A stretch of 28,543 bases of DNA from a virus. The stretch lies in IMG/VR virus record IMGVR_UViG_3300010370_000176, positions 1-28,543 of that record, one strand, 5' to 3'. Position 1 is the first letter of the stretch, and each line of letters begins with the position of its first letter. Of the stretch, positions 1 to 28,543 are shown piece by piece. A model generated the notes under the pieces. The model was not told the origin of the DNA, did not search any database, and saw only the letters and a list, made by a program, of their open reading frames with translations. Position numbers and translations under genes: made by a program.

Positions 1-1
1 C

Positions 2-895
2 ACGAGTTGGTACACTCATGGGATTGTATCCTCCTATCTTGAGGGTGCAAACTTTCTTACTGCGGCAGTTAGTACTCCAGCAGATTCTATGGGTCATTCT
101 CTTCTGCTTCTCTGGGGTCCTGAGGCTCAGGGGGATTTCGTCAGGTGGTGCCAACTTGGGGGACTCTGGACTTTTGTGGCGCTCCACGGAGCCTTCGCTC
201 TTATAGGTTTCATGCTTAGGCAATTTGAGATTGCCAGATTAGTCGGTATCCGTCCTTATAATGCGATTGCTTTTTCTGGTCCCATTGCGGTCTTTGTGTC
301 TGTCTTTCTCATATATCCACTGGGTCAGTCCAGTTGGTTCTTCGCTCCCTCGTTCGGTGTGGCAGCAATTTTCCGCTTCCTTCTTTTTCTACAAGGTTTC
401 CACAACTGGACGCTCAATCCCTTTCACATGATGGGTGTTGCAGGTATTCTTGGAGGAGCCTTGCTTTCTGCAATTCATGGTGTTACAGTAGAAAATACTT
501 TGTATCAAGATGGTGAACAAGCAAACACTTTCAAAGCTTTCGATTCTACACAGGAAGAGGAAACTTATTCCATGGTCACTGCTAACCGTTTCTGGTCTCA
601 GATTTTTGGTATTGCTTTCAGCAATAAGCGTTGGCTTCACTTCTTTATGCTCTTTGTTCCTGTCATGGGACTTTGGACCAGTTCTATTGGGATCATTGGT
701 CTCGCACTCAATCTTCGTGCTTATGATTTTGTCTCTCAGGAAATTAGAGCTGCTGAGGATCCAGAATTTGAAACGTTCTATACAAAAAACATCCTCCTCA
801 ATGAAGGGCTCCGTGCCTGGTTGGCTCCTATAGATCAACCGCATGAGAACTTTGTATTCCCAGAGGAAGTATTGCCTCGTGGAAATGCACTCTAA
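2..895 (+). CDS. psbD: Photosystem II reaction centre protein D2, 5' end outside the window
   Basis: D2 binds P680, pheophytin, plastoquinone QA and the non-haem iron in the thylakoid photosystem II core; phage copies keep photosynthesis running during infection. The reading frame is open from base 2 and gives 297 residues, starting at TSWYTHG, which corresponds to residue 56 of the usual 352, so about 55 residues lie upstream of the window. There are no indels relative to cyanobacterial D2. Key residues are present: Tyr160 in the FLIYPLG segment, His197 in NPFHMMG, His214 in AIHGVT, and the iron ligand His in RWLHFF. The C-terminus [10 protein letters not shown] is the normal one. The gene is richer in C at third positions than the small genes after it, which fits a host-derived gene. 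A strong hairpin terminator follows directly. Product assignment is essentially certain. Confidence 0.98.
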
Positions 896-915
896 ACCAC
901 TCATGATATGAGTAG

Positions 916-942
916 AACCACCCCCAAACGGGGTGGTTTTTT
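916..942 (+). terminator. Rho-independent terminator after psbD
   Basis: A perfect 9-bp stem (AACCACCCC, 916-924, pairing with GGGGTGGTT, 930-938) with a 5-base loop runs into a tract of six T (937-942). It lies 20 bases after the psbD stop and just before a new promoter, so it isolates psbD from the small-gene run. Confidence 0.93.
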
Positions 943-949
943 AATATGA

Positions 950-977
950 TTGACAACTAAATAAAACCGTGTATAAT
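950..977 (+). promoter_or_regulatory. Sigma70-type promoter (TTGACA, 16 bp, TATAAT)
   Basis: A perfect -35 hexamer TTGACA (950-955) and a perfect -10 hexamer TATAAT (972-977) are separated by 16 bp. It sits between the psbD terminator and the first gene of the small-gene run, with a predicted start near 984. Cyanophage early genes use host sigma70 polymerase, so this is a likely early promoter. Confidence 0.82.
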
Positions 978-998
978 ACTGTTAGATGAAATTATCTT

Positions 999-1157
999 AT
1001 GAACTTTTTGATTCCTATTCTCGTTACTTGTTTGGAGGGTAATTATATCTGTGTCAGAGGTGAACCTGTACCACAAGTCAAATATTATGAACCAGGAAAG
1101 GCATGTTATATCGAAGGAGTATTTTACGAATCTTGCCCCAAACAACCATGGAACTGA
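999..1157 (+). CDS. Small hypothetical protein, 52 aa, Cys-containing
   Basis: First gene after the promoter at 950-977. The 52-residue product starts MNFLIPILVTCLEG, a short hydrophobic stretch that could be an inefficient signal or anchor, followed by a polar part with three further Cys and the ending SCPKQPWN. No Shine-Dalgarno sequence is visible and the predicted leader is only about 15 bases. The stop overlaps the next gene by 10 bases, the usual packing here. A competing ATG at 986 in another frame gives only 18 residues. Function unknown. Confidence 0.62.
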   Translation: MNFLIPILVTCLEGNYICVRGEPVPQVKYYEPGKACYIEGVFYESCPKQPWN

Positions 1158-1444
1158 TTAAATTTAAACATCGCTATGACTTTGGACATGACTGGTATGT
1201 TCAGATTTTAAATACTGGCAAACACTTCCCAAACCCATTGAAGAATAAATCAGTTTTACAATTTTCTGTGAGTTGGAATGATTACACCAGTTGGCCCTAC
1301 ATTCAGATCACCTCTGGTAGTGGAACTGCTCTAGGTATTCTTTTCTGGGCGTATAAGTTTGGGTTTGATATTGATTTACTTTCCCGCACTTGGAGTTGGG
1401 ATCATTTGGAGAATTTAGATGAAGACAAAACTGAACTGGTTTGA
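1148..1444 (+). CDS. Conserved cyanophage hypothetical protein, 98 aa
   Basis: The frame is open from 1103, but I chose the ATG at 1148 (MELIKFKHRYDFG) because the earlier start would run deep into the preceding gene. The product is soluble-looking and rich in Trp, Phe and Tyr (DWYVQI, SWPYIQI, SRTWSWDHLEN), suggesting a compact beta-rich fold. It overlaps the upstream gene by 10 bases and the downstream gene by 26, consistent with translational coupling. It looks like small proteins I recall from other T4-like cyanophages. No function known. Confidence 0.75.
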   Translation: MELIKFKHRYDFGHDWYVQILNTGKHFPNPLKNKSVLQFSVSWNDYTSWPYIQITSGSGTALGILFWAYKFGFDIDLLSRTWSWDHLENLDEDKTELV

Positions 1445-1763
1445 GTATTACTTTGGTCACTGTTTCCAAACTGGTTGGAGAGAAATTTGGAACAACTTTA
1501 AAATGTGGCGTGATCTCATCAGTGGAAACTATGAGAATTATGCTCTTCTAGAAGATGATGACCCATACCAAGAATGTTACGAATGGTTTTGGGCATCTAT
1601 TAATTTAGATGAAACATACCCTAAAGAATTTCTAGAATATTTGATGGAGTTATGTGATCGCATTGATCGCGGAGAGGAAAAACTTATTCCAGTTACAGAT
1701 GACTTTATGCAAGAACTAAAGCAATTGTGTGCGGAGGAGGACGAAGATGAGAGCGGGAAGTAA
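1419..1763 (+). CDS. Hypothetical protein, 114 aa, acidic
   Basis: Starts MKTKLNWFEYYFGH and is rich in Trp, Tyr and acidic residues, with a strongly acidic C-terminus (CAEEDEDESGK). It overlaps the previous gene by 26 bases and the next by 17. No membrane segment, signal peptide or recognised motif. Its charge would suit a protein that binds a basic partner, but that is only inference. Confidence 0.75.
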   Translation: MKTKLNWFEYYFGHCFQTGWREIWNNFKMWRDLISGNYENYALLEDDDPYQECYEWFWASINLDETYPKEFLEYLMELCDRIDRGEEKLIPVTDDFMQELKQLCAEEDEDESGK

Positions 1764-1950
1764 TGTTAAATTTATAGGTTGTTCTAAAGAACAGATACAA
1801 TGGGGAAATAATGATGACCCAAATGGTATGCTGATCGTAGGGGATCGTTACTATGTTGAGCATGTGTATGTTCACTCTCAACATACTAAAATAGAACTTA
1901 GAGGAGTTAAAGGCAAATTCAATTCTGTTTGTTTTGAAGAAGTTAATTAA
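1747..1950 (+). CDS. Hypothetical protein, 67 aa
   Basis: I chose ATG 1747 over an in-frame GTG at 1729 because a strong ribosome binding site, GGAGGAGG (1733-1740), lies 6 bases before it. The product (MRAGSNVKFIGCSKEQ...) alternates charged and beta-prone residues and looks like a small beta-barrel or SH3-like fold (VGDRYYVEHVYVH, TKIELRGVKGKF). The ribosome binding site lies inside the end of the preceding gene. No family recognised. Confidence 0.75.
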   Translation: MRAGSNVKFIGCSKEQIQWGNNDDPNGMLIVGDRYYVEHVYVHSQHTKIELRGVKGKFNSVCFEEVN

Positions 1951-2101
1951 AGAATTTCCAGATAAGCAACAGTTGAGAATCATGTGGACTGTGGCGACCT
2001 CGACCAGTATAGAAACTGGCACACCCCCCTATGAGGGATTCGCTAATCTGTTGTATAATTATCTCATAGACAACAACCACCCAGGTCTAGCAAACAAATG
2101 A
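1934..2101 (+). CDS. Small hypothetical protein with TTG start, up to 55 aa
   Basis: This frame is open from 1895 and stops at 2099-2101, overlapping the next gene's start as ATGA. The only ATG is at 1982 (39 residues, MWTVATSTSIETGTPPYEG); a TTG at 1934 gives 55 residues beginning MKKLIKEFPDKQQLRI, which overlaps the preceding gene by 17 bases like its neighbours. No clear ribosome binding site precedes either start. The composition, the tight fit between two genes and the ATGA junction support a real gene. Function unknown; the start is uncertain. Confidence 0.6.
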   Translation: MKKLIKEFPDKQQLRIMWTVATSTSIETGTPPYEGFANLLYNYLIDNNHPGLANK

Positions 2102-2451
2102 AACGAATTTTACTTACTCTACTGCTTCTCCAGGCTCCTGCATTTGCATATCAACCTTTCACATACGAAACTGAATGTGCCCTTGAGACTCCTACAGAAT
2201 TTCAAATTGATACCTGTAAGGTTGTAGAAACCCGCGAGAAGGGCGGTGCATTGCGTACTCGCAATATCTACTCTAATCGTTTCCGTCTTACTGTCAAGGG
2301 TCGCTTTGATAAAGAAAAAGGTTATATGACTTGGGATAGTCATAACAAGTTTGAATACAAATGGGAGTACAAGATTGGTAGTGTAGGTAGATTGGGTGTT
2401 TGGACTATGGTGATGCCTAGTTTTTATCTTGAAAATGTTTCTTGGGATTGA
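2098..2451 (+). CDS. Small secreted or periplasmic protein, 117 aa
   Basis: The N-terminus is a textbook Sec signal peptide: KR, then a Leu-rich core (ILLTLLLLQAP) and an AFA cleavage site at about residue 17. The mature part of about 100 residues has two Cys (ECALE, DTCKVV) that could form a disulfide and a repeated beta-strand pattern ending in GVWTMVMPSFYLEN. A phage protein exported to the host periplasm could act in entry exclusion or lysis, but nothing in the sequence decides this. It starts by ATGA overlap with the preceding small gene. Confidence 0.8.
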   Translation: MKRILLTLLLLQAPAFAYQPFTYETECALETPTEFQIDTCKVVETREKGGALRTRNIYSNRFRLTVKGRFDKEKGYMTWDSHNKFEYKWEYKIGSVGRLGVWTMVMPSFYLENVSWD

Positions 2452-2453
2452 TC

Positions 2454-2675
2454 ATGAGGAAAGTAACTGTTAAACCTTTATCCAGTAAAGCAAAGAATCG
2501 TCTTGCTAATGTGATGGATGGAAACCCTGTTTGTACAGTAGAGCAGGAATGGGGATCTGATCTTTTCCTTGTGTCTGAGAATCGCCAATACAGTTTCTGG
2601 CACAGTATTCGTACTGGCAGTAACAAGTTTGGAACTAAAATCGCTAAAGATTGGGAGATTGTTGATGAAGCCTAA
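2454..2675 (+). CDS. Hypothetical protein, 73 aa
   Basis: ATG 2454 lies 2 bases after the preceding stop. An in-frame TTG at 2442 would start inside the previous gene and is less likely. The product (MRKVTVKPLSSKAKNRLANV) has a basic N-terminal half and a beta-rich centre (DLFLVSENRQYSFWH). It overlaps the next gene by 11 bases. No motif recognised. Confidence 0.72.
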   Translation: MRKVTVKPLSSKAKNRLANVMDGNPVCTVEQEWGSDLFLVSENRQYSFWHSIRTGSNKFGTKIAKDWEIVDEA

Positions 2676-2838
2676 GTTTCGTGCCATCTTAGAGATGGCG
2701 ATTGAAGAAGGTGTGCGTTTCGGGTATTCGCGGGCACATAAACATGTTGAGAATCCTACTGAAGGTGCTATAATTGAATCCATTGAGGAGCATGTAATGT
2801 CTTCAATCTACGAATACTTTACCTTTGATGAAGAATGA
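2665..2838 (+). CDS. Hypothetical protein, 57 aa, helical
   Basis: A longer frame opens at 2569, but the ATG at 2665 (MKPKFRAILEMAIEEG) restores the normal short overlap with the upstream gene. The product looks fully helical with alternating basic and acidic faces and ends SSIYEYFTFDEE. Its stop is entangled with the next start (ATGACTGA). Function unknown. Confidence 0.72.
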   Translation: MKPKFRAILEMAIEEGVRFGYSRAHKHVENPTEGAIIESIEEHVMSSIYEYFTFDEE

Positions 2839-2978
2839 CTGAAGAACAACAAGAACTGTATGACATTGTATCTGACTGGTGGGATGATGTATTTGTAGCA
2901 GCATCCTATAAAGGTCGTGATGCTTCCCTAGTTGATCTCGTAAATGCTATTGTAGAATGGAAAGAGCAAAGTTCGTAA
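2835..2978 (+). CDS. Small hypothetical protein, 47 aa
   Basis: The ATG at 2835 overlaps the preceding stop as ATGA. The product reads MTEEQQELYDIVSDWW followed by DDVFVAASYKGRDASLVDLV and ends VEWKEQSS. It is acidic and probably two helices. The 22-base overlap with the following gene matches neighbouring junctions. Without this gene the 2838-2957 stretch would be empty in an otherwise gap-free run, which supports it. Confidence 0.7.
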   Translation: MTEEQQELYDIVSDWWDDVFVAASYKGRDASLVDLVNAIVEWKEQSS

Positions 2979-3139
2979 CTATCACCCGCGTCATCGATCC
3001 TAAGAGTCGCATACACTATCTTGATGCGATTGATGAAAAAGGACAACACTGGATAGCACAAATGTCACACACAAAAGAAGCATGGTTGTGCTATACTGAA
3101 TATTGGGTAAAAGATGCACAAATGCCTTATGACTCCTGA
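2957..3139 (+). CDS. Hypothetical protein, 60 aa
   Basis: Starts MERAKFVTITRVIDPKSRIH. The pattern of short beta strands (FVTITRVID, HYLDAID, HWIAQMS) suggests a small beta-sheet protein, with a Trp-rich end (AWLCYTEYWVKDAQ). It overlaps both neighbours (22 and 11 bases). Not recognised. Confidence 0.72.
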   Translation: MERAKFVTITRVIDPKSRIHYLDAIDEKGQHWIAQMSHTKEAWLCYTEYWVKDAQMPYDS

Positions 3140-3368
3140 AGATAAGTATGCTCTTAAAGAGTTTCTCCGTGGTGTTGGTGTATTTGCTGGTGCCTCTGTT
3201 GTATTCATCATTATTCTGATTGTGCTTGCTCATTTTGCAACAGGTGGTGAACCATTGGAATCATCATTTGAAGTGGTTGATCAATACAAAGGGTGTGATG
3301 TGGTAAGATATGCACCACACCAAGTAGCAGAGTATAAGTATTTCCTTTATTGTGAGAAAAACAAATGA
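3129..3368 (+). CDS. Small membrane protein, 79 aa, one transmembrane helix
   Basis: ATG 3129 (MTPEDKYALKEFLRGVG) is preferred to the in-frame ATG at 3114, which gives a larger overlap. Residues about 20-38 form one hydrophobic helix (FAGASVVFIIILIVLAHFA); the short N-terminus carries K and R and the longer C-terminal part has two Cys and probably faces the periplasm or lumen. The stop overlaps the next start as ATGA. Probably acts in the host inner or thylakoid membrane; role unknown. Confidence 0.75.
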   Translation: MTPEDKYALKEFLRGVGVFAGASVVFIIILIVLAHFATGGEPLESSFEVVDQYKGCDVVRYAPHQVAEYKYFLYCEKNK

Positions 3369-3622
3369 CTGATAACTATGGTCCTTATCCTGACGAAATG
3401 TTTGAGGAAGCAGAACGTCGTGAGAAACTAAATGCTGGTTTCAAACAAGATGCTGATGGTAATTGGTATCGTCCTGAATTAAAAGATCTCACCCGAAATG
3501 AACGTATTGAGCTAGCAGAAAAAGAGATTGCCTACATCGTCATGGGTGGGCAAGATGGACGAGAATATGCTGGTTCTATTGCTTTTATTCTTCAAGTATT
3601 GGATAGTCTGAGAGATGAGTAG
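3365..3622 (+). CDS. Hypothetical protein, 85 aa, acidic helical
   Basis: Starts MTDNYGPYPDEMFEEAERRE. Acidic and mostly helical, with a central DADGNWYRPEL segment resembling a short turn motif and a C-terminal helix (AFILQVLDSLRDE). It overlaps the upstream gene by ATGA and the downstream gene by 8 bases. No known family. Confidence 0.75.
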   Translation: MTDNYGPYPDEMFEEAERREKLNAGFKQDADGNWYRPELKDLTRNERIELAEKEIAYIVMGGQDGREYAGSIAFILQVLDSLRDE

Positions 3623-3809
3623 ATTTGTAAAGAACCCAGACGAGATTGTGCTGGAAGATGTTAGAATGTTTCACTATGAAACTATGGAAGAGGGACGCCA
3701 TGTGTGGATGGGCATTTACATGAATAATGGAAAAATGTATCATTTAAACATCAGTACCACTGATGGCAAACTAAACGTTTATTATTCGAACGAGTCAAGT
3801 GATCAGTAG
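3615..3809 (+). CDS. Hypothetical protein, 64 aa
   Basis: Starts MSRFVKNPDEIVLEDVRMFH. A beta-rich small protein (HVWMGIYMNNGKMYHLNIST, KLNVYYSNES). It is packed between neighbours with 8- and 11-base overlaps. Function unknown. Confidence 0.72.
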   Translation: MSRFVKNPDEIVLEDVRMFHYETMEEGRHVWMGIYMNNGKMYHLNISTTDGKLNVYYSNESSDQ

Positions 3810-3939
3810 TGATACTCCTTATAAATTAGCAGAAATAATTAGAGATACTTGGCCACAGTTATTTCGCCCACATAAAAAAATTCTAGATAAAAAAACAGAT
3901 TCTAAATACAAAGAAGATAATTCACATGAATCATCATAA
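3799..3939 (+). CDS. Small hypothetical protein with GTG start, 46 aa, basic
   Basis: A GTG at 3799 opens a frame reading MISSDTPYKLAEIIRDTWPQ, then LFRPHKKILDKKTDSKYK, ending DNSHESS. It overlaps the upstream gene by 11 bases and the downstream gene by 14, exactly the style of this run, and fills what would otherwise be a 116-base gap. The first half looks helical, the second is basic and probably disordered. No ATG start exists in the frame, which lowers confidence. Confidence 0.55.
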   Translation: MISSDTPYKLAEIIRDTWPQLFRPHKKILDKKTDSKYKEDNSHESS

Positions 3940-4129
3940 GAGAAAACAGGCACAGAATCAAAAGAAAAAAAGGATGTACACGCCTGAAGGATACATTGCG
4001 GATCCCCCAGACGCCTCATGTCCTTACTGTGGGGAGAAACAAAAACCATGTTCTCATATCAACAGTCTTGCCCGTTCATGGGCTCGTGCTGCATGTAAAA
4101 ATAAACATACTACTAAAAAAGAAAAATGA
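3926..4129 (+). CDS. Small basic protein with putative zinc-binding motif, 67 aa
   Basis: The N-terminus is very basic (MNHHKRKQAQNQKKKRMYTP). The centre holds CPYCGEKQKPCSH (residues about 32-44), a CxxC plus CxH arrangement able to bind one zinc, and the C-terminus is again Lys-rich. This looks like a small nucleic-acid-binding protein, but no family was recognised. Its stop overlaps the glutaredoxin start as ATGA, so the two are probably translated together. Confidence 0.75.
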   Translation: MNHHKRKQAQNQKKKRMYTPEGYIADPPDASCPYCGEKQKPCSHINSLARSWARAACKNKHTTKKEK

Positions 4130-4362
4130 CTTTTACAATCTATTCAAAGGAAGGATGCCCATGGTGTGATAAGATCAAGCAAGTTATGGAAATGGCTGGT
4201 CTTACTCATGTTGTCTATACGCTTGATGTAGACTATAATAGATCTGAATTCGTTGATGAATTTGGACCAGATACCACATTTCCACAAATTGTTATGGATG
4301 ATATCAGACTCGGTGGTTGCACAGATACTATCAAATATCTAAAGGAACAAAACATTGTCTGA
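4126..4362 (+). CDS. nrdC: Glutaredoxin
   Basis: At 78 residues the protein has normal glutaredoxin length and features. The active site CPWC (residues 11-14) follows strand TFTIYSKEG. TTFPQIV carries the cis-Pro that contacts glutathione, and LGGCTD matches the GG-x-D motif that holds the glutathione carboxylate. It reduces ribonucleotide reductase and other disulfides, supplying reducing power for dNTP synthesis during phage replication, the same role as T4 nrdC. It is coupled by ATGA to the Cys-rich gene upstream. The assignment as glutaredoxin is secure; the symbol follows T4 and cyanophage practice. Confidence 0.92.
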   Translation: MTFTIYSKEGCPWCDKIKQVMEMAGLTHVVYTLDVDYNRSEFVDEFGPDTTFPQIVMDDIRLGGCTDTIKYLKEQNIV

Positions 4363-4516
4363 TCTCAGGATAAATAGAGGTGTGGAGCTTGTACTTAATG
4401 GAGGTAAGAAAAGTAAAAAGGAAACATTCAGAGTCGTCTTCGATAAAACTATTTCTTTCCTTCGCAGAGAAATCAATTTTTATTTTAAGATCTCTCTAGA
4501 CATTAGAAACAAGTAA
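4355..4516 (+). CDS. Small basic hypothetical protein with TTG start, 53 aa
   Basis: A TTG at 4355, with the Shine-Dalgarno-like AAAGGA (4341-4346) 8 bases before it, opens a frame reading MSDLRINRGVELVLNGGKKS and continuing to ISLDIRNK at 4516. It overlaps the glutaredoxin stop by 8 bases and fills the 176-base space before the next gene. A GTG at 4382 is an alternative start without a well-spaced binding site. The product is basic with a beta-type N-terminus and a helix-like second half. A late-promoter-like GATAAATA (4369-4376) falls inside it and may serve the next gene. Confidence 0.55.
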   Translation: MSDLRINRGVELVLNGGKKSKKETFRVVFDKTISFLRREINFYFKISLDIRNK

Positions 4517-4538
4517 AGGTTCACCCAAGGAGTCTAAA

Positions 4539-4760
4539 ATGTTAGCCACAGCACTTGTATTCGGTTCTTTTATGACCGTTCTTTTTTGTATTGTAGGTGT
4601 TTTGATAGGCTGGACAGCACGAGAATATATGCTAAAATATACGCATGAAGATTACTCTATGCATCCAGAAATGTATGATGAAAACGGTAACATTTTGCCT
4701 GACCAATTAATTGCTTTCAGATTTGAAAGCCCAGATGACTATGATTACGAGGAAGATTAA
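4539..4760 (+). CDS. Small membrane protein, 73 aa, one transmembrane helix
   Basis: A good ribosome binding site, AAGGAG (4527-4532), lies 6 bases before the ATG. Residues about 3-27 form one hydrophobic helix (ATALVFGSFMTVLFCIVGVL), followed by WTAREYM and an acidic tail (SPDDYDYEED). The layout suggests an N-out/C-in membrane anchor with an acidic cytoplasmic tail. The stop overlaps the next start (TAATG). Conserved in type among cyanophages as far as I recall; function unknown. Confidence 0.8.
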   Translation: MLATALVFGSFMTVLFCIVGVLIGWTAREYMLKYTHEDYSMHPEMYDENGNILPDQLIAFRFESPDDYDYEED

Positions 4761-5224
4761 TGCCAACGAAAACACTGACTGTGACAAAGCCCGTCAAAAA
4801 TGCTTTGCAATCTGAAATTCTAGAATATATTTCAAAAGCAAAAACAAAAGCAGAAAAAATTAAACTGCTTCAGGAACAAAAAGAAAATCAAGCTCTGATT
4901 GCACTTCTCGTTTGGAACTTTGACCCAAACGTAAAATCTGCTCTTCCAGAAGGTGAGGTTCCTTTTACGCGCAATGAAGCGCCAAAGGGAACAGAACATA
5001 CTGTGCTTGCTAGAGAATATAGAAACCTCTACAAGTATTGTGAAGGTGGAGACAATAGCCTTACGCGCAACCGAAGAGAAATGTTGTTTATTCAACTTCT
5101 CGAAGGACTACACGAAGATGAGGCAGACCTGTTATGTTTAGTAAAGGACAAAAAACTTGGAACAAAATACAAAATCACGTACCCGATCGTCCAAGAAGCA
5201 TTCCCAGAAAGACAGTGGGGGTGA
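4760..5224 (+). CDS. Conserved cyanophage hypothetical protein, 154 aa
   Basis: Starts MPTKTLTVTKPVKNALQSEI. Largely helical with a Lys/Glu-rich N-terminal third (ISKAKTKAEKIKLLQEQKEN) that could form a short coiled coil, then a more compact domain (LTRNRREMLFIQLLEGLHED) ending YPIVQEAFPERQWG. I recall proteins of this size and pattern as conserved in T4-like cyanophages, possibly the family named DUF6433, but I cannot confirm it from sequence alone. One base overlaps the upstream gene. Confidence 0.82.
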   Translation: MPTKTLTVTKPVKNALQSEILEYISKAKTKAEKIKLLQEQKENQALIALLVWNFDPNVKSALPEGEVPFTRNEAPKGTEHTVLAREYRNLYKYCEGGDNSLTRNRREMLFIQLLEGLHEDEADLLCLVKDKKLGTKYKITYPIVQEAFPERQWG

Positions 5225-5234
5225 AGTACGCACA

Positions 5235-5540
5235 GTGAATTGGACGCCAGAAGAAAAGAGCAATTTACCTAGTCGATATGGATGTGAACTTCTACTTGAA
5301 GAAGCATCCATGGAGCAGTTAAAAAATCCTTCGTTTCCAAACGATGCATATATCATTACATATGAAATTGATGGAAGCAGATATAAAGATCTTTGTAGAG
5401 GAACAAGAAGTAGAATCTTCGATCTTTATTATGACAAGTTTGGTCCTGGTGTAATTCAGAAAATTGATTTTGGATATGGTAGAACCAATCCAAAACTGTG
5501 GGGCGAAAATACATCTAAGAAATCAAAAAAGAAAAAGTAA
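5235..5540 (+). CDS. Hypothetical protein with GTG start, 101 aa
   Basis: The frame is open from a TTG at 5157, but that would overlap the upstream gene by 68 bases with a low-complexity N-terminus. The GTG at 5235 starts a compact-looking protein, MNWTPEEKSNLPSRYGCELL, and lies 11 bases after a G-rich GGGGGTG stretch (5217-5223). The middle (AYIITYEIDGSRYKDLCRG) is a beta hairpin and the end is a Lys tail (KKSKKKK). It is the last gene of the run and is followed by a terminator. Function unknown. Confidence 0.72.
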   Translation: MNWTPEEKSNLPSRYGCELLLEEASMEQLKNPSFPNDAYIITYEIDGSRYKDLCRGTRSRIFDLYYDKFGPGVIQKIDFGYGRTNPKLWGENTSKKSKKKK

Positions 5541-5549
5541 TCCAAAAAA

Positions 5550-5578
5550 GGCGGGAAAAATTTTCCGCCAAATTTTTT
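5550..5578 (+). terminator. Rho-independent terminator ending the first small-gene run
   Basis: GGCGG (5550-5554) and a following A tract pair with TTTTCCGCC (5561-5569) with one bulged G, followed by TTTTTT (5573-5578). The A run before and T run after extend the stem and could make it work in both directions. Confidence 0.85.
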
Positions 5579-5594
5579 ATCTCAGGGGGTCGCT

Positions 5595-6005
5595 ATGGGA
5601 ATGTTCGATACGATTAGATCATCATATGATCTAGGCAAAGAATTTGATACTGAATTGCAAACTAAAGATATTGAAGACGGTATTTGCGGTACAATGTCAA
5701 ATTACTGGATATCTCCTAGCGGTCAACTGTATTTGATTGATTATGCACATACCGCTGACATGAAGATCTATGAACCAGGGGATCCAGAGTATAATGAAGA
5801 ACGTGCGTGGTTAAATTTTGAATGGATACCAAATGGAAATCATGGCAAGGTAAAACCATGGTATCTGACCAAGTATGTCAGGGTCTACCCAGCACAGTAC
5901 GATGGACAGTGGGAGAACTGGCCAGAACGCTTGCTCCATTTCAGGTACGGTGTTATAATAGATGTATACGATTCAAAGGACTTATGCCCTACGACGCCAC
6001 CGTAA
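5595..6005 (+). CDS. Conserved cyanophage hypothetical protein, 136 aa
   Basis: Starts MGMFDTIRSSYDLGKEFDTE, preceded by CAGGGGG about 6 bases before the ATG. The sequence is rich in Trp, Tyr and Gly and resembles a small beta-sandwich (YWISPSGQLYLIDYAHTADM, KPWYLTKYVRVYPAQYDGQW). The N-terminus resembles a conserved phage protein I recall (MGMFDTVRS type). It is the first gene after the terminator at 5550-5578, and its last 75 bases contain the promoter for the next gene. No enzymatic motif. Confidence 0.82.
   Translation: MGMFDTIRSSYDLGKEFDTELQTKDIEDGICGTMSNYWISPSGQLYLIDYAHTADMKIYEPGDPEYNEERAWLNFEWIPNGNHGKVKPWYLTKYVRVYPAQYDGQWENWPERLLHFRYGVIIDVYDSKDLCPTTPP
5931..5959 (+). promoter_or_regulatory. 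Internal sigma70-type promoter (TTGCTC, 17 bp, TATAAT)
   Basis: A perfect -10 TATAAT (5954-5959) and a -35 TTGCTC (5931-5936) are separated by 17 bp inside the end of the upstream gene. The predicted start near 5966 gives an 18-base leader to the ATG at 5984. Confidence 0.6.
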
Positions 6006-6547
6006 AATTTGTTTACGTCAATCAAACCGAACCTCATTATAACAAACACTTTCCAGAAATTGTAGATCAACAGACAATCACAATCGAAGCACCTGCACAG
6101 GATCTGAACGTTCATCAATATTTTGAAATGTTCAAGGGATTTCTTCGTGCAGTTGGGTTTGATGATTATAATATCATGGATGGTGCTTGCCGCCTTGCGT
6201 TTAATGATGGGAATGAAGAATCTAAAATGCAAAAACTGATGCAAGAGTATGATTTGCAAGATAAGCAGATTTATACTGACAAAGAATATTTTGATCTAAA
6301 AGAAAAAGTAGAAAAACTTGAGCAGCAACTTGTTATAGAAGAGGATACTTCAAATAAGGATATGTGGGATCAGGGTATGCTTAAAGTAACTACCAATAAT
6401 CCCATAAAGGCATGGAATGGTCTTATTCCTGGTTCTCCAGAAGCACGAGAAAAAGGATGCATCTGCCCTGTTCTTGATAATCAGGAAATGCCTGACGATA
6501 GGAAATGGATTGATGTTGAGTGCCCGATTCATGGTAGGTCCAAATGA
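5984..6547 (+). CDS. Hypothetical protein with C-terminal zinc-ribbon-like motif, 187 aa
   Basis: The frame opens at 5822, but ATG 5984 (MPYDATVKFVYVNQTEPHYN) avoids a long overlap and lies just downstream of the promoter at 5931-5959. Three parts are visible: a beta-alpha N-terminal domain to about residue 85 (NIMDGACRLAFNDGN), a coiled coil about 90-125 (EYFDLKEKVEKLEQQLVIEE), and a C-terminal segment with GCICPV and ECPIHG, i.e. CxC...CxxH, probably one zinc site. The stop overlaps the next start as ATGA. Function unknown; the layout suggests a small adaptor or nucleic-acid-binding protein. Confidence 0.78.
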   Translation: MPYDATVKFVYVNQTEPHYNKHFPEIVDQQTITIEAPAQDLNVHQYFEMFKGFLRAVGFDDYNIMDGACRLAFNDGNEESKMQKLMQEYDLQDKQIYTDKEYFDLKEKVEKLEQQLVIEEDTSNKDMWDQGMLKVTTNNPIKAWNGLIPGSPEAREKGCICPVLDNQEMPDDRKWIDVECPIHGRSK

Positions 6548-6777
6548 AAAAACTTGATAAAGAAGAATTCCCACATGAGGGATTCCCTTATAGGTTGGAA
6601 GATAAAAGAGAAAACAAAACTTGTTTTTTCCAAAGCGAGGATCACATGAATAAATACATTGCTCGCTACAAACTAAACACAAAACAGTACAAAATTTCTG
6701 TGAATGGACAACCAAACTACGTTAGTACTGGCACTACAGCAAGTAAAAAACTTAGAAAGTCTGCTAAAAAACAATGA
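6544..6777 (+). CDS. Basic hypothetical protein, 77 aa
   Basis: Starts MKKLDKEEFPHEGFPYRLED; strongly basic, with a Lys-rich C-terminus (TASKKLRKSAKKQ). It is joined by ATGA to the upstream gene. Its last 74 bases also encode the start of another small protein in the next frame, an unusually long overlap. No motif recognised. Confidence 0.72.
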   Translation: MKKLDKEEFPHEGFPYRLEDKRENKTCFFQSEDHMNKYIARYKLNTKQYKISVNGQPNYVSTGTTASKKLRKSAKKQ

Positions 6778-6850
6778 ATGGAAAAACTTTTTGTACTCTC
6801 ACCTAATCTCAATTGAAGTGGAGTTGAAGAGGCAACTAAGTCACGAATGA
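6704..6850 (+). CDS. Small helical protein, 48 aa, embedded start
   Basis: The ATG at 6704 lies inside the preceding gene in the +1 frame and opens a frame reading MDNQTTLVLALQQVKNLESL, then LKNNEWKNFLYSHLISIEVE, ending LKRQLSHE, with its stop overlapping the next start as ATGA (6847-6850). The product is a regular amphipathic helix pair with no stops, Pro or odd residues, and it explains the otherwise empty 6778-6846 stretch. I judge it real despite the 74-base overlap. Function unknown. Confidence 0.72.
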   Translation: MDNQTTLVLALQQVKNLESLLKNNEWKNFLYSHLISIEVELKRQLSHE

Positions 6851-7335
6851 AAAGAAAAAAAATTTGGCGTTGGTGGGCAAAAGCACTTGGAGAAAAACCA
6901 TCTAAATGCGACCGAGAATCTGATACTATTGCTTGGATACGCACCGCTATTTTTATTTCTTACTTGGTCACTAATGTTTTTATCGTGGCTGGTGTAATAA
7001 GACATTGGAATGACATTGAACAAACAAACGGAGTTACCCAAATGAATTTAATTGATCCCCAAAGCAAAGAAGAAAAAACACTACAAGAAGTGGTTAATAG
7101 TTTATATGAAAAACTTTGCGAAATTGAAGATTATGCAAAAGAAAATAAAAACTATATTGATACTGTAAGAGAAGACGAAATTGTAAACAGAAATATTTGC
7201 AATAGTGTTTCTAATAGGGTCTTTGAATTAGAACAAGAAAATATTGGTACAACTAATGTTTTGTATCAACTCGAAAATAGACTTGATATGCTAAGACTTG
7301 AGTTTGACAATTATACAGGAAATACCGATGTATGA
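6847..7335 (+). CDS. Membrane-anchored coiled-coil protein, 162 aa, possible fusion
   Basis: The N-terminus is very basic and Trp-rich (MKRKKIWRWWAKALGEK), followed by a transmembrane helix at about residues 29-50 (IAWIRTAIFISYLVTNVFIV). From about residue 66 (MNLIDPQSKEEKTL) the chain is acidic and coiled-coil-like with heptads through VFELEQENIG and LENRLDMLRLEFDN. The positive N-terminus suggests N-in topology. I recall cyanophage proteins of about 55 residues that resemble only the first part, so this may be a fusion of two ORFs. The start overlaps the previous stop by ATGA. Confidence 0.78.
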   Translation: MKRKKIWRWWAKALGEKPSKCDRESDTIAWIRTAIFISYLVTNVFIVAGVIRHWNDIEQTNGVTQMNLIDPQSKEEKTLQEVVNSLYEKLCEIEDYAKENKNYIDTVREDEIVNRNICNSVSNRVFELEQENIGTTNVLYQLENRLDMLRLEFDNYTGNTDV

Positions 7336-7507
7336 AGAATTAGACACTTTTGAAAAAGCATTATCACACTTTGGGACTAGAGTAGATGTTATCTGTGCTT
7401 TGGAAATGGGCGGAAAACTTGATGCAGAAACTGCCTATAAAAACATTAAATATGAACTCAAAGAACTCAAACGAGTTCGTAAGCAGTTCAAAAAGAACGT
7501 GCAATAA
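7328..7507 (+). CDS. Hypothetical helical protein, 59 aa
   Basis: ATG 7328 (MYEELDTFEKALSHFGTRVD) is chosen over an upstream in-frame codon because it gives an 8-base overlap with the previous gene. The product is all helical with a basic C-terminal helix (LKELKRVRKQFKKNVQ). It overlaps the next gene by 56 bases. No family recognised. Confidence 0.72.
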   Translation: MYEELDTFEKALSHFGTRVDVICALEMGGKLDAETAYKNIKYELKELKRVRKQFKKNVQ

Positions 7508-7622
7508 ATGTGGTGAAGAAAAACCACTTGACAAAAACCACTTCCAAGTTGTAAAATACTTCAAAAGTGGTTTTTCCTATTACTGCAATGAGTGCAACAA
7601 ACCTAAACCCAGAGAGGAATGA
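7452..7622 (+). CDS. Small zinc-ribbon-like protein, 56 aa
   Basis: The frame has CNKCGEEKPLDKNHF and, about 28 residues later, YYCNECNKPKPREE, i.e. paired CxxC motifs typical of the small phage zinc-finger proteins of the form CxKCGEEKPLxxF...CxxC. The only plausible start is ATG 7452 (MNSKNSNEFVSSSKRT), which overlaps the preceding gene by 56 bases; a longer frame from 7386 has unrelated N-terminal residues. Probably binds nucleic acid or a protein partner through zinc. Confidence 0.72.
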   Translation: MNSKNSNEFVSSSKRTCNKCGEEKPLDKNHFQVVKYFKSGFSYYCNECNKPKPREE

Positions 7623-7624
7623 TT

Positions 7625-7909
7625 ATGACTGACTTTGACTACAAAAAGTATTCTCTTGAAAAACTTGAAGATTGGTTGCATGATGCTATGTCATCTGCTG
7701 AGGCTTCACCAGAAGAAATTTATGCAACAATTCTAGAATCTGTAACAGAAAACGTACAGTATTATAAGAGTGGTTATGAACGATCTTTGAAACTTCTTAA
7801 ACTTATGACTCCTAATGAACCAGAACTTGATGCTGAGTTCATGGAAACCCTTAAAAAAGATGGGTATTCTTATACCCCACAAACCGATAAAAACTCTTGG
7901 TCTATTTGA
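7625..7909 (+). CDS. Conserved cyanophage hypothetical protein, 94 aa
   Basis: An in-frame ATG at 7619 exists, but GAGAGGA (7612-7618) is spaced properly (6 bases) only for ATG 7625, giving MTDFDYKKYSLEKLEDWLHD. The protein is acidic and helical (MSSAEASPEEIYATILESV). The pattern LEDWLHDAMSSAEASPEEIY is one I recall as widely conserved in T4-like cyanophages, without known function. It is followed after one base by the next gene. Confidence 0.82.
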   Translation: MTDFDYKKYSLEKLEDWLHDAMSSAEASPEEIYATILESVTENVQYYKSGYERSLKLLKLMTPNEPELDAEFMETLKKDGYSYTPQTDKNSWSI

Positions 7910-7910
7910 A

Positions 7911-8147
7911 ATGGCACTATCACAATCCGTTGAAGAATCCCTAAAAGAAGCAGAAGCATCATTGCGTAATGCACTAGCGTATGCTGCCCGTCAAGAACGC
8001 CCGATGGTCTGTAGTGTCATTGCTGATCTTATCAGTCGTATTGAGACACTACAAACAACTGATAGTCTCCTAGATAAACTGGAAAACCGCAAACCAGGAG
8101 ACTCTGGTTTCTTCGGAACATTTTTTGGAAAGGACGAAGACGATTAA
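7911..8147 (+). CDS. Conserved cyanophage hypothetical protein, 78 aa
   Basis: ATG 7911 follows the upstream stop by one base. The product MALSQSVEESLKEAEASLRN continues with ALAYAARQERPMVCSVIADL and ends in an acidic tail (FGTFFGKDEDD). It is helical and looks like a conserved partner of the upstream gene. It is the last gene before a late-type promoter. Function unknown. Confidence 0.82.
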   Translation: MALSQSVEESLKEAEASLRNALAYAARQERPMVCSVIADLISRIETLQTTDSLLDKLENRKPGDSGFFGTFFGKDEDD

Positions 8148-8148
8148 T

Positions 8149-8156
8149 GATAAATA
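8149..8156 (+). promoter_or_regulatory. T4-type late promoter octamer GATAAATA
   Basis: GATAAATA fits the NATAAATA late promoter pattern of T4-like cyanophages (T4 itself TATAAATA). It lies immediately after a stop codon and 21 bases before the ATG at 8178, the expected place for a late -10 element, and suggests that the next gene is a virion gene. Confidence 0.72.
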
Positions 8157-8177
8157 TTTAAAACAAATGCCACCAGA

Positions 8178-9086
8178 ATGAAGACGTATTCCACATTTAT
8201 TACAGAAGCAACTGCTGCACAAGCTGCACGGTCTGGAATGCGTATTCCTGGTGGTCAACTGCTAAGAGGAGCAGGAAGACTTGCCAGTAGAGCAGCTGCA
8301 CCAGTTGGCGCTGCAATTGATGCCAAAGATGAATATGAGCAGCGCAGAAAAGCAGGATTTAATCAAGCGCAATCTGGTACTGCTGCTGCTTTAAAAGCAG
8401 GTGGAGGTTGGGCAGGCGGTGCTGTAGGAGCAGCAAAAGGTGCTGCTCTAGGTGCTGCACTTGGTAGTGTAGTTCCTGGTGCTGGTACTGCAATTGGTGC
8501 TGGTATTGGCGGTGTTGCTGGTGGTATTGCTGGATATATGGGTGGGTCTGCTTTAGGTGGAAAAGCAGCAGATCTTGTCGTTGGATCTTCAGCGGAAAAG
8601 GCAAAGCAAGCGCAGTTGAAAATCCAACAGCAAATGAAGCAAAACCAACAAAAACAGCAGCAACAGCAAAAAAATATTCAAAGACAAACAGTTGCCGCTG
8701 CTGGTGGTAGATCTGGGCAAGTACAAACAAATACAGCATACCAATCAAAACTAGGTGGCGCTAAAGCAACAACCACTTATGGTGCTGGTGGTCAGCAAGT
8801 AGTTAGAGCAAACCTAGGAAATCAAGGCGTAAATAAAGTTGCTCAAGGCGGTGCTCAGGCAGGAAAAGCATATGGAGCGACTCTAGGTGGAGTAAAGGGA
8901 ACAGTAACTTATGATGCAAAAGGTAATAAGTCATTCCAAGCAACAAAACCTGCTGCAAAACCAGTTGCTAAACCAACACCAAAACCAGTTGCTAAACCAA
9001 CTGCTCAGCAGCAAATGAGACAAAGAATACAAGCAAATAAACCAAAACCAGCACCACAACAGAAGAAAATGTTTGGATTATTTTAA
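8178..9086 (+). CDS. Putative internal head protein with glycine zipper, 302 aa
   Basis: The first residues, MKTYSTFITEA, align without gaps to the capsid-targeting sequence of T4 internal proteins (MKTYQEFIAEA), including the I-x-E|A site cut by the T4 prohead protease gp21 after residue 10. The rest has four parts: a basic segment (20-60), a Gly/Ala-rich glycine-zipper hydrophobic stretch (about 73-136) likely to form a membrane hairpin, a Gln/Lys-rich helix (140-170), and a Gly-rich region with a 21-residue repeat (191-211 and 235-255, pattern LGGxKxTxTYxAxG) followed by a KPVAKPTPKP tail. A late promoter precedes it. I infer a protein packed in the head and injected with the DNA. A tiny frame (MPPE, from 8167) overlaps its start as ATGA. 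Confidence 0.8.
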   Translation: MKTYSTFITEATAAQAARSGMRIPGGQLLRGAGRLASRAAAPVGAAIDAKDEYEQRRKAGFNQAQSGTAAALKAGGGWAGGAVGAAKGAALGAALGSVVPGAGTAIGAGIGGVAGGIAGYMGGSALGGKAADLVVGSSAEKAKQAQLKIQQQMKQNQQKQQQQQKNIQRQTVAAAGGRSGQVQTNTAYQSKLGGAKATTTYGAGGQQVVRANLGNQGVNKVAQGGAQAGKAYGATLGGVKGTVTYDAKGNKSFQATKPAAKPVAKPTPKPVAKPTAQQQMRQRIQANKPKPAPQQKKMFGLF

Positions 9087-9108
9087 TATGTAATTTAAAA
9101 AAATCGTT

Positions 9109-10605
9109 ATGAAATTTATTGGTCTTAGATTATGTGAGCATGATTCGAACATTAGTTATTCATGTAATCAAAAAGTTAAATATTATAAGTCTGAAAGAGA
9201 TTTTCAAGTTAAACATCATGGATTTGATGATCTTAACCAATGGACAAAAATAATTAAAAAGTGGAATATTGATCCAAAAGAAATTGATGCTATAGGAATA
9301 GTCATCGATGCACATAGGCATTCTCACTTAAAGTTTGATGAATCCAAACTTTATGAAACAGTAGACATTCCATTATTCAATCTTTTGGGATTTGAATGCC
9401 CTATTTTTAGGGTGGATCACCATTATGCACACTCTTTGGGTAGTTGGTGTTTAGGTATTGACCAAACAATTTCATTTGTATTTGATGGATTTGGGGACAA
9501 CTTCTCAAGTCATACTATTTTTAAGTCTAATGAAAAAGTTTTAAACTTCAATTATACAAACGCTCCATCTTTAGGTGTTATTTTATCAATGTTAGGAGAG
9601 CAGATTGGAGTTAGTGGCACTCAATACGATCAAGCTGGTAAAGTTATGGCATTAAAAGGTCATGGACTATTGCCAAAAGAGTTTATCAATGCTGAAAAAC
9701 AAAGACTTTCAAGATACAATATAAATTTCCTAGATTATCTGTGGAATTTGAATTCTTCATCATTAATAGATCAAGAAATATACAATCATATACAAATATG
9801 TCATGAAGTTACTGAGGATATATTTGCAAATCATTTTAGAGATTATAGTGAAGAAAATGATGTAATTTGCTATTCTGGTGGAGTAGCACAAAATACTGTA
9901 ATTAACAGTAAGATTAAAAAAGTCAGACCAAATCTTCATATTTTACCACATTGTAATGATGAAGGATTATCATTGGGAGTTATTGAATTTCTTAGAAAAT
10001 ATTTTCAACAAGAACCTTTCGATAGAACTGGATTTCCATTTTGGCAATCTGATGAAGCACCAGAAACTACACCATCGAGCGATACAATTAAAAGAACTGC
10101 AGATCATTTAGCAAATGGAAAAATTGTTGGGTGGTATCAAGGAAATGGCGAAGTTGGATCGAGAGCATTGGGTAATAGAAGTATTTTGATGAATCCAACT
10201 ATTAAAAATGGAAAAGAAATACTAAATGATAAAGTTAAACATAGAGAATGGTATAGACCGTTTGGAGCTTCGATTTTAGAAGAAGAAACCAAAAAATATT
10301 TTGACTGGGATGGAGTTTCTCCATATATGTTATATGTAATGGATATCTTAGATAAAGAAAGTTTCCCAGCAATTACACATGTTGATGGAACTTGCAGGAT
10401 ACAAACTGTTTCTCAAAATTCATCAATTTACTATAATTTAATTGATGAATTTAGGGAATTGACAGGAATACCGATGGTATTGAATACTTCATTAAATAAT
10501 GGAGGAAAACCAATATGCGGATCAATAGCTGATTCTCTAGATCTTTTTAGTTCTACTAATTTAGATATATTAGTTGTTGGTAATGAAATTTATGAAAAAA
10601 CTTAA
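9109..10605 (+). CDS. Carbamoyltransferase (NodU/CmcH/TobZ family)
   Basis: The 498-residue protein has the two-part layout of O-carbamoyltransferases: an N-terminal Kae1-like ASKHA domain with the metal-binding segment DHHYAHSLGSW and SFVFDGFGDN, and a C-terminal YrdC-like domain with GNGEVGSRALGNRSIL, REWYRPFGAS and GIPMVLNTSLNNGGKPI. Family members transfer a carbamoyl group from carbamoyl phosphate to a sugar or other hydroxyl via an adenylate. The substrate is unknown; modification of a surface glycan or small metabolite is possible. Length is slightly below the usual 550-600. The gene is clearly more AT-rich than its neighbours, with many AAT, ATT, TTA and AAA codons, suggesting separate acquisition. 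Related genes are known in other cyanophages. Confidence 0.93.
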   Translation: MKFIGLRLCEHDSNISYSCNQKVKYYKSERDFQVKHHGFDDLNQWTKIIKKWNIDPKEIDAIGIVIDAHRHSHLKFDESKLYETVDIPLFNLLGFECPIFRVDHHYAHSLGSWCLGIDQTISFVFDGFGDNFSSHTIFKSNEKVLNFNYTNAPSLGVILSMLGEQIGVSGTQYDQAGKVMALKGHGLLPKEFINAEKQRLSRYNINFLDYLWNLNSSSLIDQEIYNHIQICHEVTEDIFANHFRDYSEENDVICYSGGVAQNTVINSKIKKVRPNLHILPHCNDEGLSLGVIEFLRKYFQQEPFDRTGFPFWQSDEAPETTPSSDTIKRTADHLANGKIVGWYQGNGEVGSRALGNRSILMNPTIKNGKEILNDKVKHREWYRPFGASILEEETKKYFDWDGVSPYMLYVMDILDKESFPAITHVDGTCRIQTVSQNSSIYYNLIDEFRELTGIPMVLNTSLNNGGKPICGSIADSLDLFSSTNLDILVVGNEIYEKT

Positions 10606-10606
10606 A

Positions 10607-10626
10607 TTTGTAACAAAAGTTACAAA
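10607..10626. repeat. Inverted repeat after the carbamoyltransferase gene
   Basis: TTTGTAAC (10607-10614) and GTTACAAA (10619-10626) form a perfect 8-bp inverted repeat around AAAA. It starts one base after the carbamoyltransferase stop and ends 5 bases before the -35 box of the next promoter. It has no T tract, so it may be a weak terminator or an operator next to the promoter. Confidence 0.55.
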
Positions 10627-10631
10627 ATTAC

Positions 10632-10660
10632 TTGACTATATAAGGTAACGGGTCTATAAT
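10632..10660 (+). promoter_or_regulatory. Strong sigma70-type promoter (TTGACT, 17 bp, TATAAT)
   Basis: TTGACT (10632-10637), an ideal 17-bp spacer and a perfect TATAAT (10655-10660). The predicted start near 10667 leaves a leader of about 64 bases containing a perfect palindrome and a second small stem before the gene at 10731. It probably drives the tiny genes up to the terminator at 11491-11516. Confidence 0.85.
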
Positions 10661-10673
10661 GATCCCACGTTCA

Positions 10674-10695
10674 TTCGCTATTTGCAAATAGCGAA
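10674..10695. repeat. Perfect 22-bp palindrome in the leader
   Basis: The arms TTCGCTATTTG and CAAATAGCGAA are exact reverse complements with no spacer. In RNA this would fold into a 9-bp stem with loop TGCA only about 7 bases from the predicted 5' end; in DNA it would be a symmetric site for a dimeric protein. It is followed by a second small stem, GAACG/CGTTC (10714-10726). Confidence 0.8.
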
Positions 10696-10702
10696 CGCAA
10701 GT

Positions 10703-10720
10703 AAGCCGACTCGGAACGGA
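10703..10720 (+). repeat. Direct repeat, copy 1 (leader)
   Basis: AAGCCGACT followed by C and GGAACGGA. The same two blocks recur at 10876-10894 with GAA between them. Copy 1 ends 10 bases before the ATG at 10731. Confidence 0.65.
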
Positions 10721-10730
10721 TCGTTCATCT

Positions 10731-10886
10731 ATGGAACAACTCTTCTTAACCTGTTTACAAGCACAATTAATGATTGGTAAAGTTAATACCAACAAATTAA
10801 TTGATGCCCAACAAAAAAATGATTTAATTTGGGAAATTAAACAGGTCACTAAGAAAGGTTGTTTTGTAGACGCAAAAGCCGACTGA
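10731..10886 (+). CDS. Small conserved hypothetical protein, 51 aa
   Basis: Starts MEQLFLTCLQAQLMIGKVNT, continues NKLIDAQQKNDLIWEIKQVT and ends KKGCFVDAKAD. Helical, with two Cys. It is the first gene after the strong promoter at 10632-10660, with a structured leader and no good ribosome binding site. Its last codons and stop lie inside the second copy of the direct repeat. I recall small proteins like this in other marine cyanophages; function unknown. Confidence 0.75.
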   Translation: MEQLFLTCLQAQLMIGKVNTNKLIDAQQKNDLIWEIKQVTKKGCFVDAKAD

Positions 10887-10894
10887 AGGAACGG
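10876..10894 (+). repeat. Direct repeat, copy 2 (at the stop codon)
   Basis: AAGCCGACT, then GAA, then GGAACGG; it matches copy 1 at 10703-10720 in both blocks. It covers the stop codon of the 51-residue gene and lies 33 bases before the next ATG. Confidence 0.65.
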
Positions 10895-10927
10895 GACTAA
10901 CCATCTCATTTCTTTAGGAGAAAACCA

Positions 10928-11065
10928 ATGTCGAAAGTAGTTTACCGTGGTGTTGAGTATGATACCGAAAAGCGTATCGCTTATCAACAACAAATGCAAC
11001 AACAAGCCCAACAGTACAATGAAGTCTACCGTGGCGTCAAGTACACTAAGGAAGGGCATAAGTGA
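10928..11065 (+). CDS. YRG-repeat small protein (DUF4278-like), 45 aa
   Basis: A good ribosome binding site, AGGAG (10916-10920), lies 7 bases before the ATG. The product has two copies of a short motif, VVYRGVEYDTEK near the N-terminus and EVYRGVKYTKEG near the C-terminus, separated by a Gln-rich linker (QQQMQQQAQQ). Paired YRG-x-x-Y motifs are typical of the cyanobacterial DUF4278 family, which also occurs in cyanophages; function unknown. Its stop overlaps the next start (TGATG). Confidence 0.78.
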   Translation: MSKVVYRGVEYDTEKRIAYQQQMQQQAQQYNEVYRGVKYTKEGHK

Positions 11066-11163
11066 TGCAAAAACTAAATTTCCTTCAACTCATTAAAGAG
11101 CAGAAGCAAAAAGAAGATCGCCGCCACAAAGCACAACTAGTACAACTCGTTGGTGCAAAGTAG
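11065..11163 (+). CDS. Very small basic protein, 32 aa
   Basis: ATG 11065 overlaps the preceding stop by one base and the TAG at 11161-11163 overlaps the next start by one base. The product starts MQKLNFLQLIKEQKQKEDRR and ends QLVQLVGAK: one amphipathic basic helix. The exact overlaps on both sides argue that it is translated; it is small enough to doubt. Confidence 0.58.
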   Translation: MQKLNFLQLIKEQKQKEDRRHKAQLVQLVGAK

Positions 11164-11333
11164 TGGATGAATACACATATCATTATGATGATATGGACAA
11201 AGATAGCAGACCACCTGCTTGCTACCAACTAACATATAGAGGGTGCAAGTACTGGTCTTGCTATCGTATTCACTTACGTCAATGGTTCGAAAGCATGTTG
11301 TCTGTAGAACCAATATTTAATAGAAAAAGATGA
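11163..11333 (+). CDS. Small hypothetical protein with GTG start, 56 aa
   Basis: GTG 11163 overlaps the preceding stop by one base. The product reads MDEYTYHYDDMDKDSRPPAC and then YQLTYRGCKYWSCYRIHLRQ, ending PIFNRKR. The YRGCKY segment echoes the YRG motif of the DUF4278-like protein one gene upstream, and there are three Cys. The stop overlaps the next start as ATGA. Function unknown. Confidence 0.62.
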   Translation: MDEYTYHYDDMDKDSRPPACYQLTYRGCKYWSCYRIHLRQWFESMLSVEPIFNRKR

Positions 11334-11491
11334 AACTGTTAATTCAGTTTTTAGTGCTCGCCAGAATCATCACTAATGATGGTGTATTTTCAGAGCAAAG
11401 GAAGTTTCCTGTTAAAAAGGAACCTCCTGAAATAAGACGAGTTCTTAGAAAAAAAGGTAAGAAACATTTTAGAAAGTTTCTTAACGAATGA
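11330..11491 (+). CDS. Small basic protein, 53 aa
   Basis: Starts MKLLIQFLVLARIITNDGVF: a short hydrophobic N-terminus, too short and not classic enough for a confident signal peptide. The remainder is strongly basic (PPEIRRVLRKKGKKHFRKFL). Joined by ATGA to the upstream gene and ending at a terminator. It may bind nucleic acid or membrane; function unknown. Confidence 0.65.
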   Translation: MKLLIQFLVLARIITNDGVFSEQRKFPVKKEPPEIRRVLRKKGKKHFRKFLNE

Positions 11492-11516
11492 GGGAGGTTT
11501 ACACCTCCCTTTTTTT
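11491..11516 (+). terminator. Rho-independent terminator
   Basis: An 8-bp perfect stem AGGGAGGT (11491-11498) and ACCTCCCT (11503-11510) with loop TTAC, followed by seven T (11510-11516). It begins at the last base of the preceding stop codon. Confidence 0.92.
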
Positions 11517-11548
11517 ATAGTATAATGAAGTATAATCTTTCCAGAACT

Positions 11549-11710
11549 ATGGACAAAGAAAAATTAAAGCTTATTGTCAGAAACCTAGAATCTCTGGTAG
11601 AATGTCTGAAGTCTGAGATTTATTCAGACCCACAGAGTTACACTAAAAAACCAATCACCGATTATGATGAAGTGTTTACCGATGGTGATGATGACGGATA
11701 CCCAGATTAA
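11549..11710 (+). CDS. Small acidic hypothetical protein, 53 aa
   Basis: The frame contains ATG at 11525 and 11549. I chose 11549 (MDKEKLKLIVRNLESLVECL) because TATAAT-like boxes at 11521-11526 and 11531-11536 suggest that transcription starts around 11535-11545, and the extra residues look unrelated. The product is one helix followed by an acidic tail (DYDEVFTDGDDDGYPD). Function unknown. Confidence 0.68.
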   Translation: MDKEKLKLIVRNLESLVECLKSEIYSDPQSYTKKPITDYDEVFTDGDDDGYPD

Positions 11711-11712
11711 CT

Positions 11713-11883
11713 ATGGCAAACAGTAACAAAAAACTTATTCAAGCAATTAAAGAGTGCTTACGTTTCAATGAAGATCTTTATGATGAAGATGAAATCAATT
11801 ACCTACGAGGTAAACTGAAAGAAGCACAAGAACGACAAGAACAACGTAAACAAAAAAATAAAGCAAAGGGATTTGGAGTATGA
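11713..11883 (+). CDS. Small helical protein, 56 aa, upstream of thyX
   Basis: Starts MANSNKKLIQAIKECLRFNE and continues to a highly charged helix (LKEAQERQEQRKQKNKAKGF). Two bases follow the preceding gene and the stop overlaps the thyX start as ATGA, so it is probably translationally coupled to thyX. No family recognised. Confidence 0.72.
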   Translation: MANSNKKLIQAIKECLRFNEDLYDEDEINYLRGKLKEAQERQEQRKQKNKAKGFGV

Positions 11884-12515
11884 CCGTAAAACTGATCACT
11901 GTAACGCCAGATGCAGAAAAAACAATGGCATATGTTGCTAGAGTCTCTAATCCTAGCAACCAAGATAATGAAAACTACGCAGGGTTATTGCGTTATTGCA
12001 TTAAGCATAATCATTGGTCTGTGTTTGAGCAGAGTTTTATGACTCTAGAGATCGAAACAAACCGTGGCATTGCAGCTCAAATTCTGCGCCACCGTTCATT
12101 TACATATCAGGAATTTTCACAACGGTATGCTGATACTAACTTGATTGCTGATCATATCCCCATTCCAGATCTTCGCCGCCAGGATACCAAGAATCGCCAA
12201 AACTCTACAGATGATCTCGGTGACTATGTGAAACTTAAGTTTCAAACAGAAATTGCTGAGCACTTTGCTGCCGCTAATAGTCTTTATAAGCGTATGCTTG
12301 ATGTCGGAGTGGCAAAGGAATGTGCAAGATTTGTACTTCCACTGGCAACTCCAACCAGAATTTACATGTCTGGATCATGCCGTTCATGGATACATTATAT
12401 TAATCTCCGCACTGCCAATGGAACTCAAAAGGAACATATGGACATTGCAGAAGCATGTAAGAAAGTTTTTATTGAGCAATTCCCAAGTGTATCTGAAGCA
12501 CTTGAGTGGTCCTAA
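11880..12515 (+). CDS. thyX: FAD-dependent thymidylate synthase ThyX
   Basis: ThyX makes dTMP from dUMP with methylene-tetrahydrofolate and NADPH through FAD. At 211 residues the length is typical. The signature reads RHRSFTYQEFSQRY (residues 70-83), with Thr75 in the place of the Ser in the RHRxxS consensus, and is followed by ADTNLI. A second conserved segment, RIYMSGSCRSWIHYINLR, lies near residue 160. The gene is coupled by ATGA to a small upstream gene; AAAGGG (11865-11870) may serve as ribosome binding site. It supplies thymidylate for phage DNA, together with glutaredoxin and PhoH nearby. Confidence 0.95.
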   Translation: MTVKLITVTPDAEKTMAYVARVSNPSNQDNENYAGLLRYCIKHNHWSVFEQSFMTLEIETNRGIAAQILRHRSFTYQEFSQRYADTNLIADHIPIPDLRRQDTKNRQNSTDDLGDYVKLKFQTEIAEHFAAANSLYKRMLDVGVAKECARFVLPLATPTRIYMSGSCRSWIHYINLRTANGTQKEHMDIAEACKKVFIEQFPSVSEALEWS

Positions 12516-12521
12516 TAAATA
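12514..12521 (+). promoter_or_regulatory. Late-type promoter octamer AATAAATA
   Basis: AATAAATA fits NATAAATA. It overlaps the end of thyX and lies 22 bases before the ATG at 12544, so the next gene, and perhaps phoH, may be transcribed late. Confidence 0.6.
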
Positions 12522-12543
12522 AAACATAATTGTTATTTTTTCT

Positions 12544-12792
12544 ATGGCAACATATCCTGTTATTAATACACAAACTGGTGAGCAAAAAGAAGTTGAAATG
12601 AGTGTTCATGAGTGGGACCAATGGAAGATTGAAAATCCAGATTGGACCCGTGACTGGTCTGATCCCGCAACGTGTCCAGCTGCTGGAGAAGTTGGGGAAT
12701 GGAGAGATAAACTTGCTAACAAACATCCAGGATGGAATGATGTTCTATCCAAGGTATCAAAATCACCAAAAGCTAACGTAGGTAAATTGTAA
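12544..12792 (+). CDS. Conserved cyanophage hypothetical protein, 82 aa
   Basis: Starts MATYPVINTQTGEQKEVEMS, then WDQWKIENPDWTRDWSDPAT, and ends in a basic segment (VSKSPKANVGKL). The N-terminal pattern resembles FmdB-type small regulatory proteins (YPVxxxxxGE), but it lacks their CxxC zinc cysteines; only one Cys is present. A late-type promoter precedes it and phoH follows after 3 bases. I recall this gene next to phoH in other T4-like cyanophages. Function unknown. Confidence 0.82.
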   Translation: MATYPVINTQTGEQKEVEMSVHEWDQWKIENPDWTRDWSDPATCPAAGEVGEWRDKLANKHPGWNDVLSKVSKSPKANVGKL

Positions 12793-12795
12793 TCA

Positions 12796-13551
12796 ATGAC
12801 AAGAAAGAAAAGAGGATCTGAACCGATTGGGGTTGGTTTGACTGCCAAGCAAATGAAAAGAAGAAAACCAATCAATTCTGAATATTTGCTTGATATTAAA
12901 CCTCTCACTGCAAATCAAACTAAATTGTTTGATGATTATAAGCAAGGTAAAAATATTTTTGCTTATGGAGCCGCTGGTACTGGTAAAACATTTATTACTC
13001 TTTACAATGCCATCAAAGATGTATTAGATGAAAGAACACCATATGAAAAAATCTACATTGTTAGATCTCTAGTTGCCACTAGGGAAATTGGTTTTCTTCC
13101 AGGAGATCATGAGGATAAATCGGCACTTTATCAGATTCCTTATAAGAATATGGTGAAGTATATGTTTGAAATGCCAGATGAAGCAAGTTTTGAAATGCTT
13201 TATGGCAATTTAAAATCACAAGAAACTATTTCTTTCTGGTCAACAAGTTTTATTCGTGGTACAACTTTTGATAATGCGATCCTGCTTATCGACGAGTGCC
13301 AGAACTTGAATTTTCACGAACTTGATAGTATAATTACTAGGGTTGGTGAAAACACCAAAATCTGCTTCTGTGGCGATGCCACACAGTCTGATTTGACAAA
13401 GACATACGAAAGAAACGGTATTCTCGACTTCATCAAAATCATTCATCAAATGACCGATGAATTTGGAATCACTGAATTTGGAGTAGAAGATATTGTTAGG
13501 TCTGGTCTTGTTAAGAAGTACATTGCTACAAAACTTGCACTCAATATGTAA
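12796..13551 (+). CDS. phoH: PhoH-like ATPase
   Basis: The 251-residue protein has Walker A GAAGTGKT (residues 58-65), Walker B AILLIDECQN (Asp166, Glu167), and the PhoH pattern TANQTKLFDDYKQGKN before it and EIGFLPGDHEDK after it. PhoH is a cytoplasmic P-loop ATPase that resembles the helicase-1 ATPase core. In E. coli it responds to phosphate starvation, but in phages its role is unclear, with links to nucleotide or RNA metabolism proposed. It is a frequent marker gene of marine phages. No Pho-box was recognised upstream. Confidence 0.94.
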   Translation: MTRKKRGSEPIGVGLTAKQMKRRKPINSEYLLDIKPLTANQTKLFDDYKQGKNIFAYGAAGTGKTFITLYNAIKDVLDERTPYEKIYIVRSLVATREIGFLPGDHEDKSALYQIPYKNMVKYMFEMPDEASFEMLYGNLKSQETISFWSTSFIRGTTFDNAILLIDECQNLNFHELDSIITRVGENTKICFCGDATQSDLTKTYERNGILDFIKIIHQMTDEFGITEFGVEDIVRSGLVKKYIATKLALNM

Positions 13552-13557
13552 TCTCTA

Positions 13558-14247
13558 ATGTTTAATCATGTAACTCTCGATTTACCTTCATTAAATCGTA
13601 AAACAGTTGACGGCGTAAGATACTATGAAGTTGAAAATGGAGACGAACTACTCAATCTCGTCTCTATTACTTCTGTAACCAGTCATAAAAATAGAAAAAA
13701 GTTTGCTGATTGGCGAGAGCGAATTGGTGCTGCTGAGGCAGATAAAATTACTAGGCTAGCAACCAGTAGGGGTACTGATATGCATACCCTTACTGAGCAT
13801 TACTTGAAGAATTTAGAATTTCCTGGTGGAATTCTTCCTCTGTCTCAAGTGCTTTTTAATATCGCAAAACCACATCTCAATAAAATCAATAACATTCATG
13901 CTTTAGAAGCATCAATGTACAGCAAAACATTAGGTATTGCTGGAACAGTAGATTGTATTGCCGAGTATAATGGTGAACTGTCAATTATTGACTTCAAAAC
14001 ATCCAAGAAACCAAAACCACGGGAATGGATTGATCACTATTTTGTCCAGTGCTGTGCATATGCCTGTATGCTTTATGAATTGACAGGTATTACTGTCAAG
14101 CAATTTGTAATCATCATGGCATGTGAAGATGGCGAATGTGAGGTATACATCGAGAATGATAAGAAAAAGTATATTAAAGAACTTATCACTTACATACAAG
14201 AATTTTTAGAGTTTAAACTACACGAATATGAAACAAGAACTAAGTAA
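13558..14247 (+). CDS. PD-(D/E)XK exonuclease, RecB/Cas4/MGME1-like
   Basis: The 229-residue protein has the nuclease core: Asp132 in GTVDCIAEYNG, Asp145 and Lys147 in IIDFKTSKK, and the following QxxxY motif (Gln164, Tyr168 in VQCCAYACM), the layout of RecB-family nucleases including Cas4 and MGME1. The N-terminal half is helical (KNRKKFADWRERIG, TRGT-type TSRGTDMHTLTEHYL with a conserved His). No iron-sulfur cysteine set as in Cas4 is visible. It lies with gp33, gp59 and gp32, so a role in phage DNA replication, recombination or host DNA breakdown is likely. It overlaps gp33 by 20 bases. Confidence 0.88.
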   Translation: MFNHVTLDLPSLNRKTVDGVRYYEVENGDELLNLVSITSVTSHKNRKKFADWRERIGAAEADKITRLATSRGTDMHTLTEHYLKNLEFPGGILPLSQVLFNIAKPHLNKINNIHALEASMYSKTLGIAGTVDCIAEYNGELSIIDFKTSKKPKPREWIDHYFVQCCAYACMLYELTGITVKQFVIIMACEDGECEVYIENDKKKYIKELITYIQEFLEFKLHEYETRTK

Positions 14248-14482
14248 AGCATTAGAAGAGAAGTTCATGTGCAAAGAAAAGTTTGCACTTGAAATTGAAA
14301 ACATTGCCACACAAGAAAATCTAAATTATATCGACGCAATTGTTTTGTTCTGTGACCAAAATGAAATTGAAGTCGATGCTGTGATAAAATTGATTACAAA
14401 ACCACTGAAGGAAAAGTTGAGATGGGATGCTACGCAATTGAACTTCCTAAAGAAAACAAGTCGCGCAAGACTTCCACTATGA
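14228..14482 (+). CDS. gp33: Late promoter transcription accessory protein gp33
   Basis: In T4, gp33 binds host RNA polymerase and, with the gp55 sigma-like factor and the gp45 clamp, activates late promoters. This 84-residue protein (T4: 112) shows the matching core IENIATQENLNYIDAIVLFC, similar to T4's VEEFGMSYLEATTAFLEENS, and the C-terminus KKTSRARLPL found in cyanophage gp33 proteins. Position between the nuclease and gp59 is standard for cyanophages. It overlaps gp59 as ATGA. Its presence fits the NATAAATA promoters seen in this window. Confidence 0.85.
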   Translation: MKQELSKALEEKFMCKEKFALEIENIATQENLNYIDAIVLFCDQNEIEVDAVIKLITKPLKEKLRWDATQLNFLKKTSRARLPL

Positions 14483-15066
14483 GTCCAGTTGATTGTTACA
14501 GAACATATTTGGCAATCAAAAATCATTTCACAAAAAAGGACTACGATTACTTCAAATACCACGGATCTACCAGAGCATCCGTGGTATCTTTCAATAAAAG
14601 GAAAGACAAGTACTTTTTTGAAAAAATGTCTCGTCAAAAAACTGATGAGCAAATCAGAGAGTATTTCGTCTCAAATTTTGTTTATGCATCAAATCCAGAG
14701 TCTGTATGGATTGGTGAAATTATAAAATCTGGAGATGTAAACTATAACCAGTGGAATAAAGTAAATCAAAGTCTTGCATATAATTTCAAGCAAGATTTGA
14801 GCACTCTTTTTTCAGATAATTCTTTTAAATCTGTTATGGAGTGTAATGGCAAACATCCTATTCTACTGAAGAAATATCTATCAGGATCTATCACGATAGA
14901 AACATTGGTGATCTTAAATAAGATCCTCAACTTCCGTTCATACTTCGATAATAACCTACCAGATCCAGTGTGGGAAACCGTCAGCTTTAAAATAAAAAAG
15001 TATGATCCATTCCTAAATATCAATGTATTTTCTTGTAAGAAAATGCTTAAGGACGCAGCAGAGTAA
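14479..15066 (+). CDS. gp59: Helicase loader gp59
   Basis: gp59 loads the gp41 replicative helicase on gp32-coated DNA. The frame opens at 14422, but ATG 14479 (MSPVDCYRTYLAIKNHFTKK) gives the ATGA junction with gp33 and a normal length of 195 (T4: 217). Matching T4 features are the N-terminal VxCYxxYLxIK-type helix, FNKRKDKYFFEKMSRQ (T4 has KRRDKYFFQKLSE), FVSNFVYASNPESVWIGEI (T4 FISNLVANQDAWIGDI) and ETLVILNKILNF. The protein is basic, as expected for DNA fork binding. Confidence 0.92.
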   Translation: MSPVDCYRTYLAIKNHFTKKDYDYFKYHGSTRASVVSFNKRKDKYFFEKMSRQKTDEQIREYFVSNFVYASNPESVWIGEIIKSGDVNYNQWNKVNQSLAYNFKQDLSTLFSDNSFKSVMECNGKHPILLKKYLSGSITIETLVILNKILNFRSYFDNNLPDPVWETVSFKIKKYDPFLNINVFSCKKMLKDAAE

Positions 15067-15067
15067 C

Positions 15068-15400
15068 ATGAGTGACTTTTTTGATTCAGAAATAGTTAGA
15101 GAATCGATCCAAGAAATTAATAAACTTCAAGAAGAAGTTTATTCCGCAATTCTTAGATTTCCAAGTTTTGATATGGTCGAAAAACTCGAACATATTGAGA
15201 AACTAAGATCTTTGCTTGAAAAACAAAAGATAATGTTTGCCAGAGTTTCTTTGTCAGATGATCCAGCAGCAAAAGAAATGAAAGAGCGGATTAGAAAATC
15301 TGCTGAAATGCTTGGATTCCCAGCTGACGTGGATATCTCCGTCATTTTTGATGATCTCGAAAAAATCTTGGATACTCTCGTTAAAAGTGTTGACTCCTAG
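15068..15400 (+). CDS. Conserved hypothetical protein between gp59 and gp32 (DUF1825-like), 110 aa
   Basis: ATG 15068 (MSDFFDSEIVRESIQEINKL) is chosen over the longer frame from 15023, which overlaps gp59 needlessly. The protein is helical with a long amphipathic helix (MVEKLEHIEKLRSLLEKQK) and a shorter C-terminal one. The N-terminus FFDSEIV resembles the cyanobacterial DUF1825 family, and I recall such a gene beside gp32 in other cyanophages. It is not UvsY, whose size and pattern differ. Its last bases contain the gp32 promoter. Function unknown, replication-linked by position. Confidence 0.8.
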   Translation: MSDFFDSEIVRESIQEINKLQEEVYSAILRFPSFDMVEKLEHIEKLRSLLEKQKIMFARVSLSDDPAAKEMKERIRKSAEMLGFPADVDISVIFDDLEKILDTLVKSVDS

Positions 15401-15418
15401 TTGACCGTCTGCTATAAT
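15390..15418 (+). promoter_or_regulatory. Sigma70-type promoter of gp32 (TTGACT, 17 bp, TATAAT)
   Basis: TTGACT (15390-15395), a 17-bp spacer, and a perfect TATAAT (15413-15418). Predicted start near 15425, leader about 24 bases to the gp32 ATG at 15449. A dedicated promoter fits the large amount of gp32 needed. Confidence 0.83.
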
Positions 15419-15448
15419 TAATCCGTACACAACACAGGCCAAATCTAA

Positions 15449-16372
15449 ATGTCTTTTTCCGATCTTAAAAAACAATCCAAACTCGGTTCTCTGACCGCAA
15501 AACTGGTCAAAGAAGTCGAAAAACAGAATAGCACTACTTCTGGCGGAGATGATCGCCTCTGGAAACCAGAAGTTGATAAAGCAGGTAACGGTTATGCCGT
15601 AATTCGTTTTCTCCCCGCTCCTGAAGGAGAGGATCTGCCTTGGGCAAAGATCTATGCTCATGCCTTCAAGGGTCCTGGTGGTTGGTACATCGAAAACTCC
15701 CTGACTACAATTGGTGGCAAGGATCCCGTATCTGAATATAATACTCAATTGTGGAACAGTGGTATCGATGCCAATAAGGAAGTTGCCCGCGCACAGAAGC
15801 GTAAACTTTCATACTACAGCAACATCTATGTTGTGAAAGATCCCGCAAATCCTGCAAACGAGGGTCGTGTATTCTTGTTCAAGTATGGCAAGAAGATTCA
15901 CGATAAAATTATTGCAGCAATGCAACCTGAGTTTGAGGATGAAGAACCCATTAATCCTTTTGACTTCTGGGCAGGTGCAGACTTCAAGATCAAGATTAAA
16001 AAGGTTGCTGGTTACTGGAACTACGATAGTTCCGAATTTGCCCGTCAATCTCCTCTTCTTGATGGTGATGATGATGCACTTGAATCACTCTGGAAGAAGC
16101 AATATTCTCTTGCAGAGTTGGTTGCTCCCGATAAGTTCAAGTCCTATGATCAACTGAAGAAGCGCCTTGATAATGTACTTGGACTTGCTGGTGCAGTTCG
16201 TCGTCAAGATCCCGAAACCTTCGGTGAAGAAGATGAAGAGGAGTTCTCTGCTCCTAGTCTGACTGAAGATCTCCGTTCTGAACTGAACAATCTTCCCTCT
16301 TCAAATCAAGACTCTGATGATGAAGACTTGGATGATATTATGGCAAAGTTCCAGCGACTCGCTGAAGCATGA
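15449..16372 (+). CDS. gp32: Single-stranded DNA-binding protein gp32
   Basis: 307 residues (T4: 301). It coats single-stranded DNA at forks and recombination sites and contacts gp59. The N-terminal segment is basic (KKQSKLGSLTAKLVKEVEK). The OB-fold core carries GYAVIRFLPAPEGEDLPWAK and KLSYYSNIYVVKDPANPANEGRVF, very close to T4's [22 protein letters not shown]. The T4 zinc-finger cysteines (CPVCQY) are replaced (DPVSEY), so the zinc site is lost. The C-terminal third is acidic (EEDEEEF, DSDDEDLDDIMAKFQRL), the partner-binding tail. It has its own promoter and terminator. Codon use is more GC-rich than neighbours, as in a highly expressed gene. Confidence 0.96.
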   Translation: MSFSDLKKQSKLGSLTAKLVKEVEKQNSTTSGGDDRLWKPEVDKAGNGYAVIRFLPAPEGEDLPWAKIYAHAFKGPGGWYIENSLTTIGGKDPVSEYNTQLWNSGIDANKEVARAQKRKLSYYSNIYVVKDPANPANEGRVFLFKYGKKIHDKIIAAMQPEFEDEEPINPFDFWAGADFKIKIKKVAGYWNYDSSEFARQSPLLDGDDDALESLWKKQYSLAELVAPDKFKSYDQLKKRLDNVLGLAGAVRRQDPETFGEEDEEEFSAPSLTEDLRSELNNLPSSNQDSDDEDLDDIMAKFQRLAEA

Positions 16373-16375
16373 TAT

Positions 16376-16402
16376 AAAGGGGGGGATCAATCCCCCCTTT
16401 TT
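16376..16402. terminator. Bidirectional terminator between convergent gp32 and gp53
   Basis: AAAG plus six G and A (16376-16386) pair with T plus six C and TTTT (16391-16401) around the loop TCAA (16387-16390). There are T runs on both strands. The gp53 stop codon (minus strand, 16387-16389) lies exactly in the loop, so the hairpin ends gp32 transcription to the right and gp53 transcription to the left. Confidence 0.9.
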
Positions 16403-17022
16403 GTTGTCTCATCTATTTGTTGAGAAGACACACCATAAGTATATGCTGTTCTAAGATCATCCAGGAAGATACCAATATACTCTGGTCTTAGCAACCAAAT
16501 TTCAGACTTTTTATCATTTAATTCTTGTTCCCACGCTAAGATTGTAACTGGTTTTACTGGATTGATCGTTTGTTGTTTGTTATTTGGGTTGGGAATTGTG
16601 AAGTTAGCATCAACCCACTTTCCTGCTGGTAATATCAATCTATCTAAAGAATCTTTAATTTCTTTTGTTTCATAATGATGTATCTGACTTAATTGCCCAG
16701 GAAAAGGATATTTTCTCTCAAGGAAATTGTAGAAGTATTCGCCAGACAATGGCCATTCGTTTCTTAAATTAGAAATATTATTCACGATTAGGATAACATA
16801 ATCAAGGGTATCATCTCCATAATATTCTAATGCTATTTGGTCTGGTCTCTGACCTTCGCCAATGATGTACTTGTCAAAGTTGGTTACATTATTATAGACA
16901 TCATCTCTTAACTTCAGTCTTTTAAATAAGTTCTTACACTTAATGAAATCGTTGACTGAATTTCTATAAGTCGAAAATGGTGATCTATACTCTAGATCTG
17001 GTAGTTCTTTAAAGTAACCCAT
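16387..17022 (-). CDS. gp53: Baseplate wedge protein gp53
   Basis: 211 residues (T4: 196). gp53 joins neighbouring wedges when the baseplate closes around the hub. The N-terminus MGYFKELPDLEYRSPFSTYR and a LysM-like stretch (YIIGEGQRPDQIALEYYGDD, then LDYVILIVNNISN) match the known LysM-like part of T4 gp53. The following region has EWPLSGEYFYNFLERKYPFP. It overlaps gp48 by one base and is the last gene of the leftward operon. The C-terminus is truncated by nothing visible. Confidence 0.88.
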   Translation of the reverse strand: MGYFKELPDLEYRSPFSTYRNSVNDFIKCKNLFKRLKLRDDVYNNVTNFDKYIIGEGQRPDQIALEYYGDDTLDYVILIVNNISNLRNEWPLSGEYFYNFLERKYPFPGQLSQIHHYETKEIKDSLDRLILPAGKWVDANFTIPNPNNKQQTINPVKPVTILAWEQELNDKKSEIWLLRPEYIGIFLDDLRTAYTYGVSSQQIDETTKRGD

Positions 17023-17879
17023 TAGAATCCTACACCTCCTGCTAAGTCGTAATCTTCGAAGTAAATTGGGTTCAATTCTGTGAATGATACAGTCAAAACC
17101 ATGTGAATTGGTGTAGAATCTTCATATGTACTATATGCACCAGAACCAGTGTAATTCACACTTACATTTGTACATGCACATGGTTTAAATCTATGTAAGA
17201 ATGGATGTGGTTTTGGTCCACTCATAAACTCCAACTGGAATATATCTGGACTTCCTAGAAAAACTCCTTTTGGAGATTTCTTTGCTGCCATATGTTTTTT
17301 GAACGCTCTTATAATTGACCTCACTTGGTTTGCTTCACTTTTTGATCTTGGGATGAGATCAAAACTGTAACTAAATGATCTGATACTCACGCCATTAAAT
17401 AGCATTTCTTGATTTGGGTTGATAATCTGACCAGATGTTCTCGCTAGGATACCATCTCTAGTGGTATTTCCACCCAAAGCATTTACTGCGATTGCTGCAA
17501 ATTCAGCATTAGCAGCTCTTCCAACCTCATCTTTACTTCCTTTTACCTGACCATAAAGATTACTAATGGTTCCTTTTGCTTGATCTGCATTTTTGCTTTT
17601 CATCGCTTGCATTGCTGCATTAACTCCTGCCATAGCCATTCCATTTATACTATCTTCTCCCCATCCTGTAGTATTGCTATCAGACAGTCCGTTTGGTATG
17701 GGTAATAGTATAATTTCTTTTACAGATTTATTCTTCTTAGGTGAGTTTGCTTGCGATCCCTCTGCCACCTTGAATGAACCACTAGAACTCGCCGCCCCTC
17801 CCCCAGGTTTATACTCTGCAATAGTTATCTTGAAATAGTCGCTAGTAGCGTCTAATCTAGCTTGTGGATATCGTAGCAT
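17022..17879 (-). CDS. gp48: Baseplate tail-tube-associated protein gp48
   Basis: 285 residues. gp48 sits on the hub and, with gp54, starts the tail tube. The C-terminal two thirds carry the tube-type fold: SIRSFSYSFDLIPRSKSEAN, FQLEFMSGPKPHPFLHRFKP, and the closing strand HMVLTVSFTELNPIYFEDYD. The N-terminus MLRYPQARLDATSDYFKITI and the linker rich in Gly, Ser and Asn are typical of cyanophage gp48. A perfect late promoter octamer lies 26 bases before the start. It is next to gp53 on the minus strand, while gp54 is on the plus strand. Confidence 0.87.
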   Translation of the reverse strand: MLRYPQARLDATSDYFKITIAEYKPGGGAASSSGSFKVAEGSQANSPKKNKSVKEIILLPIPNGLSDSNTTGWGEDSINGMAMAGVNAAMQAMKSKNADQAKGTISNLYGQVKGSKDEVGRAANAEFAAIAVNALGGNTTRDGILARTSGQIINPNQEMLFNGVSIRSFSYSFDLIPRSKSEANQVRSIIRAFKKHMAAKKSPKGVFLGSPDIFQLEFMSGPKPHPFLHRFKPCACTNVSVNYTGSGAYSTYEDSTPIHMVLTVSFTELNPIYFEDYDLAGGVGF

Positions 17880-17904
17880 TACAGCCCAATATAGGTTCTC
17901 TGAA

Positions 17905-17912
17905 TATTTATA
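17905..17912 (-). promoter_or_regulatory. Perfect T4 late promoter TATAAATA before gp48
   Basis: On the minus strand the octamer reads TATAAATA, identical to the T4 late consensus. It ends 26 bases upstream of the gp48 ATG, within the 34-base gap between gp48 and the unknown gene upstream. Confidence 0.82.
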
Positions 17913-17913
17913 G

Positions 17914-18276
17914 TCAACTTTGTCGTATAAGACCGTATGGAATGGATAGTAGATCTTCTAGTTCAGTCTCTTTAACTAAATGCATTTGCCCCTGAACTTC
18001 AGGAAATGTATAAAATCTAAGTTCTCCACCATGATGAAAGTTCAATCCTTTAAAACCCCAACTTGTAATTTCAGTTACCCTAATTAATGGGTATTGATCA
18101 TACTGAATTCCTGAGGTTTTAGGTATGTATATAAAGGTATAATATTTATCAACCTCTGGAACCCAAGTTTTATCCGTATCCAGTGCTTCTATGATTTTCA
18201 ACATCATATCATCTGGATCTTCCAAACCAATCAATTCGTCAATAATTGGTTGTATCCTATTGTTTGTGAATTTCAT
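17914..18276 (-). CDS. Hypothetical protein between gp48 and gp4, 120 aa
   Basis: Starts MKFTNNRIQPIIDELIGLED. The first part is helical and acidic; the second looks beta-rich (KYYTFIYIPKTSGIQYDQYP, WGFKGLNFHHGGELRFYTFP) with a HHGG segment, and the end is LEDLLSIPYGLIRQS. It overlaps gp4 by 4 bases (ATGA) and is in the same leftward operon as gp48 and gp53, so a structural or assembly role is likely. I could not name a family. Confidence 0.82.
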   Translation of the reverse strand: MKFTNNRIQPIIDELIGLEDPDDMMLKIIEALDTDKTWVPEVDKYYTFIYIPKTSGIQYDQYPLIRVTEITSWGFKGLNFHHGGELRFYTFPEVQGQMHLVKETELEDLLSIPYGLIRQS

Positions 18277-18707
18277 GTTCCTAGGTCTTCTTCTGTTAGA
18301 ATCTTAAATTCCCACAACTTATCTTTGCAATATTCTCTCGCCGCATCCCATTTTGCTTGATTTTTTACATACTCTTGAACTTCATAAATGTAGGATTTTG
18401 TCTTTCTTGTTCTTTGTTTCGGTTCTTTAGTTTGCTTGAGTGGTTTTACCTCAATGATTGATTTTTTAATTGTTCCATCCTTTGCTCTATACTTAATCCA
18501 AAAGTCTGGAAAGTATCGATGTACTCTATTGTCGAGTGGTGAGCGATATGGAATCCAAAATTCTTCGCTTCCCCATTCCAAGATATTTTCATTCAAGTCA
18601 CAGTAAACCATAAACTTTCTTTCCCAAAGAGATCTGTAGATAATATTTGTTGGATTACCTTTGTACTTTTTGGTGTTCGTTGGTTTAAATTTTCCTTTAT
18701 AGGACAT
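18273..18707 (-). CDS. gp4: Head completion protein gp4
   Basis: In T4, gp4 acts after DNA packaging, before tail joining. This 144-residue protein (T4: 150) has the family core: KFKPTNTKKYKGNPTNIIYR, SLWERKFMVYCDLNENILEW, SEEFWIPYRSPLDNRVHRYF, PDFWIKYRAKDG and IIEVKPLKQT. The arrangement E-x(n)-PDF/WIKY-x(n)-IEVKP is that of a TnsA/VSR-like endonuclease fold (PD...EVK), so it probably trims or cuts DNA ends. The start is ATG 18707; the gene reads away from gp54. Confidence 0.9.
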   Translation of the reverse strand: MSYKGKFKPTNTKKYKGNPTNIIYRSLWERKFMVYCDLNENILEWGSEEFWIPYRSPLDNRVHRYFPDFWIKYRAKDGTIKKSIIEVKPLKQTKEPKQRTRKTKSYIYEVQEYVKNQAKWDAAREYCKDKLWEFKILTEEDLGT

Positions 18708-18729
18708 TAATATGATGATCTTACAATTC

Positions 18730-18758
18730 TTGACTATATAGTATAGGAAAACTATAAC
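18730..18758 (+). promoter_or_regulatory. Possible sigma70-type promoter before gp54 (TTGACT, 17 bp, TATAAC)
   Basis: TTGACT (18730-18735), a 17-bp spacer and TATAAC (18753-18758) in the gap between divergent gp4 and gp54. Transcription would start about one base before the gp54 GTG at 18766, which would make the message leaderless, so the assignment is uncertain. No NATAAATA late motif was seen here. Confidence 0.5.
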
Positions 18759-18765
18759 GAAAATA

Positions 18766-19776
18766 GTGGCTTCAATTCAAGACATCGCAAAGGGTGCTAA
18801 TATAGCTGCTGGATATGGAAGAGTTGCTGCTTCTGTATTCCCAAATTCTTCAGAAGTTGCAAAAGTTTCTGGACTTTTAGATAGTGCTGCTAACATTGCT
18901 GACGCTCTTGCTGGTGGTGGCATCGGTGCTTTAAGTGGAGCGGGTATTGCAAAACCTAAAAAAATGTCAGAGGTACTTACCAAGTTTGGTAAGTTAGCTG
19001 GCACATCTCATTATGAAGTTGCATTCTCTGGTTTTATGAGATTGTCACAGTTGAGTGGATTTTTGATGATGAAAGGAGTTGACATTCTCCATATCACCAG
19101 AGATGCTGGAATCTTATGCTCAAGTGCATCCTTGCCAGGTTCAGCATATGCAACTACACAAATCACCAGCAATTTTCCTGGTATTACTGAGAATATAGCA
19201 TATACCAGAACCTTTGCCCCAATTGATTTCACGTTCTATGTCGATCAGCAATATAAGAATTTAAAGTTTTTTGAACACTGGATGGAGTATATTTCCAGTG
19301 GTGCTGATCAATTAATTCCAAGTAAAGCTTCTCCTTCTTACTTTAATAAGTTCAAGTATCCAAATGGAGATGGTGGAAGTGGATACAAGTGCGATTCCAT
19401 GTCCATCACAAAATTTGATAGAGATTACAGATCCAAATTAGTCTATAACTTTATTGGAGCATTCCCAGTAAATATCGCTGCAATACCTGTTTCTTATGAA
19501 GGAACACGAACTCTACAAGTTACTGTTACCTTCAGTTATGATAGATATGTCTGTGGTCCAATTTCGAGTGCTGCTCTAAGTCTCGGTTCTTTCTCTAACT
19601 TTATTCCAAGTCTCGGTTCTCTAGGTAGTGCAACTGGCGGTGGTGGAGGAAACAAACTAGTTCCCGTTCGTGGAAATAGTGGTGTTGTCTTCTACGATTC
19701 AAGTAAAGATACTAGAACTAGCGCAGAAGTTAGTGGAAGATTCTTTGGAGCAAACGGCAGTCCAACAAGGAACTAA
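18766..19776 (+). CDS. gp54: Baseplate tail tube initiator gp54
   Basis: 336 residues (T4: about 320). gp54 stacks on gp48 and starts polymerisation of the gp19 tube. A tube-protein fold is visible in YEVAFSGFMRLSQLSGFL, ASLPGSAYATTQITSNFPGI, PIDFTFYVDQQYKNLKFFEH, and CDSMSITKFDRDYRSKLVYN followed by the closing strands (VTFSYDRYVC). The N-terminus is Ala/Gly-rich (about residues 1-65) and the C-terminus is Gly/Ser-rich. The start is a GTG without a good ribosome binding site. Assigned by fold pattern and by its place beside gp48, gp4 and gp26; gp19-like tube protein is a less likely alternative. Confidence 0.78.
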   Translation: MASIQDIAKGANIAAGYGRVAASVFPNSSEVAKVSGLLDSAANIADALAGGGIGALSGAGIAKPKKMSEVLTKFGKLAGTSHYEVAFSGFMRLSQLSGFLMMKGVDILHITRDAGILCSSASLPGSAYATTQITSNFPGITENIAYTRTFAPIDFTFYVDQQYKNLKFFEHWMEYISSGADQLIPSKASPSYFNKFKYPNGDGGSGYKCDSMSITKFDRDYRSKLVYNFIGAFPVNIAAIPVSYEGTRTLQVTVTFSYDRYVCGPISSAALSLGSFSNFIPSLGSLGSATGGGGGNKLVPVRGNSGVVFYDSSKDTRTSAEVSGRFFGANGSPTRN

Positions 19777-19808
19777 ATAATTCTAACTGAATTTTTTGAC
19801 AAAAAATC

Positions 19809-20525
19809 ATGCCTTTACCAAAGATTTCGACTCCAACTTATGAGTTGACATTACCTTCAAATAAGAAGAAAATTAAGTATAGACCTTTCCTTGTAAGAGA
19901 AGAAAAAATCCTCATCATTGCAATGGAAAGTGAGGATACAACACAGATCACAAACGCAATTTCTGAAGTTCTAAATTCTTGCATTTTAACCAAAGGAATT
20001 GACGTTGAATCTCTACCAACATTTGATATTGAATATCTATTCCTTCATGTACGTGCAAAATCAGTTGGAGAGAGTGTTGATGTGATTGTAACTTGTGCCG
20101 ATGATGGAGAAACGCAAGTTCCAGTATCTATTGATTTGCAAGATATTGAAGTGACATTCGATGAAAAGCATTCTAGAGATATTAAAATTGATGATACATT
20201 GTCGATGAGAATGAAGTATCCTTCTCTTGATCAATTTATTAAGAACAACTTTGATTTTGATGGAAGAAATATTGACAATTCTTTCCAAGTCATCGCTGGT
20301 TGTATCGAACAGATTTATAATGCCGAAGAAGCATGGAGTGCTTCGGATTCTACCCAAAAAGAATTGATTGAGTTTTTGGAGCAACTTGGAACTAAGCAGT
20401 TCAAAGAAATTGAAGAATTTTTCAATACGATGCCAAAATTGTCTTACACAATTAAAGTCATCAATCCAAACACAAAAGTAGAGAATGAAGTAGTATTGGA
20501 GGGTCTCTCAAGTTTTTTCGGTTGA
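19809..20525 (+). CDS. gp26: Baseplate hub assembly protein gp26
   Basis: 238 residues (T4: 208). The sequence matches the T4 baseplate family that includes gp26 and gp51: PKISTPTYELTLPSNKKKIK, YRPFLVREEKILIIAMESED, NSCILTKGIDVESLPTFDIE and FLHVRAKSVGE. gp26 is required for hub assembly and is thought to act as a tail assembly chaperone. The gene ends SSFFG, encoded through a T TTT TTC heptamer (20513-20519) that is in phase for -1 frameshifting into the next gene. Confidence 0.86.
   Translation: MPLPKISTPTYELTLPSNKKKIKYRPFLVREEKILIIAMESEDTTQITNAISEVLNSCILTKGIDVESLPTFDIEYLFLHVRAKSVGESVDVIVTCADDGETQVPVSIDLQDIEVTFDEKHSRDIKIDDTLSMRMKYPSLDQFIKNNFDFDGRNIDNSFQVIAGCIEQIYNAEEAWSASDSTQKELIEFLEQLGTKQFKEIEEFFNTMPKLSYTIKVINPNTKVENEVVLEGLSSFFG
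20513..20519 (+). promoter_or_regulatory. Candidate -1 ribosomal frameshift site T TTT TTC
   Basis: The gp26 codons are AGT TTT TTC GGT TGA, so the heptamer is in the canonical X XXY YYZ phase. A -1 slip continues as CGG TTG ATA ATG, directly into the frame of the next gene, with no stop between. The product would be gp26 residues 1-237 plus 61 further residues (298 total). Confidence 0.5.
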
Positions 20526-20527
20526 TA

Positions 20528-20704
20528 ATGGCACATGAAGATCTTGTGTCATTTTATAAGATCAACTTTGCCATGATGCAGTACCATAAATATTCATTGA
20601 CCGAGATTGAAAATATGATTCCCTGGGAAAGGGAAATCTATATTATGTTACTTCAACAGCATGTAGAAGAACAGAACGAAAGAGCTAAGCAAAATGGCAA
20701 TTAA
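20528..20704 (+). CDS. gp51-like small tail assembly protein, 58 aa
   Basis: Starts MAHEDLVSFYKINFAMMQYH, then KYSLTEIENMIPWEREIYIM and ends QNERAKQNGN; all helical. It lies in the -1 frame relative to gp26, 2 bases after its stop, and overlaps the following virion gene by 11 bases. Cyanophage genes at this place are often called gp51, but T4 gp51 is much longer (about 249), so the symbol is left empty. Its place between gp26 and long tail-hub proteins, and the slippery sequence upstream, recall the second half of G/GT tail chaperones. No Shine-Dalgarno sequence is close to the ATG. Confidence 0.8.
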   Translation: MAHEDLVSFYKINFAMMQYHKYSLTEIENMIPWEREIYIMLLQQHVEEQNERAKQNGN

Positions 20705-22481
20705 TGCACAATCTGTTTTTCCTGGAGGAGGTGGAGATCCTGCAGCATCTTCTGGTGGCGAGGTAACAAAATCAAGACAACAGACAGTATATGTCAACCT
20801 CAATACCTTCACCCTGAGGTCAATTAATAAAAAGTTAAACAGTATAATTACTGCAATACAAAGTGATATTAGAGATAATAGAGATGAGGAAAACAGGCAA
20901 GATACGATAAGAAAGCAAGGAATAGATGCAGAAAGAAAAAATAGAATCGAAACAAATATAGAAAGAGAAACCGATATAAAAGTACCGCAGTTAGTTCAAA
21001 AACAAGTCACGAAAGTCCAATCCTTTTTTGGGAGGATTGGAGAGGCTTTAACTGCACTATTTGCTGGATGGGTAACTAATCAAATAGTAGAGAATTGGGA
21101 TACAATTGAAAGAACTGTAATTAATGTATATGCTGCAACTAGGCAGACAATAACCAATATAAGCAATATTATCAAGAATGTATTTGCAGTAATTCGTAAT
21201 GTAGTAGATACTGGTATTTCTGCAATTAAAGGTGCATTTGAATTTGTAAAGGATGCCATGGGAACTTTCTACGGATGGGTAGAAGGTGCTATGAACTTTA
21301 TAAAAAACTTAGTAGAAGGAGCTGCAAACTTAGTTAAACCAGTTACAGAACCTGCAGTTGAAGCAGCAGGGAATGCAGCCCAGGCAACTGGAAATTTTAT
21401 AGAAAGAACAGCGACAGCAGCAGATAATGCAACTGGAAATATTGCTTCTAAAACAAGAGATGCAATAGGTGATGCAGCATCTGCTGCAGTAGAGGGCACT
21501 AAAAATCTTATAACTGGTGCTAAAGATGCAATAACTGGCACAGGAACAAAAGTAATATCAACTAAAGGTCACACGGATACTGGACCTGGGTATACTATTC
21601 AGGGACAGACTGATGAGCAGGGAAGACCTGTTGTTTTCTCTAAAGAAGCAGCTGCTGCTTTTGAAAAGATGGTAGCAGATTCAAAAGGAGTCGTTAAGGG
21701 AACCGATATTGCAAGTTCACAGAGAACTGTAGCAAAAAATAAAAAAGAAAACGGGGCGGAAAAATCTAAGCATCTTTATGGACTTGGAATGGATATTCAT
21801 GGCAATTCAAAGGCATGGATTATAAAGAATGGTAAGAAGTATGGATGGGTTCATGCTCCATATGGAGGACCAAATGATCATGGTGGGCATTTTGAATTTA
21901 AAGGTCCAGCAGCTCCAGCACCTGCGAAAACTCCATCTAATAAGGATATTCCAAAAGAAAAACCAGTAGAAGCAAAACCAGCAGCAAAACCAGCGGCAGA
22001 TGTAAAACCAACAGAAGTTAAAGTTGGATCCACTGCAACACCAGCACCAGCAGAAAAATCGGCAGAATCAGTTACACCAATGATGGGAGAGACTGCTGCT
22101 CCATCTGGTCCAAGATCCTCAGATTCAAATGCAACCGATGCATCAATGTTTGGACCATATGATTCTGGAGAAATGGATGCTTCAGGTATAACTCCGCAGC
22201 AAAATCAGACATCTACTACTTCATCGTCGATTCAACCAGTAAATAATGCTAATGAAAAAATTGCGACTATGGAATCTTCAGTTCCATCTTCACAAACTCA
22301 GGTAGTTCAATTGCCATCAACAGGAGGTGGCGGAACCACTACTCCTTCAGATTTAGGACCAATTAATGCTGGTTCAATGAGTGGAACTGGCGCAACCAAG
22401 TTTCCTGGTGCTAGATCTTCAAACCCAGATAACTTCTATGTTTTGTTTTCTCATTCTGTCTACAACGTAATGGCAATATAA
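20694..22481 (+). CDS. Large virion (tail hub) protein with M15-like peptidase domain, 595 aa
   Basis: Parts in order: a Gly/Ser N-terminus; a basic coiled coil (about 45-100, DIRDNRDEENRQDTI); a hydrophobic helical segment (110-215, GEALTALFAGWVTNQIVENW); Ala-rich amphipathic repeats (215-285); a M15/VanY-like domain (about 300-405) with SKHLYGLGMDI (His360, Asp367) and DHGGHFEF (His399), the three zinc ligands; and a Pro/Ala then Ser/Thr-rich tail. The usual catalytic acid three residues before the last His is a His here, with Asp395 one place further. It probably cuts peptidoglycan cross-bridges during entry. Length is close to T4 gp29 (590), so it may double as the tape measure. Followed after one base by a related gene. 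Confidence 0.82.
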   Translation: MAINAQSVFPGGGGDPAASSGGEVTKSRQQTVYVNLNTFTLRSINKKLNSIITAIQSDIRDNRDEENRQDTIRKQGIDAERKNRIETNIERETDIKVPQLVQKQVTKVQSFFGRIGEALTALFAGWVTNQIVENWDTIERTVINVYAATRQTITNISNIIKNVFAVIRNVVDTGISAIKGAFEFVKDAMGTFYGWVEGAMNFIKNLVEGAANLVKPVTEPAVEAAGNAAQATGNFIERTATAADNATGNIASKTRDAIGDAASAAVEGTKNLITGAKDAITGTGTKVISTKGHTDTGPGYTIQGQTDEQGRPVVFSKEAAAAFEKMVADSKGVVKGTDIASSQRTVAKNKKENGAEKSKHLYGLGMDIHGNSKAWIIKNGKKYGWVHAPYGGPNDHGGHFEFKGPAAPAPAKTPSNKDIPKEKPVEAKPAAKPAADVKPTEVKVGSTATPAPAEKSAESVTPMMGETAAPSGPRSSDSNATDASMFGPYDSGEMDASGITPQQNQTSTTSSSIQPVNNANEKIATMESSVPSSQTQVVQLPSTGGGGTTTPSDLGPINAGSMSGTGATKFPGARSSNPDNFYVLFSHSVYNVMAI

Positions 22482-22482
22482 G

Positions 22483-24399
22483 ATGATTAAACTAACAAAA
22501 TCAAACGAACAAAAGGTAGATGCATCTAATATACAGTTAAATGCTTTAGAATCTAATGTAATTAGATTAGAGAAAGTATTTGGTGAAAGAAGAGCAAGTA
22601 AACTTAGAGCGCAGCAAGAAACCAGAGTAATAGAAATAGAAGAAACTGATAGAAAAAGAAAGTTAAGAAATTTTATATCAACGGAAAAAGAAGGTAGTGT
22701 TGCTAGTACGGTCAACAAATATGCACGGAAGGCGTTAGATCCAATTGAGCGTGTAATCGCTGCAATCGAAGCAATTGTACTTGGTTGGTTTTCAAATAGA
22801 CTTCCACAAATATTTGATTTTGTGGAAAAACAAGTCATCCCAAGGGCAGTGACAGTTTTTGATGGGATGAAGAATCTTGTTAAAAGTGTCGTGAATATAG
22901 CTTTCAGTTTAAAAAATATTGCCGTATCAATAGCAGATTCTGTTGTAAATTTTAAACAACTTGATTCTACTACTATTGGAGAAGAATTTAATATCATAAC
23001 AGATGAAATCTCTTCAATGGGTAGAGATTTTGGAAACATTGTAATGGCAACGTTTGGTCAATCATATGAAAAGACAGAAGGTGCAAAGCAAGCTCAAGAA
23101 TCTGCAGAGAGATTGGGTCAAGAAGATAAACCAATTCCATCTCCAGCAACACCCGCTCCATCTCCTGCAGCACCAACTCCTGCAGCACAATCTGGAGGTA
23201 AATTAAAACCTATTCACAAACAAGCACTGGACATTCTATCAAAATATGAGTCTGCAGGTAGTGGTGGATACAATGCCGTCAATCAGATAGGAATAAAAGG
23301 TGGTAGAGCGGTACTTCCAGGTTCTTTTGCTGGCGATTTTCGCAAGATGAAGCAACATGGCGGTAAAGCACTTACTGATTTGACAATTAAAGAAATCATG
23401 GCATTGCAGGCAGAAAGATCTGGAATGTCTAATCAAGAGTGGATAAGACAAGGTAGACTACATGCAGTTGGTAGATATCAATTTATTGGAAAGACCTTAC
23501 CTGGAGTTGTGGCGAGATCAGGAATTCCAACTTCTGCAAAATTTACTCCCGAAGTTCAGGACCAACTTGCAATTCAGTATTTAAAAGAAGCTGGTATTGG
23601 TGCTTGGACAGGTCCCAGGGACAAAGCATCGCGGAAAGAAAGAGCAATTATAGAACAAGCAAGAAAAACTCCACTTGGAAAAGGAACTGGTGTACAATCA
23701 AGGAAAAATACTGGTGGAAGACTAACTACAGGAGCAGTATTTGGCGATACTGGTAGAGTTAGCAATGCTGCTGGTTGGGTTCATGGTCACTTCCAAGATA
23801 ATAGTAGAACAACTCTTCTCAATAATACGTTCCCAGTTGTTAAAAAATTATTACAACAAGGAGTTTCTGTTTTTATTACTGGTGGCGGCGCAGACATTGC
23901 ACTATCTAAAAATATGAGCGATGCTCAGTTAAAACAAGCGATCAGCAAAGGAATTAATAAGCACTCCAAGAGAACAAGAGGTTATTATGCAGTTGATGTT
24001 TCTGTTCCTAGAGGAACAAAAGTTCCTATTGCTCTTGAAGATGTTAGAGCAGCAGGTGATGCATCTGGTGTTAGTGGATTAATTCCTGGAACAAGTACAT
24101 TTATTGGGCACTTAACTGCAAGTTCTGTGAGTGGATCAGCAGAACAAATTGCACAGACAAAGAAAGAAATGTCAACAATTGCTGCTGCTCCAAGTTCTCC
24201 TAAACAGGGAGTATCTCAGCAAATGCCATACGATAAACCACAAGGAAATACTATTATAATGGCTCAACAACCTGCACAACAGGAGATGCCACAAATGCCA
24301 GTAAGTATGGGTGGAGGATCTAATGGTGGTGTTGATGCTGGAACTCTGTTAAATAATATGCAGAAGGCAAGATTCTTAACTCAATTAGCATATACATAA
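22483..24399 (+). CDS. Large virion (tail hub) protein with muramidase-like domain, 638 aa
   Basis: The N-terminal layout is like the gene before: a basic coiled coil (10-75, RVIEIEETDRKRKLRNFIST), then a hydrophobic helix region (85-165, AIEAIVLGWFSNRLPQIFDF). Residues about 245-400 look like a phage lysozyme or muramidase: KYESAGSGGYNAVNQ with candidate catalytic Glu256, then MALQAERSGMSNQEWIRQGR, HAVGRYQFIGKTLPGVV (Gly330-Phe334) and KFTPEVQDQLAIQYLKEAGI. Residues about 415-550 form another domain with FGDTGRVSNAAGWVHGHFQD (His434, His436) and YYAVDVSVPRGTKVP (Asp505), resembling M23 peptidase motifs in changed order. The tail is Pro/Gln/Gly-rich. It likely replaces the lysozyme activity of T4 gp5. 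gp27 follows directly. Confidence 0.83.
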   Translation: MIKLTKSNEQKVDASNIQLNALESNVIRLEKVFGERRASKLRAQQETRVIEIEETDRKRKLRNFISTEKEGSVASTVNKYARKALDPIERVIAAIEAIVLGWFSNRLPQIFDFVEKQVIPRAVTVFDGMKNLVKSVVNIAFSLKNIAVSIADSVVNFKQLDSTTIGEEFNIITDEISSMGRDFGNIVMATFGQSYEKTEGAKQAQESAERLGQEDKPIPSPATPAPSPAAPTPAAQSGGKLKPIHKQALDILSKYESAGSGGYNAVNQIGIKGGRAVLPGSFAGDFRKMKQHGGKALTDLTIKEIMALQAERSGMSNQEWIRQGRLHAVGRYQFIGKTLPGVVARSGIPTSAKFTPEVQDQLAIQYLKEAGIGAWTGPRDKASRKERAIIEQARKTPLGKGTGVQSRKNTGGRLTTGAVFGDTGRVSNAAGWVHGHFQDNSRTTLLNNTFPVVKKLLQQGVSVFITGGGADIALSKNMSDAQLKQAISKGINKHSKRTRGYYAVDVSVPRGTKVPIALEDVRAAGDASGVSGLIPGTSTFIGHLTASSVSGSAEQIAQTKKEMSTIAAAPSSPKQGVSQQMPYDKPQGNTIIMAQQPAQQEMPQMPVSMGGGSNGGVDAGTLLNNMQKARFLTQLAYT

Positions 24400-25719
24400 A
24401 TGACAGCACAAGTAGCTTCAAAATACGAAGAATTTACTATCGAATCAAACGACGGCAGTAGAACTGTTGATTTGAAACTTGGTGTCGTTGGGTTTTCTTA
24501 CTATGAGGATATATTTTCCCCAACTATTACAGCAACAGTTACTATCATCACCACTGGAGATGCGATCAAAGACTTTAAGGGAAAGCAGGGGCAAAAGTCA
24601 GTATTGAATGGTTTGCCAGTTGTGGGTGGGGAAAGAGTAAAGATAAAAATAAAAGCACCAATTGGTAAGGGATTAGATTGGTCATCTAAACCAGAAAATT
24701 ATTTGTATGTTGCTGGAGTTTCTGATGTTTCAACGGAGAGTGGTAGAGAATCATTCACTCTTAAGTTGGTTTCGAGGGCAGCAATTACAAACGAAACTTC
24801 ACGAGTTAATAAGAAATATGCAACAACAGAGAAAATAGACGCTTCTGCAGAAAAGATTGCAAAGGATTTTCTAAAAATCAAGTTGAAAAAGAAAGATGAA
24901 ACCAAGAACAAGTATGGTTTTATCGGTAACATGAGAAAACCATTTACTGTTTTGACATGGTTAGCATCAAAAGCAATTCCATCATTTGATAAGAATGATA
25001 GTAGTGCTGGATATGTTTTTTATCAAACTCATGATGGATTTTTCTTTAGATCATTAGATGCACTTGCGAAAGAAAAACCATTTACGGAATATAAGGTTGA
25101 TGAAGTAAACCAGACTACATCAGCAGATGATGTCAAGAAGTCTGCTAAAAAGATCATTGATTATCATGTTAATAGAAATACAAATGTTATAGAGAAGATG
25201 AGAACTGGAGCATATGCAACCAATAATATCTTCTTCGATCCGCTCACATTTGAGTTTCCACAATATAGTTATAAACTAGAGGAACACTTAAAGGATCTAA
25301 AGGGCATGGAATCTTTAATGGGTGAGATGCCAAAACTACCACCAATTGAAGCGGGTGGAGATAGTGTTGGTAATTATCCCACAAGAGTTATGAGTAGGAT
25401 TCTTGATAGAGGAACTTTAGACAAAGATGTAAAGAAAGATTTAAATTCAAATCCAGTGAAGAATCAAGCGCAGTCTGTCATGAGATATAATCTTTTGATG
25501 ACTCAATCTGTTTCTGTCACCGTTCCATGTAATACAGATCTAAGAGCAGGAATGATGATAAAGTGTTTCTTCCCAAACCTTTCTCCTGACAAGGGAACAG
25601 AATATGATGAGCATATTAGCGGGCTATATATGATAAAGGAACTTGGGCATCACTTTGATACTGATAGTTCTTACACATCTATGTTATTAGTTAGAGACAC
25701 TTACGGGCGTAAAAAATGA
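24400..25719 (+). CDS. gp27: Baseplate hub protein gp27
   Basis: 439 residues (T4: 391). gp27 forms the trimeric ring that holds the gp5 needle and joins it to the tail tube. Typical features are the N-terminal tube-like barrel (TVDLKLGVVGFSYYEDIFSP, TATVTIITTGDAIKDF), SFTLKLVSRAAITNETSRVN, the central SSAGYVFYQTHDGFFFRSLD, and the C-terminal second barrel (MTQSVSVTVPCNTDLRAGMM, GLYMIKELGHHFDTDSSYTS). The ATG follows the upstream stop directly. Its own stop overlaps the next small gene as ATGA. Assignment secure by pattern and by position before gp5. Confidence 0.9.
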   Translation: MTAQVASKYEEFTIESNDGSRTVDLKLGVVGFSYYEDIFSPTITATVTIITTGDAIKDFKGKQGQKSVLNGLPVVGGERVKIKIKAPIGKGLDWSSKPENYLYVAGVSDVSTESGRESFTLKLVSRAAITNETSRVNKKYATTEKIDASAEKIAKDFLKIKLKKKDETKNKYGFIGNMRKPFTVLTWLASKAIPSFDKNDSSAGYVFYQTHDGFFFRSLDALAKEKPFTEYKVDEVNQTTSADDVKKSAKKIIDYHVNRNTNVIEKMRTGAYATNNIFFDPLTFEFPQYSYKLEEHLKDLKGMESLMGEMPKLPPIEAGGDSVGNYPTRVMSRILDRGTLDKDVKKDLNSNPVKNQAQSVMRYNLLMTQSVSVTVPCNTDLRAGMMIKCFFPNLSPDKGTEYDEHISGLYMIKELGHHFDTDSSYTSMLLVRDTYGRKK

Positions 25720-25883
25720 CAGACAAAGAAGCAAATTCAAGATTCAATGAACCGATTGAAACTCCAGATCCAAGTGATGCTACAATCAATGATAGAAGTT
25801 TAAGACATCACCCTGGTACAAAGTTCGAAGAATATTGCTCACTTAATCCAGATGCTGCTGAATGTAGAGTTTACGACGAATGA
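25716..25883 (+). CDS. Small conserved hypothetical protein between gp27 and gp5, 55 aa
   Basis: ATG 25716 overlaps the gp27 stop and its own stop overlaps the gp5 start, both as ATGA. The product reads MTDKEANSRFNEPIETPDPS, then DATINDRSLRHHPGTKFEEY, and ends LNPDAAECRVYDE. Acidic, with two Cys. The HHPGTKFEEYCSLNPDAAEC segment looks conserved in cyanophages as far as I recall. Given its position it may be a minor hub component or chaperone. Function unknown. Confidence 0.78.
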   Translation: MTDKEANSRFNEPIETPDPSDATINDRSLRHHPGTKFEEYCSLNPDAAECRVYDE

Positions 25884-28516
25884 TCGACGATACTTCAATT
25901 AAGAGTAATTTTGTTGGTAGAGATGGATTCCGTTGGTTTATTGCACAAGTAGCACCAACTAAAAACCAACAAAAGCAAAGAGATAGTGGATGGGGAAATC
26001 GTTTTAAAATTAGAATCATGGGGTATCATCCCTACGATGATTCTGTAAAAGATGATGACCTACCATACGCACATGTAATGATGCCACCAACTTCTGGTAG
26101 TGGTGGTGCCAATACATCAGAAACTGTCATGCTCAGACAGGGAGATGTTGTGTTTGGATTCTTTCTAGATGGAGATGATGCACAACTTCCTGTAATTTTA
26201 GGATGCTTTGGTAGAACACCAGAAGTGCCTAATCCAAAACCACAGGGCAAACCAACTCAAGAATTTAAACCTTTCACTGGTTACACTCAAAAAATCAAAG
26301 GCACCTCCAAAATGGGAAAGGAGGAGAGCAATGATAATCAAGGTATCGTAAATATTCCTCCCATAAGAAACCCCAAGAATGCCCTTGGAGGACTCTTAGA
26401 TGGTCTCCTAGGTGGAAACATGGGTCAAGCACTAAGCGCCATCTCTGGCGCTCTAAACAGCGCCCTAGGTGCCATTGGGCAGGGTTCTGCTGAAGTTGCT
26501 GGTGTTGCAGGAGCAGTTGCTAGTGTTATTAGTAATGCATCGAGTGTTATTCCTGGTTCATCATCAGCAGGTCAAGTTGCTACATCAGCTGCTCAAGCAA
26601 TTGCTTCTGCAGCAGGGCAAGATGCTGCAGCACTAACTTCAAGTATTCAAGCTTTTGCAGAAGCAGCATCAAGTGCTAGTTCTAATTTTACACAAGGTAG
26701 TACTTCTATTCCACCTGGAACTGCTACTATAGAAGAAAGAAGACAAAAAGCAGGAACTCCTCTAACCGATAGCCTTGCAAACTCAATGAAGATTCCTCCT
26801 GGAGGAAGAGGAAATATTGTATTGAGAGTTCATACATCAATCAACAACACAATAATTAAGTTACATACAACAACATCAGTATATGATCTGAATAAAGAAA
26901 TTAAGATTACTTCTGAAAGAATTGCTAAGTTCTTCAAACCAATGGTTGAAGTAGCAATTCTAGAAGTTGATAAGGAAGTATGGGGCAGAACTCCTGCTGG
27001 TTTAGAAAAACAATATCAAATTTACTACACTAGAACTTATGCTGCTGTTCTTGCTGCCACACAAGATGCAAATGCTGCACAAACTCAAGGAGATAAGGCA
27101 GGATTAAATAGACAACTCGAATTCGAACCACCATCTCTTGCCTATCAAGAAGCTCATGCTCAAATACAAGAGCAAGCGGAGAGAGAACTTGAAAGAGCAA
27201 TGTATGATCATGTTGCTAGAGTCTTTAGATTTATTGCAGAGAGCCCAGGAGATGTACCAATTTGTGTTGCTGAAAATGTTGTTGTGAGAGCAGCAGTTGA
27301 GTTGGGTTACATTCTTCATGAATTAATTACTCCATATCTTGTTCCTCTAGAACCAATTGATGGGTTAATAAATGTCAAACAAGATGTGTGGACAACCAGG
27401 GAAATTTTTGAAGAATTAAATAAGGCTCCTGGTGCTCCTTCCTTTGGTTACAACATAGGAAGTGGTCAGTTCCCGATCCCTAAAGTTGATATTCCTAGAA
27501 TGATTAGAGTTACCCCAATCGCTGCTGGGTCTGCAAGAAATAAGCAAGTATTATTCCAGAATGAAACTAGAAATGCTGTCAATATTTCTTATGCGGATGG
27601 TATTAGTGGATTCAATGGAAAATGCTATACTGGTCCGCCGCCTTGTGTTGGTCTGGTGATAGAAATAGTTGGCGGAGAACCAGATGAAGATGCAAGAGTA
27701 AAACCAATATTTGGAAGATTCCCAACAGAAGAAGAGGTAGGACCATATGCGTCAAAGATTCGTTCTGTTGGATTGATTGGTATTAAGATAATTCGCCCAG
27801 GAAAAGGATATAAGTACACTCCAAAGATAAGAATATCGGATACAGCAAATCAGGGTTTTGGTGCAATTGCATATGCAAAGGTTGATTGGGATAGGACATC
27901 TCCAACTTACGGTCAAATAGTTAAAATTGTGGTAACTGACCCAGGAGAATCATACCCCAAAAATATTTGCCCTGTTGAAGGAACTAACAATATTGATCCA
28001 GATGAAGCAGGAAAAGCAAACATTGGCGGATATCTAAACTCTATTGATGTTGCAAATCCTGGCAGGGGATATAAGAAAGGAGATAAATTTGCTGATGCAG
28101 TTGTTGCTTCATTCGCAACTCCTATTATTTCACTTGGGAGAGTTGTTGGAGTTCAAATTAATAAACCAAAATTATTTGATGAACTGCCAGATTTATCAAT
28201 CGATTCTGAAACTGGAGATGGTGCATTGATGAATGCAATTCTTGATGATATTGAACCACCTGATTTGCAGAAAGGTTATATTAGAATCATTGATTGTGTG
28301 GGTTATTTTTCCGATAGGGAAAAGAGAATACCAATTGGATATGTTGGTGGTAGACCATATTTTGGGGCATATCATGTATTAAGTAATGGTATTAGAATGA
28401 CTGGAAGCCCCAACAATGAATTTGCCAGGATCATATATACTACACCAGATGCAAGTGTGGTTGATGTACTTGAAATTCCAGAAGGTGTAACTGCTCTAGA
28501 CACTACTTTCACATAA
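25880..28516 (+). CDS. gp5: Baseplate hub needle protein gp5-like, without lysozyme domain
   Basis: 878 residues (T4: 575). The N-terminal OB-fold is clear: GFRWFIAQVAPTKNQQKQRD, WGNRFKIRIMGYHPYDD, AHVMMPPTSGSGGANTSETV, LRQGDVVFGFFLDGDDAQLP and VILGCFGRTP, the gp5/gpV-type hub head. In place of the T4 lysozyme comes an Ala/Ser/Gly-rich segment (about 170-275). Then follow a long helical region (330-485) and, from about residue 570, a beta-rich part with repeated GKGYKYTPKIRI / PGESYPKNI / GRGYKKGDK motifs (about 640, 687 and 725), a repeated strand-turn module. It probably forms the membrane-piercing spike after gp27. The absence of a lysozyme is explained by the two upstream virion proteins. 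Confidence 0.85.
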   Translation: MIDDTSIKSNFVGRDGFRWFIAQVAPTKNQQKQRDSGWGNRFKIRIMGYHPYDDSVKDDDLPYAHVMMPPTSGSGGANTSETVMLRQGDVVFGFFLDGDDAQLPVILGCFGRTPEVPNPKPQGKPTQEFKPFTGYTQKIKGTSKMGKEESNDNQGIVNIPPIRNPKNALGGLLDGLLGGNMGQALSAISGALNSALGAIGQGSAEVAGVAGAVASVISNASSVIPGSSSAGQVATSAAQAIASAAGQDAAALTSSIQAFAEAASSASSNFTQGSTSIPPGTATIEERRQKAGTPLTDSLANSMKIPPGGRGNIVLRVHTSINNTIIKLHTTTSVYDLNKEIKITSERIAKFFKPMVEVAILEVDKEVWGRTPAGLEKQYQIYYTRTYAAVLAATQDANAAQTQGDKAGLNRQLEFEPPSLAYQEAHAQIQEQAERELERAMYDHVARVFRFIAESPGDVPICVAENVVVRAAVELGYILHELITPYLVPLEPIDGLINVKQDVWTTREIFEELNKAPGAPSFGYNIGSGQFPIPKVDIPRMIRVTPIAAGSARNKQVLFQNETRNAVNISYADGISGFNGKCYTGPPPCVGLVIEIVGGEPDEDARVKPIFGRFPTEEEVGPYASKIRSVGLIGIKIIRPGKGYKYTPKIRISDTANQGFGAIAYAKVDWDRTSPTYGQIVKIVVTDPGESYPKNICPVEGTNNIDPDEAGKANIGGYLNSIDVANPGRGYKKGDKFADAVVASFATPIISLGRVVGVQINKPKLFDELPDLSIDSETGDGALMNAILDDIEPPDLQKGYIRIIDCVGYFSDREKRIPIGYVGGRPYFGAYHVLSNGIRMTGSPNNEFARIIYTTPDASVVDVLEIPEGVTALDTTFT

Positions 28517-28517
28517 A

Positions 28518-28543
28518 ATGACTAAGAAAAAACAATCATACGA
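28518..28543 (+). CDS. Start of a further gene, cut by the window end
   Basis: ATG 28518 follows the gp5 stop by one base and reads MTKKKQSY before the window ends. The tight spacing and Lys-rich start make a real gene likely, but nothing can be said about its product. Confidence 0.5.

Follow-up and report, generated by a model that had tools for sequence, protein, structure and literature searches.

A 302-aa protein encoded on a 28.5-kb viral fragment is probably a late protein of the head interior in a T4-like cyanophage; it starts with a T4-type leader and would be cut during head assembly and persist as a basic mature protein that is bound to DNA and ejected with it. By DNA, the nearest annotated relatives of the window (the whole stretch analyzed, 28,543 nucleotides) are T4-like phages that infect Synechococcus and Prochlorococcus. 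The ORF at 8178-9086 lies directly ahead of a NolO-type carbamoyltransferase gene (9109-10605), and carbamoyltransferase and thyX are neighbor genes that the window shares with phage S-T4. The protease and scaffold genes of the head machinery are absent from the window fragment. The gene and its parts are as follows.

8149..8156, + strand: late-promoter-type octamer GATAAATA, 21 nt ahead of the ATG; homologs retain it 14-30 nt upstream
8178..9086, + strand: internal head protein candidate gene, 302 aa plus stop; an ORF with homologs L002 and L240-L242
8178..8207, + strand: predicted capsid-targeting sequence MKTYSTFITE, residues 1-10; equal to T4 IPII/IPIII at positions 1-4, 7, 8 and 10
8205..8210, + strand: predicted prohead protease cut between Glu10 and Ala11 (between 8207 and 8208); the only L/I-x-E site in the protein
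8394..8585, + strand: Gly/Ala-rich stretch, residues 73-136; 36% Gly, best 19-residue hydropathy 1.38
8586..8702, + strand: Gln/Lys-rich linker, residues 137-175, from composition
8703..8963, + strand: duplicated basic beta-module, residues 176-262 (strands in 187-212 and 231-255); 72-76% identical in homologs
8964..9083, + strand: Lys/Pro-rich tail with a KKMFGLF end, residues 263-302; the KK(M/F)FGLF end is kept in L002 and L240-L242

A T4-type leader with a single predicted cut site

The original prediction claimed that the N-terminus aligns gap-free with the T4 internal proteins, with I-x-E and then Ala at residues 8-11, and our comparison confirmed this. The start MKTYSTFITEA is identical at 8/11 positions, without gaps, to MKTYQEFIAEA of IPII/IPIII in the T4 genome, I8-x-E10-A11 included. 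The identity covers the positions mapped genetically in T4, namely 4 and 7 for targeting and 8 and 10 for cutting: in the T4 IPIII leader, targeting resides in residues 4 and 7 and processing in residues 8 and 10, gp21 cleaves after L/I-x-E, and T4 leaders are 10 to 19 residues long (PMC9026906). The aromatic targeting residues are Y4 and F7, as in T4 IPII/IPIII (F4 and F7 in relatives), and the leader ends with an L/I-x-E site, in the form I8-T9-E10 before A11. The DNA pattern ATGAARACNTWYNNNNNNTTYATHNNNGAR, which codes for MKT[FY]xxFIxE, has a single match in the window and none in 100 dinucleotide shuffles. When scored with a profile built from the N-termini of other proteins, this start reaches 24.2 bits; the runner-up among the 1944 start codons in the window reaches 16.4, and the top score in 20 shuffled windows is 15.0.

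A leader of the same type is found on cyanophage NMNAT proteins, whose relatives were retrieved by a query without the first 79 residues, so that there was no selection on the motif. The motif was present in 73/78 usable loci. Across 35 distinct N-termini, residues 1, 2, 4, 7, 8, 10 and 11 are invariant (35/35) and residues 3, 5, 6, 9, 12 and 13 are variable, a pattern to be expected if these phages use the T4 code. Shared ancestry contributes to the invariance, since position 14 does not vary either and many loci are close relatives. The invariance of positions 4, 7, 8, 10 and 11, beside variation at 3, 5, 6 and 9, in a protein detected in virions by mass spectrometry speaks for the proposal that the 302-aa protein is packed into the head and cut after Glu10, which we regard as well supported by inference from relatives and published virion proteomes. 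The identity with T4 at the mapped residues, the single L/I-x-E site and the kept octamer speak for the same proposal, which the original prediction had made. The further claim that the protein is injected is a reasonable extension from T4.

A late-type octamer precedes the gene

The late-type octamer predicted ahead of the gene, at 8149-8156, is indeed present, 21 nt before the ATG. The number of such sites does not count as evidence by itself, as the window has 7 ATAAATA sites against 9.4 expected, no more than chance, and only the position of the octamer is informative. TAAATA-type sites are enriched 10-35 nt before gene starts, where 5/28 sites lie versus a 2% background (P=2e-4, with the gene starts chosen by hand). 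In viral contigs, a late-type octamer lies 8-45 nt upstream of 51/130 motif-bearing ORFs versus 125/632 control ORFs (P=4e-6). All relatives of the 302-aa protein have the octamer upstream, in several cases directly behind a terminator-like hairpin and T-run. In L241 (3488-3532) and L243 (1619-1663), the hairpin with its T-run passes directly into the late octamer (TTTTTTTATAAATA), making a compact terminator-promoter junction between genes.

The signal in other T4-like phages and their virions

A motif search of T4-like genomes, which had been proposed as a check, gave 15 matches to a looser motif in ten genomes (1.97 Mb) and 0 when the motif was reversed. The strict motif was found in at least 120 stretches of viral contigs, at the front of many unrelated proteins. 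The matches in T4 are IPII, IPIII and gp61.1. The last (AF158101 18966-19130, minus strand; L141) is a 54-aa hypothetical protein with the start MKTFKEFIKED and is a candidate packaged protein.

Across four cyanophages with published virion proteomes, 4/5 proteins marked by the DNA pattern were detected in virions (P=0.005; one in S-SM1, one in S-SCSM1 and two in S-CREM2), a small sample in which NMNAT recurs and for which the proteome authors themselves raise co-purification. The sole looser-motif match in S-SM1 is the cytidylyltransferase T4-GC190, which is reported in virions (PMC3037559), and the sole match in S-SCSM1 is NMNAT, which both the annotation and the published proteome list as a virion protein (PMC9602691). 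The looser motif matches gp6 (SAM hydrolase) and gp154 (cytidylyltransferase) in S-CREM2, and with slight relaxation of the motif gp13 and gp14 (APH-like kinase) also match; all four belong to the 52 proteins, from 219 genes, that were found in virions (PMC10665884; P=0.003). S-SZBM1 gp191, and gp192 under the relaxed motif, carry the signal and were undetected in virions, and the cytidylyltransferase gp140 of the same phage, with the start MRFRQFIIEA, was detected (PMC9146016). The undetected gp191 is either a counterexample or a limit of mass spectrometry depth. It is a small conserved cyanophage protein (OL473597 122311-122628; MKSFKSFLSESVNISGDFNGNLY...) that also occurs in S-T4 and S-SRM01 (L150, L152). 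Taken together, the matches suggest that the leader is in general use for cargo loading in T4-like cyanophages. In the open-access literature, "capsid targeting sequence" and "cyanophage" were joined only in the T4 review.

In the virion-detected, Cas9-annotated S-CREM2 gp12 (OR473000 7704-10313, minus strand), the sequence LRFASFMAEAA lies ~17 residues after the annotated start. The real start of this gene may be later, which would give a targeting-type leader.

A new, very basic protein family with a duplicated beta-module

Homologs of the 302-aa protein are encoded at L002:2953-3774 and in L240-L242, three contigs with an identical protein; all lie in IMG/VR contigs. Their starts, MKTFEQFYTQAKEIQDLNE and MKTFEEFYNQAKEAQNLNE, keep the aromatic residues at positions 4 and 7 and lack Glu10, and their only L/I-x-E site is at 17-19 (L-N-E); every family member has exactly one such site. 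Net charges are +32 for the 302-aa protein and +22 and +23 for the relatives. A tblastn search of annotated phages with the whole protein and with the module found no direct relative (a weak partial match in S-SRM01), and no relative turned up when bacterial and archaeal genomes were scanned. Sequence searches of Pfam, NCBIfam and PDB were empty or at chance level, and the internal head protein profile phrog_3499 aligned with residues 1-50 at only E=0.089. The family and its beta-module are new, in that they match no described Pfam/NCBIfam family; the mechanism is already known from T4.

The best conserved part of the protein is residues 176-262, built of a duplicated unit of the form YxxxLGGxKxTxTY...G, in which the homologs differ mainly at third codon positions. 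The original prediction overlooked this module, as it did the homologs with their leader, single L/I-x-E site and octamer, and the fact that many cyanophage proteins share the signal. The module was modeled as two three-stranded meanders with moderate confidence (pLDDT 66.8; 46.7 in the AlphaFold model of the whole protein), and a Foldseek search with the module model gave no significant match (best E 0.29 in BFVD and 0.16 in PDB). A profile scan located the module in 16 viral loci. In L243-L248 (e.g., L244:1781-4258), it ends proteins of 690-1019 aa that have a HAD-type phosphatase motif (DVDETLF), a weak polynucleotide-kinase match and several L-x-E sites. An internal YEYWKQFIxE element lies just before their Gly-rich part and module, and the residue after its Glu is Ala in 4/6. 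These proteins are possible packaged precursors that would be cut into separate proteins. In L249-L253, the module belongs to proteins that start with IKGLIEAYSKVHETPEVLSE and similar sequences and have L-x-E sites near the N-terminus. That the module occurs together with protease-type sites and late octamers speaks for a putative role inside the head for the proteins that contain it.

Only four Glu and four Asp occur in the 302-aa protein; given this and its net charge, a basic, DNA-associated role fits better than membrane insertion. T4 internal proteins are packed within the DNA and contact it through lysine (PMC3012670), and by this analogy the protein is most likely a very basic, DNA-associated, co-ejected head protein.

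We also considered a tape measure protein or tail-associated lysin and rejected it. The PHROG matches cover only the Gly/Ala-rich stretch, which aligns with internal segments of profiles 577-1441 positions long, and are composition-driven, and the size of 302 aa and the empty Pfam/NCBIfam searches argue further against this assignment.

Discussion

On the basis of these data, we propose a putative route for the 302-aa protein. After late gene expression, the first ten residues would act as a T4-type capsid-targeting sequence, in which Tyr4 and Phe7 would draw the protein into the prohead core. The prohead protease would cut after I8-T9-E10 and leave a very basic mature protein of 292 residues among the packaged DNA. 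By analogy with the T4 internal proteins, this product would leave the head with the DNA at infection, and its body, which holds the beta-module and the Lys/Pro tail, most likely binds the phage DNA both inside the head and as it enters the cell. What can be read directly from the sequence is the signal, the single cut site, the charge, the octamer and the conserved module; packaging and cutting are drawn from relatives and published proteomes, and ejection and DNA binding by analogy only. Against this explanation, no member of the family is reported in a virion, the closest homologs lack Glu10, and S-SZBM1 has its non-detections.

An alternative is that the protein, once packaged and cut, acts as an injected early effector that disables host defense or regulates the host, like T4 Ip1-Ip3. 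The T4 proteins with the same leader are injected anti-restriction proteins that inhibit type IV restriction enzymes (PMC12373910), and the cyanophage proteins that bear the signal include likely regulators, such as a SAM hydrolase and a kinase. However, the body of the 302-aa protein is of low complexity and very basic, unlike a compact inhibitor, and resembles no known inhibitor or enzyme; its best conserved module also occurs in several other proteins predicted to be packaged, which points to a general role. We therefore regard an effector as unlikely.

A component of the prohead core or scaffold, which would enter by the leader and aid head assembly with no delivery to the host, seems less probable still. 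Head assembly is indeed slower in T4 IPIII mutants, and the gp22 core is purified together with internal proteins, but T4 core proteins are cut into several fragments (PMC9026906), whereas the single site predicted here is at the very start; cutting should therefore leave the body inside the head, from which it could exit with the DNA.

The original prediction held that a glycine zipper in residues 73-136 may insert in the host membrane, and we find this part weakly supported. A membrane-active ejection protein, whose Gly/Ala-rich stretch forms a path for the DNA, would agree with a helical stretch that has many G/AxxxG/A steps of repeated small-residue spacing and with the weak PHROG matches to tail lysins and tape measure proteins. 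Nevertheless, the best hydropathy of 1.38 falls short of the value usual for transmembrane segments, relatives do not preserve the stretch in detail, and its structure model has a pLDDT of <50, which leaves this reading improbable. An accidental resemblance of the N-terminus in a tail or cytoplasmic protein would suit a short motif in a family never found in a virion, but it is very improbable given the shuffled (0/100) and reversed-pattern (0 in ten genomes) controls, by which we rejected chance, and given the leader kept in relatives and the late octamer.

The DNA-bound, co-ejected head protein that we prefer resembles known systems in part. It shares with T4 IPII/IPIII leader residues 1-4, 7, 8, 10 and 11, a predicted late-type promoter in an otherwise non-structural region, and a predicted basic mature protein; the mature bodies are unrelated, however, and the 302-aa protein is longer and of low complexity, with the duplicated beta-module and Lys/Pro tail. 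Cyanophage NMNAT/cytidylyltransferase (T4-GC190) and S-CREM2 gp6 and gp14 have the same leader type in T4-like cyanophages and were detected by mass spectrometry in purified virions, but these are enzymes, with no similarity beyond the leader. The L243-L253 proteins, predicted from viral contigs to be packaged, have the C-terminal-type beta-module, L-x-E sites and the late octamer, whereas their N-terminal parts are much larger or differently built, one group being HAD-type. Virion proteins of the SSZBM1_139 type (S-SZBM1) are likewise very basic and Ala/Gly/Lys-rich, and they are packaged in cyanophage virions; they have no T4-type leader, and the likeness seen is one of composition rather than of sequence.

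We tentatively suggest, as a broader idea that could well prove wrong, that the T4 targeting sequence is a general loading code of T4-like cyanophages for a large set of unrelated cargo proteins, including metabolic enzymes, kinases, SAM hydrolase and basic DNA-associated proteins. To this, the 302-aa family would add a mobile, duplicated basic module, and an internal signal in the HAD fusions would let the prohead protease release separate packaged proteins from one precursor. The prediction can be tested with existing isolates and data. If true, it would explain the presence in cyanophage virions of NMNAT, SAM hydrolase and a kinase, which the proteome authors could not separate from contamination. 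The ten-residue code of T4 would then be readable in the genomes of the main viruses of ocean cyanobacteria and would give a list of the proteins delivered into the cell along with the DNA.
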